DNA of 64,000 bases, taken from NCBI GenBank assembly GCA_016213325.1, contig JACRAY010000001.1:62001-126000 (forward strand), read 5' to 3'. The translations under genes and the position numbers were made by a program. Below, one piece after another: positions 1 through 64,000 of this stretch; the stretch's first letter is position 1, and each line of letters starts with the position of its first letter. Origin of the DNA: Burkholderiales bacterium (GTDB lineage: Bacteria > Pseudomonadota > Gammaproteobacteria > Burkholderiales > Burkholderiaceae_C). The notes under the pieces are model-generated. The model was not told the origin of the DNA, ran no database searches, and saw only the letters and a program-made list of their open reading frames with translations.

Positions 1-1042
1 TGCGCAGCGCGAAACGTTGCGAGTATTCGAGCAGCCGCAGCTCTTCCATCCAGCTGCGCGTGACGTGGCTGTCGGAGCCGACGGACCAGCGGCCGCTGGC
101 ACCCAGCCAGGCCGGCAGGTCGAACACGCCGTCGCCCAGGTTGGCTTCGGTGCTCGGGCAGATCACGATGGCCGCGCCCTGCCCGCGCGCGAGCGCCAGT
201 TCATCGCGGTTTGCCTGCGTCGCATGCACGAGGTTCCAGCCCGCGTCCACCGGTGCGTGGCGCAGCAGCCATTCGACCGGCCGCTCGCCGTGCCGCTCCA
301 GGCAATCGGCCACCTCGAGCTGCTGCTCGGCGATGTGGATATGGATGGGCATGCGGCCGCGCGCAGCCGACGCCACTTCCTGCAGGGCTTTCTCGTCGAC
401 CGCTCGCAGCGAGTGCAGCGCCACGCCACTGGTGACCAGCCCCGTGCGCGCCACGCCTTCGGCGATGCGCAACACGGAGTCGGGTGTCGAAGCGAAGCGG
501 CGCTGGTCGTCGCGCAGGCCCCTGGCGGCGAACCCCGAGCGCATGTACAAGGTCGGTAACAAGGTCAGGCCCATGCCCGCACGCTGCGCAGCGCGGACGA
601 GCGCCTGCGACACCTCCGACGGGTCTGCATAGGTTCGGCCGTCGGTGTCGTTGTGCAGGTAGTGGAACTCGCACACCTGCGTGTAGCCGGCGGCGAGCAG
701 CTCCGCGTAGAGATGCGCGGCGATGGCTTCCAGTTGTTGCGGCGTGATGCGCAGCGCCGCGGCATACATGCGGTCGCGCCAGCGCCAGAAGTCGTCCTCG
801 CCCTCGGCGCTGCGCTCGGCCAGCCCGGCGATGGCGCGCTGGAAAGCGTGGCTGTGGGCATCGACCAGGCCCGGCAACACCGGGCCGCCCAGCACCTGCG
901 CGCCGTCGCGGTGCGACGGCAGGCATGAAGTGCGGACCGACGACCACCGGCCGTCGTTGCCCACCGCCAGCACCACGTCGCGGGCCCAGCCACCGCCAAC
1001 CCACGCGAGCGGCGCGAAGAACCGCCCGGCTTCAGGCGCCAT
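1..1042 (-). CDS. hutF: Formimidoylglutamate deiminase HutF (3' end off the window)
   Basis: HutF hydrolyses N-formimidoyl-L-glutamate to N-formylglutamate and ammonia, the fourth step of histidine breakdown in organisms that use the formylglutamate route. It is a cytoplasmic metal-dependent amidohydrolase. About 347 codons are present; the family is usually near 450 residues, so the C-terminus lies beyond the left edge. The metal-binding HxH is visible as VDAHSHAFQRA with His63 and His65. Further family blocks are HIHIAEQ, VHATQ and VGSDSHV near the truncated end. The ATG is inside the last codons of hutG (11-base overlap), so the two are translationally linked. It is the last gene of the leftward hut unit seen here. 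Identification is firm because hutG lies directly upstream. Confidence 0.93.
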   Translation of the reverse strand, partial: MAPEAGRFFAPLAWVGGGWARDVVLAVGNDGRWSSVRTSCLPSHRDGAQVLGGPVLPGLVDAHSHAFQRAIAGLAERSAEGEDDFWRWRDRMYAAALRITPQQLEAIAAHLYAELLAAGYTQVCEFHYLHNDTDGRTYADPSEVSQALVRAAQRAGMGLTLLPTLYMRSGFAARGLRDDQRRFASTPDSVLRIAEGVARTGLVTSGVALHSLRAVDEKALQEVASAARGRMPIHIHIAEQQLEVADCLERHGERPVEWLLRHAPVDAGWNLVHATQANRDELALARGQGAAIVICPSTEANLGDGVFDLPAWLGASGRWSVGSDSHVTRSWMEELRLLEYSQRFALR

Positions 1043-1832
1043 GGAGTTTCCGCGCTGCCAGGACCGCTGCCACCAGCATGGCCTTGAGCAAGGGCTGGAT
1101 GTCGGCTGCCCGGCGTTCGTCGTAGTCGTAGGGCGGCGACTCGCGCATGTAGAGCTTCTGCACCATCTCCAGCTGCACGGCATGCACGCGCTCGGCAGGC
1201 CGTCCGTAGTGGCGCGTGATGTAGCCGCCCTTGAAGCGGCCGTTGACGATGTGGCTGGCTTCTTCCTGGGCCGCGGCTTCGCGCGTGACGGCCTCCTCGA
1301 CCTGCAGCGCGGCCGAGGTGCCGCCCGCGGTGCCGATGTTCAGGTCGGGCAGCACGCCTTCGAACAGCCACGGGATCTGCGAGCGGATGCTGTGCGCGTC
1401 CCACAGCACCACGAAGCCGTGCTTGTCCTTCAGGCCCTGCAACTCCGCGGCCAGCGCCGTGTGGTACGGCTGCCAGTAGAGCTCGCGGCGGCGCCCGCGT
1501 TCGGCCTCGCCGGGTTCGCAGCCCTGGACATAGAGCGCGTCACCGGTGAAGAAACGCGTGGGGCACAGCTCGGTGTTCGAAGCGCCCGGGTACATGGCCG
1601 CGTCGTCGGGCGGGCGGTTCAGGTCGATCACGTAGCGCGAATAGCGCGGCTGCAGCACGGTGGCACCGAGTTCGTCGGCAAAGCCGTACAGCCGCTCGAG
1701 GTGCCAGTCGGCATCTTCCACGGCCAGCGCCCGTTCGATGTACTGGCTGCGCAGATCCTCGGGGATTTCCGTGCCGATGTGCGGCATGCTTACGAGCAGG
1801 GGGGCCGTGCCGCGCCGCAGGCTGAAGCTCAT
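1032..1832 (-). CDS. hutG: N-formylglutamate deformylase HutG
   Basis: HutG releases formate from N-formyl-L-glutamate to give glutamate, the last step of the HutF/HutG histidine pathway. The 266-residue length fits the family. Recognisable blocks are the N-terminal [24 protein letters not shown] and LWDAHSIRS, which contain the probable metal-binding acids and histidines. The ATG overlaps the stop codon of hutI in an ATGA arrangement, and the 3' end overlaps hutF, so the whole unit looks translationally coupled. A longer in-frame extension upstream runs inside hutI and is not used here because the MSFSLRRG start matches the family N-terminus. Confidence 0.93.
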
Positions 1833-3037
1833 TGCACCTGTCCTTCGATGACGGTCTGGCGCCGCGGGTTGGCGCCGATGGCATAGGCCAGTTGGGCCGG
1901 CTGCTTCGCGTCCCACAGCACGAAGTCGGCGCGCAGCCCCGCAGCCAGCGTGCCGCGATCCGCCAGGCCGAGCGCCTGCGCGGCATTGCGGGTGACGCCG
2001 GCCAGCGCCTCTTCGGGCGTCAGGCGGAACAGGGTGCAGGCCATGTTCATCATCAACAGCAGCGAGGTGCAGGGCGAACTGCCGGGATTGCAGTCCGTCG
2101 AGATAGCGATGGGCACGCCATGATCGCGCAACAGGCCCACCGGCGGCAAGCGCGTCTCGCGCAGGAAGTAGAAGGCCCCCGGCAGCAGCACGGCCACCGT
2201 TCCGGCAGCGGCCATGGCCTTCGCGCCTTCGTCGCCCAGCCATTCCAGGTGGTCGCAGCTGAGCGCTGCGAATTGCGCAGCCAGCCGGGCACCTCCGCTG
2301 TTGCTGAGCTGTTCGGCGTGCAGCTTCACCGGCAGGCCGAGCGAGCGCGCCGCTTCGAACACGCGTTGCGTTTGCGCGCGGCTGAAGGCGATGCGCTCGC
2401 AGAACGCGTCCACGGCGTCCACCAGGCCCTCGGCGTGCAGGGCCGGCAACATGCGCACCACTTCGCCGATGTAGTCGTCGGCGCAGCCCGCAAACTCCGG
2501 CGGCAACGCGTGCGCGCCGAGGAATGTCGTGCGCACCGATACGCCCCGCGCGCCGTGCAGCCGGCGCGCCACGCGCAGGCACTTGCGTTCGTGTTCCAGC
2601 GCCAGGCCATAGCCCGACTTGACCTCGAGCGTGGTCACGCCTTCGTCGGCCAGCTCGCGCAGCCGCCGCGCCGCCTGGCAGAACAGCTGGTCTTCGGACG
2701 CCTCGCGCGTGGCACGCACGGTGGACACGATGCCGCCGCCCTGCCGCGCGATGTCTTCGTAGCTCGCACCGCCCAGGCGCAGTTCGAATTCGTGGGCGCG
2801 GTCGCCGCCGTAGACCAGGTGCGTGTGGCAGTCGATGAGGCCCGGCGTGAGCAAGGCGCCGCCGCAGTCGTGCAGCTGGATGCACGCGTCCCGCAGGGCG
2901 TGCGGCAGCTCCTTGCGCGCTCCGGCCCACTCGATAAGGCCATCGCGCACGGCCACGGCAGCGTCTTCGACAAGGCCGTAGGGCACCGACGGCTGCATCG
3001 TCGCGGCGCGGCAGTGCTCCCAGATGCGCACGGTCAC
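1829..3037 (-). CDS. hutI: Imidazolonepropionase HutI
   Basis: HutI opens the ring of 4-imidazolone-5-propionate to give N-formimidoylglutamate, the third step of histidine degradation. It is a zinc/iron amidohydrolase of 402 residues, normal for the family. The HxH metal motif is [10 protein letters not shown] (His71, His73); later blocks are [23 protein letters not shown] and the [11 protein letters not shown] region with the catalytic Asp. The start is a GTG that shares its last two bases with the hutD stop (GTGA), which decides the start position. It lies between hutD and hutG in the leftward hut unit. Confidence 0.95.
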
Positions 3038-3591
3038 AGCCTCACCTCCAGCAGCAGCGCGTCCTCGCCTTCCAGGACCACCGGGCCCTCCTGCTCCAGC
3101 AGGCGCCAGACCAGCGTGTCGGGGGCGAGGTCGAGCACGTAGTCGTCGAACACCGCGATGGTGCCGCCGGAAGGCGCGTAGCCCGCGACCAGCGTTCGCG
3201 CCGGCACCACGCCGAGGTAGCCGTCATCATGGACACGAACCATGCGCCCTGCGCGCGGCAGCGTGATGAGGTTGAGCGCGAACACCTTGCCCACGATCAG
3301 GCTGCAGTCCACCTCGGCGTTGCCCGAAAAGCGGAACGGCTCGCTGTCGGGCGTGAGCACCTGCGTGCCGCCGCCCACTTCGAGCGTCACGCCCGCGCCG
3401 TCGATGATGCTGAACCAGCGCTCGGCCGCGGGATAGCGCGAGAAAGGGCCGTCCTGCGCGATTTCGGCGATGGAAATGCGCGCCCGCCATTCGTCCGCGT
3501 GCGGCCAGGCCAGCAGTTCCTGCGTGGTGCCGCGGCCGTTGCGCCAGCGCGTGGGCGCCACGTCGGCCCGTTCGACGACCTGCCAGTTCAT
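3034..3591 (-). CDS. hutD: HutD family protein
   Basis: HutD is a small cupin-fold protein common in hut clusters. In Pseudomonas it is thought to limit the level of hut expression, possibly by binding formylglutamate or urocanate; its biochemical role is not settled. This copy has 185 residues. It starts [19 protein letters not shown] and contains the typical [11 protein letters not shown] and [15 protein letters not shown] blocks. The ATG overlaps the hutC stop (ATGA) and its stop overlaps the GTG of hutI. A longer frame running upstream into hutC is a shadow. Confidence 0.9.
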
Positions 3592-4298
3592 GCCTGGAAC
3601 TGCCCCGCGAAGCTGTAGCGGCTGCCGGGATAGACCAGCCGCGCCACGCTGGCCACGTTGGCGCCGCTGACCGTGCGCCGCATCATCGCCAGGCACGGGT
3701 CGCCGCGGCGGATGCCCAGCTCTTTCGCTTCGGCTTCGGTCGGCAGGCAGGCCTCGATGGCATAGCTGGCTTCGGTCAGCGGCGCATGGCGCAGCAGGTG
3801 CAGCGTGGGCGACTCCTGCGTGAAGTCGGCCTGCAGGTACAGCGGCGCCGCTGCCGGGTTGACGTAGCGGTCCTCGTACTGGATGGCGACGCCGTTTTCC
3901 AGGTGGACCAGGATCGAATGGAACACCCTGGCGCCCTTGCGCAGGCCCAGCGACGCGGCCAGGTCGGCACCGGCCTTCTCCTCGCCGACGAGCAGCACGC
4001 GCGTGGTGTGCACGTGGCCGCGCTCGACCACCTCCTCGTGGACGTCACGGATGACCAGCTGGGATGAGATGCGGTGCAGCTGCGCGACGCGCGTGCCCGA
4101 GCCCTGCACCCGCGTGACCAGCCCTTCGGCCGCCAGCTCGCGCAGCGCGCGGTGCGCCGTCATGCGGCTCACGCCGAAGCGCTCGATCAGCGCGGCTTCG
4201 CTGGGCACGGGGTCGCCCGGCCTCCACTCACCGCTCGAGATATGCTGGCGGATCCAGCCCTTGACCTTTTCGTAGGCCGGCAAGTCGTCTTTGCCCAT
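3588..4298 (-). CDS. hutC: Histidine utilisation repressor HutC (GntR/HutC family)
   Basis: HutC represses hut genes and is released by urocanate. The 236-residue protein has an N-terminal winged helix-turn-helix (about residues 8-72, with PSEAALIERFGVSRMTAHRA) and a C-terminal UTRA ligand domain (about 95-230) with the conserved QYEDRYVNP segment. It is first in the leftward unit hutC-hutD-hutI-hutG-hutF and faces hutU across about 75 bases. That gap contains a palindrome suited to a dimeric GntR regulator, so autoregulation together with control of hutU-hutH is likely. Confidence 0.94.
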   Translation of the reverse strand: MGKDDLPAYEKVKGWIRQHISSGEWRPGDPVPSEAALIERFGVSRMTAHRALRELAAEGLVTRVQGSGTRVAQLHRISSQLVIRDVHEEVVERGHVHTTRVLLVGEEKAGADLAASLGLRKGARVFHSILVHLENGVAIQYEDRYVNPAAAPLYLQADFTQESPTLHLLRHAPLTEASYAIEACLPTEAEAKELGIRRGDPCLAMMRRTVSGANVASVARLVYPGSRYSFAGQFQA

Positions 4299-4324
4299 GG
4301 TTGGGCCCTATCCTAGTTGACACA

Positions 4325-4340
4325 AGTTGTATAGACAACT
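4325..4340. promoter_or_regulatory. Candidate HutC operator between hutC and hutU
   Basis: Inverted repeat AGTTGT-ATAG-ACAACT, six-base perfect arms with a four-base spacer. It lies 27 bases upstream of hutC and 34 bases upstream of the chosen hutU start. The outer bases extend the symmetry (CCTAGTTG at 4312-4319 against CAACTAGG at 4336-4343). GntR/HutC regulators bind such palindromes. A TTGACA at 4318-4323 could serve as a rightward -35, but no convincing -10 follows. Binding is inferred from position and symmetry. Confidence 0.65.
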
Positions 4341-4373
4341 AGGATGCGGCCGAATCGCAACGGAGACCGCCGA

Positions 4374-6074
4374 ATGTCCGACCTGTCGCACACGCCCCGC
4401 CTCGCCGGGCCGCGCCCCGTGCGCGCGCCGCGAGGCACCCAGCTCACCTGTGCCACCTGGCCGATCGAAGCCGCCTACCGGATGATCCAGAACAACCTGG
4501 ACCCGGCCGTGGCGGAAAACCCGGACGCCCTTGTGGTCTATGGCGGCATCGGCAAGGCCGCGCGCAACTGGGCGGCTTTCGACGCCATCCTCGACAGCCT
4601 GCGCAAGCTCCGGCCCGACGAGTCGCTCCTCATCCAGTCGGGCAAGCCGGTCGGCGTGTTCCGCACGCACGAGGGCGCGCCGCGCGTACTCATCGCCAAT
4701 TCGAACCTGGTGCCGAAGTGGGCTACCTGGGAACACTTCAACGAGCTGGACCGCCAGGGCCTGATGATGTACGGCCAGATGACGGCCGGCAGCTGGATCT
4801 ACATCGGCACGCAAGGCATCGTGCAGGGAACCTACGAGACGTTCGCCGAGGCGGGCCGCCAGCACTTCGGCGGCGACCTCGCCGGCCGCTGGGTGCTGAC
4901 GGCCGGGCTGGGCGGCATGGGCGGCGCACAGCCGCTGGCCGCGTCGTTCGCCGGGGCGTGCTCGCTCAACATCGAGTGCCAGGACTCGCGCATCGACTTT
5001 CGGCTGCGCACCAAGTACCTCGACAAGCGGGCGAAGGACCTGGACGAGGCGCTGGCGATGATCGCCCACCACACCGCCCGCAAGGAAGCGGTTTCCATCG
5101 GCCTGCTCGGCAACGCCGCCGAGATCGTGCCCGAGCTGGCGCGCCGCGCGAAGGTGGGCGGGCTGCGGCCGGACATCGTCACCGACCAGACCTCGGCCCA
5201 CGACCTCGTTTATGGTTACCTGCCCATCGGCTGGACTGTGGAGCAGTGGCAGGCGGCGCAGCAAGATGCGTCGCAGCATGCCGCGCTCAAGCAAGCCGCC
5301 GGCGCGTCTTGCGCCGTGCACGTGCGCTCCATGCTCGAGTTCCACGCGATGGGCGTGCCCACGGTGGACTACGGCAACAACCTGCGGCAAGTGGCTTCGG
5401 ACTTCGGCGTGGCGAACGCGTTCGACTATCCCGGCTTCGTGCCGGCCTATATCCGCCCGCTGTTCTGCCGCGGCGTGGGCCCGTTCCGCTGGGTGGCGCT
5501 GTCGGGCGACCCCGAAGACATCCGCAAGACCGACGCGAAGATGAAGCAGCTGTTCCCGCACAACCGCGACCTGCACCGCTGGCTGGACATGGCCGGCGAG
5601 CGCATCGCCTTCCAGGGCCTGCCGGCGCGCATCTGCTGGATCGGCCTGGGCGAGCGGCACCTGGCGGGGCTGGCGTTCAACGAGATGGTGAAGTCGGGCG
5701 AGCTGAAGGCGCCCATCGTGATCGGGCGCGACCATCTCGACAGCGGCTCGGTGGCATCGCCGAACCGCGAGACCGAGGCCATGAAGGACGGCAGCGACGC
5801 GGTCAGCGACTGGCCGCTGCTGAACGCGCTGCTCAACACGGCCAGCGGCGCCAGCTGGGTGAGCTTCCACCATGGCGGCGGGGTCGGCATGGGCTATTCG
5901 CAGCATGCAGGCGTGGTGATGGTGTGCGACGGCACCGAGGATGCGGCGCAGAAGATCCGGCGGGTGTTGTGGAACGACCCGGCAACGGGCGTGATGCGGC
6001 ACGCCGATGCGGGTTACGACATCGCGATCGAATGCGCTCGCGAGCATGGGTTGAATTTGCCGATGATCGGTTGA
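4374..6074 (+). CDS. hutU: Urocanate hydratase (urocanase) HutU
   Basis: HutU converts urocanate and water to 4-imidazolone-5-propionate using tightly bound NAD. The 566-residue product fits the roughly 557-residue family. Visible blocks are [26 protein letters not shown], the dinucleotide-binding [12 protein letters not shown] (about residues 180-192), TDQTSAHD and the C-terminal [15 protein letters not shown]. The start [12 protein letters not shown] is chosen over an in-frame ATG 30 bases upstream because GGAGA sits seven bases before it. First gene of the rightward hut unit. Confidence 0.96.
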
Positions 6075-6124
6075 TAGGACCCGGCGCGGACCTGTAGGCT
6101 GGGTGAAACCCCAGCAGAGAACGA

Positions 6125-7666
6125 ATGCAAGAATCCATCGTCCCCGGAGAGTTGTCCCTCGCCCAGCTGCGCCGCCTGGCTTCAGGCGAGCCCCCGCTGG
6201 TCCAACTCGACCCCTCCTGCCGCCCCGCCATCCGCGCCAGCGCCCAACTGGTGCAGCGCGCCACCGACGGCGACGCACCGGTCTACGGCGTCAACACCGG
6301 CTTCGGCAAGCTGGCCACGAAGCGCATCGCGCGCGAAGACCTCGCGGTGCTGCAGCTCAAGCTGCTGCGCTCGCACGCCGTGGGCGTGGGCGAGCCGCTC
6401 GCCGAGCGGGTGGTCCGCCTCATCCTCCTGCTGAAGGCTGCCAGCCTGGCGCGCGGCTACTCGGGTGTGCGCGAAGAAGTCATCGACGGCCTGCTGGCAC
6501 TGCACAACCGGGGCGTCATCCCCGTCATCCCGTGCCAGGGGTCGGTCGGCGCTTCGGGCGACCTCGCTCCGCTCGCTCACCTGAGCCTGCCCCTGATCGG
6601 CGAAGGCGAAGCGTTCTTCGGCGGCCAGCGAATGCCGGGTTCGCAAGCCCTGGAACGCGCCGGCCTGAAGCCTCTGCAGCTCGGTCCCAAGGAAGGCCTG
6701 GCCCTCATCAACGGCACCCAGGTGTCGGCAGGGCTCGCCCTCGACGCGCTGCTCGCCACCGACCGCCTGTTCGAGTCGGCGGTGATCGCCGGTGCGCTCA
6801 CGCTCGACGCGGCACGCGGCAGCGACGGCCCGTTCGATGCGCGCATCCACCAGGTTCGCGGGCAACCGGGCCAGATCGACTGCGCCGCGGCCTATAGGGC
6901 GCTCCTGGTCGGCAGCGCTATCCGCCGCTCGCACCTGGAAAACGACGACCGCGTGCAGGACCCGTACAGCCTGCGCTGCCAGCCACAGGTGATGGGCGCC
7001 TGCCTCGACCAGGTGCGCTACGCCGCGCAGGTGCTGGTGCGCGAAGCCAATGCCGTCACCGACAACCCGCTGGTGTTCGAAGACCAGATGGTCTCGGGCG
7101 GCAACTTCCACGCGGAGCCGGTTGCCCTGGCCTGCGACGCGCTGGCCGTCGCCATCGCCGAGATCGGCGCGATCTCGGAGCGCCGCGTGGCCATGCTGAT
7201 CGACAGCGTCATTTCGCGCCTGCCGCCATTCCTCACGCCCGACCCCGGCCTGAACTCCGGCTTCATGATCGTGCACGTGACGGCCGCTGCGCTCGCTTCG
7301 GAAAACAAGTCGCTGGCGCACCCGGCCAGCGTGGACAGCCTGCCCACTTCGGCCAACCAGGAAGACCACGTGAGCATGGCCACCTTCGCGGCACGGCGGC
7401 TGCAGGCCATGCTGGCGAACACCGCGCACATCGTCGCCATCGAACTGCTGGCCGCCGCGCAGGGCATCGAGTTCCTGCGGCCGCTGGAGAGTGCGCCCGC
7501 GCTGGAAGGCGTGATGCGCCTCGTGCGCTCGGTGTCGCCCGCGATGATGGCCGACCGCAGCCTGGCGCGCGACATCGAGGCGGTGCACCACCTGGTGGCA
7601 TCGGGCGACATCGGCCACGCCACCGAAAGCCACATCCCGGAATTGCACGCATTGCGCCTGGCATGA
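6125..7666 (+). CDS. hutH: Histidine ammonia-lyase HutH
   Basis: HutH removes ammonia from histidine to form urocanate, the first step of the pathway. The 513-residue protein carries the Ala143-Ser144-Gly145 triad in GSVGASGDLAPL. This triad cyclises into the methylidene-imidazolone electrophile. The YGVNTGFG block with the catalytic Tyr is at residues 54-61, and the later TDNPLVF and SANQEDHVSM motifs are present. It follows hutU by 50 bases and precedes an ABC transporter operon by about 45 bases, which suggests co-transcription of uptake and catabolism. Confidence 0.96.
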   Translation: MQESIVPGELSLAQLRRLASGEPPLVQLDPSCRPAIRASAQLVQRATDGDAPVYGVNTGFGKLATKRIAREDLAVLQLKLLRSHAVGVGEPLAERVVRLILLLKAASLARGYSGVREEVIDGLLALHNRGVIPVIPCQGSVGASGDLAPLAHLSLPLIGEGEAFFGGQRMPGSQALERAGLKPLQLGPKEGLALINGTQVSAGLALDALLATDRLFESAVIAGALTLDAARGSDGPFDARIHQVRGQPGQIDCAAAYRALLVGSAIRRSHLENDDRVQDPYSLRCQPQVMGACLDQVRYAAQVLVREANAVTDNPLVFEDQMVSGGNFHAEPVALACDALAVAIAEIGAISERRVAMLIDSVISRLPPFLTPDPGLNSGFMIVHVTAAALASENKSLAHPASVDSLPTSANQEDHVSMATFAARRLQAMLANTAHIVAIELLAAAQGIEFLRPLESAPALEGVMRLVRSVSPAMMADRSLARDIEAVHHLVASGDIGHATESHIPELHALRLA

Positions 7667-7712
7667 CGCATGCTTAGAGTCCCCTCATCACACCCACCCC
7701 ACGGAGCCTGAC

Positions 7713-8657
7713 ATGAAGCAGCTGTTCGCCCTCTCCCTCCTGGCCCTCGCGTGCGCAACGGCACAGGCGCAGGAAACCAAGGTCGCCATCGGCATTTCCG
7801 GCTGGACCGGCTTTGCGCCGCTGACGCTGGCGAAGGAAGCCGGCCTCTTCAAGAAGCACGGGCTGGACGTGACCATCCGCAAGATCCCGCAGAAGGACCG
7901 CCACCTGGCCATCGCGTCGGGCGACATCCAGTGCGCGGCCACCACCGTCGAGACCTGGATCGTCTGGAACGCGAACGGGGTGGCCACCACGCAGATCTTC
8001 CAGCTCGACAAGAGCTACGGCGCCGACGGCATGGTGGTGAAGGGCAACATCGGCAAGATCAGCGACCTGAAGGGCAAGACCGTGGCCGCCAGCGCGCCGG
8101 GTACCGCGCCCTACTTCACGCTCGCGTGGATGCTGAAGAAGAACGGCCTGAGCCCGAAGGACGTGAAGATCGTCAACCTCGAGCCGCAGGCCGCCGCCAA
8201 CGCCATGATCGCCGGCACGGCCGACCTCGACGCCGCGATGACCTACGAGCCCTACCTGTCCGCAGTGCGCGCGAAACCCGAGGCCGGCAAGATCATCGCG
8301 ACCACGCTCGACTACCCGATGGTGATGGACACCTTCGGCTGCACGCCGAAGTTCCTGGCCGAGAACCCCAAAGCCGCCAAGGCGCTGGCCGACGGGTACT
8401 TCGATGCGGTCGACATGATCAAGCGCGAACCTGCCAGGAGTTACGAGATCATGGGCGCGGACGTGAAGCAGAGCGGCGAAGCGTTCGGCAAGTCGGCCGC
8501 CTACCTGCGCTGGCAGGACCGCGAGGCCAACAACAGGTTCTTCTCCGGCGAGCATGCGGCATTCAGCAAGGAAGCCGCCGAGCTGCTGCTGGAGGCCGGC
8601 ATCATCAGGCAGGTGCCGGACCTGTCGAAGCTGGCCGATACGCGCTTCCTCAAGTAA
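7713..8657 (+). CDS. NMT1/THI5-like ABC transporter substrate-binding protein
   Basis: Periplasmic binding component of a NitT/TauT-type importer. A signal peptide ends at about residue 20 (LALACATAQA-QE). The mature part has the SsuA/TauA-like pattern ISGWTGFAPLTLAKEAGLFKKHGLDV, then ASGDIQCAATT and LKGKTVAASAPGTAPYF. The length of 314 residues is normal. Permease and ATPase genes follow with no gap. The substrate cannot be read from sequence. Position straight after hutU-hutH suggests histidine, urocanate or a related imidazole compound, but this subfamily also moves sulfonates, nitrate, cyanate and thiamine precursors. Confidence 0.85.
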   Translation: MKQLFALSLLALACATAQAQETKVAIGISGWTGFAPLTLAKEAGLFKKHGLDVTIRKIPQKDRHLAIASGDIQCAATTVETWIVWNANGVATTQIFQLDKSYGADGMVVKGNIGKISDLKGKTVAASAPGTAPYFTLAWMLKKNGLSPKDVKIVNLEPQAAANAMIAGTADLDAAMTYEPYLSAVRAKPEAGKIIATTLDYPMVMDTFGCTPKFLAENPKAAKALADGYFDAVDMIKREPARSYEIMGADVKQSGEAFGKSAAYLRWQDREANNRFFSGEHAAFSKEAAELLLEAGIIRQVPDLSKLADTRFLK

Positions 8658-9437
8658 GTGCGCCCGCTGCAACCCGTGAGCCCCGGCGCGCGCATCGCGC
8701 TGGGCGTCTCCTTCTTCGTCCTGTTCGTGGCCTTCTGGTCCGCCATCACTTTCGGCGGCATCGTGCCCAAGACCTTCCTGGCCGACCCGGTGCAGATGCT
8801 GCTGTCCGGCTGGGAGCTGCTCACCAAGCATGGCTTCGCCAAGGACATCGGCATGACGGTGTGGCGGGTGGTGGGCGGCTTCCTCATCGCAGCCGCCATC
8901 GCCGTGCCACTTGGCGTGCTGATGGGTGCCTACAAGCCGGTCGAGGCATTCTTCGAACCCTTCGTCAGCTTCGCGCGCTACCTGCCCGCATCCGCCTTCA
9001 TCCCGCTGCTGATCCTGTGGGCCGGCATCGGCGAGGCGCAGAAGCTGGCGGTGATCTTCATCGGCTCGTTCTTCCAGCTGGTGCTGATGATCGCGGTGAG
9101 CGTGGGCAACACGCGGCGCGACCTGGTGGAAGCCGCCTACACCCTGGGCGCGGGTGACCGCGGCATCGTCACGCGTGTGCTGCTGCCCTCGAGCGCGCCG
9201 GAGATCGCCGAGACGCTGCGCATGGTGCTGGGCTGGGCCTGGACCTACGTGATCGTGGCCGAGCTGATCGGCGCGTCCAGCGGCATCGGCCACATGATCA
9301 CCGACAGCCAGGCGCTGCTGGCCACCGACCAGATCATCTTCGGCATCATCGTCATCGGGCTCATCGGGCTGGTGACCGACTTTGCCTTCAAGGCGTTGAA
9401 CATGAAGCTCTTCCCCTGGGCCCAGATTGGCCGCTGA
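8658..9437 (+). CDS. ABC transporter permease (NitT/TauT type)
   Basis: Inner-membrane subunit of the importer encoded with the preceding binding protein. The 259-residue chain has about six hydrophobic segments and the EAA loop near residues 155-180 (EAAYTLGAGDRGIVTRVLLPSSAPEI), which contacts the ATPase. The start used is the GTG that directly abuts the stop of the binding-protein gene. A second in-frame GTG lies 18 bases later, and neither has a clear Shine-Dalgarno, so translation probably relies on coupling. The stop overlaps the ATPase ATG (TGATG). Confidence 0.88.
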   Translation: MRPLQPVSPGARIALGVSFFVLFVAFWSAITFGGIVPKTFLADPVQMLLSGWELLTKHGFAKDIGMTVWRVVGGFLIAAAIAVPLGVLMGAYKPVEAFFEPFVSFARYLPASAFIPLLILWAGIGEAQKLAVIFIGSFFQLVLMIAVSVGNTRRDLVEAAYTLGAGDRGIVTRVLLPSSAPEIAETLRMVLGWAWTYVIVAELIGASSGIGHMITDSQALLATDQIIFGIIVIGLIGLVTDFAFKALNMKLFPWAQIGR

Positions 9438-10216
9438 TGCCCATCCTGCAAATTACCCGCGTCTCCAAGACCTTCCCCGGCGGAACGGTCGCGTTGCAGG
9501 AAACCGACCTGGCTGTCGAGGAAAACGACTTCATCACCATATTGGGCCCGTCGGGCTGCGGCAAGAGCACGCTGCTGCGCAGCGTGGCCGGGCTGGAGTC
9601 GCCCAGCACCGGCCGCATCGAGCTCGACGGCAAGCTGGTCAGCGGTCCCGGCGCGGACCGCGGCATGGTGTTCCAGAGCTATACGCTGTTCCCGTGGCTC
9701 ACCGTGCTGCAGAACGTGTGCTTCGGCCTGCGCGAAAAGGGCCTGCCGCCGGCCCAGCAGGAAGCCATCGCGCGGGAGTTCCTGTCGCGGGTGGGGCTGG
9801 CGGGCTTCGAAGGCCACTTCCCCAAGCAGCTCTCGGGCGGCATGCAGCAGCGCACGGCGCTCGCGCGCGCACTCGCCAACGACCCGCGCATCCTGCTCAT
9901 GGACGAGCCGTTCGGCGCGCTCGACCACCAGACGCGCGAACTCATGCAGGAGCTCCTGCTGGGCGTGTGGGAAGCCGACCGCAAGACGGTGCTGTTCGTC
10001 ACGCACGACATCGACGAGGCGATCTTCATGGGCAACCGCGTGGTCGTGATGAGCGCGCGCCCGGGGCGCATCAAGTGCGACATCCCCGTGCCGCTGGAGC
10101 ACCCGCGGCACTACTCGATGAAGACGGCACCGGGGTTCTCGGCGCTGAAGGCGCGGCTGACCGAAGAGATCCGCGTCGAGGTGCTGCGCGCGGGCGTCGC
10201 CGTCGCCACGCAGTAA
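9437..10216 (+). CDS. ABC transporter ATP-binding protein (NitT/TauT type)
   Basis: Energising subunit of the hut-linked importer. Motifs in order: Walker A GPSGCGKST (residues 37-45), Q-loop FQSYTLFPW (79-87), signature LSGGMQQR (132-139), Walker B ILLMDEPFGALD and the switch HD in VTHDIDEA. The FPWLTV sequence after the Q-loop is typical of the TauB/SsuB/NrtD group. The 259-residue length is normal. It is the last gene of the hutU-hutH-transporter run. Confidence 0.92.
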   Translation: MPILQITRVSKTFPGGTVALQETDLAVEENDFITILGPSGCGKSTLLRSVAGLESPSTGRIELDGKLVSGPGADRGMVFQSYTLFPWLTVLQNVCFGLREKGLPPAQQEAIAREFLSRVGLAGFEGHFPKQLSGGMQQRTALARALANDPRILLMDEPFGALDHQTRELMQELLLGVWEADRKTVLFVTHDIDEAIFMGNRVVVMSARPGRIKCDIPVPLEHPRHYSMKTAPGFSALKARLTEEIRVEVLRAGVAVATQ

Positions 10217-10225
10217 GGTCAGGGC

Positions 10226-10696
10226 TTGGCCACACCGCGCAGCGCCGGACTCCTGATGTACCGCCATGGCCCGCGCGGGCTGGAGGTGTTGCTTGCCCAT
10301 CCGGGCGGGCCGTACTGGGTGCGCCGGGACGAGGGCTCGTGGACGCTGCCCAAGGGCGAATGCCACGACGGCGAAGACGCGCTGGACGCCGCGTGCCGCG
10401 AATTCAACGAGGAAACGGGGTTCACGCCCTGCGGGCCTTACCTGCCGCTGGGCGAGCTGCGCCAGAAGAGCGGCAAGCGGATCACGGCATGGGCCTTCAC
10501 GGGCGACTGCGACCCCGCAGCGCTGCAGTCCAACCAGTTCGAAATGGAATGGCCGCCCCGGACAGGGCGGCGCCAGTCATTTCCAGAGATCGACCGCGCG
10601 GCGTGGTTCACGCTGGACGAAGCGCGCCGCCGGCTGATCGCGGGGCAGGCCGGCTTCCTGGATGCCCTGGAGCAGGTGCTGGCCGGCGGCCACTAG
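10226..10696 (+). CDS. Nudix hydrolase
   Basis: Hydrolyses a nucleoside diphosphate linked to another moiety; the substrate is not predictable. The Nudix box spans Gly44 to Phe66 and follows the pattern G-x5-E-x7-REF-x-EE-x-G-F, with Glu59, Glu62 and Glu63 as metal ligands. The DEGSWTLPKGE lead-in resembles diadenosine-polyphosphate-type enzymes. The start is a TTG ten bases after the ATPase stop with AGGG just upstream; the next in-frame ATG would remove ten residues and part of the first strand. The 3' end overlaps a convergent gene on the other strand by 120 bases. Confidence 0.85.
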   Translation: MATPRSAGLLMYRHGPRGLEVLLAHPGGPYWVRRDEGSWTLPKGECHDGEDALDAACREFNEETGFTPCGPYLPLGELRQKSGKRITAWAFTGDCDPAALQSNQFEMEWPPRTGRRQSFPEIDRAAWFTLDEARRRLIAGQAGFLDALEQVLAGGH

Positions 10697-11086
10697 GCCT
10701 TCGGCGGCGTGCACCATCTCATCCAGCCAGGACGGCAGGCCGCGCTGTTTCGCCGTCGCCGCCGCAGGCGCGGCCGCGTGGTCCCAGGCTGCGCGGATGG
10801 CCGCGCGCGCCTCGTCGAGGCCAAGGCGCGAGTCGCCCTTGATGCGCAGCCAGTTGGCCACCATCGACTTTTCGGCGTGCTCGAAGTCGTCGCCGTACTG
10901 GGCCCGGCCGGTGTAGCCGACGCAGTAGGCCGGGGCGTAGTCTTCATAGTCGAGCCCGGCGCGGTAGTAGCTTTGGCCGCGATAGGCCCGGGCCCAGTAC
11001 TCGTCATGGGAGAGCGCGTCCTCCAGGGATACGGTCACGCTGTCGTCTTCTTCGAGGCTCCAGGTGTCAAGGGGGTTGGTGGCCAT
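10577..11086 (-). CDS. Conserved hypothetical protein (DYAPAY-type, Burkholderiales)
   Basis: A 169-residue acidic soluble protein of unknown function. The stretch YWARAYRGQSYYRAGLDYED followed by YAPAYCVGY, and later the W-x-AARAAW-type helix, resembles a small family found near stress genes in many Burkholderiales, which I know only as hypothetical. The ATG has GGAG eight bases upstream. The core homology seems to end near AAIRAAWDHA, after which an Ala-rich linker leads to a 60-residue tail encoded antisense to the Nudix gene. The tail may be a lineage-specific read-through extension. Confidence 0.6.
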   Translation of the reverse strand: MATNPLDTWSLEEDDSVTVSLEDALSHDEYWARAYRGQSYYRAGLDYEDYAPAYCVGYTGRAQYGDDFEHAEKSMVANWLRIKGDSRLGLDEARAAIRAAWDHAAAPAAATAKQRGLPSWLDEMVHAAEGLVAAGQHLLQGIQEAGLPRDQPAARFVQREPRRAVDLWK

Positions 11087-11263
11087 TGGCGCTGCTCCGT
11101 GGTTCATGCAGCCCATGGTGCCCGCCCCGCCGGCGCTCGGCCGTAGGTTCGCGGCACCGCGCCATGTCGGCGGCACCGCACCTTCGTGGGACGGCGCCGT
11201 GTGTCGCATGGGTGGCTGTGGGAAACGCTGCAGCGGGATACGCTGCGGCCATACGGAGGTGTT

Positions 11264-12040
11264 ATGGACATTCGCTCGAAGGTGGCGGTCGTGACGGGTG
11301 GCGCCAGCGGCATCGGCGCCGGCGTGGCGCTGCGCTTTGCCGAAGAGGGTGCGCGCGGCGTGGTGGTGGCCGACGTCAACCTCGAGCGCGCGCAAGGCGT
11401 GGCGGCGGCCATCGGGCCGCAGGCCGTGGCGGCGCGCTGCGACGTCAGCCGTGAAGCCGACATCCAGGCGCTGGTGGCACTGGCGAAAGAGAAGTTCGGC
11501 CAGGTCGACATCTACTTCTCCAACGCCGGCATCCTCGGCCAGCCGGGCGGCTTCGAGCTCGACGATGGGCTGTGGGACAGCATGTGGCGCATCCACGGCA
11601 TGGCGCACGTGTGGGCGGCGCGCGCGGTAGTGCCCGACATGGTGGCGCGCGGCGAAGGCTACTTCATCGTCACGGCATCGGCGGCCGGGCTGCTGAACAT
11701 CGTGGAATCGGCGCCCTACGGCGTCACCAAGCACGCAGCCGTGGCGTTCGCCGAATGGCTGCGCATCGGCTACGGCCGGCGCGGCGTGCGCGTCTCATGC
11801 CTGTGCCCGCAGTCGGTGCAGACCGACATGACGCGCGACGGCACCGGTTCGGCCGGGCTGGACGGCGTGCTCACGCCGGCACAGGTGGGCGAAGAGGTGG
11901 TGAAGACGATGCGCGACGAGAAGTTCCTGGTGCTGCCGCACCCCGAGGTGGCCAAGTACTTCCTGGCGAAGGCGCAGGACTACGACCGGTGGCTGGGCGG
12001 CATGCAGAAGCTGTACGCCCAGCACATGGCTAGGAGCTGA
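11264..12040 (+). CDS. SDR family oxidoreductase
   Basis: Short-chain NAD(P)-dependent dehydrogenase of 258 residues with unknown substrate. The cofactor motif is TGGASGIG (about residues 12-19), followed by SNAGILG in place of the usual NNAG, and the catalytic Tyr-x3-Lys in APYGVTKHA with the preceding Ser in VTASAAGL. An Asp in VVADVN suggests NAD preference. The ATG has GGAGG four bases upstream. An upstream in-frame start lacks a ribosome site. It converges on and overlaps the next gene by 11 bases. Confidence 0.85.
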   Translation: MDIRSKVAVVTGGASGIGAGVALRFAEEGARGVVVADVNLERAQGVAAAIGPQAVAARCDVSREADIQALVALAKEKFGQVDIYFSNAGILGQPGGFELDDGLWDSMWRIHGMAHVWAARAVVPDMVARGEGYFIVTASAAGLLNIVESAPYGVTKHAAVAFAEWLRIGYGRRGVRVSCLCPQSVQTDMTRDGTGSAGLDGVLTPAQVGEEVVKTMRDEKFLVLPHPEVAKYFLAKAQDYDRWLGGMQKLYAQHMARS

Positions 12041-12845
12041 ACAGGTCGTTGAAGTGCTTGGTGGAGGGCATGCCCTGCACGAAGGTGAAGCTGCCCTGCT
12101 CCAGCATCTCGCGGCCGGCCTTTTCCAGCGCGCCCAGCGCCACGCGGGCGAGTGAGCCGCCCACGCTGATGCGGCGCACGCCGATGGCCTCCAGGTCGGC
12201 CAGCGTGCAGTTCAGCCCGGTGCCGATCACGTTGACGGGCCGGTCGACGGACTTCACGATGGTCGCGATGTCGTCCAGCGACTGCACGCCGGGTGCAAAC
12301 AGCACGTCCGCGCCGGCTTCCTGGTAGGCCTGCAGGCGGCGGATGGTGTCGGCCAGGTCCTTGCGGCCCCACAGGTAGTTCTCGGCACGGCCCACCAGGG
12401 TGAACTTGAAGCCGGCGGCACGCGCCGCCTCGGCCGCTGCCTGCATGCGCTCGGTCGCGAGGGCGATGTCGTAGATGGCGTCCTCGATCGTGCCGCGCGA
12501 GTCTTCGATCGAGCCGCCGACCGCGCCGGCCCGGGCCGCCTCGCGAATGGTGATGGCCGCGTCTTCCGGCGTGTGGCCGAAGCCGTTCTGCAGATCGGCA
12601 CTGACGGGGATGTCGACCGCTGCGCAGACTTCGCGCAGGTGCTCCATCTTCTGCTCCCGCGTCACGCCCATGTCGGGCAAGGCGTGCGTGAAGGCGAAGC
12701 CGGCGCTGCTGGTGGCGATCGCCTCGAAGCCCAGGGCTTCCAGCACGCGGGCGGAGCCGGCGTCCCAGGGGTTGGGAATCAGGAAGCACCTGGGGCGCGC
12801 GTGCAGTTCGGCCAGCCGCTCGGCCTTCTCGTGCTGCGTCTTCAT
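12030..12845 (-). CDS. Isocitrate lyase / PEP mutase family protein
   Basis: A 271-residue TIM-barrel enzyme of the PEP mutase/isocitrate lyase superfamily, members of which cleave or rearrange C-C or P-C bonds in 2-hydroxy- or 2-oxo-carboxylates. Visible blocks are NPWDAGSARVLEALGFEAIATSSAGFA-type N-terminal strands, the metal-binding SADLQNGFG and SIEDS, and the C-terminal RRISVGGSLAR. The true lyase KKCGH signature is absent, so an assignment to isocitrate lyase itself is unlikely. The ATG overlaps the stop of the DUF1330 gene (ATGA), last in a four-gene leftward unit. Confidence 0.82.
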   Translation of the reverse strand: MKTQHEKAERLAELHARPRCFLIPNPWDAGSARVLEALGFEAIATSSAGFAFTHALPDMGVTREQKMEHLREVCAAVDIPVSADLQNGFGHTPEDAAITIREAARAGAVGGSIEDSRGTIEDAIYDIALATERMQAAAEAARAAGFKFTLVGRAENYLWGRKDLADTIRRLQAYQEAGADVLFAPGVQSLDDIATIVKSVDRPVNVIGTGLNCTLADLEAIGVRRISVGGSLARVALGALEKAGREMLEQGSFTFVQGMPSTKHFNDLFSS

Positions 12846-13144
12846 GGCTGGGGGCCTTCGTAGCCTTCGATGATCACCAGGTCGGCCCGCGCGACGTTGG
12901 CACGCAGCTTCATCACCTCCTGGTACTCGGGCGAATGCCAGCAGTCGCGGGCCTGCTGGTAGCTCGGGAACTCGATCACCACGTTGCGCTGCTTCGCGCT
13001 GCCCTCGGGGTTTTCGAAGGGGCCGCTGCGCACGAGGAACTTCGCGCCGTACTTGGCGAACACGGGGCCGTTGGCCGCCACGTACTTCTTGTATTGCTCC
13101 ATGTCGTCGATGTCGACACGGACCACCCAGTAGCCCTTGGGCAT
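12842..13144 (-). CDS. DUF1330 domain protein
   Basis: A 100-residue ferredoxin-like dimeric alpha-beta barrel protein. It begins MPKGYWVVRVDIDDMEQYKKY and has the family block VIEFPSYQQARDCWHSPEYQEV. Function is unknown; members often sit near catabolic enzymes. GAGGAGA lies about eight bases before the ATG and is one of the stronger ribosome sites in the window. It is preceded by an SDR gene and coupled to the PEP-mutase family gene downstream. Confidence 0.88.
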   Translation of the reverse strand: MPKGYWVVRVDIDDMEQYKKYVAANGPVFAKYGAKFLVRSGPFENPEGSAKQRNVVIEFPSYQQARDCWHSPEYQEVMKLRANVARADLVIIEGYEGPQP

Positions 13145-13160
13145 GTGCTCTCTCCTCGAA

Positions 13161-13949
13161 TTAATTGGAATCTGACCCCGATTGTTTTCTGAGCGCGGGA
13201 AGGCCGACGCCGGCGGCGTCGAAACCCCCATCGGCAGCAAGGACCTGGCCGTTGACGTAGCCCGCATCGGCGGAGCACAGGAAGCCGACGGTGGCGGCGA
13301 TCTCTTCGACCAGGCCGTAGCGGCCGAGCGGGATGGCGTCGTGGTAGTCGGCGCGAATCTCCGGGGTGTGGACCTGCTTCGCCATCTCGGTTTCGACGGG
13401 GCCGGGGGCGACTGCATTCACGCGGATGCCCTTCGTGCCGAGTTCCACCGCCTGCTGCTTGGTCAGGTGGATCAGCGCGGCCTTGCTGGTGCCATAGGCG
13501 ACGCGCAGCGTGCTGGCACGCAGGCCGGAGATGGAAGCGATGTTGACCACGGCGCCACCGCCACCGCGCCGCATCACGGGCACGCAGGCCTGCGTACAGA
13601 TGAAGGGACCGTCCAGGTTGGTCGCCAGCACCGTGCGCCAGTCGTCGAAGGTGGTCTCGCCCAGCGGGCGGAAGATGGCCACGCCGGCATTGTTCACCAG
13701 CGCATCGATGCGGCCGAAGCTGCGGTCGATCGCGGCGACGGCGGCCTCGACCTGCCCGGGTTTGGAAACGTCGCAGTGGATCGCCAGCACGCGGCCGCCC
13801 TCGCCGAGCGACGCGGCGGCCGAGTGCAGCGTGGGCGCGTCGATGTCGAGCATCGCCACCCGGTGGCCGCGCTCCAGGAACCAGCGGGCGATGCCCAACC
13901 CGATGCCGCGGGCGGCGCCGGTGACGACCGCCACGCGCGGGGCGCTCAC
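13161..13949 (-). CDS. SDR family oxidoreductase (FabG-like)
   Basis: A classical short-chain dehydrogenase of 262 residues. Motifs: TGAARGIG near residue 10, DIDAP (an Asp favouring NAD), NNAGVAIF, Ser in NIASISG, Tyr-x3-Lys in AYGTSKAA, and the PG motif VAPGPVETEM. The start is a GTG overlapping the stop of the small membrane protein gene (GTGA); no ATG lies near. The substrate is unknown. It shares a leftward unit with DUF1330 and PEP-mutase family genes, so a small catabolic module is plausible. Confidence 0.87.
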   Translation of the reverse strand: MSAPRVAVVTGAARGIGLGIARWFLERGHRVAMLDIDAPTLHSAAASLGEGGRVLAIHCDVSKPGQVEAAVAAIDRSFGRIDALVNNAGVAIFRPLGETTFDDWRTVLATNLDGPFICTQACVPVMRRGGGGAVVNIASISGLRASTLRVAYGTSKAALIHLTKQQAVELGTKGIRVNAVAPGPVETEMAKQVHTPEIRADYHDAIPLGRYGLVEEIAATVGFLCSADAGYVNGQVLAADGGFDAAGVGLPALRKQSGSDSN

Positions 13950-14230
13950 TTGGGTTCTACGTCGATGATGTCGGCGCGCCCGCGCCGCGGCGCGAGCACC
14001 GAATCCGCGCGCGGCGTGCGGCTGGCTTGGCCGCCGCGCTGCCAGACCTTGTCGAAGCCGTCGCGCACGCGAAAGCGCGTGACGAACGGGCGCACCGGCT
14101 GGCCGGTGAGCCGGGCCCACCCCATGCGCAGCAGCCAGGCGGCCACCGCCAGCGTGAACACGATGGCGAGGCTGGCCGCGAACACGAGCGCCGCGGCGAA
14201 CAGGACGAATCGCAGGAAGAAGGTGGCCAT
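13946..14230 (-). CDS. Small membrane protein of unknown function
   Basis: A 94-residue protein. A long hydrophobic N-terminus (about residues 4-36) is enough for one long or two short membrane helices. A basic cytoplasmic tail ends in IIDVEPK. I do not recognise a named family. It is first in the leftward unit with the SDR gene, with which it overlaps by four bases. The region between its start and the divergent SnoaL-like gene (about 130 bases) probably holds both promoters. Confidence 0.65.
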   Translation of the reverse strand: MATFFLRFVLFAAALVFAASLAIVFTLAVAAWLLRMGWARLTGQPVRPFVTRFRVRDGFDKVWQRGGQASRTPRADSVLAPRRGRADIIDVEPK

Positions 14231-14361
14231 GAAGCGATTATCGGGCGGATGCAGGGATGGTGCCTTAGCAGGAGATTAGCCGGCGCATCCTCCAGCCGGG
14301 GGATGCCACGCCGGCTGCGGCTGCCTACGATCGGGACTTCCGTCACCCTCAGGAGGCTCCC

Positions 14362-14778
14362 ATGAGCGAACGCACCGAACGCAACCGGCAGCTGGCGCGC
14401 CAGTGGATGGACGAGAACTGGAACCAGCGCAAGTCCGACACCGTCACCCGCATGATGCACACCGGCTGCGTCGGCCGGATGGAGCATGGGATGGTCCACG
14501 GGCCGAAGGACTTCATGGAGGCGCGCGCGGGCCTGTGGGAAGCCTTTCCCGACATGAAGATGGTGATCGAACAGGACGTTGCCGAAGGCGATACCGTGGT
14601 GCTGCGCTGGCGGGTGAACGCCACGCACGGCGGCTCGTTCGGCGGCATCGCAGCCACGAAACGCCCGGTGGACATCGTCGGTTCGACCTGGTTCACCTTC
14701 AACGCCGACGGGCAGGTCGCGGGGGGCTTCGACACCTGGAACATGGGGGCGCTGGCGACAGCCCTCGCGGCGCCGTAG
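14362..14778 (+). CDS. SnoaL-like / ester cyclase family protein
   Basis: A 138-residue NTF2-fold protein. The WMDENWNQRKSD, GPKDFMEARAGLWEAFPDMKM-type region and the final WFTFNADGQVAGGFDTW strand match the SnoaL-like polyketide cyclase family, whose members include aldol cyclases, hydrolases and binding proteins. The catalytic role here cannot be inferred. AGGAGG stands six bases before the ATG, so the start is secure. It appears to be a single-gene unit. Confidence 0.8.
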   Translation: MSERTERNRQLARQWMDENWNQRKSDTVTRMMHTGCVGRMEHGMVHGPKDFMEARAGLWEAFPDMKMVIEQDVAEGDTVVLRWRVNATHGGSFGGIAATKRPVDIVGSTWFTFNADGQVAGGFDTWNMGALATALAAP

Positions 14779-14845
14779 CCGACGTTTCCCGTTTGCAATC
14801 CGGCGCGTTCGGGGGGAATAATGGCCTGCAGTCCTGCTTGTCCGC

Positions 14846-16138
14846 ATGTCCCCCATCGAACTCGCCATCTGGAGCGCCGCGGCCGGAGCCATCGCGTTGG
14901 TGATCCTGGTCGGCGTGGCTGATCTCGTGCGCCTGAAGACGCTGGCCACGGTCCAGGGCACGCTCTATAACGTCTGCTGCTTCCTGTTCGTGGTGCTCTT
15001 GAGCGGCTTGCCGCCGGCACTGGTGCCGCAACTGCAGGAGGCGCGGTTGCTGCACGCGGCGCAGGTCCTGATCGGGCCCCTTTGCATCGCGGTGGGTGAC
15101 TACACCGTGCGGGGCTGGCTGGCCGCGGAGCATCGCGACCGGCTCATGAGCGTGAGCCTCACCACCGGCGCGATCGTGGCGCTGCCCGCTGCGGCCCTCA
15201 TCCTGCTGTTGTTGCCGCGGCCGCAACAGCTGCCTGCCGCGGCCATCCTGGTGCTGCTGAACACCACCATGGTGGTCTGGGTCTGCGTGCGCGCCTGGCT
15301 GCTGGGCGACGCCCTCGCCCTGGGCATCGCGGGCGGCGCGCTGCTGATGCTGCCGGCCACCGGGGGGCTGCTGGCCATGGCGATGGGCCTGCCGGACCTG
15401 GGCGCAGGTTTGCAGGCGCTGCTGGCGCTGAGCACCGTGGGTTGCATCGCCGTCATCGGGTTCATGCTGTGGCGGCGCAACCAGCACGAGCGCCGCACCC
15501 GCGGCTTCGAGCCGGTGGAGTCGCAGTTCGACCCCGTCACCAAGCTGCCCGGCGGACCGCAGATCGTGCGCCAGCTGATCAAGGCGCAGCAGCGGCGGCG
15601 GCGCACGCAGCGCGAGGGCGCGGTGATCGCCATCACGGTCTTCGCCACCGAACGCATCCTGGAGCAGGTGGGCACCGCCGGCCTGAACGAGATGTACATG
15701 CAGCTCGCGCGCCGCCTGCAGCGGCAGGTGGGCGTGGTCAACCCGGTCGGGCGCTACTGGGACCGCTGCTTCGTGGCGCTGGTGGAGACCATCCATTCGA
15801 CGCCGGCGCTGCGCACGCTGGGCCTGCGCGTGGCGACCACGTCGCGCCGTCCCATGCAGGTCACCGCCATGGACGGCCAGTCCGTGCAGATCCGCGTGGA
15901 AGTGGGCGTGGGTGTGGTCCACATCGATCGCGACACCTTCGAGGTGGAGGATGTGCTGCACGAGGCCCAGCAGCTGGCCGAAGCCGCGCGCAACATGCCG
16001 TCGCGCGCGGCCATCCGCGACCCCGCTACGCGCATGCCGGTGCCGGTCGAGAAGGCAGACTTCGGCGGCCGCCGGCGGCCGCGCCGGGGCGGCTCGCCGC
16101 GCAACGCGCCGCTGGCCACGGTGCGCGGGCGCGCCTGA
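14846..16138 (+). CDS. Membrane protein with degenerate GGDEF domain
   Basis: The first 210 residues hold six or seven hydrophobic segments. After a basic linker (WRRNQHERR) comes a GGDEF-like domain from about residue 225: DPVTKLPGG replaces the usual DxLTGLxNR, and the active-site position reads RYWDRCFVALV, so residues 305-309 are WDRCF instead of GGDEF. Diguanylate cyclase activity is therefore very unlikely. A nucleotide-sensing or protein-interaction role is inferred. The C-terminal 40 residues are Arg/Pro-rich. Its stop codon is directly followed by the clpB stop on the other strand, with no bases between. Confidence 0.75.
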   Translation: MSPIELAIWSAAAGAIALVILVGVADLVRLKTLATVQGTLYNVCCFLFVVLLSGLPPALVPQLQEARLLHAAQVLIGPLCIAVGDYTVRGWLAAEHRDRLMSVSLTTGAIVALPAAALILLLLPRPQQLPAAAILVLLNTTMVVWVCVRAWLLGDALALGIAGGALLMLPATGGLLAMAMGLPDLGAGLQALLALSTVGCIAVIGFMLWRRNQHERRTRGFEPVESQFDPVTKLPGGPQIVRQLIKAQQRRRRTQREGAVIAITVFATERILEQVGTAGLNEMYMQLARRLQRQVGVVNPVGRYWDRCFVALVETIHSTPALRTLGLRVATTSRRPMQVTAMDGQSVQIRVEVGVGVVHIDRDTFEVEDVLHEAQQLAEAARNMPSRAAIRDPATRMPVPVEKADFGGRRRPRRGGSPRNAPLATVRGRA

Positions 16139-18754
<2,616 letters not shown>

Positions 18755-18776
18755 TCGTAGGCCTCCGTTACGCCTG

Positions 18777-18806
18777 AGATGGTCCTTTTCCCTGCGCTTT
18801 CAAGGG
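18777..18806 (-). promoter_or_regulatory. Sigma-32 (RpoH) heat-shock promoter of clpB
   Basis: On the minus strand a -35 element CCCTTGAAA (18798-18806) is followed after 13 bases by GACCATCT (18777-18784). The heat-shock consensus is CTTGAAA, 11-16 bases, CCCCATNT. The element ends 22 bases before the clpB ATG. Match and position make RpoH control of clpB likely. Confidence 0.8.
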
Positions 18807-18854
18807 CTACTGTGCCCCAGGCCTGCCCGGCTGTAGGGCAATAGAATCGATTGG

Positions 18855-19430
18855 ATGCAGATCCACCAGATGTCCGTCACCTACATGCCGGAGCAGGACC
18901 GCATCCTCATGCGCATCAATACCCGCGAGGGCGAGGAAACGCGCATGTGGCTGACCCGGCGGCTCATGGCCGGGCTATGGCCGCTGCTCACCAAGCTGGT
19001 CACCGAGCACCTGCTGAAGCTGGAGGGGGCCGGCACCAGCCTGGCGGCGGCCGACGAGTCGCTGAAGAAGATGCTGACGGACTTCCGCAAGGAAGAGTTC
19101 CTGAGCAAGGCCGACTTCGACACGCCCTACCAGGAGGGCCCGGCGCGCCTGCCGCTGGGTGAAGAGCCGCTGCTGGTGACCGACGTCGACGCGGTGCCGC
19201 AGGCGGGCGGCCCGCTCAGCCTCACCTTCAACGAGCGCCCCGCGGGCGGCGAACAGCCGCGCAGCTTCAACCTGGAGATGAAGCCCAAGCTGATGCAGGG
19301 GCTGGTCTACCTGCTGGAGCAGGCCATCGCGCAATCGCAGTGGCGTGAGCCCTTTGCGGGCGTGCACGCCGAAGACGGCTCGGGCGACGACGATACTTTG
19401 GGTCCGAGGAAACCCAAGTACCTGCAGTAA
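18855..19430 (+). CDS. Conserved hypothetical protein
   Basis: A 191-residue soluble protein I cannot assign. It starts MQIHQMSVTYMPEQDRILMR, with a strand-rich first half (INTREGEETRMWLTRRL), a central helix, and a second half containing SLTFNERP and FNLEMKPKLMQGLVYLLEQAI. The duplicated strand-then-helix pattern suggests two related halves. It is divergent from clpB. A TAGAAT lies only eight bases before the ATG and no ribosome site is visible, so the mRNA may be leaderless. Confidence 0.65.
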   Translation: MQIHQMSVTYMPEQDRILMRINTREGEETRMWLTRRLMAGLWPLLTKLVTEHLLKLEGAGTSLAAADESLKKMLTDFRKEEFLSKADFDTPYQEGPARLPLGEEPLLVTDVDAVPQAGGPLSLTFNERPAGGEQPRSFNLEMKPKLMQGLVYLLEQAIAQSQWREPFAGVHAEDGSGDDDTLGPRKPKYLQ

Positions 19431-19467
19431 GGCGGCGTCGGAGAGCCGCAGGCGCGCATGCCGCCGG

Positions 19468-20697
19468 CTACTTCAGCGACTCGAGCGAGAACCCCGCCAC
19501 CTTCTTGTACTCGTCCGAAATGCGCCGCAGTTCGTCCTGGCTGACCAGGTCGTCGATGCTGCCTGCGAACGGCCGGCCGCCACCCAGTTCGTCGGCTTTC
19601 ATGATGATGAAGTCGGGCGGCACCGTGCGGTTGGTCTCCACGATACGGGCGGTCGTCTCCAAGCGCGCCCGCTCATAGGCCTGCAGGGCCTGCAGCGGGT
19701 CGCCGCCCCTGCCCAGCTCGGTGGCCAGCACCCTCGCGTCGATCAGTGCCTGCGCCGAGCCGTTGGAGCCGCGCGGGTACATCGGGTGCGCAGCGTCGCC
19801 CAGGAAGGTGACGCCGCCGAAGGTCCAGCGCGCCACCGGGTCCTTGTCGACCATGGGGTATTCGAAGACCTGCTGCGCCTGCCCTATCAGTTCGGGCACG
19901 TCGAGCCAGTCGAACCGCCAGTCCTTGAAGAACGGCAGGAAGTCTTCGATGCGGCCTGGCCGGTTCCAGTCGTTGCGTTGGCTGGGTTCCTGCCGGATCT
20001 CGGCCACCCAGTTGACGAGCTGGTTGCCCCGGCCGTCGACGTCGTCGGCTATGGGATAGATCACCATCTTGCCGGTGTCAATCGTGCCGATCCGCAGGTA
20101 GCTCTTGCCGGTGAGGATGGGCGGGCGCACGGTCACGCCGCGCCACGTGTTGATGCCGGTGAAAGCGGGCGGCTCCAGCGGGTAGAAGTGCCGCCGGATC
20201 GCCGAGTTGACGCCGTCGCACGCCACCACGATGTCCGCCTCGACCGGCAGGCGTTGCTCGCCCTGTGGGTCTTCGAACAGCAGCGTCACGCGCCCTTTGC
20301 CCTGCACGAGCCCGACACAACGCCGCCCGAGGTGGATGGAACCGGCGGCGAGCCGGCTGCAGGCCGCGTCGAACAGCACGCGATGCAGCTTGCCGCGATG
20401 GATGCCGATCTCGGGCCAGGGATAGCCGCCGTGCCGCCCGCGCGGTTCGCGATAGACGAACTGGCCCCAGCGGTTGAAGAACACGCTTTCGAGGTTCTCG
20501 ATGCCTTCGGCCTCGATCGCCTGCTGCAGGCCCAGCGCGGCCAGTTCGCGCATGGCATGCGGCAGCAGCGTGATGCCGACCCCCAGCTCGCGCACTTCGG
20601 GGGCCTGCTCGTACACGTCGCACGCGATGCCGCGCTGTTGCAGGCCCAGCGCCAACGCCAGGCCGCCGATGCCGGCGCCCACCACCGCAATCTTCAT
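19468..20697 (-). CDS. FAD-dependent monooxygenase, PhzS-like
   Basis: A class A flavoprotein hydroxylase of 409 residues. The FAD GxGxxG is GAGIGG at residues 8-13; DG in VVACDGVNSAIRRH and the GD motif FLGDAAHPMYPRGSNG complete the family signature. The sequence pattern (NRWGQ, EPRG, WPEIGIHRGKL, MVIYPIAD, WNRPGRIEDFLPFF) closely resembles PhzS and related flavin-dependent oxidoreductases that hydroxylate or decarboxylate aromatic acids. The substrate is unknown. The ATG overlaps the stop of the Bug gene upstream, which points to a shared catabolic function. Confidence 0.85.
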   Translation of the reverse strand: MKIAVVGAGIGGLALALGLQQRGIACDVYEQAPEVRELGVGITLLPHAMRELAALGLQQAIEAEGIENLESVFFNRWGQFVYREPRGRHGGYPWPEIGIHRGKLHRVLFDAACSRLAAGSIHLGRRCVGLVQGKGRVTLLFEDPQGEQRLPVEADIVVACDGVNSAIRRHFYPLEPPAFTGINTWRGVTVRPPILTGKSYLRIGTIDTGKMVIYPIADDVDGRGNQLVNWVAEIRQEPSQRNDWNRPGRIEDFLPFFKDWRFDWLDVPELIGQAQQVFEYPMVDKDPVARWTFGGVTFLGDAAHPMYPRGSNGSAQALIDARVLATELGRGGDPLQALQAYERARLETTARIVETNRTVPPDFIIMKADELGGGRPFAGSIDDLVSQDELRRISDEYKKVAGFSLESLK

Positions 20698-21665
20698 CAC
20701 TCGGCTTTGATGTTCTGTGCGGAGATCAGCTTCGCCCAGCGGTTCGCGTCCGCCTGCACGAGGCGCTGGAACTCCTCGGGCGTGCCGGTGGCGGGGTCCA
20801 TGCCCTGCGACTGGAAGGCCGTGCGGACGTCGGGTGCGGCCAGGATTTCCTTCAGCTCGCGGTTGAGCCGCGCCACGTAGTCCGGCGCGGTGCCCGGCGG
20901 CGCGAAGATGCCGTACCACATGTCCACGTTGATGTCGCCCACCCTTGCCTCGGCCAGCGTGGGCAGCTGCGGCAGCAGCGGATGGCGCTTGTCGCTGCCG
21001 ATGGCCAGCGCCACGAGCTTGCCGGCGCGCACATGCGGCAGGGCCACGTGGATGGGCAGGAACATCGCGTCGACCTGGCCGCCCAGCAGGTCGGTAACTG
21101 CCGGCGCCGTGCCGCGATAGGGAATGTGCGTGAGGTACACGCCGGCCGCCTGCTTGAACAGCTCCATCGACATGTGGTGCGGCGTACCCACGCCGGGGCT
21201 GGCGTAGTTGAGCCTGCCGGGCGCGGCTTTCGCGGCCTTCACGAGGTCGGCGGCGGCCTTGTAGCCTGCACCCGGGTGCGTCACCAGCACCAGCTGGCCC
21301 CAGCTCGTGAGCGCCACCGGCACCAGGTCCTTCACCGGGTGGAAGGGCAGCTGCGGGTACAGGCTCGCGTTCATCACCAGCGTGTTCACGCTGACCAGCA
21401 GCGTGCTGCCGTCGGGCCGCGCGCGCACCACGGCTTCGGTGCCGATGTTGCCGCTGGCGCCGGGCCGGTTGTCCACCACCACCGGCCGGCCGAGGCGCTC
21501 GCCGAGCCTGGGCCCGACGGTGCGGGCGATCAGGTCGATGCCGGTGCCCGGCGTGAAGGGCACGATCAGGCGCAGCGGCGCCGCGGCCGGGGCGGCGGGC
21601 GACTGCGCAAGGGCCGTGCAGGCGGCGAACGCAAACAAGAATGCGGCGGCGAGTGGTGCTTTCAT
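20697..21665 (-). CDS. Tripartite tricarboxylate transporter substrate-binding protein (Bug/TctC)
   Basis: A periplasmic binding protein of the Bug family, greatly expanded in Burkholderiales. It has 322 residues with a signal peptide cleaved near residue 20 (ACTALAQ). Typical blocks are LIVPFTPGTGIDLIART, VVVDNRPGASGNIGTE, HIPYRGTAPAVTDLLGGQVD and the late GIFAPPGTA. No TctA/TctB membrane genes are near, so it may serve an unlinked permease or signalling. The start MKAPLAAAF is preferred over one six codons upstream because it gives a clean signal peptide. Divergent from a MarR gene. Confidence 0.9.
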   Translation of the reverse strand: MKAPLAAAFLFAFAACTALAQSPAAPAAAPLRLIVPFTPGTGIDLIARTVGPRLGERLGRPVVVDNRPGASGNIGTEAVVRARPDGSTLLVSVNTLVMNASLYPQLPFHPVKDLVPVALTSWGQLVLVTHPGAGYKAAADLVKAAKAAPGRLNYASPGVGTPHHMSMELFKQAAGVYLTHIPYRGTAPAVTDLLGGQVDAMFLPIHVALPHVRAGKLVALAIGSDKRHPLLPQLPTLAEARVGDINVDMWYGIFAPPGTAPDYVARLNRELKEILAAPDVRTAFQSQGMDPATGTPEEFQRLVQADANRWAKLISAQNIKAE

Positions 21666-21689
21666 GATCTGCCCCAAGGCCAAGGTCGA

Positions 21690-21711
21690 GTTGGCATGCT
21701 AACATCTTAGC
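21690..21711. promoter_or_regulatory. Overlapping palindromes, candidate MarR operator
   Basis: GTTGGCATGCTAAC (21690-21703) is a 14-base palindrome with one mismatched pair. It is followed by GCTAA-CATC-TTAGC (21698-21711) with perfect five-base arms. They lie in the 79-base gap between the Bug gene and the divergent marR-type gene, where a MarR dimer would be expected to bind. Confidence 0.5.
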
Positions 21712-21744
21712 CGCGGCGCGTGTTGGGCACAATCCGCGCATCCC

Positions 21745-22233
21745 ATGCCCAGGAAAAACAGCGACGATTCCCTCGACCGGCTGTACGCCCGGCCCGGCTT
21801 CCTGCTGCGCAGGGCGCACCAGATTTCGGCCGCCGTGTTCGAGGACGAGTGCCGCGCGCTGGGGCTCACGCCCGCGCAGTTCGGGGTGCTCACGGTGCTG
21901 CGCTCCCATCCCGGGCTGGGCCAGTCGAGCCTGGCGCGCGCACTCGGCTTCGACAAGGTGACGGTGCTGCGCGTGCTGCGCGGGCTGCAGGCGCGCGGGC
22001 TGGTGGACCGCGCACCGGCCGACGGCAGCCGCCGCAACGTGTGCGTGGCGCTCACGCAGGCGGGCCACGACATCCTGAAGCAGGCGCAGAAACCGGCCGA
22101 GCGCGCCTACCGGCGGCTGCTCGCCCCGCTGGACGCCGCCCAGCAGGCCCAGCTGCTCGACCTGCTGCAGCAGCTGACCGGCGGCATGGAAGAACACGCG
22201 CGCGCCGCCTTCATCCCACCCGCCAAACCGTAA
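21745..22233 (+). CDS. MarR family transcriptional regulator
   Basis: A 162-residue winged-helix regulator. The DNA-binding core is GLTPAQFGVLTVLRSHPGLGQSSLARALGF followed by DKVTVLRVLRGLQARGLVDRAPADGSRR, where the Asp/Arg pair marks the wing. MarR proteins usually repress a divergent gene and respond to phenolic ligands. The divergent neighbour here is the Bug-monooxygenase pair, consistent with an aromatic ligand. Confidence 0.88.
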   Translation: MPRKNSDDSLDRLYARPGFLLRRAHQISAAVFEDECRALGLTPAQFGVLTVLRSHPGLGQSSLARALGFDKVTVLRVLRGLQARGLVDRAPADGSRRNVCVALTQAGHDILKQAQKPAERAYRRLLAPLDAAQQAQLLDLLQQLTGGMEEHARAAFIPPAKP

Positions 22234-22270
22234 GGCTGCTGCACGGTTGCGTGGGGTATCTTCGGGCCCC

Positions 22271-23245
22271 ATGAAACACCTCCGCCCCTCGCCCTTGCGC
22301 CGCGGCTTGCTGGCCGCCCTGCTCACCCTGTCTGCCGGGCTCGTGCACGCCCAGGCATCGACCGTGAAGATCATGGTCGGCTTCCCGCCCGGCGGCGGCA
22401 CCGATGCCATCGCCCGCGTGCTGGCCGACAAGCTGAAGGACGCGCTGGGCACGCCGGTGGTGGTGGAGAACCGCGCCGGCGCCGGCGGGCAACTGGCAGC
22501 GCAGGCCCTGAAGGCCGCCGCGCCCGACGGCACCACGCTGTTCCTGAGCCACGACCACTCGATCTCCATCCTGCCGCTCGTCACGAAGAACGCCGGCTAC
22601 GACCCGGCCACCGACTTCGTTCCCGTTGCAGGCTTCGCCAGCTTCGCCAATGCGCTGGCACTTTCAGGCGGCACTCCGGCGAAGTCGTATGCCGAATACA
22701 TCGCCTTCGTTCAGTCCGGCGGCGGCAAGGACACGGTGGGCATTCCGGCGCCGGGCTCCATCCCCGAGTTCCTGGTGGGGATGATTGCCGCGCGGCACAA
22801 GCTCGACCTGCAGGCCGCACCGTATCGCGGCAGCGCGCCCATGATGGCCGACATGCTGGGCAACCAGGTCAAGTCGGGCGTGGCTTCCATCCCCGACTTC
22901 ATCGAGAACCACCGGGCCGGCAAGCTGCGCGTGGTGGCCGTGATCGGCGACAAGCGGCAGTCGATCCTGCCCGACGTGCCGACGTTCGCCGAACTCGGCA
23001 TCGCCGGGCTCGAAGACCTGCCGTACTACGGGCTGTTCGCACCCGCGGGCACGGCGCCGGCCGTGCTGGACCGCTACAACCAGGCGCTGGCCAAGGTGCT
23101 GGCGCAGCCCGAGGTGCGCGATCGCCTGGCGGCGATGGGCCTCACGGTGGGCCACCAGCCGCAGGCGCAGTTTGCCGTTCGCGTGCGCGCGTACACGCAG
23201 GCATGGGAGCGGATCATCAAGGCCAGCGGCTTCCAGGCCAGATGA
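22271..23245 (+). CDS. Tripartite tricarboxylate transporter substrate-binding protein (Bug/TctC), second copy
   Basis: A 324-residue Bug protein with a basic signal peptide (MKHLRPSPLRRGLLAAL, cleavage near LVHAQ). Family blocks are IMVGFPPGGGTDAIARVLADK, VVVENRAGAGGQLAAQ, APYRGSAPMMADMLGNQV and LPYYGLFAPAGTAP. It is only moderately similar to the copy about 600 bases upstream, so it is not a recent duplicate. It follows the MarR gene by 37 bases and may be co-transcribed with it. Its stop is three bases from the convergent peptidase gene. Confidence 0.9.
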   Translation: MKHLRPSPLRRGLLAALLTLSAGLVHAQASTVKIMVGFPPGGGTDAIARVLADKLKDALGTPVVVENRAGAGGQLAAQALKAAAPDGTTLFLSHDHSISILPLVTKNAGYDPATDFVPVAGFASFANALALSGGTPAKSYAEYIAFVQSGGGKDTVGIPAPGSIPEFLVGMIAARHKLDLQAAPYRGSAPMMADMLGNQVKSGVASIPDFIENHRAGKLRVVAVIGDKRQSILPDVPTFAELGIAGLEDLPYYGLFAPAGTAPAVLDRYNQALAKVLAQPEVRDRLAAMGLTVGHQPQAQFAVRVRAYTQAWERIIKASGFQAR

Positions 23246-23248
23246 GCG

Positions 23249-25420
23249 TCACGGGGCGAGCCTGCGCTTGCCCATCTGCCACAGCAGGAAGCTGAACTGG
23301 TCGGCCGTAATCGAGCGGCCCTGGGCCGGCGTGCGGCCCATGCCATGGCCGTCCTGCGCATCGACGCGCAGCAGCACCGGCTTGCCGCTGGAAGTCGCCG
23401 CCTGGAAGCGCGCGGCCGCCTTGGCGCTGTGCCACGCATCCACGCGCGGGTCGTTCAGCCCGTGCACGAACATCACGGCGGGATAGGCCGTGCCGTCCTT
23501 CACCTGGTGGTAGGTGCTCATCTCCAGCAAGGACCGGAACGCCCCCGGCTCCTTGACCGAGCCGAACTCCGACACGTTGGTGATGCCGTTGGCCGTGTCC
23601 TCCGCGCGCAGCGCGTCGAGCAGTCCAACGTGGATGACCGCGGCGGCGAACAACTGTGGCGCGTCGGTGATGGCACGGCCGGCAAAGATGCCGCCCGCGC
23701 TGCCGCCCATGACGGCCAGCGTGCGCGGTGAGGCGTAGCCCTTGTCGACGAGGTACTGGCCGCAGGCGATCGCGTCCTTCCACGTGTTGGGCTTGCTGGG
23801 GCCTGTGCCGGCCTTGCGCCACGGGTCGCCGTACACGCCGCTGCCACGCACGTTGGCCACGGCGACAACGCCGCCCTGCTCCAGCCACGGGATGTTGCCG
23901 GCACGGAAGCCCGCCGTCTCGCTCAGCCCGTACGAGCCGTAGCCGACCAGCAGCGTCGGGTTGGTGCCATCGAGCTTCAGGTCCCTGCGATGCATCACGG
24001 TCATCGGGACCATGGTGCCGTCGTGGCTGCGGACCATCACGTCCTTCACGGCCAGCCTGGGCAGGCCTGCGGATGCCTTCACTTCGAACTGCGGCAGCGC
24101 GCGCGGCCGCACGCCCTGCAGCAGGAAGCCGCCGCCCGGCTGCGTCCAGCCGGCCAGCGTGAAGATGAAGTCGTCGTGCGCATGCGCGGCGTCTTCGGCC
24201 AGGCGGGCCGCACCCGCGAAGGGCAGCGCAATGCGCCGTCCTGCGGTATCGCCTTCGGCGTGCACGCTGAGCCCGATCGTCGCGCCGCGGCGCACCTGCA
24301 CCAGCACGCGCGAGCGGCCGAGCGTGAAGCCTTCGAGCAGGCCGTCGGCCGGCGCCGTGGCCACCAGTTTCGCACTGCGCAGCACGGGGTTGCGCAAGTC
24401 GATCCGCATGACGCGATAGCGCGGTGCACCGACCTTGGTGCGGTAGTAGAGGTCGTTGCCCTTCAGGTCGATCTCGACGAGGTGGTCGTCGAAGCTCGCG
24501 ATGCGGCGCCACGCCACCGAACCGCCGCCGAGTTCATCGACCCGCGCCACGAACACCGAGCCTTCCTTCTGCGTCGTGTCGTTGGTGGCGGCGACGACCC
24601 ACGGGCTGCCCGGCGCGAAGACGAGGCGCCCGTTGTCCAGCCGCTCGAGGCCGAGGTTGCGCGTGACGGTGGGCCCGAACACGGCGCGCGCCTTGTCGGC
24701 CGGGTCACCGACCTTCAGGATGTGCACCGCCGTGTCGAGGTAGGTCTCGGTCGCGGCGTCTTCGGCCGTGAGCTTGCGCAGCTGGTTGTAGGCCACCGAG
24801 CGGCTGTCGGGCAGCCAGCTCACGCCGCCGAAGGGCACGCGCGGGACGGGCTCGCCCACGTGCCGGCCGCTGCGCAGGTCCAGCACGTACAGCGTGGCGT
24901 CTTCGGAGCCGCCCGCCGACATGCCGTAGGCCACGTAGCGACCGTCCCACGAAGGCACGAACCAGTTGATGGCGTGCGGCACGCCGGTGCGCTGCGCGTG
25001 CACGTCGGGGTCGACCAGCACCCTCTCGGTGCCATCGAGCTGCTCGCGAATGGCCAGCTTGACCTGCCGCGCCTTGCGCTCGCGCAGCAGGTAGAAGAGC
25101 TGCCCACCCGCGGTGCGCTGGAAGTCGAAGCGGCGGTCACCCAAGCCTGCTTCGATGTCCTGCAGCCGCTTCTGGTAGTCGGCCCGGCCCTCGATGCGGT
25201 CGAGCGTGGCGCGGGCCCACTGGCCCTGCGCGGCGAGCCACGCCTTCACCTCGGGGTCGGCGAGGTTCTCCATGTAGCGGTACGGGTCGGGCACCTGCGT
25301 GCCGTGCCAGTGGTCCACCTGGTTGCGCACGGGCGCCGCGGGCGGCTGCGCGACAGCGGCCACGCACGCGAACGCCGCAACGAAAAAAGCGCCCTTGAGG
25401 CGCATGGTCCTGTTCTGCAA
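23249..25420 (-). CDS. Prolyl oligopeptidase family serine peptidase (S9)
   Basis: A secreted or periplasmic peptidase of about 720 residues that cleaves short peptides. A signal peptide (KGAFFVAAFACVAAVAQ) is followed by the N-terminal DPYRYMENL block, a seven-bladed propeller, and the hydrolase domain with Ser in GGSAGG, Asp in HGLNDPRVD and His in DGHGMG. The usual GGSNGG is GGSAGG here. The start is ambiguous: a TTG with AGGAG seven bases upstream (used), or an ATG five codons later that gives a shorter signal peptide. It follows moaE by 19 bases. Confidence 0.9.
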   Translation of the reverse strand: MQNRTMRLKGAFFVAAFACVAAVAQPPAAPVRNQVDHWHGTQVPDPYRYMENLADPEVKAWLAAQGQWARATLDRIEGRADYQKRLQDIEAGLGDRRFDFQRTAGGQLFYLLRERKARQVKLAIREQLDGTERVLVDPDVHAQRTGVPHAINWFVPSWDGRYVAYGMSAGGSEDATLYVLDLRSGRHVGEPVPRVPFGGVSWLPDSRSVAYNQLRKLTAEDAATETYLDTAVHILKVGDPADKARAVFGPTVTRNLGLERLDNGRLVFAPGSPWVVAATNDTTQKEGSVFVARVDELGGGSVAWRRIASFDDHLVEIDLKGNDLYYRTKVGAPRYRVMRIDLRNPVLRSAKLVATAPADGLLEGFTLGRSRVLVQVRRGATIGLSVHAEGDTAGRRIALPFAGAARLAEDAAHAHDDFIFTLAGWTQPGGGFLLQGVRPRALPQFEVKASAGLPRLAVKDVMVRSHDGTMVPMTVMHRRDLKLDGTNPTLLVGYGSYGLSETAGFRAGNIPWLEQGGVVAVANVRGSGVYGDPWRKAGTGPSKPNTWKDAIACGQYLVDKGYASPRTLAVMGGSAGGIFAGRAITDAPQLFAAAVIHVGLLDALRAEDTANGITNVSEFGSVKEPGAFRSLLEMSTYHQVKDGTAYPAVMFVHGLNDPRVDAWHSAKAAARFQAATSSGKPVLLRVDAQDGHGMGRTPAQGRSITADQFSFLLWQMGKRRLAP

Positions 25421-25439
25421 GAAAGCTCTCCTGCCCGCT

Positions 25440-25907
25440 TCAGCGGTTGGCGGATGTTAGGCCCCAGCGCTCGAGGGCCGCGTCATCGCTTACCCGGGCG
25501 TCGACCCAGCGCTCGCCCCCGGGCGTGCGTTCCTTCTTCCAGAAGGGCGCCTGCGTCTTCAGGTAGTCCATCAGGAACTCGCAGGCCCGGAAGCTTTCGC
25601 CGCGGTGCGCGGAAGTCACCACCACCAGCACGATCTGGTCCTGGGGCTGCAGCAGGCCGATGCGGTGGATGACACGCACGCCGAGGATGTCGAAGCGCTT
25701 GCGCGCTTCCTCGATCATCCCCTCGATCGCCTTCTCGGTCATGCCGGGGTAATGCTCCAGCTCCATCGAGCTGACCGGCTGGCCGTCGTTGCGGTCGCGC
25801 ACCGTGCCCACGAATGCGCAGACCGCGCCCACGCCCTTGTCGCCCGCGCGCACGGCAGCGATCTCGTCGGAGACGTTGAAGTCCTCGTGACGGATGGAAA
25901 CGCTCAT
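25440..25907 (-). CDS. moaE: Molybdopterin synthase catalytic subunit MoaE
   Basis: The large subunit of molybdopterin synthase, which transfers sulfur from MoaD thiocarboxylate to precursor Z. The 155-residue protein contains AVCAFVGTVRDRNDG, LEHYPGMTEKAI, VIHRIGLLQ, TSAHRGESFRACEFLMD-type and the lysine-bearing PFWKKERTPGGERWV active-site segment. It starts two bases after the moaD stop. A longer in-frame extension over moaD and moeA is a shadow. Confidence 0.95.
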   Translation of the reverse strand: MSVSIRHEDFNVSDEIAAVRAGDKGVGAVCAFVGTVRDRNDGQPVSSMELEHYPGMTEKAIEGMIEEARKRFDILGVRVIHRIGLLQPQDQIVLVVVTSAHRGESFRACEFLMDYLKTQAPFWKKERTPGGERWVDARVSDDAALERWGLTSANR

Positions 25908-25909
25908 GG

Positions 25910-26161
25910 TCAGCCGCCGGTCACGGGTGGGAAGAAGGCGACCTCGCCGCCGTCGCGCAGGGCCGTGCCCTCGTCGGCCATCACCTGGTCGAGCGCCGCG
26001 CGTACCGACCGGCCGCGTGCCAGCGCCGTGGCGTACGCGCCCCCGCGGGCGATCAGCTCGTCGCGCAGCGCCCCCAGCGTCTGCGCGCGCGTCTCCACGG
26101 CTTCGCTGCCCTGCCCGATGGCTTCGCGGATCGAGGCGAAGTAACGCACGTTGACCTTCAC
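25910..26161 (-). CDS. moaD: Molybdopterin synthase sulfur carrier subunit MoaD
   Basis: A ubiquitin-like sulfur carrier of 83 residues. It ends in the Gly-Gly needed for thiocarboxylation (FFPPVTGG), as required for MoaD. It starts with VKVNVRYFASIREAIG at a GTG that overlaps the moeA stop (GTGA); no ATG is available. MoaE follows directly. The small size, terminal GG and position leave little doubt. Confidence 0.93.
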   Translation of the reverse strand: MKVNVRYFASIREAIGQGSEAVETRAQTLGALRDELIARGGAYATALARGRSVRAALDQVMADEGTALRDGGEVAFFPPVTGG

Positions 26162-27387
26162 GCGAGCAGCTCCGCCAGGGTGATGAAGCGCACCTTGTCG
26201 CCACGCGCGATGGTGGTGCCTGCCGGGTTGTCGACCAGCCCGTCGCCCCACACGGTGGAGGTGAGCACGCCCGAACTCTGGTTGCCAAACAGTTCGAGCC
26301 CGCCGTCGCCGTCGCGCCGCACCCGCAGGAACTCGCGGCGCTTGTCGGGACGCGGCAGTTCGAAGTGCGCGGGCAGCAGGGTGACGCCGGGCGTCAGCTT
26401 GGTGGCACCTTGCAGCTTCAGCAGGAAGGGCCGAACCAGCAGCAGGAAGGTGACGAAGCTCGACACCGGGTTGCCCGGCAGGCCCATGAAGTGCGCCTCG
26501 CCCACGCGACCGTACGCAAACGGCTTGCCGGGCTTCATCGCGATCTGCCACAGGTCGAGCCGGCCGAGCTGCTGCACCGCGGGCTTGATGTGGTCTTCCT
26601 CGCCCACCGATACGCCGCCGCTGGTGAGGATCAGGTCGTTCCCGCCGGCCGCCTTCGCGAGCGCGTCCAGCGTGGCCTGGCGGTCGTCGGGCACGATGCC
26701 GAGGTCGCTGACTTCGCAGCCCAGGCGCTGCAGCAGGGCGCGCAGGAAGAAGCGGTTGGAGTTGTAGATCGCGCCCGGGCGCATGGCCTGCGGCGACACT
26801 TCGCCGGGCATCACGAGTTCGTCGCCGGTGGAGAACAGGGCCACGCGCGGGCGCCGCGCGACGCTCACCCGGTCCATGCCGATGCTGGCGGCGAGTCCCA
26901 GCGCGGCAGGCGACAGCCTTTCGCCCTTGGGCAGCACGACGGCGCCGCGCCTCACGTCCTCACCGCTGCGGCGAATCCACTGCCCGGTTTCGGGTACGCG
27001 CAGGATGCGCACGCGCTGCTCGTCCAGCGCTTCGGTGTCTTCCTGCATCACCACCGCGTCGGCCCCTGCCGGAATCGGCGCCCCGGTGAAGATGCGCGCG
27101 GCGGTTCCCGGCTGCAGCGGCAGCGCTGCGCTGCCCGCCGGGATGCGCTGGCTGACGGGCAGCGGCACGCCTTCGTCGGCGATCTCGGCGCTGCGCACGG
27201 CATAGCCATCCATCGAGCTGTTGTCCTGCGGCGGTACCTGCAGCGCCGACACGAGGTCCTCGGCCAGCACGCGGCCGTCGGCCTCGAAGGTCGACACGCT
27301 CTCCGTCCCCTCGAGCACTTGCGCATGCGCGAGCAACTCCGCCAGCGCCTCGTCCAGGGGCCGCAGGGGAGCGCGCGGTGCGTTCAT
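26158..27387 (-). CDS. moeA: Molybdopterin molybdenumtransferase MoeA
   Basis: MoeA inserts molybdate into adenylated molybdopterin to form the active cofactor. The protein has 409 residues. Visible blocks: VPPQDNSSMDGYAV (substrate-binding Asp), IFTGAPIPAGADAVVMQED, RRSGEDVRRG, VALFSTGDEL, TSGGVSVGEEDH and the GLPGNPVSSFVTF loop. The ATG overlaps the mobB stop by four bases. The MoeA-MobB-MoaD-MoaE set without moaABC suggests that the rest of the pathway lies elsewhere. Confidence 0.96.
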   Translation of the reverse strand: MNAPRAPLRPLDEALAELLAHAQVLEGTESVSTFEADGRVLAEDLVSALQVPPQDNSSMDGYAVRSAEIADEGVPLPVSQRIPAGSAALPLQPGTAARIFTGAPIPAGADAVVMQEDTEALDEQRVRILRVPETGQWIRRSGEDVRRGAVVLPKGERLSPAALGLAASIGMDRVSVARRPRVALFSTGDELVMPGEVSPQAMRPGAIYNSNRFFLRALLQRLGCEVSDLGIVPDDRQATLDALAKAAGGNDLILTSGGVSVGEEDHIKPAVQQLGRLDLWQIAMKPGKPFAYGRVGEAHFMGLPGNPVSSFVTFLLLVRPFLLKLQGATKLTPGVTLLPAHFELPRPDKRREFLRVRRDGDGGLELFGNQSSGVLTSTVWGDGLVDNPAGTTIARGDKVRFITLAELLA

Positions 27388-27917
27388 GCGTATCTCTCGG
27401 TCTCGTACTCGAATCGCCCGCCATTGTCGACCAGCCACTGCGCGACGGCATCGGGGTCGTTGAGGTCGAGCACCGGCCGCACCGTGGGTTCGGGCAAACG
27501 GTCCGGCGTGTCGGTGGCGATGGCGGCGATGAAGTCGTCCTCGGGATAGCGCGCGGGCTTGCCGGCGTCGGCCCGCCACACTTCGACCTTCAGCAGGTCG
27601 CTGCTCTTGAAGCCCTCCACCAGCACCCAGTCGACACCCGGGTACAGCTCGGCGATGAGGTGGTGCACGCTCAGCTCAGCCGGGCGCTCGAACTCGCGCA
27701 TGAGCGCGAGGCGCCGGTCGGAAGCGGCGACCACTTCGAAGGCGCCCGCTTCGCGGTGCCGCCAGGTGTCCTTGCCCACGTGGTCGATGTCGAAGTCGTG
27801 GTGCGCGTGCTTCACCACCGACACCCGCAGCCCCCGCAGCTTGAAAGCGGGAATCAGCCGCTCGACCAGAGTCGTCTTGCCCGAGCCGGAGAAGCCGGCG
27901 AAACCTACTGCTTTCAT
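27384..27917 (-). CDS. mobB: Molybdopterin-guanine dinucleotide biosynthesis protein MobB
   Basis: A P-loop GTPase adaptor that assists MobA in forming the guanine dinucleotide cofactor. The 177 residues start MKAVGFAGFSGSGKTTLVERL, with Walker A at residues 8-15. HAHHDFDIDHVGKDTWRHREAG and WVLVEGFKSSDLLKVEV are diagnostic. It begins four bases after thrC stops, so molybdenum cofactor genes are transcribed together with the threonine pathway genes. Confidence 0.94.
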   Translation of the reverse strand: MKAVGFAGFSGSGKTTLVERLIPAFKLRGLRVSVVKHAHHDFDIDHVGKDTWRHREAGAFEVVAASDRRLALMREFERPAELSVHHLIAELYPGVDWVLVEGFKSSDLLKVEVWRADAGKPARYPEDDFIAAIATDTPDRLPEPTVRPVLDLNDPDAVAQWLVDNGGRFEYETERYA

Positions 27918-27921
27918 GGCG

Positions 27922-29322
27922 TCAGGCGCAATGCGCGGCTATGAAGTCCTTGACCTTCGAGGTATCGGCCGGCAGCACCGTCACCCGCTTGGGCAGGTCC
28001 TCGATGCCCCGGAACTTCGCGGGGCGCTCGGGCTCGTGCCCCAGCGCTTCGACGATGGTCTCGGCAAACTTGATGGGCAGCGCCGTCTCCAGGACAATCA
28101 TGGGCACGCCCGCCTGCATGTGCTGCCGGGCCACCTTCAGGCCGTCGGCCGTGTGCGTGTCGATGGTCACGCCGAAGCGCCGGTGGGTGTCGCGGATGGT
28201 CGCCAGGCGGTCGGCGTGGGTGCTGCTGCCGCTGGCAAAGCCATAGGTGTCGCGCGCTTCGGCCACCTTTTCGGCCAGGGCGAACCGGCCGTTGCGGGCA
28301 AGTTCCTCGCCGAACAGCTGCTTCACCCGGGCGCCGTCGCGGCCCAGCAGGTCAAAGATGAAACGCTCGAAGTTGCTCGCCTTGGAGATGTCCATCGACG
28401 GGCTGGAGGTCTCGTAGGTGTCGGCGCTGCCCCGCACGCGGTACACGCCGGTGCGGAAGAACTCGTCGAGCACGTCGTTCTCGTTGGTGGCCAGCACCAG
28501 CCGCTGGATGGGCAGGCCCATCATGCGCGCCACGTGGCCCGCGCAGATGTTGCCGAAGTTGCCGGACGGCACGGCAAAACTCACCACCCTGGCGCCGGAC
28601 TGCAGGTAGCCCGCGAAGTAGTAGACCACCTGGGCCACCAGGCGCGCCCAGTTGATCGAGTTGACGGTGCCGATGCGGTACTTGCGCTTGAAGGCCAGGT
28701 CGTTCGACACCGCCTTCACGATGTCCTGGCAATCGTCGAACACGCCTTCGATGGCCAGGTTGTGGATGTTGGCGTCGGGCAGGCTGAACATCTGCGCCTG
28801 CTGGAAGGGGCTCATGCGACCGTGCGGCGACGTCATGAACACCCGCACGCCCTTCTTGCCCTTCATCGCGTATTCGGCAGCGCTGCCGGTGTCGCCGGAC
28901 GTCGCACCCAGGATGTTGAGCTCCTCGCCGCGGCGCGCCAGTTCGTATTCGAACAGGTTGCCCAGCAGCTGCATCGCCATGTCCTTGAAGGCGAGCGTGG
29001 GGCCGTTGGAGAGTCCCAGCAGGAAGATGCCTTCGTCGAGCTCCTTCAACGGGGCGATTTGCCGGGTGCCGAACACTTCCTCGGTGTACGTCTTGCGGCA
29101 GATTTCGCGCAAGTCGGCTGCCGGAATGTCGTCGATGTACAGCGAGAGGATCTCGAACGCCAGCTCGTGGTACGCCAGCGCACGCCACTTCTCCAGCGTG
29201 GCGGCGTCGACCTTCGGGTAGTGCCCGGGCAGGTACAACCCGCCGTCGGGCGCCAGGCCTTCCAGCAGGATCTCGCAGAAGTGCTTGCGCGCCGGGTCGC
29301 CGCGCGTGGAGATGTACAGCAT
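27922..29322 (-). CDS. thrC: Threonine synthase
   Basis: A PLP-dependent enzyme making threonine from O-phosphohomoserine. The 466-residue length and insertions (about residues 60-100) fit the long fungal/proteobacterial type. The PLP lysine is Lys113 in NGPTLAFKDMAMQLLG; GATSGDTGSAAEYA and the phosphate-binding VPSGNFGNICAGH follow. Its ATG overlaps the hom stop (TGATG), giving the order alaA-hom-thrC. Confidence 0.97.
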   Translation of the reverse strand: MLYISTRGDPARKHFCEILLEGLAPDGGLYLPGHYPKVDAATLEKWRALAYHELAFEILSLYIDDIPAADLREICRKTYTEEVFGTRQIAPLKELDEGIFLLGLSNGPTLAFKDMAMQLLGNLFEYELARRGEELNILGATSGDTGSAAEYAMKGKKGVRVFMTSPHGRMSPFQQAQMFSLPDANIHNLAIEGVFDDCQDIVKAVSNDLAFKRKYRIGTVNSINWARLVAQVVYYFAGYLQSGARVVSFAVPSGNFGNICAGHVARMMGLPIQRLVLATNENDVLDEFFRTGVYRVRGSADTYETSSPSMDISKASNFERFIFDLLGRDGARVKQLFGEELARNGRFALAEKVAEARDTYGFASGSSTHADRLATIRDTHRRFGVTIDTHTADGLKVARQHMQAGVPMIVLETALPIKFAETIVEALGHEPERPAKFRGIEDLPKRVTVLPADTSKVKDFIAAHCA

Positions 29323-30632
29323 CAGGCCAGTTCTTCCTTGCGGATGCGCGTGATGGGCGCCAGCACGGTGGGCAGTGCCTGCATCTGCGCCAGCACCTCG
29401 TTCATGGTGCCTTCGCGCACGGTGTGCGTCAGCAGGATCAGGTCGGTCTGCTTCTCGCCTTCGCCCGCTTCGCGCTGGATCATGGCGTCGATGCTGATGC
29501 CGGCGTTGGCCAGCAGCCCTGCAATCTTGGCCAGCACGCCGGCCTGGTCGGCCACGCGAACGCGCAGGTAGTAACTGGTCACCACCTCGCTCATGGGCAG
29601 CACCTGCTGGTCGCTCATCTGGTCGGGCTGGAAAGCCAGGTGCGGCACGCGGTGCGCGGCGTCGGCCGTGTGCAGGCGCGTGATGTCCACCAGGTCGGCG
29701 ATGACCGCACTGGCGGTCGGCTCGCTGCCCGCGCCCTTGCCGTAGTACAGCGTGGTGCCTACGGCGTCGGCCTGCACCAACACCGCGTTCATGGCGCCTT
29801 CGACGTTGGCGATCAGCCGCCTGGCCGGCACCAGCGCCGGGTGCACGCGCAATTCGATGCCCTGGTCGGTGCGCTTGGTGATCCCCAGCAGCTTGATGCG
29901 GTAGCCGAGCTGCTCGGCATACCGGATGTCCTGCGCGGCCAGCTTGGTGATGCCTTCCACGTAGGCCTTGTCGAACTGCACGCGGATGCCGAACGCGATG
30001 GCGCTCATGATCGTCGCCTTGTGCGCCGCGTCCACGCCTTCGATGTCGAAGGTGGGGTCGGCCTCGGCGTAGCCCAGCTTCTGCGCGTCCTTCAGGGCGG
30101 CGTCGAAGTCCAGCCCCTTGTCCCGCATCTCGGACAGGATGAAGTTGGTGGTGCCGTTGATGATGCCGGCGATCCATTCGATGCGGTTGGCCGTGAGGCC
30201 CTCGCGCAGCGCCTTGATGATGGGGATGCCGCCCGCGACGGCCGCCTCGAAGGCGACCATGACGCCCTTGCGATGGGCGGCCTCGAAGATCTCGGTGCCG
30301 TGCACGGCCAGCAGCGCCTTGTTGGCGGTGACCACGTGCTTGCCCCTGTCGATGGCTTCCAGCATCAGCTGCCTGGCGATGCCATAGCCCCCGATCAGCT
30401 CGATGACGATGTCGATGTCGGGGTTGGCGAGGACCTCGCGCGCATCCTTCACCACCTTGCAGCGGCCGCCCACGATGGCCTCGGCGCGCGCGGTGTCGAG
30501 GTCGGCCACCATGGTGATCTCGATGCCGCGGCCGGCGCGGCGCTGGATCTCTTCCTGGTTGCGCGAGAGGACGTTGAAGACACCGCTGCCCACGGTGCCG
30601 ATGCCGAGCAGGCCGACTTGTACGGGTTTCAT
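29322..30632 (-). CDS. hom: Homoserine dehydrogenase
   Basis: Reduces aspartate semialdehyde to homoserine for threonine and methionine synthesis. It has 436 residues. The NAD(P) motif GLLGIGTVGSGV is near residue 8, the catalytic region includes VTANKALLA, EAAVAGGIPIIKALREGL and GTTNFILSEM with the catalytic Lys/Asp region GYAEADPTFDIEG. A C-terminal ACT domain (about 350-430) would mediate threonine feedback. The start overlaps the alaA stop (ATGA). Confidence 0.97.
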   Translation of the reverse strand: MKPVQVGLLGIGTVGSGVFNVLSRNQEEIQRRAGRGIEITMVADLDTARAEAIVGGRCKVVKDAREVLANPDIDIVIELIGGYGIARQLMLEAIDRGKHVVTANKALLAVHGTEIFEAAHRKGVMVAFEAAVAGGIPIIKALREGLTANRIEWIAGIINGTTNFILSEMRDKGLDFDAALKDAQKLGYAEADPTFDIEGVDAAHKATIMSAIAFGIRVQFDKAYVEGITKLAAQDIRYAEQLGYRIKLLGITKRTDQGIELRVHPALVPARRLIANVEGAMNAVLVQADAVGTTLYYGKGAGSEPTASAVIADLVDITRLHTADAAHRVPHLAFQPDQMSDQQVLPMSEVVTSYYLRVRVADQAGVLAKIAGLLANAGISIDAMIQREAGEGEKQTDLILLTHTVREGTMNEVLAQMQALPTVLAPITRIRKEELA

Positions 30633-31855
30633 GAAGAGTGACGCTTGCGATAGCTTTCGAGGAACCGGGCGATGCGGCTGACCGCCTCGCGCAGGTCGTC
30701 CTCGTGCGGAAGGAAGACGATGCGGAAGTGCTGGTTGTCGGGATAGTTGAAGCCCGAGCCCTGCACCAGCATCACGCGGGTTTCCTGCAGCAGTTCCAGG
30801 AAGAACTGGCGGTCGTCGGCGATCGGGTACACCTTGGGGTCGAGGCGCGGGAACATGTACAGCGCCGCCTCGGGCTTGTTGCACGTGACCCCGGGGATCG
30901 CGGTGATCAGCTCGTAGGCCAGGTCGCGCTGGCGGCGCAGGCGCCCGCCCTCCCCGATCAGCTCGTTGATGCTCTGGTAGCCGCCCAGCGCCGTCTGGAT
31001 GGCGTACTGGCCGGGCACGTTGGCGCACAGGCGCATGTTCGAGAGCATGGTGAGGCCCTCGATGTAGTCGGCCGCCGCCTTCTTGTCGCCCGACACCACC
31101 AGCCAGCCGGCGCGGTAACCGCACGAGCGGTAGCTCTTGGACAGCGAGTTGAAGGTGAGCGTGAGCACGTCTTCCGACAGGCTGCCGATGGCGGTGTGCT
31201 TCACGCCTTCGTACAGGACCTTGTCGTACACCTCGTCGGCGAAGATCACCAGGTTGTGCTCGCGCGCGATCGCCACCAGCTCCTTCAGCAGTTCGTCCGA
31301 ATAGAGCGCGCCGGTAGGGTTGTTCGGGTTGATGACGACGATGCCCTTGGTGTTGGGCGTGATCTTGCGGCGGATGTCGGCGAGGTCGGGCATCCAGCCG
31401 TTGGCCTCGTCGCACATGTAATGCACCGGCGTGCCGCCCGACAGCGACGCCGCCGCGGTCCACAGCGGGTAGTCGGGCGCAGGCAGCAGCAGTTCGTCGC
31501 CGTCGTTCAGCAGCGCATTGAGCGACATTGCGATGAGTTCGCTCGCGCCGTTGCCCAGGTACACGTCGTCCATGGTGACGCCGCGGATGCCCTGCTGCTG
31601 GGTGTAGTGCACCACCGCCCGGCGCGCGGGGAAGATGCCCTTGCTGTCGGAGTAGCCCGCCGCATTGGCGAGGTTGTGGGCCATGTCCTGCTGGATCTCT
31701 TCGGGCGAGTCGAAGCCGAACGCCGCGAGGTTGCCGATGTTCAGCCGGATGATCTTGTGGCCTTCTTCCTCCATCCTGCGCGCCGCGTCCATGATGGGAC
31801 CACGGATGTCGTACAGGACATTGGCCAGCTTGCTCGATTTCTGGACGGTCTTCAA
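30629..31855 (-). CDS. alaA: Alanine/valine-type aminotransferase AlaA
   Basis: A fold-type I PLP aminotransferase that makes alanine from pyruvate and glutamate. The 408-residue protein matches AlaA (YfbQ): KLANVLYDIRGPI, LNIGNLAAFGFDSPEEI, NPNNPTGALYS, and the PLP lysine Lys240 in SLSKSYRSCGYRAGW. The start is TTG, supported by GGAGG five bases upstream and the exact family N-terminus (KTVQKSSKL). The adjacency alaA-hom-thrC is typical of Burkholderiales. Confidence 0.93.
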   Translation of the reverse strand: MKTVQKSSKLANVLYDIRGPIMDAARRMEEEGHKIIRLNIGNLAAFGFDSPEEIQQDMAHNLANAAGYSDSKGIFPARRAVVHYTQQQGIRGVTMDDVYLGNGASELIAMSLNALLNDGDELLLPAPDYPLWTAAASLSGGTPVHYMCDEANGWMPDLADIRRKITPNTKGIVVINPNNPTGALYSDELLKELVAIAREHNLVIFADEVYDKVLYEGVKHTAIGSLSEDVLTLTFNSLSKSYRSCGYRAGWLVVSGDKKAAADYIEGLTMLSNMRLCANVPGQYAIQTALGGYQSINELIGEGGRLRRQRDLAYELITAIPGVTCNKPEAALYMFPRLDPKVYPIADDRQFFLELLQETRVMLVQGSGFNYPDNQHFRIVFLPHEDDLREAVSRIARFLESYRKRHSS

Positions 31856-31883
31856 AGCCCCTCCGAAGGCTGCGTGCGTTAGC

Positions 31884-31909
31884 GGAACCTATAATTTTCC
31901 CATAGTTCC
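31884..31909. promoter_or_regulatory. Divergent promoter region with interrupted inverted repeat
   Basis: Between alaA and the Mth938-like gene lies TATAAT (31890-31895), a perfect rightward -10. It sits inside an inverted repeat whose arms are GGAACCTAT (31884-31892) and ATAGTTCC (31902-31909), symmetric apart from one extra C. The -10 is only 17 bases from the rightward ATG, so that transcript has a very short leader. A regulator binding the repeat would block both genes; none is known to me. Confidence 0.45.
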
Positions 31910-31912
31910 CGA

Positions 31913-32287
31913 ATGAAGCTCCAGCCAGACCGCTCCGACGCACCGACCCTCAGTGGCCATGGCCCGGGGTGGGTGGCCGTGGACGGTGAAAAGATCACGC
32001 ACAGCGTCATCGTCACGTCGCGCGGCGAGCGCATCGAATGGGCCGCGACCTTCGAGGAACTGGGCGCCGAACATTTCGCAACACTGGCGGCGCTGCAGCT
32101 GGAAGTGGTGATCTTCGGCAGCGGCTCGCGCATCCGCTTCCCCAAACCCCAATGGGTGCAGCCGCTCGCCGAACAGCGGGTGGGCGTGGAAACCATGGAT
32201 ACGGCAGCGGCTTGCAGGACCTACAACATCCTGGCCCAGGAAGGCCGGGTAGTGGCTGCAGCCCTGATTGTGGAACGGGCAACGTAA
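31913..32287 (+). CDS. Mth938-like domain protein
   Basis: A 124-residue protein of the Mth938/NDUFAF3 fold family (former DUF498). The GHGPGWVAVDGEKITHSVIV and VVIFGSGSRIRFP blocks, with the terminal TYNILAQEGRVVAAALIV, are typical. Eukaryotic relatives help assemble respiratory complex I; the bacterial role is unknown. It is commonly found next to alaA/hom and a Bcp-type peroxiredoxin in Burkholderiales. Confidence 0.85.
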   Translation: MKLQPDRSDAPTLSGHGPGWVAVDGEKITHSVIVTSRGERIEWAATFEELGAEHFATLAALQLEVVIFGSGSRIRFPKPQWVQPLAEQRVGVETMDTAAACRTYNILAQEGRVVAAALIVERAT

Positions 32288-32395
32288 GGCCCTCGGCGCT
32301 CGAGGCCGTTTCGAGGTAAAATCTGGGATTGCTCGGGGCCCCGCAGCACGGCATGGTGCAGGGCTTAAGTCACTCCAAAACCAGACTACTACCCC

Positions 32396-32872
32396 ATGGC
32401 GATTGTTGTCAACAAACTCCTCCCCGAATTCGAAGCGAACGCCACCGGCGGCATCAAGGTCACCAATAACTCCCACCTCGGCCAGACCATGGTGCTGTAC
32501 TTCTACCCGAAGGACAACACCCCGGGCTGCACCACCGAGGCCATGCAGTTCCGCGACAAGTACAAGGACTTCGTGAAGGCCGGCGCAGTCGTGTTCGGCG
32601 TGTCGCGCGACAACATGAAGTCGCACGACGAGTTCAAGGCCAAGCTGGAACTCCCGTTCGAGCTGATCGCCGACACGGAAGAGAAGATGTGCCACATGTT
32701 CGGCGTGGTCAAGAACAAGATCATGTACGGCAAGAAGGTCAAGGGCATCGAGCGCAGCACCTTCCTGGTGGGCGCCGACGGCATCCTGAAGCAGGAATGG
32801 CGCGGCCTGAAGGTGCCCGGCCACGTGGACGAGGTCCTGAAGGCGGTCAAGCTGCTGAAGAAAGCCGCTTGA
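32396..32872 (+). CDS. bcp: Thioredoxin-dependent thiol peroxidase (Bcp family)
   Basis: A cytoplasmic peroxiredoxin of 158 residues reducing hydrogen and organic peroxides. The peroxidatic Cys45 is in YPKDNTPGCTTEAMQFRD, with the usual Thr and downstream Arg. The position five residues later, which holds the resolving Cys in E. coli-type enzymes, is Met50. The enzyme is therefore of the form lacking that Cys; Cys97 in EEKMCHMFG could act instead. No clear ribosome site precedes the ATG. A short stem with five Ts follows the stop. Confidence 0.92.
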   Translation: MAIVVNKLLPEFEANATGGIKVTNNSHLGQTMVLYFYPKDNTPGCTTEAMQFRDKYKDFVKAGAVVFGVSRDNMKSHDEFKAKLELPFELIADTEEKMCHMFGVVKNKIMYGKKVKGIERSTFLVGADGILKQEWRGLKVPGHVDEVLKAVKLLKKAA

Positions 32873-32895
32873 CGGTTTTCTTTCCTGTGACGGGC

Positions 32896-32913
32896 GGCCT
32901 GAGCGGCCTTTTT
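32896..32913 (+). terminator. Weak rho-independent terminator after bcp
   Basis: GGCC-TGAGC-GGCC followed by TTTTT, starting 24 bases after the stop codon. The four-pair stem is short but all G/C, and the T run is in the right place. Confidence 0.45.
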
Positions 32914-32934
32914 ACAACAGGCTTCCGGCTGACA

Positions 32935-33044
32935 TTGTCGTCCCGCAAGGCTTGTGCATAATGAATTCATGCCGTTGATCCCGACGCCATGCGTCGTCCC
33001 GACTGACCCATCAGAAGCCGCCCGGCCCTCCTGGCGGCTTTTTT
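32935..33044 (+). ncRNA. Candidate small RNA between bcp and phoH
   Basis: TTGTCG (32935-32940) and CATAAT (32957-32962), 16 bases apart, form a plausible sigma-70 promoter with a start near 32969. No open frame with a ribosome site follows. The presumed transcript of about 75 bases folds into a first hairpin GACGC-CAT-GCGTC (32983-32995) and a terminator stem AAGCCGCC/GGCGGCTT (33015-33022, 33033-33040) followed by a T run. The terminator loop contains CCCTCCT, complementary to a Shine-Dalgarno. Promoter, two hairpins and T tail together suggest an independent sRNA; a phoH leader with an attenuator is the alternative. Confidence 0.45.
33015..33044 (+). terminator. Rho-independent terminator upstream of phoH
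   Basis: An eight-pair perfect stem AAGCCGCC / GGCGGCTT, ten-base loop, then a run of Ts to 33044. This is the best intrinsic terminator on the plus strand in the window. It ends 36 bases before the phoH start, so it must terminate an upstream transcript or regulate phoH. Confidence 0.8.
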
Positions 33045-33080
33045 CTTGTCCGCCAACCTCAACAGCGAGCCCCTCCGTCC

Positions 33081-34766
33081 ATGCCCCTGCCCCCCGCCCC
33101 GACCAAGCGTGCCGCCATGCTCCCGCCGGAAGCCTACGACGCCCCGGCCCGTTCATCGCACAAGGCCGCTCGAAAAACGGGGACCCGCACCGAGGAAAGC
33201 CCGGTCGCTGAAAGGCAGCCGCAGGCTGCCGACGACTTCGACCCGCGCTCCGGCGGCGGGCAGGCCGTGCACGGGTCGGGCTACGAGGAGAGCATCGAGA
33301 CCTGGCTGGACGAGCCCCAGCCTTCGCTGAAGAAGCGCGCTGCGGCCGCCACCAAGCCGCGCAAGGAAAAGTCCACCGGCCCGAAGAAGCTCTTCGTGAT
33401 GGACACCAACGTGCTGATGCACGACCCGATGAGCCTGTTCCGCTTCGAGGAACACGACATCTTCCTGCCGATGATCGTGCTGGAAGAGCTGGACGGCCAC
33501 AAGAAGGGCATGACCGAAGTCGCCCGCAACGCACGCCAGGCCAGCCGCATGCTGGACGCACTGGCCGGCACGCAGGGCGCCGACATCACCCACGGCCTCA
33601 ACCTGGACAGCACCGGGCACCGCGAAGCGACCGGCTGCCTGTTCTTCCAGACCATGCCGCTCGCCGTGGGCCTGCCGCCCGGGCTGCCGCAGGGCAAGGC
33701 CGACAACCAGATCCTGGCGGTGGTGCAGGCGCTGCGCGAGAAGCACACCCCGCGCGAAGTGGTGCTGGTGTCCAAGGACATCAACATGCGCGTCAAGGCG
33801 CGCGCGCTGGGTCTGGCCACCGACGACTACCAGAGCGACAAGACGCTCGACGACCTGGACCTGCTGTATTCGGGCTCGATGGCCCTGCCCACCGACTTCT
33901 GGGCCAAGCACGGCAAGACCATCGAAAGCTGGCAGACCGGCAGCCACACCTTCTACCGCATCACCGGGCCGGTGGTGCCCAGCCTGCTGATCAACCAGTT
34001 CGTGTACTTCGAGGCGCCCGGCGAGCCCAGCCTGTACGCGCGCGTCACCGAGATTCGCGGCAAGACCGCGGTGCTGAAGACGCTGAAGGACTACGGCCAC
34101 CTGAAGAACGCCGTGTGGGGCGTCACCACGCGCAACCGCGAGCAGAACTTCGCGATGAACCTGCTGATGGACCCGGAAGTGGACTTCGTCACGCTGACGG
34201 GCACGGCCGGCACCGGCAAGACGCTGATGGCGCTGGCCGCCGGGCTCACGCAGGTGCTGGACGACCGGCGCTACACCGAGATCATCATGACCCGCGCCAC
34301 CGTGAGCGTGGGCGAGGACATCGGCTTCCTGCCCGGCACCGAGGAGGAGAAGATGGGCCCGTGGATGGGTGCGCTGGACGACAACCTGGAAGTGCTGGGC
34401 AAGACCGACAGCGGCGCGGGCGAATGGGGGCGCGCCGCCACCAACGAGCTGATCCGCAGCCGCATCAAGATCAAGAGCATGAACTTCATGCGCGGCCGCA
34501 CGTTCCTCAACAAGTACGTGATCATCGACGAGGCGCAGAACCTCACGCCCAAGCAGATGAAGACGCTGATCACGCGCGCGGGGCCGGGCACCAAGATCAT
34601 CTGCATGGGCAACCTGGCGCAGATCGACACGCCCTACCTTACCGAAGGCTCATCGGGCCTGACTTTCGCCGTGGACAAGTTCAAAGGCTGGCCGCACAGC
34701 GGCCACATCACATTGGCGCGCGGGGAACGCTCTCGTCTGGCGGACTTTGCCAGCGAGGTGCTGTAG
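33081..34766 (+). CDS. PIN domain - PhoH family ATPase
   Basis: A 561-residue two-domain protein of the PhoH2/YlaK type. A low-complexity N-terminus (1-100) precedes a PIN nuclease domain (about 103-240) with Asp108 in VMDTNVLMHDP and EELDGHKKG. The PhoH ATPase domain then has Walker A GTAGTGKT near residue 375, MTRATVSVGEDIGFLPG and Walker B VIIDEAQNLTP. Homologues couple helicase and RNase activity. No Shine-Dalgarno is visible before the ATG; the next ATG is 12 codons on. The 3' end overlaps a convergent gene by 59 bases. Confidence 0.9.
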   Translation: MPLPPAPTKRAAMLPPEAYDAPARSSHKAARKTGTRTEESPVAERQPQAADDFDPRSGGGQAVHGSGYEESIETWLDEPQPSLKKRAAAATKPRKEKSTGPKKLFVMDTNVLMHDPMSLFRFEEHDIFLPMIVLEELDGHKKGMTEVARNARQASRMLDALAGTQGADITHGLNLDSTGHREATGCLFFQTMPLAVGLPPGLPQGKADNQILAVVQALREKHTPREVVLVSKDINMRVKARALGLATDDYQSDKTLDDLDLLYSGSMALPTDFWAKHGKTIESWQTGSHTFYRITGPVVPSLLINQFVYFEAPGEPSLYARVTEIRGKTAVLKTLKDYGHLKNAVWGVTTRNREQNFAMNLLMDPEVDFVTLTGTAGTGKTLMALAAGLTQVLDDRRYTEIIMTRATVSVGEDIGFLPGTEEEKMGPWMGALDDNLEVLGKTDSGAGEWGRAATNELIRSRIKIKSMNFMRGRTFLNKYVIIDEAQNLTPKQMKTLITRAGPGTKIICMGNLAQIDTPYLTEGSSGLTFAVDKFKGWPHSGHITLARGERSRLADFASEVL

Positions 34767-35025
34767 CCGGCGGGCAGCGGCTGACGCGGCTGCCCAGCGG
34801 CGTGTAGCCGAGCACTTTCGACAGGCCTTCGCGGCCGCTGGCGGCGCGCGCCACGAGCATGCTCGCGCCCAACAGTCCCAGGGTGCGCACGGCCCACAGC
34901 CGGTGCTGGCGCGTCACCTGCCACAGCCCCACGCCGATCGCCAGCACCAGCCAGTGTTCGCCGGGGAACCCGGGGCGCGCCGCATCGGCCTGCTTGATCT
35001 TTTCGACTGCCGACGGCTCTTCCAT
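34708..35025 (-). CDS. Small membrane protein of unknown function
   Basis: A 105-residue protein with two hydrophobic segments (about residues 24-40 and 46-62). GGGAGG four bases before the ATG gives strong translational support. The N-terminus MEEPSAVEKIKQADAARPGF looks cytoplasmic. The core probably ends near LSKVLGYTPLGSR; the rest is encoded antisense to the end of phoH. I do not recognise a named family. It follows dnaB on the same strand after about 70 bases. Confidence 0.6.
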   Translation of the reverse strand: MEEPSAVEKIKQADAARPGFPGEHWLVLAIGVGLWQVTRQHRLWAVRTLGLLGASMLVARAASGREGLSKVLGYTPLGSRVSRCPPATAPRWQSPPDESVPRAPM

Positions 35026-35040
35026 ATCGCCTCCCGTTTC

Positions 35041-35078
35041 GGATGCATGCAGCATCCCGCGCCCGGCGCCCGGGCGCC
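35041..35078. repeat. Paired palindromes between dnaB and the next gene
   Basis: GGATGC-ATGCA-GCATCC (35041-35057) is followed by the perfect 14-base palindrome GGCGCCCGGGCGCC (35065-35078). No T run follows on either strand, so intrinsic termination is doubtful. The palindromes may mark the 3' boundary of the dnaB transcript. Confidence 0.4.
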
Positions 35079-35096
35079 GTAGGAAAACGTCCTGCG

Positions 35097-37460
35097 TCAG
35101 AAGTCGGTTCCGCCCGAAGCGAGGCTCTCGAACTTGGTCAGCGGTTTCAGGAAGGCGAGCTTGATGGTGCCGGTCGGGCCGTTACGCTGCTTGCCGATGA
35201 TGACTTCGGCCACGCCGGGCTCCTTGGAGTCCTTGTTGTAGTAGTCGTCGCGGTAGATGAACATGATGACGTCAGCGTCCTGCTCGATAGCTCCCGATTC
35301 ACGAAGGTCGCTCATCATCGGACGCTTGTCCGTGCGCGTCTCCACACCCCGGTTCAGCTGCGACAGCGCGATCACGGGGCACTGCAGCTCCTTGGCGAGC
35401 ATCTTCAGGCCGCGCGAAATCTCGCCCAGCTCGGTGGCGCGGTTCTCGTCGGCGCCGCCGCCCGAGCCGCTCATGAGCTGCAGGTAGTCGACCACGATCA
35501 GGCCGAGCTTGCCGCACTGGCGCGACAGGCGCCGCGCATTGGCGCGCAGCTCGCTGGGCGTGAGGCCCGGCGTTTCGTCGATGAACAGCGAGATGTTGCG
35601 CAGCTTCTCGATGGCTTCGGTCAGGCGCGGCCATTCGTCGTCGGTCAGCTTGCCGGTGCGCAGGTGGCCCTGGTCGATGCGGCCAATGGAGCCGACGATA
35701 CGCACGGCGAGCTGCGAGGCCCCCATTTCCATCGAGAACACGGCCACCGGCAGGCCCTCGTGCAGGGCGACGTGTTCGGCGATGTTGATGGCCAGCGAGG
35801 TGTTGTGGGTGACGACGTCCTGGTCGGTGATGTAGAGCTTGTCCGGGTGGCTCACGGCGATGCACTGGCATTGCGCCTGGCGCGTCGGGGTGATGGTCAC
35901 CACGTTCAATCGCCTCCGCTCTTGTGGGTTTTCGGAAAGGCTGATGTGACAGACGTACGCCGACAATCCCCCCACCTGCATCCCTGCAACGTTCATAACG
36001 TGCAACTGCTCGGTATGGATCGAGCACCAGCCACCCAGCGAGCGAACGAGTTCGGCCACGTCATCGGAAAGCTGCCGGCTCATAGTCGACAGTTCCGCGG
36101 CACTTCGCGGTTCTGCGCATTCATCGGAACCGAGCAAACCGCGCAGCAAGTCAACGCGGGCGGCGCGGTTCGCCTCGAGGTACAGGCGCGGGATAAACGT
36201 GCGGTCGCTCGGCAGGTCCAATAGGCCCAGACCTTCAAGTGCGACGCGCAGCAGATCAGGCTGCAGGCTCACTGTGACGTCTGCATGCACGACTTCCATG
36301 CCGTCGCCCACGCGCGCTCCCAGCGGCTGCAGGGCTTTCACGGAAGCGGCCGAGCACATCACGCTGCCGCTGCCACTGAGGCTTCCACTGCCCAGGAGCG
36401 CGCCAAGAACCCATGGGTCGACGGGCAACGGATCCTCGTGGCCGAACTCGCCGGTTGCCGGCTCGATCCAGACCCGGTTCTGGTAGCGCTTGCGCGCGAG
36501 CAATGCCTGCAGCTCCGATGTCTGGAGCACACGGGCTTCGGGCCAATGGCGGCAGTGCACTTTCCACAGGTGATCGGCGCAGCACTCTGCCGACCTGCCG
36601 TCGGAGAACGTGACGCGGAAGACCTGCTTCACTCCCTGGGGGTAGATGCCAGTGACGATCGAGGGGCGCCCGTCGACCGAAGCGACGGCATCGCCGACTT
36701 CCAGCTCGCCCATGGCTTTCCAGCCCGTCAGCGTGCGCACCTTGGCATCGACTGGCTGCGCCTTGCCCATGCTAGGCCGTGCCGCCAGCACGATCATGTC
36801 GCCCGCCTGCATGCCCGAAGTCATGCGATCGAGGTCGTAAAAGCCCGTCGGCACACCCGTGATGTCGTTCGGGTTGTCCGACATTTCCTGGACGCGATCG
36901 AGCAGTTCCACCACCAGGCTGTCCATGCCCTGGAAGCCCTGCTTCATCCGCGAGCCTTCCTCGCCGATGTTGAAGATCTTCTGCTCGGCCTCGTCGAGGA
37001 TCCTGTCCACCGCCTTGCCCTGCGGGTTGAAGGCGGCAGTGGCGATCTCGTCGGAAGCCGACACCAGCTTGCGCAGGATGCTGCGCTCGCGCACGATCTC
37101 GGCGTAGCGGCGGATGTTGCCCGCGCTCGGCACGTACTGGGCCAGCGAGTTCAGGTAGGCAAGCCCGCCCACCTCTTCGGCCTTGCCCAGGCTCTGGAGC
37201 TGTTCGAAGACCGTGATGACGTCGGCCGGCTTGGTCGCATTGATCAGGCCGCCGATGGCCGCGAAGATCAGCCGGTGCTCGTAGCGGTAGAAGTCGCTGT
37301 CGGTCAGCAGGTCGCCCATGCGGTCCCAGGCACCGTTGTCCAGCAGCAGGCCGCCCAGCACGCTGGACTCGGCTTCGATGGAATGCGGCGGGATGCGCAA
37401 CTGGGCAACCTGGCGGTCGCGCGGGAACTCGTCTTCGACTGGGGTGAGCACGGCTGACAT
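35097..37460 (-). CDS. dnaB: Replicative DNA helicase DnaB with in-frame intein
   Basis: Hexameric helicase that unwinds DNA at the replication fork. The frame codes 787 residues, about 320 more than DnaB usually has. Residues 1-233 (N-terminal domain, linker, start of the RecA fold) and 554-787 (Walker B VIVVDYLQLM-like, ALSQLNRGVE, DLRESGAIEQDAD) join to give a normal 467-residue helicase. The insert splits the Walker A motif, ARPSMGK before it and TSLAIN after it, so the unspliced protein cannot bind ATP properly. It is last in the rpsF-priB-rpsR-rplI-dnaB block, with a hairpin before it. Confidence 0.97.
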   Translation of the reverse strand: MSAVLTPVEDEFPRDRQVAQLRIPPHSIEAESSVLGGLLLDNGAWDRMGDLLTDSDFYRYEHRLIFAAIGGLINATKPADVITVFEQLQSLGKAEEVGGLAYLNSLAQYVPSAGNIRRYAEIVRERSILRKLVSASDEIATAAFNPQGKAVDRILDEAEQKIFNIGEEGSRMKQGFQGMDSLVVELLDRVQEMSDNPNDITGVPTGFYDLDRMTSGMQAGDMIVLAARPSMGKAQPVDAKVRTLTGWKAMGELEVGDAVASVDGRPSIVTGIYPQGVKQVFRVTFSDGRSAECCADHLWKVHCRHWPEARVLQTSELQALLARKRYQNRVWIEPATGEFGHEDPLPVDPWVLGALLGSGSLSGSGSVMCSAASVKALQPLGARVGDGMEVVHADVTVSLQPDLLRVALEGLGLLDLPSDRTFIPRLYLEANRAARVDLLRGLLGSDECAEPRSAAELSTMSRQLSDDVAELVRSLGGWCSIHTEQLHVMNVAGMQVGGLSAYVCHISLSENPQERRRLNVVTITPTRQAQCQCIAVSHPDKLYITDQDVVTHNTSLAINIAEHVALHEGLPVAVFSMEMGASQLAVRIVGSIGRIDQGHLRTGKLTDDEWPRLTEAIEKLRNISLFIDETPGLTPSELRANARRLSRQCGKLGLIVVDYLQLMSGSGGGADENRATELGEISRGLKMLAKELQCPVIALSQLNRGVETRTDKRPMMSDLRESGAIEQDADVIMFIYRDDYYNKDSKEPGVAEVIIGKQRNGPTGTIKLAFLKPLTKFESLASGGTDF
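35802..36761 (-). mobile_element. Class 3-type intein in DnaB Walker A (DnaB-b site) with decayed LAGLIDADG endonuclease
   Basis: A 320-residue intein begins Ala-Gln-Pro after GK and ends Val-Thr-His-Asn before Thr. There is no Cys/Ser/Thr at position 1, as in class 1. Instead it has Trp66 in ADHLW (block B), Cys300 in CIAVSHPDKLYITD (block F) and Thr318 before His319-Asn320: the W-C-T triplet that defines class 3 inteins. The first host residue after it is Thr. An endonuclease domain lies at about residues 110-250: motif 1 VLGALLGSG has Ser125 in place of the catalytic Asp, motif 2 LRGLLGSDE keeps Asp213. Splicing looks intact and homing looks lost. Confidence 0.9.
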
Positions 37461-37542
37461 GGTGGAATCATCGGGCGCCCGCGCGGGAAACGCCAGTGGG
37501 ATGCTGGGTGGAACCTGTGGAAATCCGGTGCCCAGAATGGGA

Positions 37543-37564
37543 CAAGCCGCCCGAAGGCGGCTTG
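37543..37564 (-). terminator. UUCG-capped hairpin between rplI and dnaB
   Basis: On the transcript (minus) strand a nine-pair perfect stem CAAGCCGCC / GGCGGCTTG is closed by a TTCG tetraloop, the most stable RNA loop type. There is no T run after it, so it may act as a partial terminator or as an RNase-resistant 3' end that separates ribosomal-protein and helicase expression. Confidence 0.6.
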
Positions 37565-37586
37565 CCTGGTGACAGGGCGCTGGCAG

Positions 37587-38039
37587 TTACGCCGTTTCGC
37601 CGTAGACCGTGACGGTAATGTCGACCACCACGTCCGTGTGCAGGGCGACCTGCACCTGGCTGTCGCCGACCATCTTGATCGGGCCGTTGGGCATGCGAAC
37701 CTGCGACTTGGCCACCTTGTAGCCGAGGCGGCCGAGCTCTTCGGCGATGTCGAAGTTGGTGACCGAACCGAACAGGCGGCCGTCCACGCCGGCCTTCTGG
37801 GTCAGCTTGACTGTGGTGCCGGCCAGCTTCTCGCCCTGGGCCTGCGACTCGGCCAGCTTGGCGGCGGCAGCCTTTTCGAGTTCGACGCGCCTGGCTTCGA
37901 ATTCGGCCTTGGCGGCGTCGGTGGCACGGCGGGCCTTGCCCGTCGGGATCAGGAAATTGCGGGCGTAACCGTCCTTGACCTTGACGATTTCGCCGAGGCC
38001 GCCGAGGTTCACCACCTTGTCGAGCAGGATGACTTGCAT
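37587..38039 (-). CDS. rplI: 50S ribosomal protein L9
   Basis: A large-subunit protein of 150 residues that binds 23S rRNA through its N-terminal domain. [32 protein letters not shown] is the family signature; a long connecting helix (about 42-75) joins the C-terminal domain. It follows rpsR by ten bases in the S6 operon. Confidence 0.98.
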
Positions 38040-38049
38040 GGGGTGCTCC

Positions 38050-38331
38050 TCAGATCTTGTGCTGGTCGGAATACGGCACCAGCGCCAGGAAGCGCGCGCG
38101 CTTGATGGCCGTGTTCAGCTGGCGCTGGTAGATGGCGCGCGTGCCGGTCAGGCGCGCGGGGATGATCTTGCCGTTTTCGGCAATGAAGTCGCGCAGCGTG
38201 TCGACGTCCTTGTAGTCGATCTCTTCGACGCCGGCGACGGTGAAGCGGCAGAAGCGCTTGCGCTTGAACAGCAGCGACTGGGTGTTGCGCTTCGGACGCT
38301 TGTCCTTGTTGAACTTCTTGAACGTGGCCAT
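38050..38331 (-). CDS. rpsR: 30S ribosomal protein S18
   Basis: Small-subunit protein of 93 residues that binds 16S rRNA with S6. Diagnostic blocks are [28 protein letters not shown] and the C-terminal [26 protein letters not shown]. It lies 12 bases after priB and ten before rplI. Confidence 0.98.
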
Positions 38332-38343
38332 GTGTGTGGCTCC

Positions 38344-38640
38344 TTACGAATCTGTGTCTTGTGCGAATGACTGGACGTGCAGGACGGGGGACTTGCCGCC
38401 GCGCGCTGCCGCCAGGAAACCCGTGAACCTGAACCCTGCGCCTATGGCCTGCCGGGCCAGCGTTTCCGCCTGCGTCCCGAAAGCCACGGCCCTGATCGCC
38501 ACCTTGACCTGCCTGGCAAGCCCCGCTTCCAGGGCTTCGGACTCGTGTTCGAGCCTCAGGTCCAGCGCCGGCAGTCCTGCCGGCGTGTATCGCATGGCAC
38601 TGGCTTCCGCGATACGGGCGCTCAGGATGAGCTGGTTTAC
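38344..38640 (-). CDS. priB: Primosomal replication protein N (PriB) with non-canonical start
   Basis: A single-strand DNA-binding OB-fold protein that helps PriA restart replication. About 98 residues: [21 protein letters not shown], then [12 protein letters not shown] and the [19 protein letters not shown] end match PriB. The position where family members start reads GTA, overlapping the rpsF stop (GTAA), with AGGAG eight bases upstream. No ATG, GTG or TTG occurs in frame before Met16. I infer that an ancestral GTGA overlap changed to GTAA. Initiation at GTA, or at the nearby ATC or CTG codons, would be needed; a base-calling error is possible. Confidence 0.8.
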
Positions 38641-39002
38641 GACTGGAACTCCTGCTGCTGGGCCTTGCGCGCTTCTTCGCGCTCGACCGTCTTCATCATG
38701 CTGGACGGGCCGGTGTCGGCCTTCTTCTTCACCACCGTCAGGTGGCGCAGCACGGCGTCGTTGAAGCGGAAGGCATGCTCCAGCTCGGCCATCACGGGGT
38801 TGTCCGCCTCGATGTTGATGCACAGGTAGTGCGCCTTGGCGAGCTTGTTGACCTGGTAGGCCAACTGGCGGCGGCCCCAGTCCTCGACGCGGTGGATCTT
38901 GCCACCGCCGGCGGTGATCATGCCCTTGTAGCGCTCGAGCATGGCCGGGACCTGCTCGCTCTGGTCCGGATGGATCAGCAAGACGATTTCATAATGACGC
39001 AT
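38637..39002 (-). CDS. rpsF: 30S ribosomal protein S6
   Basis: A small-subunit protein of 121 residues. [21 protein letters not shown] and [16 protein letters not shown] are typical, with a basic/Gln-rich C-terminal tail after residue 100. AAGGAGA lies seven bases upstream of the ATG. It is first in the rpsF-priB-rpsR-rplI(-dnaB) transcript, which in other bacteria is controlled by the S6:S18 complex. Confidence 0.98.
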
Positions 39003-39045
39003 GGACTCTCCTTGTGGATCGCTGCAAGGACTGCAGCTCAATTGA

Positions 39046-39075
39046 GCCACCCCCGGCGTCAAGACAGGGTGTGGC
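39046..39075 (-). promoter_or_regulatory. Candidate S6:S18 leader hairpin
   Basis: In the rpsF leader, GCCAC (39071-39075) pairs with GTGGC (39046-39050) and the stem extends with CCC/GGG around a bulged A. The loop region contains GCCG. Known S6:S18 autoregulatory leaders present a CCG in a stem-loop. Resemblance is by inspection only. Confidence 0.35.
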
Positions 39076-39092
39076 AAGGCGAAAAGCCCATG

Positions 39093-39098
39093 ATTATA
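39093..39098 (-). promoter_or_regulatory. -10 element of the rpsF operon promoter
   Basis: A perfect TATAAT on the minus strand in the context GGGCTATAATCATGG, placing the start about 85 bases before rpsF. The -35 region (near GACTAG) is poor, as often with strong GC-rich promoters. The position between the upstream stop and the S6 leader supports it. Confidence 0.65.
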
Positions 39099-39111
39099 GC
39101 CCGGAACCCGG

Positions 39112-39570
39112 CTAGTCGTTGAGCAGCCGGTCCAGCATGGCGAAGCGCTCGTCACCCACCGCCTCGCGGATCTTGGGCGCCAGCGCCAGCAGGTCCATGT
39201 AGTTGGCGGCCGACTGCACCGCAATGTTGAGGCGGTAGCCCTTGAGGCCCAGGCTCGACGTAAGCATGGTGGCTATCGGATAGGCCTCTTCGTAGCGCTG
39301 CTCCAGCGGCCGCCCGGAGCGCTTGGCTTCCAGCTTCTGCTTCGTTTCCAGTGCCATCTGGCCGGCCTTGGACAGCTCCGCCACCAGGCCCAGTTCCATC
39401 AGCTTGTCGATGTCGGCCTGGCCGCCTCCGCCGGCCGCTGCGGCCGCCAGCAGGTCGGCCACCGATTTCTTGCCGTCCACCAGGATGAAGACGGAGCGCT
39501 GGCGCGGCGTGAGCGGCACGGACCGGTCCTTCAGGACCCGCTGGCCGTCGATGGTCTTGACGAGAATCAT
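39112..39570 (-). CDS. Conserved hypothetical protein with [11 protein letters not shown] motif
   Basis: A 152-residue soluble protein of unknown function. It starts [20 protein letters not shown], then [21 protein letters not shown], a Gly/Ala linker and a helical second half ([20 protein letters not shown]). The first half resembles another protein in this window (50873-51382), which carries KLRSLLILVDGKKGVDEL. The likely start has no strong ribosome site; an ATG twelve codons further upstream would add a Cys-rich stretch. It stands alone upstream of the rpsF promoter. Confidence 0.65.
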
Positions 39571-39660
39571 TACGCAAAGTTTGCAGGCAGGCGGCTCGGC
39601 GCGCAAGCCCGTTGCCGCCCGTTGCCGACTGCCCGGGTCCGCCCCACGCCGGTCGGAACC

Positions 39661-41871
39661 TCAGTAATCCAGCTTCGCGTAGAGCGTATGCCGCGATGCC
39701 TGGCGCGCCTGCCCCAAGGTGCGGATGCCCCGTTGCTCGAGCAGCGGAATCAGCTTCAGGAACACGTCCGCGGTCACCAGCGCGTCGCCGAGCGCCGTAT
39801 GGCGGCCCACCACGGCCACGCCGAGCCGCTCGGCGATCGCCTCCAGCCGGTGCTGCGCATCGGTATGGCCCGGATGCACCAGGGCGGACAACAGCAGCGT
39901 GTCCAGCACCGGCTGCTCGAAACTCACGCCACTGCGCTCCTGCGCCAACTGTAGCAGCCGCATGTCGAAGGCAGCGTTGTGCGCCACCAGCACCGTGTCT
40001 TCCGAAAACCGGTGGAACGCAGGCAGGACCTGCTCGATGCCCGGTTCGCCGGCCAGGAGCGCATCCGTCAGGCCGTGGACGGCCTGCGACTCGCGCCGGA
40101 TCGGTCGTCCCGGTCGCACCAGCCGGTCGAAGCACTCGTGCGCGAGCAGGCGGCCATTGAGGATGCGCACGGCGCCGATCGAGATGATCTCGTCGCCCTC
40201 CGAAGGCGACAGCCCGGTCGCCTCGGTGTCGAAGACCGTAAAGGCAAGATCGGCCAGGCGTGCGTGGTCGAGTTCGGCGCTCTGCCCTGGCTGGTTGAAC
40301 AGGTCGAAGTCGTAGAACACGGGTCGCGCGGCCACGGCAGCGCCCGCGGCAGCCGGCACGCCCGCAGCCGGCTCGGGCTGCTCCACGGCGGGCAATTGCA
40401 GGCTCAGCCGCTGCAGCCCGTCGGGCGACGACCGCGTCCACATCTCGGCCCCATGCTCGCGCAGCACCTGCTCCAGGCTGGGCCGTCGGCCGGCCACGGC
40501 CACGGCCTGCAGTTCCCAATCGTGCAGCACCTCCGCCGGCAGCGGTTGGCCGCGCCAGCACAGCGACAACCTCAGGCCATGACCCTCGCGCACCACCTCC
40601 AGCCCGATCGATTCGGCGGCGAACCGCGCCGCCAGCTGCACGGCCAGGAAAGACAGTGCCTGTACGAGGCCATGGCTGTCGGCGTGCAACCACGCATCCT
40701 GCGCGGCAGCGGGGACGTGCACGTCGACGCTTGGGCCGGACGGCAGTGCGCGCTCCAGCGCCATCAGCAGGTCGCGCACCTGGATGTCCTGCAGCGGCCA
40801 GGGCGCCTGCGGGGCTTCGCCCCGCGCGGCAACCGCCTGCTCCAGCTGGCACGACAGCGCATGCGCCTCCTGCTCGATGACGTCGAAGAAGCGGCGCCGC
40901 TGCGCCTCCTCCATGCCGGGATACTGCGCAAGTGTCTCGGCGGCCGCACGAAGGTTGGCCAGCGCGGCGCGCGAGCCATCGGTGAGCTGCTGCAGCGCCT
41001 GGTTGCGCGCGGTATTGGCCTGCACCTCCCGGCTGATGTCTTCCAGCAGCAGCACGAAACCCGCCATGCCGCCCTGCCCGTCGGCCACGGCCGCCATGCG
41101 GGCGCGCAGCATCTGCGTGCCGCGCATGGTCACGAAGTGCGCCACGGGATCCGGCTGGCCCTGCTCGAGGCGCCCCGAAAGCTGGCCCAGCGCGTGGAGC
41201 ACGGCGCTGCGGTCCAGGATCGAGAACACCGAGCGGCCCAGGCCGATCAACGATTCACCACCTTCGTCCAGCAGGCGCGTCGCACGCGCGTTGTACAGCA
41301 GGACGCGGCCTTCGGTGTTGCACACGAGGACGCTGTGCGCCAGCTCCGACATCAGCGCGGCCAGACGGTTCTTCTCCTCCAGAAGGTGGGCCTGCGCCTC
41401 CGCGACGCGGGTGCGGACCTGCTGCTGCGCGGCCGCATGGGCGAGCGCCAGGTCGTTGATGGCGCCGGCCAGCTCGCCCAGCCCGCCGCACTCGCCGGGA
41501 TCGGCCCTCAGTGCAGGATTCACGCCGGCCATGAGCCGCACCTGCTCGGAAAGCCGCTCGGCGGCCGCGGGCCAGGCCAGGAAGGCCCACCGGACCGCGC
41601 TCCCCAGGCCCGCCAGGGCGAACAGCGCGAGCATCACGATGAGCGGCATGCGCGGCGCCAGCACGCTGGCGAGCGCCGTCCGCTCGTTGGCCGACAGGTC
41701 CGCCCAGAGCGTCAGCACGAACGCGGCGACCAGCCCGCCGCAGATCAGCACGGTCGCGGCATAGGCCACTGCAAAACGGGCGCGCGGGCTCGGCCGCGGA
41801 CGCCCCGTGCGGCGCACCGTGTGCTCGGCGGCGCCGGCTGCGCCGGAGGACGAAGACAGCTCGCTGTTCAC
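39661..41871 (-). CDS. Membrane PAS / degenerate kinase / DEDDh exonuclease fusion
   Basis: A 736-residue protein. Two membrane helices (about 34-54 and 76-96), a HAMP-like linker, a PAS domain (about 170-280), a helical region where a kinase H-box would be ([19 protein letters not shown], no His at the H position), a worn ATPase-like domain (360-495), then a DnaQ-type 3'-5' exonuclease (540-720). Exonuclease acids are intact: Asp548 and Glu550 in FDTEATG, Asp636 in HNAAFDM, His691 and Asp696 in HTALGD. Start is GTG overlapping the receiver gene stop. Homologues are annotated as polymerase III epsilon-like, but it is not the replicative proofreader. Confidence 0.85.
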
Positions 41872-42248
41872 GAAGCCGGTGCCTCTCCCAGCAGGCGCTG
41901 GATCTGGTCGAGCAGCTCGCGCGTGGAAAACGGCTTGGTCACGTACAGGTCGGCACCCAGCGCCAGTCCTTTGGTCACCTCCACCTCGCGCCCGCGTGCG
42001 GTAAGCATGATGATGCGCGTGGCCCGCGCCTGGGGGTCGAGCCGGATGCGCTGGCACACGTCGTAGCCGCTCACTCGCGGCAGCATCACGTCCAGCAGCA
42101 CCAGGTCGGGCCGCTCGCGCTCGACCGCTTCGATCGCCTCCTGGCCGTCGCGCGCCACCAGCACGCGATAGCCGGCCTGCTCAAGCAGAAATTCCAGCGA
42201 GATGACGATGTTGGCTTCGTCGTCGGCAATCAGGATGCTGGCAGTCAT
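41868..42248 (-). CDS. Stand-alone response regulator receiver protein
   Basis: A CheY-like single receiver domain of 126 residues. The acid pocket DDE is at residues 9-11, the phosphoacceptor is Asp53 in LVLLDVMLP, and Thr/Lys switch residues lie in MLTARG and VTKPF. There is no DNA-binding or enzymatic output. It is located between the SSS-kinase gene and the pseudo-kinase/exonuclease gene, and its stop overlaps the latter start, so it is probably phosphorylated by the former and acts on a partner protein. Confidence 0.9.
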
Positions 42249-42324
42249 GGAATCCCTCCTGCGCTGCTGCGCGGCTCCGCCCTCCCGGGCGGCAGCGAGC
42301 GCCTTCGCAACGGCCGGGCGGCGC

Positions 42325-45069
42325 TCATGATGTCCCGGGCCGCGAGCGCAGCGGCAGCGTGAACGAGAAGGTGGCCCCTGCCCCGGGGCGGCTGTCGACC
42401 CACAGCGCGCCGCCCAGGTGCTGGATGATGCGCCGGCTGATCGGCAGCCCGAGGCCCGTGCCCTGGGGCTTGCCGGTCAGCGTATCGCCGACCTGGCGGA
42501 ACTTCTCGAAGATCAGTTCCTGGTCGGACGCGGAAATCCCGGGCCCGTTGTCGCTCACGTCGACCTGCAACGCGTCCGGCCGCAGGCGCAGCGCCACGCC
42601 GATGCGGCCGCCGCGCGGGTCGGAGAACTTGGCGGCATTGGAGATCAGGTTGAGCAGGACCTGCATCAGCCGGTCGCGGTCGGCGTGCACGGGCGGCACG
42701 TCGTCCGGCAGCTCCAGCATGAGCTGCGCGCCGGCCTCGGTCACGAGCTGGCTGGTGGTGGACACGGCGTCGCGCACGACTTCCGAGACATCGACCTCGG
42801 CCGGGTACCACTCGGCGTTGCCCGACTCCAGCTTCGCCAGGTCCAGCACCTGGTTGATCAGGCGCGTGAGGCGCTCGCTCTCCTTGACGATGATGCCGAT
42901 GAACTCGCTGCGCCGCTGCACCGGCAGCTCAGGATGGTCGCGCAGGATTTCCGAGAACGACCGGATCGAGGTGAGCGGCGTACGCAGCTCGTGCGTGACG
43001 GTGGAGATGAAGTCGTCCTTCAGGCGATCCAGCTCCTTCAGCCGCTCGTTGGCGGCGCGCACCTCCATGCTGGCCGCTTCCAGCTCGCGAGACTTCTGCT
43101 CCAGCTGGCGGCTGTACGCGATCACCTGCGAGGCTTCGTCCAGGATGTTGAAGACCTCGTCCATCCCCAGCACTTCCTCCTGGATCACCGAGGCCAGGAT
43201 GGCCCGCGCCGACGACGCCCCGATCGCGCCGGCCAGCAGGTTTTCCGCGAAGCGCACGAGGTCTGCATCGGGCTGCAGCTCGCGCGGCGATGCCAGCCCG
43301 CGCCGCCGCGCGTAGGCCGCGAACGCTTCTTCGGCGCGGGCCGTGCCGAGGAAGCGCCCGACCAGCACGATCACCTCCTGCACCGACCCGCTGCCGCGCC
43401 ACGGCGGTCCCGCGCTGCGTTCGGCCATGCGGAACGCATCGACGAACAGCAGCGCCTGCGCCTGCTCGCGGACGTTCGCGCGGCCGAACAGCGACACGCC
43501 GATGTAGCCTCCCAGGTTGGCCAGCATGCTCCAGAACAGCGAGTGGCTGATGTCGTCCATTCCCTTCAGCCCGAACAGCGACACCGGCTTGAGCAACTCG
43601 ATCCCCCAGGGCCCCTGCTGGATGAACGAGATCGGCAGCCAGCCCGACTTCGCGAACGAGGGCAGCAGCAGCGTGTAGCCCCAGACCAGGAAGCCCAGCG
43701 ACAGCCCCGCCAGCGCGCCGGCCCGCGTGCCGCGCCTCCAGTACATGCCGCCCAGCATCGCGGGCGCGAACTGGGCGACGGCGGCAAACGACACCAGCCC
43801 GATCGACACCAGCGCATAGGCCTCGCCCGCGATGCGGTAGTAGGCATATCCCAGCATCATCAGCAGCACGATGGCGCCGCGCCGGATGCCCAGCAGCAGC
43901 CCGGTGAAGTCGCGGCGCTGCGCGATCGCCAGCGACTTCCAGCGCAGCAACACCGGCATCACGAGGTCGTTGCAGATCATGGTGGACAGCGCGATCGTCT
44001 CGACGATCACCATGCCCGTGGCGGCCGACAGGCCGCCGATGAAGACGAACAGCGCGAGCGCCTCCTGCCGGTGGGCCATCGGCAGCGTCAGCACGAAGGT
44101 ATCGGCGTCGACCTGCCCCGGCGCGAACTGCATCAGGCCCGCGAAGGTGATCGGCAGCACGAACAGGTTGATCGCCAGCATGTAGGCGGGAAAGACCCAG
44201 ATCGCGCGGGCGATGTGGTTCTCGTTCACGTTCTCCACCACGCTGATCTGGAACTGCCGCGGCAGGAACAGGATGGACAGCATCGACAGGAAGATCAGCC
44301 AGGCCCAGGTTCCGTAGGCACTGGGCGAGCCGCCCAGCGTGAGCAGCTTGCCGACCTCCGGCAGGCGCTGCGCCCGCTCGAAGATGTCGCCGAAGCCGCC
44401 GTACAGCCCGAACGTCACGAACAGGCCCACCGCCAGGAACGCGAGCAGCTTGACCAGCGACTCGAAGGCAATGGCGGCGACCATGCCTTCATGGCGTTCG
44501 GTGGCGTCGAGGTGCCGCGTGCCGAACACGATCGTGAACGCCGCGAGCAGCAGCGCCACGTACAGTGCGGTGTCCCGCCACAGCGCCACCGCCTCGCCCT
44601 TGGGTGGCATCACCACTTCGGGATACTGCAGCAGGATCAGGAAGCTGGTCGACACCGCCTTCAGCTGCAAGGCGATGTAGGGGATGATGCCGACGACCGC
44701 GATCACCGTGACCAGCCCCGCCAGCAGCGCGCTCTTGCCGTAGCGCGCCGAGATGAAGTCGGCGATGGAAGTGATGCGGTTGGCCTTGCTGATGCGCACC
44801 ATCTTGCGCAGGACCACCCAGAACAGCGCCGCCATCAGGGTGGGGCCCAGGTAGATCGGGAGGAACCCCACCCCGTTGGCCGCGGCCCGGCCGACGCTGC
44901 CGTAGAAGGTCCACGAGGTGGCGTAGACCGCCAGCGACAGCGAGTAGATCCAGGGGTTGTCGATGATGGAGCGGCCGGCGTCGGCGCGCTTGTCGCCCCA
45001 GGAAGCGATGGCGAACAGGATGCCCAGGTACGCCGCCGAGATGAGCAGGATGACGCCGCCGAGCAGCAT
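42325..45069 (-). CDS. Sodium/solute symporter-histidine kinase (CbrA/CrbS-like)
   Basis: A 914-residue sensor kinase whose input domain is an SSS-family transporter fold (about residues 1-530, twelve or more helices). A STAC-like segment (560-650), a coiled coil (650-685), a DHp domain with His693 in VTHELRTPL, and an ATPase domain with [15 protein letters not shown] and GTGLGLPI follow. CbrA governs C/N balance in Pseudomonas; CrbS governs acetate use in Vibrio and Pseudomonas. Neighbouring SSS symporter and DUF294 genes favour the CrbS-like role. The cognate regulator here is receiver-only. Confidence 0.9.
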
Positions 45070-45087
45070 GGCTTCAACAACTCCTGC

Positions 45088-45285
45088 TCATGGTCGCCGC
45101 TCCACGGCCACCGCCATCAGCGCGATCAGGGCCGCCCACGTGCCGAACAGGTAGGCATACAGCACCGGGATGCCTTTGGCGGTGGCGTCGACGTCGAACA
45201 GCGACAGCAGCGGATAGCTGAACAGCAGCCAGCCGAGGACAAAGAGTGCCACCAGCCGCTCGGCATGGACAACGCGTTGTGCCAT
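45088..45285 (-). CDS. Small two-helix membrane protein
   Basis: A 65-residue protein with hydrophobic segments at about 12-28 and 42-60, separated by a short loop (FDVDATAKGIP). GGAG lies seven bases before the ATG. It is placed directly upstream of the SSS-kinase with 18 bases between, as small DUF485/DUF4212-like proteins are with SSS symporters, so it may be a partner subunit of the sensor. No named family is recognised with certainty. Confidence 0.7.
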   Translation of the reverse strand: MAQRVVHAERLVALFVLGWLLFSYPLLSLFDVDATAKGIPVLYAYLFGTWAALIALMAVAVERRP

Positions 45286-45328
45286 GGCTTGTCTCCGGTA
45301 CTGTTCTGCTGGAAATTCTAGGCGCGAA

Positions 45329-46807
45329 TCACCGATCGTAGTCGAGCTGCATCCGCTGCTGCAGCATCCGGCCGATCCGCAGGGCCTCCCGCAGCATGCG
45401 CCGGTCGAAGTCATTCAGCGTGTCGACGCGCAACCGGTTGGGCTCGCCGGTGGGCGGGGGCAGCCGCAGTTGCAGGCGAAGCCTGAGCATCTGCAGGAAC
45501 TCGAAGGCGGTCACCCACGATTCGCATTCCGCAGCGGGCACACCCATGCGCGCCCCCGAGCGCTGCAGCCGCTCGCGCGTGTGGGTCGAAGCGATCCCCT
45601 GCGCCAGGGCGTTCAGGCGGGCCGCTTCCACGAACAGCGTGGTGCCCTGCAGCTTCAGGTCGATGGTCCCGTCGGCATCGGGCCGGATACTTCCCAGCCA
45701 GCCGAGCGGCGCACCGTGGTCGAGGGCATTGAGCGCCAGTTGCTTCTGGAAGCGCGGCGTTGCCTGCGCGGCGGCGGTCACCGAAGCGGCGAGCTGCTCG
45801 CCCAGGGTGTTGTCGCCGGCCAGCGGGCGAAGGTCGAAGAAAATGCTGGCATTGAGCAGGTCCTTCGGCGCGCCATGATCGATCCAGTGGACGAATCGCT
45901 GCTGCCAGCGCGCAAGCGTGAGGCAGCACTCGGGCTCGCCGGCCATCACGCCGCCCTTGCACAGGCGATAGCCGCAAGCATCCAGCCCGAGGTTCACGTC
46001 GTGCGCGAAGGCGAGCGCGGCGGCGCGCTCCGCCTCGCCGGCGTCGTCCGGGAGGATCAGTGCGTTGTCCTGGTCGGTGGCGATGGTCTGCTCGAAGCGG
46101 CCCTCCGAGCCGAGTGCCAGCCAGCACCAGCGCGCGAGCGGCACTGCATGCTCGGCGGCCTTCAGCTGGAGCAGGCGGCGCGTCAGGATGTCATTGAGGT
46201 GGCTGATGAGACCGGTGAGTTGCCGGGCCTGCACGCCCAGGCTCAGCAGCTTGCGCGCGAACTCGCGGACATCTCCGGCCAGGTGCCGCAGGGCCTGCAG
46301 GTCCTGCGCCTCGCGCAGCGAATCGCCCAGCCGCCCGAGCGACAGGCGGTGCAGCGCGAACAGGTCGCGCGCCGAAACCATGCCGACCACCACCTCGCCC
46401 CGCGTGACGGGTACGTGGCCGATGCCTTGGCTCGCCATCAGCAGCGCGGCGTCCTGCGCCGTGTGATCGGCGCTCAGGGTGCGCACCGGCCGCATCATCA
46501 CCTCGCTCATCGGCGTGGCCAGCGGCACCTGTGCCAGCACCACGCGCCCCAGCACGTCATAGCGCGTCAGGATGCCCACCGCGACGCCGCCTTCGTCTAC
46601 GACGACGATCGAGCCGATGCGCAGGCGCTGCATCCGCTCGAGCGCTTCGCCGACCGGCGTGTTGGGCGAACAGGCGACCGGCGCCGGCAAGGGCAGCTCA
46701 CCCAGCGGGGTTGCCAGCGACTGCTCGGCCAGCGGCTGCGAGGCGTACGCGTCCTGCCAGGGCGGGGAGCCGCTCGCGGGTGAGGTCAGTGGGCCCATCT
46801 CTTGCAT
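45329..46807 (-). CDS. CBS domain - DUF294 putative nucleotidyltransferase
   Basis: A 492-residue protein with two CBS domains (about 45-150) that would bind an adenosyl ligand. A GlnD-like nucleotidyltransferase domain follows, with Gly233-Ser234 and Asp245/Asp247 in the GSEGRFEQTIATDQDNALI block, and then a helical DUF294 C-terminal domain. GlnD relatives attach nucleotides to regulatory proteins. In Vibrio-type acetate loci, genes of this family sit beside a DEDDh exonuclease and a CrbS sensor, as here. The target is unknown. A cyclic-nucleotide-binding domain seen in some relatives is absent. Confidence 0.87.
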   Translation of the reverse strand: MQEMGPLTSPASGSPPWQDAYASQPLAEQSLATPLGELPLPAPVACSPNTPVGEALERMQRLRIGSIVVVDEGGVAVGILTRYDVLGRVVLAQVPLATPMSEVMMRPVRTLSADHTAQDAALLMASQGIGHVPVTRGEVVVGMVSARDLFALHRLSLGRLGDSLREAQDLQALRHLAGDVREFARKLLSLGVQARQLTGLISHLNDILTRRLLQLKAAEHAVPLARWCWLALGSEGRFEQTIATDQDNALILPDDAGEAERAAALAFAHDVNLGLDACGYRLCKGGVMAGEPECCLTLARWQQRFVHWIDHGAPKDLLNASIFFDLRPLAGDNTLGEQLAASVTAAAQATPRFQKQLALNALDHGAPLGWLGSIRPDADGTIDLKLQGTTLFVEAARLNALAQGIASTHTRERLQRSGARMGVPAAECESWVTAFEFLQMLRLRLQLRLPPPTGEPNRLRVDTLNDFDRRMLREALRIGRMLQQRMQLDYDR

Positions 46808-46884
46808 TTGAACGCAGGTAGTCTATTGTCGAGCCGCATCCGGCGCCGCGGCGCGTCGACCATCGTGCAAGGAAGGAATTCGCC

Positions 46885-47271
46885 ATGATTCACTGGCCGG
46901 CCGAGGACATCCAGCGCGTCGGTTTTCGTAAGTGGTACGAACGGCAGTTGCTCGCGAGCCATGCACACATGGCGCTCGGCTTCCTCGCCGCGATCGCGGT
47001 CACAGGAAGCATCGAGGCGTTCCGCTCGGAAGGCGCCGACACCCGTCTCTTCGCGCTGTTCGTCGTGTTGTGCACCGCGATCGGCGCCTGGGCGCTCAAA
47101 CGCTATTCGTTCCTGCTGGGGCGGGCCGAGAACCTCGCCAACCAGGCCAGCTGCCCCGCCTGCGGGGAGTACGGCCGGTTCCGGGTGGTGGCTGCCAGCG
47201 CGTCTGCCGACGGGCTGGACGTGCGCTGCCGCAGGTGCACGCGCGGCTGGGTGATCACCGGCCTCGGGTGA
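46885..47271 (+). CDS. Membrane protein with C-terminal zinc ribbon
   Basis: A 128-residue protein. It has an amphipathic N-terminus, two hydrophobic segments (about 28-42 and 55-70) and a soluble C-terminus with Cys90-x2-Cys93 and Cys115-x2-Cys118 (CPAC, CRRC), a typical zinc ribbon. I do not know a named family. It is divergent from the CBS-DUF294 gene and convergent with the symporter, so its link to the acetate module is only positional. Confidence 0.7.
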   Translation: MIHWPAEDIQRVGFRKWYERQLLASHAHMALGFLAAIAVTGSIEAFRSEGADTRLFALFVVLCTAIGAWALKRYSFLLGRAENLANQASCPACGEYGRFRVVAASASADGLDVRCRRCTRGWVITGLG

Positions 47272-47274
47272 AGC

Positions 47275-47303
47275 AGGAAAAAAGCCGCCCCGGGGGGCGG
47301 CTT
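47275..47303 (-). terminator. Rho-independent terminator of the DUF4212-SSS operon
   Basis: On the minus strand a G/C stem with AAGCCGCC (47296-47303 complement) pairing with GGCGGCTT (47282-47289 complement) runs straight into TTTTTT, 22 bases after the symporter stop. On the plus strand the stem lacks a T run, so it serves mainly the leftward operon and possibly the plus-strand gene weakly. Confidence 0.8.
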
Positions 47304-47324
47304 CGATTGCCTGGGGCACGGAAT

Positions 47325-49439
47325 TCAGGCGCGGGCGCCTGCCGTGCGCTCGAGGTCCGGATACCGCACGTGCTCGACCAGTTCCTGAGTCTTCTGGTCG
47401 GGCGCCGGCGTGATCAGGCTCACGATGAGGATTACGGCGAAGCCGAGCGGCACGCCGAACACACCGGCCGAGATCGGCTGGATGCCGAACCAGATGTTGT
47501 CGGCGATCGGGCTCGTCACGCCGAACACGCTGCGCAGCCAGGGGTGAGTCATGGCCATGTAGTAGAACGTGATGCCCAGGCCGGAGGCCATGCCCAGCGT
47601 GGCTGCAATCCCTGTAGCGCGTTTCCAGAAGATTCCCAGCACCAGCGCCGGGAAGAACGCGGCGGCAGCGAACGAGAACGCGGCGGAAACGAGGAACAGG
47701 ATGTCGGCCGGTTTCTGCGAGGCAACCGCCGCGGCCGCAAGGGCCACCACCAGCAGCAGGATCTTCGACATCATCACGCGCCTCGCGGTCGGTGCGTTCG
47801 GGTCGATCATCTTGTAATACAGGTCGTGCGACAGCGCGTTGGCGATCGTCAGCAGCAGGCCGTCAGCCGTCGACAGCGCGGCAGCCAGGCCGCCCGCAGC
47901 CACCAGGCCCGAGATCACGTACGGCAGGCCACCGATGGCCGGCGTCGCCAGCACCACGATGTCGCCCCCGATGGATATCTCGCCGAACTGCAGGATGCCG
48001 TCCTTGTTGAGGTCGATCACCGACAGCAGGCTCGCGTCGACCTTGTTCCAGGCCTGTATCCAGTACGGCAGCTTGTCGAACGACGAGCCCACCACCGCGT
48101 TGAACATCTCGTACTTGACCAGCACCGCGAGCGTGGGCGCCGTGAAGTACAGCAGGAAGATGAAGAACAGCGACCACGTGACGGACGACCGTGCCTGCTT
48201 GACGCTGGGCGTGGTGTAGTACCGCATCAGGATGTGCGGCAAGGCGGCCGTGCCCACCATCAGGCAGAAGATCAGCGCGAGGAAGTTTCGCCGCGAAACG
48301 TCGTAGGCGGTCTGCTCCGCAGGCGTGCCGTTGGGGTTGCCCGCAAAGATGGTGCCGTGCCTGGGCATGCCGCCGAGAGGCTTGTCCTTGGCTTCGGCGG
48401 ACGCCTTGCCGGCGGTCCATGCCTTCTTGGCGGCTTCCTCGTCCTTGGGCACTGCGGCCAGTTCCTTCTCGGCCACTGTGATCTGCGAGGCGAGCGCGTT
48501 GTTCACCTTCAGGTCCGCCAGCTTCTTTTCGGCAGCGGCGCGGTCGGCAGCCAGTGCGGCCTTCGGGTCCTTGAGCTTTTCGCCGAGCGCCTTGGCGCGA
48601 TCGGCGTAGACCTTGCGGACTTCCAGCTCCTTCGGGTCCTTGATGAGCCTGTCCTCGATCGCCGTGACCTTCTCGAGCTGTACGCCGTACGTCAGCTGCG
48701 GCACCGGCACGCCTTGCTGCTTGATGCCCAGCCAGATCACGGGAATCATGTACGCGATGATCAGGATGATGTACTGCGCCACCTGCGTCCACGTGACCGC
48801 CCGCATCCCGCCCAGGAACGAGCAGACCAGGATGCCGCCCAGGCCCAGGAAAATGCCGATCTCGAAAGCCACGCCGGTCAGGCGCGTCGTGATCAGGCCC
48901 ACGCCGTAGATCTGCGCCACCACGTACGTGAACGAGCACAGGATGGCCGCGATGATGCCCACCAGGCGCGGCGCGTGGCCGCCGTAGCGCTCACCCAGGA
49001 AGTCGGGAATCGTGAACTGGCCGAACTTGCGCAGGTAGGGCGCGAGGAACAGCGCCACCAGGCAATAGCCGCCGGTCCAGCCCATGATGAAGGCCAGGCC
49101 GCTGTAGCCCGTGAGGTACAGCGTGCCCGCCATCCCGATGAAGGAGGCAGCGGACATCCAGTCGGCGCCGGTCGCCATGCCGTTGTAAAGCGCGGGCACG
49201 CGGCGTCCCGCCACGTAGTACTCGGCCGCGTCCGTCGTGCGGCTCATGATGCCGATGCCGGCATACAGGCCGATGGTCGCCATCAGGAAGATGAAGCCGA
49301 TCCATTCACGGTTCAGGCCCATCTGCTCCAGGATGGCCAGCACGATCACGAAGGCGATGAAGCCACCCGTGTAGAAGGCATAGACCTTGTTGAGCTGTTT
49401 CTTGAACGCGCCGTGTTGCGCGGAGGCTGCGGTTGCCAT
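47325..49439 (-). CDS. Sodium:solute symporter (SSS, VC_2705/ActP-like subfamily)
   Basis: A membrane carrier of 704 residues, longer than the usual 550. SSS blocks: MSRTTDAAEYYVAGRRVP, GADWMSAASFIG, FTIPDFLGERYGG and GLAAALSTADGLLLTIANALSHD. A hydrophilic insert at about 255-375 with coiled-coil character accounts for the extra length. Residues 476-487 (DLNKDGILQFGE) fit a calcium-binding EF-hand loop. The partner DUF4212 gene ends three bases before, and GGAGG inside it serves this start. Acetate or another short carboxylate is the likely substrate from family and context. Confidence 0.9.
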   Translation of the reverse strand: MATAASAQHGAFKKQLNKVYAFYTGGFIAFVIVLAILEQMGLNREWIGFIFLMATIGLYAGIGIMSRTTDAAEYYVAGRRVPALYNGMATGADWMSAASFIGMAGTLYLTGYSGLAFIMGWTGGYCLVALFLAPYLRKFGQFTIPDFLGERYGGHAPRLVGIIAAILCSFTYVVAQIYGVGLITTRLTGVAFEIGIFLGLGGILVCSFLGGMRAVTWTQVAQYIILIIAYMIPVIWLGIKQQGVPVPQLTYGVQLEKVTAIEDRLIKDPKELEVRKVYADRAKALGEKLKDPKAALAADRAAAEKKLADLKVNNALASQITVAEKELAAVPKDEEAAKKAWTAGKASAEAKDKPLGGMPRHGTIFAGNPNGTPAEQTAYDVSRRNFLALIFCLMVGTAALPHILMRYYTTPSVKQARSSVTWSLFFIFLLYFTAPTLAVLVKYEMFNAVVGSSFDKLPYWIQAWNKVDASLLSVIDLNKDGILQFGEISIGGDIVVLATPAIGGLPYVISGLVAAGGLAAALSTADGLLLTIANALSHDLYYKMIDPNAPTARRVMMSKILLLVVALAAAAVASQKPADILFLVSAAFSFAAAAFFPALVLGIFWKRATGIAATLGMASGLGITFYYMAMTHPWLRSVFGVTSPIADNIWFGIQPISAGVFGVPLGFAVILIVSLITPAPDQKTQELVEHVRYPDLERTAGARA

Positions 49440-49442
49440 GGG

Positions 49443-49700
49443 TTATTCCTCCTCGTGCACGTGATATTCCTGGTCCAGCTTGTTCATGTAGTGCGCGTAG
49501 TACCAGATGATCGCGACGTAGATCACCAAGGCACCCTGCGCACCCATCCAGAAGCTGAAGGGCCAGCCGAAAAAGTTGAAGCTCAGTTCGCGGGCGTAGT
49601 AGCCCACGACGAAGGTCACCACGAACCAGATGGCCAGCAGGATGCCGGTAATCCTCAGGTTCTTGCGCCAGTACTCCTTGTGGCTTTCTGTCAACTGCAT
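49443..49700 (-). CDS. DUF4212 family membrane protein (SSS partner subunit)
   Basis: An 85-residue protein with two helices (about 15-38 and 50-72), the LRITGILLAIWFVVTFVVGYY and FNFFGWPFSFWMGAQG blocks typical of the DUF4212/putative solute:sodium symporter small subunit. AGGAGA precedes the ATG. It is always found before a large SSS symporter, as here, and the two are presumed to act together. Confidence 0.92.
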   Translation of the reverse strand: MQLTESHKEYWRKNLRITGILLAIWFVVTFVVGYYARELSFNFFGWPFSFWMGAQGALVIYVAIIWYYAHYMNKLDQEYHVHEEE

Positions 49701-49785
49701 TCCTCGTCTCCTTTGGACTTGCGTCCGTTGTAGTCACTGCTGACCCACCAGGCCCCTGCAACCGGGCCTTGGCCCAAGTACCCCC

Positions 49786-50361
49786 TCAGCTGGGACGCGG
49801 GACTGCAAGCCCGGTCTCGCGTTCCAGCTGAGCGGCCACTTTCGGCTCGAACCGCTTCAGGTGGCCGATGATGCGGCGCGCCTCCTCCGGTTCTTGCCGT
49901 TCCACATGAACCCGGGCCAGCTGGTACCAGCCGTACGGGCTCATGGGTTGCAGTTGGGTGTTGCGCTTCAGGGCCACGACGGCCTCGTCGAAACGCTGCA
50001 TGCGGATGAGCACCAGCCCGAGCCCGTACCACGCGCGGTCGAGCTCGGGGCTGAGTTCGGTGGCACGGCGCAATGCCGCTTCGGCGCCGCCCAGGTCGCC
50101 GGCCTCGTCGAGCAGGAAGCCGTAGTTGAACCACCAAGCACCGCGGCTGGGCTCGAGCTCCAGCAGCAGGCGGTAGGCCGCCATGGCTTCGGCCGGCCGC
50201 CCCAGCTGCGCCAGCAGGTGCGCCTGGCTGGCGCAGGCATAGGCATCGGCCGGGAACTCGACGCGCATGCGCTCGAACAGGGCCAGGGCCTTTTCGCGCC
50301 GGCCCAGCACGAGCAATGCGATGGCGCGCCACTTGTAGCCGACCCACCGCAGGGTTCGCAT
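49786..50361 (-). CDS. TPR repeat protein
   Basis: A 191-residue soluble protein built of about four tetratricopeptide repeats (signatures such as AYRLLLELEPSRGAWWFNYG and ALRRATELSPELDRAWYGLG). TPR proteins mediate protein-protein contacts; the partner is unknown. The ATG overlaps the stop of the preceding membrane protein gene (TGATG), so the two form a unit. A short basic segment precedes the first repeat. Confidence 0.8.
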   Translation of the reverse strand: MRTLRWVGYKWRAIALLVLGRREKALALFERMRVEFPADAYACASQAHLLAQLGRPAEAMAAYRLLLELEPSRGAWWFNYGFLLDEAGDLGGAEAALRRATELSPELDRAWYGLGLVLIRMQRFDEAVVALKRNTQLQPMSPYGWYQLARVHVERQEPEEARRIIGHLKRFEPKVAAQLERETGLAVPRPS

Positions 50362-50657
50362 CACTTGCACAGGTGCACCCCGATCTGCACGCAGATGTTG
50401 ATCTTGGTGATGGTGGCGACCAGCCACACGAAGCCGAGCACCAGGCATGCCACCAGGGGCAGGTGCCGGTCGAGGACGACCTTCGGAGAGATGAACCGAG
50501 CGCCCACGAGCAGGGGGCGCGTCACGACCTGGAACAGCTGGTAGACGAAGTTCTGCTCGCGCTTCGCCCCGGCTAGCAGCCCCAGCACGAACTGCCCCAG
50601 CAGCGCCATAAGCGCTATCTCGGCAAGCAGCTTCAGGATCTCGGCCAGCATCAGCAT
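50361..50657 (-). CDS. Small membrane protein of unknown function
   Basis: A 98-residue protein with hydrophobic segments near 8-28 and 66-92 and the conserved-looking middle KREQNFVYQLFQVVTRPLL plus FISPKVV. The pattern resembles YggT-like or other two-helix proteins, but I cannot assign it. Start is the first of two in-frame ATGs with GGAG nine bases upstream. It is coupled to the TPR gene. Confidence 0.7.
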   Translation of the reverse strand: MLMLAEILKLLAEIALMALLGQFVLGLLAGAKREQNFVYQLFQVVTRPLLVGARFISPKVVLDRHLPLVACLVLGFVWLVATITKINICVQIGVHLCK

Positions 50658-50765
50658 GCTGTTTGTCTCCACACGACCCGATGGTTCAGGTGCATCGTTT
50701 GCAGGGCCGCTTACGGGTTGCTTACGCGGGGCACGCTTCTGCGGGTCCACCCTTCTAGGGTTTTC

Positions 50766-50796
50766 CCCGGAAGGCCCGAAAAAGCAAGCTTCCGGG
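50766..50796. repeat. Inverted repeat in the gap 50658-50872
   Basis: Perfect eight-base arms CCCGGAAG (50766-50773) and CTTCCGGG (50789-50796) around a 15-base loop. The gap also holds closely spaced GCTTACG copies between 50710 and 50735. No T run follows, so it is not a clear terminator; it may belong to the regulatory region of the two divergent genes. Confidence 0.4.
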
Positions 50797-50872
50797 TGAA
50801 GTGAAAGAACCACTAGCCCGGCGCCGTCTCTGTGCTTACACTGAACTGACAGAAGCGGAGAAGTAAAGCTGC

Positions 50873-51382
50873 ATGGCACTGACTAGCGCGACCTACCAGA
50901 AGTCCCCCAAGGGAGCCCAGGCGATCGCCACGCGCGACCACTCGCTGGCGCCCAAATTGCGTTCCCTCCTGATCCTGGTGGATGGCAAGAAGGGGGTGGA
51001 CGAACTCACCCGGGTGGGCGCCATGCTGGGCGACCCGCAACAACTGCTGGCCCAACTGCTGGAGCAGGGCTACATCGAGCCGGTGCAAGGCTCTGCCCCC
51101 AGCGCACCTGCTCCGGCTGCCGGGGCGCCTGCGGTGGCCGCGGCGGCCGCTCCCGCACACCCCGCCGTCCCGTTGGCCGAAGCCAAGCGCTACGCCGTGC
51201 GCCGGTTGACGGACGTCCTCGGCCCAACCGGCGAATCGCTGTGCCTGCGCATCGAAGGCACCCGCACAGCGGCCGATTTCATGCAGGCCATCAAGGGGGC
51301 CGAGAAAGTGCTGCGCGACTTCGGCGGCAACGCGCTCGCCGAGCGCTTCATGCAGGACATCGACGCGCACCGGCCCGCCTGA
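50873..51382 (+). CDS. Conserved hypothetical protein with LLILVDGKK motif
   Basis: A 169-residue protein. The N-terminal domain (HSLAPKLRSLLILVDGKKGVDELTRVGAM region, residues 23-70) resembles that of the protein at 39112-39570. A Pro/Ala-rich linker (about 72-100) joins a helical C-terminal domain (KRYAVRRLTDVLGPTGESLCLRIEGTRTAADFMQAI region, about 105-165). The two-domain layout with a flexible linker suggests a regulatory or adaptor protein. Function unknown. It is divergent from the membrane/TPR pair. Confidence 0.65.
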   Translation: MALTSATYQKSPKGAQAIATRDHSLAPKLRSLLILVDGKKGVDELTRVGAMLGDPQQLLAQLLEQGYIEPVQGSAPSAPAPAAGAPAVAAAAAPAHPAVPLAEAKRYAVRRLTDVLGPTGESLCLRIEGTRTAADFMQAIKGAEKVLRDFGGNALAERFMQDIDAHRPA

Positions 51383-51389
51383 ACGGGCT

Positions 51390-53477
51390 TCAGGGGCGCA
51401 CCGGTTGCGCGGGCGCGTCGCCGCGCTGCATGTCGGGCACGAGCAGGCTCGCCGCCACCGTGACGGAGACGCCCAGGACCACGCCGAACACGCCGCCCGA
51501 GACGGGCAGGATGCCGAACCACAGCGAGGGATCGGGCGTGAGCTTGAACAGCGCGCGCAGCCAGGCCGCATTGGCCATCATGTAGTACACGGTGACGGCA
51601 AGGCCGGCGAGCATGCCGCAGACCGCGCCGGCGCGGCTGGTGCGGTCCCAGAAGATCCCCAGCACCATGGCCGGCACCAGCCCCGCCGCGGCCAGCGAGA
51701 ACGACGCCGACACCAGCGGCAGGATTTCGGCCGGCTTGAGCGACGCGGCCAGTGCGGCGACCAGCGCCACGGCCAGCAGCGCGAACTTCGACAGGATCAC
51801 GCGCCGCTCGGGCGTGATGTGCTGCCCGATGTCGTGGCTGTAGATGTCGCGCACCATCGCGTTGCTGATGGTCAGCAGCAGCCCGTCGGCCGTCGACAGC
51901 GCCGCGGCCAGGCCGCCGGCCGCAACGAGCCCCGACACCACGTACGGCAGCCCGCCGATCTCCGGCGTGGCCAGCATGATGATGTCGGCCCCCAGCCGGA
52001 TCTCGCCGTACTGCAGCCTGCCGTCGCCGTTGACGTCGGTGATGGAGATGAGCGAGGGGTCCACCCTCGCCCACTGCACGATCCATGGGGGCAGCTGCTC
52101 GAAGCTGCTGCCCACCAGCCCCTGCATCACCTCGTACTTCACCAGCGCTGCAAGTGCCGGCACGCTCAGGTACAGCAGGCCGATGAAGAAGAGCGCCCAC
52201 GCCACCGAGTAGCGTGTTTCGGCCACCGAAGGGGTCGTGTAGAAACGCGTGAGCAGGTGCGGCAGCCCCACGGTGCCCACCATCAGCGTGAAGATGAGCG
52301 CCAGGAAATTGGCGCGCGACGCGTTGAAAGCGTCCTGCTCGGCGGGCGTGCCGTCGGGGTCGCCGGCAAAGGGCTTGCCGTGGGGCGGCAGGCCGCCCAG
52401 GGGCTTGGCGCGCTCCAGGCTTTCGTGCATGGCCCGCGTCCACAGTTCACGCGCGGATGCCGCGTCCTTGGGCAGCGCGGCCAGCTCGCGATAGGCCGCC
52501 ACGATGCGGCTGGAATCAGCGTCGGCCGCCTTCAACTGCCGGATGCGCTGCTGGGCCTTGTCGCGCTCGCGCCGCAGCGACACGTCGATGTCCGCCAGCC
52601 AGGCCCGGTACTCACCCGCGCGCCGCAGGAACTCGTCGCGCACCTGCCGCTCGGCCGGCGAGTCGATCAGCTCGCGTTCGAACTGCTCGATCTTGCGCAG
52701 CTGTTCGCCGTAGACGAGCGGCGCCAGCGGGTTGCCGACCTGCTTGTACGCGAGCCAGGACACCGGGATCAGGAACGCAAGCAGCAGGATCACGTACTGC
52801 GCCACCTGCGTCCACGTGATGGCGCGCATGCCGCCGAGGAAGGAGCACAGCAGCACCCCGCCCAGGCCCAGCAGGATGCCGATCTCGAACTGCACGCCGG
52901 TCAGGCGCGAGGCGATCAACCCGATGCCGTAAATCTGCGCGACGACGTAGGTGAACGAGCAGAGGATCGCGGCCAGCGCCGCGATCAGCCGCGGCCAGCG
53001 GCCGCCGAAGCGAAGCTGGAAGTAGTCGGGGACGGTGTAGAGGCCGAGCGCACGCAGGTACGGCGCGACCAGCAGCGCGACGAGGCAGAAGCCGCCGGTC
53101 CACCCCAATACGTAGGCGAGGCCGCCCGGCTGCGTCGGCGACCCCGAGAAGCCCTGCAGGTACAGCCCCCCTGCCAGGCTGATGAAGGACGCCGCGCTCA
53201 TCCAGTCGGCTGCCGAAGCCATGCCGTTGAAGAACGGCGGGATGCGGCGCCCGGCCACGTAGTACTCCTCCGGGTCGGTCGTGCGGCCGTGGATGCCGAT
53301 GGCCGCATAGACCATCACCGTGGCGAACAGGAAGAACGGGCCCAGCCACTGGCGCGAAACGCCGTTCTGCTCGGCCCATGCCAGGATGCCGAGGACGATG
53401 CACAGGCCCAGCACATACTGGGCCAGGATGCGGGCGAGGCGCCATTTATACGCCGCGTAGTTTGCGTCCTTTGCCAT
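51390..53477 (-). CDS. Sodium:solute symporter (SSS, VC_2705-like), second copy
   Basis: A 695-residue symporter clearly paralogous to the one at 47325-49439: HGRTTDPEEYYVAGRRIPPFF, AADWMSAASFIS, CSFTYVVAQIYG and GLAAALSTADGLLLTISNAMVRD. It has the same hydrophilic insert (about 260-375, strongly coiled-coil) and an EF-hand-like loop at 481-492 (DVNGDGRLQYGE). No DUF4212 gene precedes it, unlike the first copy, but the N-terminal 15 residues resemble the start of such partners' targets. The ribosome site is weak. Substrate unknown; a monocarboxylate is likely. Confidence 0.88.
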   Translation of the reverse strand: MAKDANYAAYKWRLARILAQYVLGLCIVLGILAWAEQNGVSRQWLGPFFLFATVMVYAAIGIHGRTTDPEEYYVAGRRIPPFFNGMASAADWMSAASFISLAGGLYLQGFSGSPTQPGGLAYVLGWTGGFCLVALLVAPYLRALGLYTVPDYFQLRFGGRWPRLIAALAAILCSFTYVVAQIYGIGLIASRLTGVQFEIGILLGLGGVLLCSFLGGMRAITWTQVAQYVILLLAFLIPVSWLAYKQVGNPLAPLVYGEQLRKIEQFERELIDSPAERQVRDEFLRRAGEYRAWLADIDVSLRRERDKAQQRIRQLKAADADSSRIVAAYRELAALPKDAASARELWTRAMHESLERAKPLGGLPPHGKPFAGDPDGTPAEQDAFNASRANFLALIFTLMVGTVGLPHLLTRFYTTPSVAETRYSVAWALFFIGLLYLSVPALAALVKYEVMQGLVGSSFEQLPPWIVQWARVDPSLISITDVNGDGRLQYGEIRLGADIIMLATPEIGGLPYVVSGLVAAGGLAAALSTADGLLLTISNAMVRDIYSHDIGQHITPERRVILSKFALLAVALVAALAASLKPAEILPLVSASFSLAAAGLVPAMVLGIFWDRTSRAGAVCGMLAGLAVTVYYMMANAAWLRALFKLTPDPSLWFGILPVSGGVFGVVLGVSVTVAASLLVPDMQRGDAPAQPVRP

Positions 53478-53540
53478 GCGGGGTCCGGCTCGTCTCCTCG
53501 AGCGCGATCATCGCATGGCCCGCCGTGCGGGCAAACCCGG

Positions 53541-55934
53541 CTATTTCGCGGCCAGCTGCTGCCAGGTGGCGATCACGCTGTCGGGGTTGAGCGAGATCGA
53601 CGCGATGCCCTCGTCGGCCAGCCACTGGGCGAAGTCGGGGTGGTCGCTGGGGCCCTGCCCGCAGATGCCCACGTACTTGCCCTGCTTGCGGCACGCTGCG
53701 ATGGCGCGCGACAGCAGCGCGCGCACCGCCGGGTCGCGCTCGTCGAAATCGGCGGCCAGCAGCTCCAGGCCCGAGTCGCGGTCCAGCCCCAGGGTCAGCT
53801 GCGTCAGGTCGTTAGAGCCGATCGAGAAGCCGTCGAAGAACTCGAGGAACTCGTCGGCCAGGATCGCGTTGCTGGGCACTTCGCACATCATGATGATCCT
53901 GAGCCCGTTTTCGCCGCGCTTCAGTCCCTGCTGCGCGAGCAGCTTGGTCACACGGTCGGCCTGCGACAAGGTGCGCACGAAGGGCACCATCACTTCGACG
54001 TTGGTCAGGCCCATGTCGGTGCGCACGCGGCGCAGCGCCTCGCACTCCATGGCGAAGGCTTCCGTGAACTCGGCGCTGATGTAGCGAGCCGCGCCGCGGA
54101 AGCCGAGCATCGGGTTTTCTTCTTCGGGCTCGTAGCGCGAGCCGCCGATCAGCTTGCGGTACTCGTTGCTCTTGAAGTCCGACAGCCGCACGATCACCGG
54201 CTTGGGCCAGAAGGCGGCCGCGATGGTGGCCACGCCTTCGGCCACCTTGTCGACGTAGAAGGCGCGCGGCGACGCATGGCCGCGGGCCACCGACTCCACC
54301 GCCTTCTTCAGGTCCTGGTCGACGTTGGGGTAGTCGAGGATCGCCTTGGGGTGGATGCCGATGTTGTTGTTGATGATGAATTCGAGCCGCGCCAGCCCCA
54401 CGCCGTGGTTGGGCAGCTGGCAGAAGTCGAAGGCCAGCTGCGGGTTGCCGACGTTCATGGTGATCTTCACCGGGATGTCGGGCATCTCGCCGCGCTGGAC
54501 TTCGCTGACCTCGGTTTCCAGCAGGCCGTCGTAGATGTAGCCGGTGTCGCCCTCGGCGCAGCTGACCGTGACCAGCGTGCCGTCCTTCAGCCGTTCGGTG
54601 GCGTCGCCGCAGCCCACCACGGCCGGGATGCCCAGCTCGCGCGCGATGATGGCCGCGTGGCAGGTGCGCCCACCGCGATTGGTGACGATCGCGCTCGCAC
54701 GCTTCATCACCGGTTCCCAGTTGGGGTCGGTCATGTCCGTGACCAGCACGTCGCCCGACTGCACCTTGTCCATCTCGGCGATGTTGTGCACCAGCCGTAC
54801 CGGGCCGGTGCCGATCTTCTGGCCGATGGCACGGCCCTCGGCCAGCACGGCACCCTTGCCCTTGAGCTTGTAGCGCGTCTCGACCTTGCCCTGCTGCTGG
54901 CTCTTCACCGTCTCGGGACGCGCCTGCAGGATGTAGAGCTGGCCGTCGGTGCCGTCCTTCCCCCACTCGATGTCCATCGGGCGGCCGTAATGCTCCTCGA
55001 TCACCAGCGCGTACTTGGCCAGCGCTTCCACGTCGGCTTCGGACAGGGAGTAGCGGTTGCGCTGCTCCAGCGGCACGTCGACGGTCTTCACCAGTTTCGC
55101 GCCGGCCTGCTGCTCGGCCGGCGTCGCGAACACCATCTGCAGCAGCTTGGAGCCGAGGTTGCGGCGGATCACGGCGCGCTTGCCGGCCCTGAGCATCGGC
55201 TTGTGCACGTAGTACTCGTCGGGGTTGACTGCGCCCTGCACCACCGTCTCGCCGAGGCCGTAGCTCGACGTGATGAACACCACGTCCTCGAAGCCCGACT
55301 CGGTGTCGATGGTGAACATGACGCCTGCCGCGCCGAGGTCGGAACGCACCATGCGCTGCACACCGGCGGACAACGCCACGTCGGAATGCGCAAACCCCTT
55401 GTGCACGCGGTAGCTGATGGCCCGGTCGTTGTAGAGCGAGGCGAACACTTCCTTCATCTTGTGCAGCACGGCGTCGATGCCGGTCACGTTGAGGAAGGTC
55501 TCCTGCTGCCCCGCGAACGAGGCGTCCGGCAGGTCTTCGGCGGTGGCCGAGGAGCGCACGGCGAAGCTGGCCTGCGGGTTGCCCGCACTCAGCTTCTCGA
55601 ACGCCGAGCGGATGTCGCGCTCCAGGTCTTCCGGGAAGGGCTGCGCTTCGACCCAGCTGCGGATTTCGGCGCCGGCGGCGGCCAGCGCGCGCACGTCCTC
55701 GGTGTCCAGCCTGGCCAGGCGCGCGTTGATGCGCTGGGCGAGTGCGTCGTGGGCGAGGAAGCGGCGGAAAGCGTGGGCGGTGGTGGCGAAGCCCGTGGGC
55801 ACGCGCACGCCCTGGGGCAGCTGGGAGATCATCTCGCCGAGGCTGGCGTTCTTGCCGCCGACCGCCTCGACGTCGGTCATTCTCAGGTTCTCAAACGGTA
55901 CGACCAGGGCGGCCGGATCAAAGAGGGCAGGCAT
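53541..55934 (-). CDS. ppsA: Phosphoenolpyruvate synthase
   Basis: Converts pyruvate, ATP and water to PEP, AMP and phosphate for gluconeogenesis. The 797-residue protein has the ATP-grasp domain ([33 protein letters not shown]), the phosphohistidine domain with His426 in [14 protein letters not shown], and the C-terminal PEP/pyruvate barrel. Thr424 next to the catalytic His is the regulatory phosphorylation site of the divergent PpsR enzyme. The start [11 protein letters not shown] has GGAG seven bases upstream; a longer in-frame start is a shadow. Confidence 0.97.
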
Positions 55935-56092
55935 GGGAAAGCTCCAGAAGTTGAAACCGGTCCTGCGCGCGAGCGCAAAGGCACGCACGGGCCGGCCACC
56001 AGGCTTTGTGGTTCTGCTTGTGGGCGGTGGGGGGCCATGCGGTCCTGGGGAAGTCGGGGGGTTGGGAGTGAATTGTAGTTACAGTTCCCGCT

Positions 56093-56917
56093 ATGCAGCA
56101 TACGCGCACCGTCTTCTTCGTCTCGGACGGCACCGGCATCACGGCCGAGACGTTCGGCAACGCCATCCTGGCGCAGTTCGAATTCAAGCCGCGGCACGTC
56201 CGCCTCCCGTTCGTCGACACGGTCGACAAGGCGCACCAGGTGGTGCGGCAGGTCAACCACACGGCCGAGACCGAGGGGCGCAAGCCGGTGGTCTTCACCA
56301 CGCTGGTCAACGTCGAGGTGCTGCAGGTCATCGAGGAAGGCTGCAAGGCGATGGTGCTCGACATGTTCGGCACCTTCGTCCGCCCGCTGGAGATCGAGCT
56401 GGGCATGAAGTCGAGCCACCGCGTGGGCCGCTTCTCGGACGTGAGCAAGAGCAAGGAGTACCACGACCGCATCGAGGCGATCAACTTCAGCCTGGCGCAC
56501 GACGACGGCCAGTCCAACCGCGACCTGCAGGAGGCCGACGTGATCCTGGTCGGCGTGAGCCGCAGCGGCAAGACGCCCACGTCGCTCTACCTCGCCATGC
56601 AGCACGGGCTGAAGGCGGCCAACTACCCGCTGATCCCCGAGGACTTCGACCGCAGGCAGCTGCCGCCTGCGCTGGCGCCGCACCGCAAGAAGATCTTCGG
56701 GCTGACCATCGCGCCCGAGCGGCTCTCGGAGATCCGCAACGAGCGGCGGCCGAACTCGAAGTACGCGTCGCTCGACAACTGCCGCACCGAAGTGGCTGAA
56801 GGCGAGGCGATGATGCGGCGCGAAGGGATACGCTGGCTGTCGACGACGACCAAGTCGATCGAAGAGATCGCTACCACGATCCTTCAGGAGATCCGGCCCG
56901 AGCGGCTGGAGTACTGA
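56093..56917 (+). CDS. ppsR: PEP synthase regulatory protein (bifunctional kinase/phosphorylase)
   Basis: A DUF299 family enzyme that inactivates PEP synthase by ADP-dependent phosphorylation of a Thr beside the catalytic His, and reactivates it by phosphate-dependent removal. It has 274 residues, with the P-loop GVSRSGKT at 154-161, N-terminal [15 protein letters not shown] and the [22 protein letters not shown] block. Divergent from ppsA across about 160 bases, the usual arrangement in Burkholderiales. Confidence 0.95.
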
Positions 56918-56933
56918 TCGAATTTCCCAAAGA

Positions 56934-56959
56934 GGGCCATTGGGCCAATCAAATGGCCC
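56934..56959. repeat. Inverted repeat between ppsR and ahpC
   Basis: GGGCCATT (56934-56941) and AATGGCCC (56952-56959), perfect eight-base arms, ten-base loop, 16 bases after the ppsR stop. Without a T run it is a poor intrinsic terminator but could still end the ppsR transcript; an operator for ahpC is the other option. Confidence 0.45.
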
Positions 56960-57026
56960 GCCGGCGGCTTTCCCCTATCATAGTGACTGTCAATCGACGT
57001 AACCACATCAATAGAGGAACCAAGCC

Positions 57027-57599
57027 ATGTCCCTGATCAACCAGCAGATCCCCGAATTCACCGCCACCGCATACCACAACGGCAAGTTCGTGCCGGTCAC
57101 GCAGGACAACTTCAAGGGCAAGTGGTCGGTGGTGGTGTTCTACCCCGCCGACTTCACATTCGTGTGCCCGACCGAGCTGGGCGACCTGGCCGACCAGTAC
57201 GAGGACTTCCGCAAGCTGGGCGTGGAGATCTACGGCGTGTCGACCGACACCCACTTCACGCACAAGGCCTGGCACGACACGTCGGACACCATCCGCAAGG
57301 TGCAGTACCCGCTGGTGGGCGACCCCAACCACCAGCTGGCAAAGTTCTTCCAGGTGCTGATCACCGAAGGCGAGGACGCTGGCCTGGCGCTGCGCGGCAC
57401 GTTCGTGATCGACCCCGAAGGCCGCATCCGGACCATCGAAGTGCACGACAACGGCATCGGCCGCGATGCGAAGGAAACGCTGCGCCGCGTGAAGGCCGCG
57501 CAGTACATCACCGCCCACCCGGGCGAAGTGTGCCCGGCCAAGTGGAGCGAAGGCGCCGAGACGCTCAAGCCCTCGCTGGACCTCGTCGGGAAGATCTGA
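57027..57599 (+). CDS. ahpC: Alkyl hydroperoxide reductase subunit C (peroxiredoxin)
   Basis: The typical 2-Cys peroxiredoxin that scavenges endogenous hydrogen peroxide and alkyl peroxides. Its 190 residues have peroxidatic Cys47 in [14 protein letters not shown] and resolving Cys169 in [16 protein letters not shown] precedes the ATG. ahpF follows by two bases, giving the standard enzyme pair. Only a poor OxyR-like ATAG spacing pattern is visible upstream. Confidence 0.97.
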
Positions 57600-57601
57600 C
57601 C

Positions 57602-59152
57602 ATGCTCGACGCCGGACTGAAGGCCCAACTGGCCACCTACCTCGAGCGCATCTCCCACCCCGTGGAGATCGTGGCCTCGCTGGACGATACGCCGGCGTCG
57701 GCCCAGATGCGCGGGCTGCTGCAGGACATCGCCGATGCGTCGCCGCTGGTCAAGACCAGCGAGGCGCCGGCGGGTGGCCCCGAACGCAGGCCCTCGTTTT
57801 CCGTGAACCGCGCCGGCGAGAACACCGGCGTGCGTTTTGCCGGCCTGCCGATGGGGCACGAGTTCACCTCGCTGGTGCTCGCGCTGCTGCAGGCCGGCGG
57901 CTACCCGCCCAAGGTCGATGAGGCACTGCTGCAGCAAGTGCGCGCGCTCGATGCGGACCTGCACTTCGAGGTCTATGTCTCGCTCACCTGCCACAACTGC
58001 CCAGACGTCGTGCAGGCCCTCAACCTCATGGCGATCCAGAACCCGCGAATCCGCGCAACGATGGTCGACGGCGCGCTGTTCCAGGACGAAGTGAACGAGC
58101 GCCAGGTCATGGCCGTGCCGACCGTGTTCCTCAACGGCACGCATTTCGGCCAGGGACGCATGACGCTCGAAGAGATCCTGGCCAAGGTCGACACCGACGC
58201 CGGCACTCGCGAAGCCGCGAAGATCTCGCAGAAGGACCCCTTCGACGTGCTGATCGTCGGCGGCGGGCCGGCCGGCGCTGCAGCGGCCGTCTACGCGGCC
58301 CGCAAGGGCATCCGCACCGGGATCGCTTCGGAACGCTTCGGCGGGCAGGTGCTGGACACGCTGGGCATCGAGAACTTCATCTCGGTGAAGGAGACCGAAG
58401 GCCCGAAGTTCGCGCTGGCGCTGGAAGAACACGTGCGCCACTACGAAGTCGACATCATGAACCTGCAGCGGGCCAAGGCGCTGAGGCGGGGTACCGACCT
58501 GATCGAGGTGCAGCTCGAAAGCGGCGCGGCGCTGCAGGCGCGCAGCGTGATCGTGACCACCGGCGCGCGCTGGCGCAAGCTGGGCGTGCCCGGCGAGGAG
58601 GCGTACCGCAACAAGGGCGTGGCGTACTGCCCGCACTGCGACGGCCCGCTCTTCAGGGGCAAGCGCGTGGCGGTGGTCGGCGGCGGCAATTCCGGCGTCG
58701 AGGCCGCGATCGACCTGGCGGGCATCGTGGCGCACGTCACGCTCATCGAGTTCGGCGAGCAGTTGCGGGCCGACGCGGTGCTGCAGAAGAAGCTGGCCAC
58801 GCTACACAACGTGCGCGTCATCCTCAACGCGCAGACCACCGAGGTCACGGGCAACGGCCAGGCGGTGAACGGCTTGCAATACCAGGACCGCGCGACCGGT
58901 GAAGTCTTCCGGGTGGAACTCGAAGGCGTCTTCGTGCAGATCGGCCTGGTACCCAACACCGAATGGCTGAAGGGCACGGTTGAACTGTCGAAGCACGGCG
59001 AGATCGTGGTCGATGCGAAGGGGCAGACCTCGGTGCCCGGCGTGTTTGCCGCGGGCGATGCGACGACGGCGCCGTACAAGCAGATCGTCATCGCCGCGGG
59101 AGACGGTGCCAAGGCCGCGCTGGGCGCTTTCGACCACCTCATCCGCAGCTGA
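57602..59152 (+). CDS. ahpF: Alkyl hydroperoxide reductase subunit F
   Basis: A flavoprotein disulfide reductase passing NADH electrons to AhpC. It has 516 residues: N-terminal double thioredoxin-fold domain with Cys130-His-Asn-Cys133, then a thioredoxin-reductase-like part with FAD motif [17 protein letters not shown] near residue 220, the redox CPHC in [11 protein letters not shown], the NADH motif [10 protein letters not shown] and the final [14 protein letters not shown]. The ATG comes two bases after the ahpC stop. Confidence 0.97.
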
Positions 59153-59162
59153 CTTGACGCAT

Positions 59163-59190
59163 ACTCCGGGGCAACGACAATCCCCGGAGT
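59163..59190 (+). promoter_or_regulatory. Hairpin covering the bfr ribosome binding site
   Basis: Perfect nine-base arms ACTCCGGGG (59163-59171) and CCCCGGAGT (59182-59190) with a ten-base loop. The only Shine-Dalgarno for bfr, GGAG (59186-59189), lies in the 3' arm, eight bases from the ATG. It begins ten bases after the ahpF stop, so it might instead act as an ahpF terminator, though no T run follows. Confidence 0.5.
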
Positions 59191-59197
59191 CCGTGCC

Positions 59198-59677
59198 ATG
59201 CAAGGCGACGCACAAGTCATCCAGCACCTCCAGGCGCAACTCAAGAACGAGCTGACCGCCACCAACCAGTACTTCCTGCACTACCGCATCCTCAAGCACT
59301 GGGGGTTCGAGCGGCTCGCGAAGAAGGAATACGAGGAATCGATCGGCGAGATGAAGCACGCCGACAAACTGATCGAGCGCATCCTCGTGCTCGACGGCCT
59401 GCCCAACCTGCAGGACCTGGGCAAGCTGATGATCGGCGAGGACGTGCCCGAGATCCTCGACTGCGACCTGAAGAGCGAGCGCGGGGCGCAAGCCACCGTC
59501 AAGGCCGGCATCGTCCATTGCGAGTCGGTGCAGGACTTCGTCTCGCGCGAAATCCTCGAAGGCATCCTCGAAGACACCGAAGAGCACATCGATTGGCTCG
59601 AGACGCAGGTCGACCTGCTGGCCAAGGTGGGCCTGCAGAACTACCTGCAGTCGGCGATGGGCGAGTCGTCGTCCTGA
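59198..59677 (+). CDS. bfr: Bacterioferritin
   Basis: A heme-containing 24-mer iron store. At 159 residues it has all ferroxidase ligands visible near the N-terminus (Glu18, Glu51, His54) plus Tyr25, heme ligand Met52 in [12 protein letters not shown], and the later [10 protein letters not shown] and [13 protein letters not shown] helix ligands. It follows ahpF by 45 bases, linking iron storage to peroxide defence. Confidence 0.96.
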
Positions 59678-59688
59678 CGCGTCGCCTT

Positions 59689-59707
59689 GATGCGAGTAAT
59701 TCTCATT
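59689..59707 (+). promoter_or_regulatory. Fur box upstream of the TonB receptor
   Basis: GATGCGAGTAATTCTCATT, a 19-base match to the palindromic Fur site (AATGAGAAT-N-ATTCTCATT) with a perfect right half. A -10-like TAGAAT (59713-59718) follows directly, so bound Fur would block RNA polymerase. Confidence 0.75.
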
Positions 59708-59821
59708 TGAGCTAGAATCCGGCCTCCCGGCCAGCCAGACCCGCCCCGTTTCGCGCCCAGCCAGCCTTTCGACAAACCATGCCCGCCGGCAACACGCCGC
59801 GGGCCCTGTCTGGAGGTTCCC

Positions 59822-62092
59822 TTGGCGCCCAAAGCCCCCCGTTCGTCGTCCCCTAACGCGCTGCTCCCGCTGGGCGCAGCCATGCTCGCTGCATCTTTCG
59901 GCAGCTGGGCGCAGACCCCGCCCGTGGTCGTGCTCCAGCAAGTCGTGGTGAAGGGCAAGGCAGAAGCGCCCGATGGCAAGGACGCGCTGCGCACGACCAC
60001 CACGAACATCGGCAAGGGCACGCAGCAGCTGCGCGACATCCCGCAGTCGATCACCGTGGTCACCGAGAAATTGATGGACGACCGCAACCTCGACACCGTC
60101 AAGGACGCGTTGCGCAACACTTCGGGCATCACCTTCCTCGCGGGCGAGGGGGGCGAAGAAGACATACGCCTGCGCGGCTACTCGCTGGCCGGCACGGGGG
60201 ACATCTTCCTCGACGGCATGCGCGACCCGGCCTTCTACGACCGCGACACATTCAACCAGGACCGGCTCGAAGTGCTGCGCGGCTCGGCGTCGATGCTGTT
60301 CGGCCGCGGCTCGACCGGAGGTGCCGTCAACCAGGTGAGCAAGGCGCCGCGGCTGATGGACCAGCACGAAGTGACGGGCACCGCCGGCAGCCACAACTAC
60401 TGGCGCGTCACCGGCGACTTCAACATCCACACGGGCGAGAACGCGGCGGTCCGAATCAACGCGATGGGCACGAAGGCCGACAACAACGGCTCGGGGAGCA
60501 GCATCGACAAGAAGGGCATCGCGGCCGCCTACCGGTGGGGCATCGGCACGGCCGACGAGTTCATGGCGGGCCTCTTCCACCTGGAAAACCGCAACGGCAT
60601 CAACTACGGGCTGCCGTGGCTGCGCCCTTCGGGCACGCACACGACGGCGTCCAACACGATCATCGGCAGCCTGAAGCCCACGGACTACTACGGCCTGGCG
60701 AGCGACCGCAACAACGGGTCGGCCAGCCTGGCGACCTTCAGCCACGTCCACCGCTTCGGCGACGGCAGCGAACTCAAGTCGCAGGTGCGCAAGGGCGTGT
60801 TCGACCGCGACCAGCGCGCCAGCCCGATCCGCGTGGCGGCCGGCACCAACCTCACCAACTTCGGGCCCGGCACCGTATTCACTCGCGGCGGGCCCAACGG
60901 CACGCTGAAGATCCAGGACGTGGAGGTGCTGCAGGCCCAGGGCGACTACTCGACGAAGTTCCAGGCCTGGGGCGCGCAGCACGAGCTGCAGGCCGGCATC
61001 GACTACTCGCGCGAAGTGAAGACCGTGTTTGCCGCGCGTACGGCGGCACAGGGCGGCGTGGAGCTCCCCAAGCCGACCACGTTGGCGGGCACGCCGCATG
61101 ACGGCGCATCGATCGACGAGGCGCAGCGCTTGCTGCGCATCGCAAGCGACTTCGAGGCGAAGTCCGTCAGTGCCTACCTGCAGGACACGATGCAACTGGC
61201 GCCGGCCTGGAAGCTGGTAGCGGGGCTCCGCTACGACCGCATGGCCGGCGTGTACGACTGCTTCAGCATCCCCGGCGGCGCGCCGGGCTGCGGCCTGCCC
61301 GGCACGCCGCAGGTGAGCGTGCCGACCACGACGACCTACCGCCAGAAGATCGCCGAATGGAGCAAGCGGGCCGGCGTGCTGTACCAGCCGAACGACCGGT
61401 ACTCGTTCCACTTCTCGTACGGCACCTCGTTCAACACCTCCGGCGACACGTACTCGTACAACCCGCAGAGCGCCAACACGCCGCCGGAGCAAAGCGAGAA
61501 CATCGAGCTGGGCGGCCGGATCGACACCGCAGACAAGCGGTTCACGACGCGTTTCGCCCTGTTCCGCTCGACCAAGAAAAACGAGCGCAATGCGGACCCC
61601 GACACGGCTGCCACGCGCCTGCTGCTGTCCGGCAAGCGCCACACCGCGGGCGTTGAATTGGACCTCACCGGGCGCCTCACGCCGAGGTGGGAGGTGTTCG
61701 GCTCGTACATGTGGATGCCGATCGCGCGCGTCGATGAAGCGGCGTCGACTGCCACCTCTGTCGGCAACCGCGTCGGCGACCGGCCCGGCCTCACGCCCAG
61801 ACACAGCGGCACGATCTGGAGCACCTACCAGGTCACACCGAAGTGGCGCGTCGGCGGCGGCCTCAACTTCCGCAGCAAGCAGGCGCCCGCCGATGTGACG
61901 GCACCGGCCTGGGAAGCACCGGGCTTCGTGACGGCGGACCTGATGGCCGAGTACCTCGTCAACGACACCATCACCCTGAAGGCCAACCTCAGCAACGTGG
62001 GCGACAAGCTCTTCGGCGAGTCGCTCTATCGGGGGCATTACATCCCCGGGGCCGGGCGCCTGCTGCAGGTGTCGCTGGGCGCGCGCTTCTGA
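59822..62092 (+). CDS. TonB-dependent siderophore receptor (catecholate type)
   Basis: An outer-membrane gated channel for ferric siderophores, 756 residues. A signal peptide ([16 protein letters not shown]) precedes the TonB-box region and plug: [40 protein letters not shown] and [26 protein letters not shown]. The 22-strand barrel ends with the required terminal Phe (VSLGARF). Pattern and PiuC partner point to a Fiu/PiuA-like catecholate receptor. Start is TTG with GGAGG five bases upstream; the next Met would cut into the signal peptide. Confidence 0.94.
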
Positions 62093-62094
62093 CC

Positions 62095-62772
62095 ATGAAG
62101 CTCACCTTTCCCCTGCTCGACGCGTCCGAGGTCCGCGATGCACGTGCCCTGCTCCATGCGGCACCCTGGGCCGACGGCCGCACCAGCGCGGGCGTGCAGG
62201 CGGCGCAGGTGAAGAACAACCGGCAACTGCCGAGCGACTGCGAGGCAGCGCGCATCTTGCAGGCGCTGGTGCTGCAGGCCCTGCACCGGTCCCCGCGCTT
62301 CCTCTCCGCCGCGCTGCCGCGCAAAGTGTTCCCGCCCCACTTCAACAGCTACACGGGCACGGCAAATTCCTTCGGCATCCATGTGGACAACGCCGTGCGC
62401 TACACGCCCGCCGGCGTGCAGGTGCGCACCGACCTTTCGTGCACCGTGTTCCTGAGCGAGCCCGACGACTACCAAGGTGGCGAGCTGGTCGTGCACGACG
62501 AGCAAGGCGGGCAGCGCGTGAAGCTGCCTGCCGGCCACGCCCTGCTGTACCCCGGCGCCAGCGTCCACGAAGTGCTGCCCGTGACGCGCGGCGAGCGGCT
62601 GGCCGCTTTCTTCTGGGTCGAGAGCCTGGTGCGCGGCAACGACGAGCGCAGCCTCCTGCTCGCGCTCGACACCGCCCTGGTCTCGCTGCGCGGGCGCGAC
62701 GGCGAGAGCGCGGAAGCGGTCGCGCTGACCGGCGTCTATCACAACCTGCTGCGGCTCTGGGCCACGACTTGA
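62095..62772 (+). CDS. PKHD-type Fe(II)/2-oxoglutarate hydroxylase (PiuC/YbiX)
   Basis: A 225-residue dioxygenase regularly encoded next to siderophore receptors. Iron ligands His96, Asp98 (GIHVDNAVR) and His158 (SVHEVLPV) are in place, with an Arg for 2-oxoglutarate after [10 protein letters not shown] or in PVTRGERLA. It may modify siderophores or the receptor; the substrate is unproven. Its ATG is two bases after the receptor stop, so both are under the same Fur box. Confidence 0.93.
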
Positions 62773-62871
62773 GTTTCGATTCCCCGGGCGGAGCTTTCGC
62801 GGGACCGCCTGCTGGGCGTTTGACGTCGCTCAAATGGCCAGGATCACCCTGGGTGCAAGATAGTCATTACG

Positions 62872-62890
62872 AATGCGATCAATTCTCATT
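62872..62890 (+). promoter_or_regulatory. Fur box and promoter upstream of bfd
   Basis: AATGCGATCAATTCTCATT matches the 19-base Fur palindrome with an intact right half. TATAAT at 62891-62896 follows immediately. Start of transcription would be just before the bfd ATG, giving a very short leader. Confidence 0.78.
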
Positions 62891-62906
62891 TATAATTCGA
62901 CCTGCC

Positions 62907-63131
62907 ATGATCGTCTGTGTCTGCCGCCGAGTCTCCGACCGTGAAATCGCCCGCCATGCCCGGGCCGGCATGAGCTTCGACGACATCCAGTTCGAGCTGG
63001 GCGTCGCCACCCAGTGCGGCCGGTGTGAAGGCTGTGCGCGCGACATCGTCGACCAGTGCTGCGCCACGCAGCCGATTGCCGCGCTGAACTCGGCCATTCC
63101 CGTCCTGCCTGCGACGGCGCCACACGGCTGA
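62907..63131 (+). CDS. bfd: Bacterioferritin-associated ferredoxin
   Basis: A small [2Fe-2S] protein that reduces bacterioferritin to release iron. Its 74 residues have cluster ligands Cys4, Cys6 ([14 protein letters not shown]) and Cys37, Cys40 ([12 protein letters not shown]), the BFD spacing; Cys43 is extra. Iron starvation (Fur) would raise Bfd to empty the store encoded upstream. The ATG lies ten bases after the TATAAT. Confidence 0.94.
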
Positions 63132-63150
63132 GGCCCCGCGAAAACCTTCC

Positions 63151-63339
63151 GTGCACCCGGACGAGCAGCCTCAACGCCACGGATTGCCGGGGGCGACCGC
63201 CCCCGCGCTGCCGCAGCGCGACAAGCCACTGGACAGTGCCGCACTGCTGGACGGCCGGCGCGTCGTGGAAATCGTCCATAACGGCGAGATCTACCGCCTG
63301 CAGGCTACCCGCCTGGGCAAGCTCATCCTGACCAAATAG
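63151..63339 (+). CDS. hemP: Hemin uptake protein HemP
   Basis: A 62-residue protein of the HemP/HmuP family. The C-terminal signature [19 protein letters not shown] followed by GKLILTK is clear. In Burkholderia and rhizobia the family acts as an iron-dependent activator or accessory of heme uptake genes. The start is a GTG 19 bases after bfd; no nearer ATG exists. Probably co-transcribed with bfd under Fur. Confidence 0.9.
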
Positions 63340-63349
63340 CGACTATCCC

Positions 63350-63377
63350 CTTGAACCGACCTAGAATGCCGGCATCT
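63350..63377 (+). promoter_or_regulatory. Possible sigma-32-like promoter of the BI-1/YccA gene
   Basis: CTTGAAC (63350-63356), 13 bases, then CGGCATCT (63370-63377). The spacing equals that of the clpB promoter, but both boxes are imperfect. A TAGAAT at 63362-63367 offers a sigma-70 alternative. Confidence 0.3.
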
Positions 63378-63408
63378 AACGCCCTGTAGGCAACAAGGAG
63401 CCCTTCGC

Positions 63409-64000
63409 ATGACAGACCACGTCAACACCCTGCAGACTGCCGAGTACGGCTATGCCGTAACGGCCGAGCAGCGCAACCGGGTGCTGCGCAATACGTACTG
63501 GCTGCTGGCGCTGAGCCTGCTGCCTACGGTGCTGGGCGCCTGGGTGGGTATCGCCACCGGCATCACGCGCGGCCTGAGCGGCGGCCTGGGCCTGATCGTC
63601 TTCCTGGGCGGCGCGTTCGCCTTCATGTTCGCGATCCAGAAGACCAAGGACTCGGCCGCCGGCGTGGGCGTGCTGCTGGCCTTCACGTTCTTCATGGGGC
63701 TGATGCTGTCGCGCCTGCTCGCCATGGTGCTCAGCATGAAGTCGGGCACCGGCATCGTCATGACCGCTTTCGGCGGCACGGCGGCGGTGTTCTTCGTCAT
63801 GGCCAGCCTGTCCACCGTCATCAAGCGCGACCTGTCCGGCATGGGCAAGTGGCTGTTCGTGGGCGCGCTGGTCGTGTTCTTCGGCGCCATCATCAACGTG
63901 TTCGTCGGCTCATCGATCGGCATGATGGTGATCAGCATGCTGTGCATCGGCATCTTCAGTGCCTACATGCTGTACGACCTGAAGCAGATCATCGACGGCG
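63409..64000 (+). CDS. Bax inhibitor-1 / YccA family membrane protein (3' end off the window)
   Basis: The first 197 residues of an integral membrane protein with about seven hydrophobic segments. The start MTDHVNTLQTAEYGYAVTAEQRNRVLRNTYWLLALSLLP resembles YccA, which binds and slows the FtsH protease; MSMLCIGIFSAYMLYDLKQIIDG near the end carries the family Asp. About 30 residues are missing at the right edge. AAGGAG lies ten bases upstream of the ATG. Confidence 0.9.
   Translation, partial: MTDHVNTLQTAEYGYAVTAEQRNRVLRNTYWLLALSLLPTVLGAWVGIATGITRGLSGGLGLIVFLGGAFAFMFAIQKTKDSAAGVGVLLAFTFFMGLMLSRLLAMVLSMKSGTGIVMTAFGGTAAVFFVMASLSTVIKRDLSGMGKWLFVGALVVFFGAIINVFVGSSIGMMVISMLCIGIFSAYMLYDLKQIIDG

Follow-up and report, generated by a model that had tools for sequence, protein, structure and literature searches.

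The dnaB locus and its insertion

The gene for the replicative DNA helicase, dnaB, lies on the reverse strand of the window, as the whole 64-kb stretch of DNA analysed is called here, and encodes a 787-aa product whose residues 234–553 form an in-frame intein (Table 1). The insertion separates ARPSMGK from TSLAINIA, with the Pfam DnaB N-terminal and DnaB_C domains on either side and DnaB_C resuming at residue 553. This point, ARPSMGK / TSLA, is the DnaB-b (P-loop) site, defined as site b of DnaB for the intein of Mycobacterium smegmatis (Msm) in an excerpt of PMC6195587, and the hydroxyl residue of the P-loop serves as the +1 residue. An earlier note on this DNA, made from the letters alone, had described a class 3 intein here; the observation is real and was classed correctly. 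Its coordinates, reading frame, 320-aa length and 467-aa extein are exact, and rechecking of the codons places Ala1, Trp66, Cys300, Thr318, His319, Asn320 and the +1 Thr where it had put them.

Table 1. Features of the intein-bearing dnaB gene, with positions in the window
Feature	Position	Strand	Remark
dnaB, replicative DNA helicase	35097..37460	-	787 aa with intein, 467 aa without
Class 3 intein (assignment supported), Ala1 to Asn320	35802..36761	-	320 aa, 34.7 kDa
N-extein residue -1, Walker A lysine (ARPSMGK)	36762..36764	-
Hint splicing domain, N-terminal part, residues 1-105	36447..36761	-	boundary approximate
Cys61, block B position 7, CxxH replacing TxxH or DxxH	36579..36581	-	120/120 homologs listed
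His64 (B:10)	36570-36572	-
Trp66, block B position 12 (W of WCT)	36564..36566	-	invariant
Degenerate LAGLIDADG homing endonuclease domain, residues 106-283	35913..36446	-	boundary approximate
LAGLIDADG motif 1 remnant VLGALLGSGS	36381..36410	-	Ser at catalytic Asp position 125
Deletion of 15 codons against the family, residues 162/163	36275..36276	-	from alignment
LAGLIDADG motif 2 remnant LRGLLGSDEC	36117..36146	-	Asp213 kept; D211G, G214E
Deletion of 16 codons against the family, residues 277/278	35930..35931	-	from alignment
Hint splicing domain, C-terminal part, residues 284-320	35802..35912	-	boundary approximate
Cys298	35868-35870	-
Cys300 (F:4), predicted to be the initiating nucleophile	35862..35864	-	120/120 homologs listed, 106/106 inteins
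Thr318-His319-Asn320, block G positions 5-7	35802..35810	-	106/106 inteins
C-extein +1 residue, Thr of Walker A and second branch point	35799..35801	-

An insert of 320–354 aa, starting with Ala and ending in THN, occupies the same place in all 120 homologs listed (120 of 1006 proteins, the window's own P0001 included), and GK/T is uninterrupted and insert-free in 26 of the 30 same-genus dnaB loci retrieved. The insert is therefore established beyond chance. The neighbours of dnaB are the genes of bL9, bS18, an SSB-type protein (by its position probably PriB) and bS6. Such neighbours mark a chromosomal arrangement rather than a prophage. The adjoining PIN-PhoH protein gene (33081-34766, forward strand) has an uninterrupted P-loop. 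Neither the Rfam scan of the 64-kb window nor the search of it for tRNAs gave a match. Among the matches listed the closest named relatives are Ramlibacter, and sequence likeness suggests that the host belongs to this genus. Only one gene of the 99.95%-complete genome passes the DnaB_C cut-off; other contigs contain two weak matches that stay under it.

Class 3 signature

Class 3 inteins are defined by a Trp at position 12 of block B (B:12), a Cys at F:4 and a Thr at G:5 (PMC5222942). The equivalent residues here, W66, C300 and T318, are invariant in 106 of 106 inteins, and position 1, which is not Cys, Ser or Thr, is Ala in this copy as in 120/120 homologs listed. They are accompanied by a His at B:10 (H64), a penultimate H319, a terminal N320 and a +1 Thr. 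A structure model, together with comparison, indicates a Hint fold; an early model from nine sequences (pLDDT 73.2) was replaced by a later one. The class 3 assignment is thus supported both by invariant signature residues and by the predicted fold. The count of 106 goes back to 138 full-length inteins extracted by HMM, reduced to 108 distinct sequences and, with the terminase-like L006 and L007 set aside, to 106 (83 bacterial and 23 viral). An earlier step had excluded the weak L169 as well as partial or frame-broken sequences (L055, L113/L167, L168/L170); L145, whose ‘P’ at position 1 is an artefact of a wrongly set start, was kept among the 106 but is absent from the 107-row tree.

The Pfam profile Intein_splicing (PF14890) found no match over the genome, but it misses the dnaB intein too and is thus uninformative on other inteins. 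Eight homologs longer than 960 aa, among those listed, also carry PF14890. In L073, L082, L096, L101 and L122 the dnaB frame continues past the intein to a second, weaker intein-profile match.

A decaying homing endonuclease

Residues ∼106–283 form a degenerate LAGLIDADG endonuclease, absent from the earlier note. The family consensus is VLGALLGDG in motif 1 and LRGLLDTDGW in motif 2, and an active enzyme of this type has two catalytic Asp, one per motif, in a conserved and undeleted domain. In the window copy position 125, which is Asp in 117/120 homologs listed, has become Ser, while position 213 is still Asp; 31 residues are deleted and 21 of 69 conserved columns are changed. With 320 aa it is one of three exceptions, next to L103 (299 aa) and L107 (300 aa), to the length of 346–352 aa found in 80/83 bacterial inteins. 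Both Asp columns are kept in 77/83 bacterial inteins; a catalytic Asp is missing in 6/83 of these and in 5/120 homologs listed, the window copy belonging to both counts.

Changes are unevenly spread. At columns conserved to 95% or more among the other 119 homologs listed, the window copy departs in 21/69 endonuclease versus 2/64 splicing positions (Fisher p 1.9e-5), the most endonuclease departures of all 120, the runner-up having 11. Relative-rate tests against three Ramlibacter relatives gave six comparisons, which share sequences and hence are not independent. The endonuclease always accumulated more changes in the window copy (33–41 versus 8–15, p ≤0.008 each), and the splicing domain showed no excess (p ≥0.248 each). 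Two of the six had an unbalanced extein control, the window being slower once (14 versus 33) and faster once (24 versus 11). Restricting the tree to splicing columns shortens the end branch of the window intein from 0.57 to 0.17, the medians being 0.19 and 0.14. Endonuclease dN/dS values, calculated by NG86, are far from 1, and since they are barely higher in pairs with the window copy (0.18–0.30) than in pairs without it (0.15–0.27), a long decay is contradicted and the process is either recent or partial.

Distribution and possible transfer

The dnaB intein occurs in 4/37 same-genus genomes (G000, G010, G015 and G019, the window's own included), dnaB itself having been found in 34/37. In the family, 25/399 sampled genomes gave a match, among them the frame-broken G230 and G242, where a weak match lies in another kind of protein; genome-contig relatives were taken as the best 80 of 203. 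In AU tests, grouping of the four intein-bearing Ramlibacter was rejected for exteins (p-AU 7.2e-10, 30 rows) and not for inteins (p 0.28, 33 of 107 rows). This points to transfer within or near the genus, or to many losses. As the extein tree is poorly resolved (7/28 inner branches starred), the argument from the host tree is drawn from the AU tests alone; the intein label changes five times on it against a shuffled mean of 4.8, that is without extra clustering. A separate arrival could also be read from dS, which among the four Ramlibacter is higher in the splicing domain (0.84–2.06) than in the extein (0.44–0.57), but this contrast is not relied on because codon bias differs (GC3 0.79 versus 0.90). 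The open-access PMC literature yielded no report of an intein in Ramlibacter or of a DnaB intein in Burkholderiales.

In G230, a same-family MAG that is 83% complete, the dnaB intein L170 (contig C24, 1501-2465) is broken in frame. About 30 codons are missing around LAGLIDADG motif 1, the TGA of the N-part overlaps a GTG of the C-part frame, and this dnaB is the only gene found there over the DnaB_C cut-off. This may be an error of assembly or a frameshift, or else the gene is fractured and its class 3 intein naturally split; split class 3 inteins are very rare according to an excerpt of PMC7891396.

Bacterial and viral relatives

Proteobacterial dnaB inteins (Ramlibacter cellulosilyticus, R. 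albus, Polynucleobacter, Burkholderia and others) belong to the same site and family, are 44–70% identical and have all splicing residues in common with the window intein. Most are 346–352 aa long with both catalytic Asp, unlike the shortened window copy with its decayed endonuclease. PI-SceI, the VMA intein, is located in another host gene, has a working endonuclease and follows the class 1 splicing route. Mycobacterial DnaB-b class 3 inteins (M. smegmatis DnaBi1, 6bs8; M. chimaera, 6rix and 6riy; M. leprae) are 26–28% identical. The part of PMC6195587 that describes Msm DnaBi1 presents a mini-intein without endonuclease, with a +1 Ser, DxxH in block B and Cys48, whereas the window intein has a +1 Thr, CxxH, Val47 and a degenerate endonuclease. 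The class 3 signature is also shared by phage inteins such as those of mycobacteriophage Bethlehem DnaB (PMC3196547) and TerL (PMC5050341). The viral inteins compared here differ, being mostly in other host genes and having Asp in both catalytic columns in 20/23. An account of 1701 class 3 inteins, 82.5% of them with LAGLIDADG motifs, is already published (PMC7891396, in part).

Whether the source was a phage had been raised in the earlier note. Matches to phage records (523 among 50,697) are all <60% identical, the best of 30 listed reaching 36%, and viral contigs are 27–47% identical to the window intein. In the intein tree (107 rows, long branches, rooted on the terminase-like inteins L006/L007) the bacterial dnaB inteins are nested within viral ones. 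The reverse holds for L040, a phage DnaB intein that has genes for a repressor and an O-like initiator close by and is nested among the bacterial ones. A phage origin of class 3 inteins was reportedly proposed by Tori and Perler in 2011, as related in part by other papers. An old phage reservoir fits the tree, but those closest to the window intein are bacterial dnaB inteins, up to 70% identical to it. In the 23 distinct viral relatives (L040-L065), inspection by eye shows Lys (21) or Arg (2) ahead of the intein and Thr (22) or Ser (1) at +1. These viral inteins thus lie mostly in Walker A-like motifs of differing proteins; the P-loop preference and the sharing between phages and hosts are already published (PMC5050341, in part). 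Among further class 3 inteins, L006 and L007 lie in two genes of a same-genus genome (G030:C27), terminase-like large subunits by eye, with DxxH in block B, and L064/L065 (5001-5414), inserted into a viral P-loop protein (AGILSPGTGK / T), is a mini-intein of 138 aa that has no endonuclease.

Probable splicing and loss of homing, and rival readings

The best explanation, held with high confidence on grounds of sequence and modelling, is a DnaB-b class 3 intein that still splices and whose homing endonuclease is lost or being lost. The steps follow from class 3 chemistry established in other inteins. In the 787-aa precursor the Walker A motif is split, so that it is unlikely to function as a helicase. 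Cys300 would attack the Lys-Ala1 peptide bond to give a branched thioester, Thr+1 would then take over the N-extein, and cyclization of Asn320 would release a seamless 467-aa helicase with GKT intact. Splicing probably occurs in vivo and would be essential to the host. The claim that DNA replication depends on splicing has inferential support, dnaB being the sole gene over the DnaB_C cut-off. Homing ability has probably gone; an intein that can no longer home would now be trapped in dnaB, kept there since precise loss is rare.

A class 1 intein that lost its position-1 nucleophile by decay, and with it splicing by the normal route, would also begin with Ala. This reading, which the earlier note had named as the one that would overturn its own, is hardly credible, since Ala1 occurs together with W66, C300 and T318 in 120/120 homologs listed and no second gene of this genome passes the DnaB_C cut-off. 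A fully mobile intein, spreading between dnaB alleles with a working endonuclease, would agree with the discordant AU results for exteins and inteins and with the Asp pair of most bacterial copies; it is nonetheless very improbable for the window copy, one of the six without the pair, which lacks Asp125, carries D211G and G214E and has the deletions and changed columns described above. Sequencing error may lie behind the differences of this copy, although its dnaB shows neither frameshift nor stop.

The remaining alternative is a regulatory intein, kept after loss of homing, in which redox- or zinc-conditional splicing through Cys300, with Cys61 or Cys298, gates the helicase. Such effects have been published for M. 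smegmatis, whose class 3 intein occupies this DnaB site too: in the excerpts of PMC6195587 and PMC7360933, H2O2 links Cys48 to Cys118 by a disulphide, and the nucleophile Cys118 binds zinc. All 83 bacterial inteins have Cys61, at B:7, as do 5/23 viral ones; Cys298 occurs in 46 of the 83. Against it, the partner Cys48 aligns with Val47 here (Val in 118/120 homologs listed), a cysteine nucleophile is oxidizable in any class 3 intein, and in 33/37 same-genus genomes (dnaB found in 34/37) no such dnaB intein was seen, which is thus not generally needed by the genus. Regulation is therefore judged unlikely, if less so than mobility. The gating of Cys300 by redox or metal, put forward in the earlier note, accordingly loses its mycobacterial partner but could act through C61 or C298, so that the note's interpretation as a whole is partly supported.

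The decaying but still splicing intein is one more example of a large known family, and what distinguishes it is the state of its endonuclease. It offers a snapshot of the homing cycle, with the endonuclease decaying, the splicing domain kept and one gene over the DnaB_C cut-off. A thiol pair of C61 and C300 is a fair hypothesis. It is doubtful that the two form a built-in switch, by disulphide or by metal, or that C61 takes part in the initial acyl transfer, so that an immobile intein became a replication switch kept by the host after endonuclease decay. Excerpts of PMC7891396 give no conserved residue at B:7 in class 3 inteins generally, with Gly or Asp in those characterized, and place a Ser at B:7 of one class 3 intein within hydrogen-bond distance of the N-scissile bond. 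The clade-invariant Cys at B:7 provides a structural contrast, open to testing, with the mycobacterial class 3 inteins used in redox and zinc studies.
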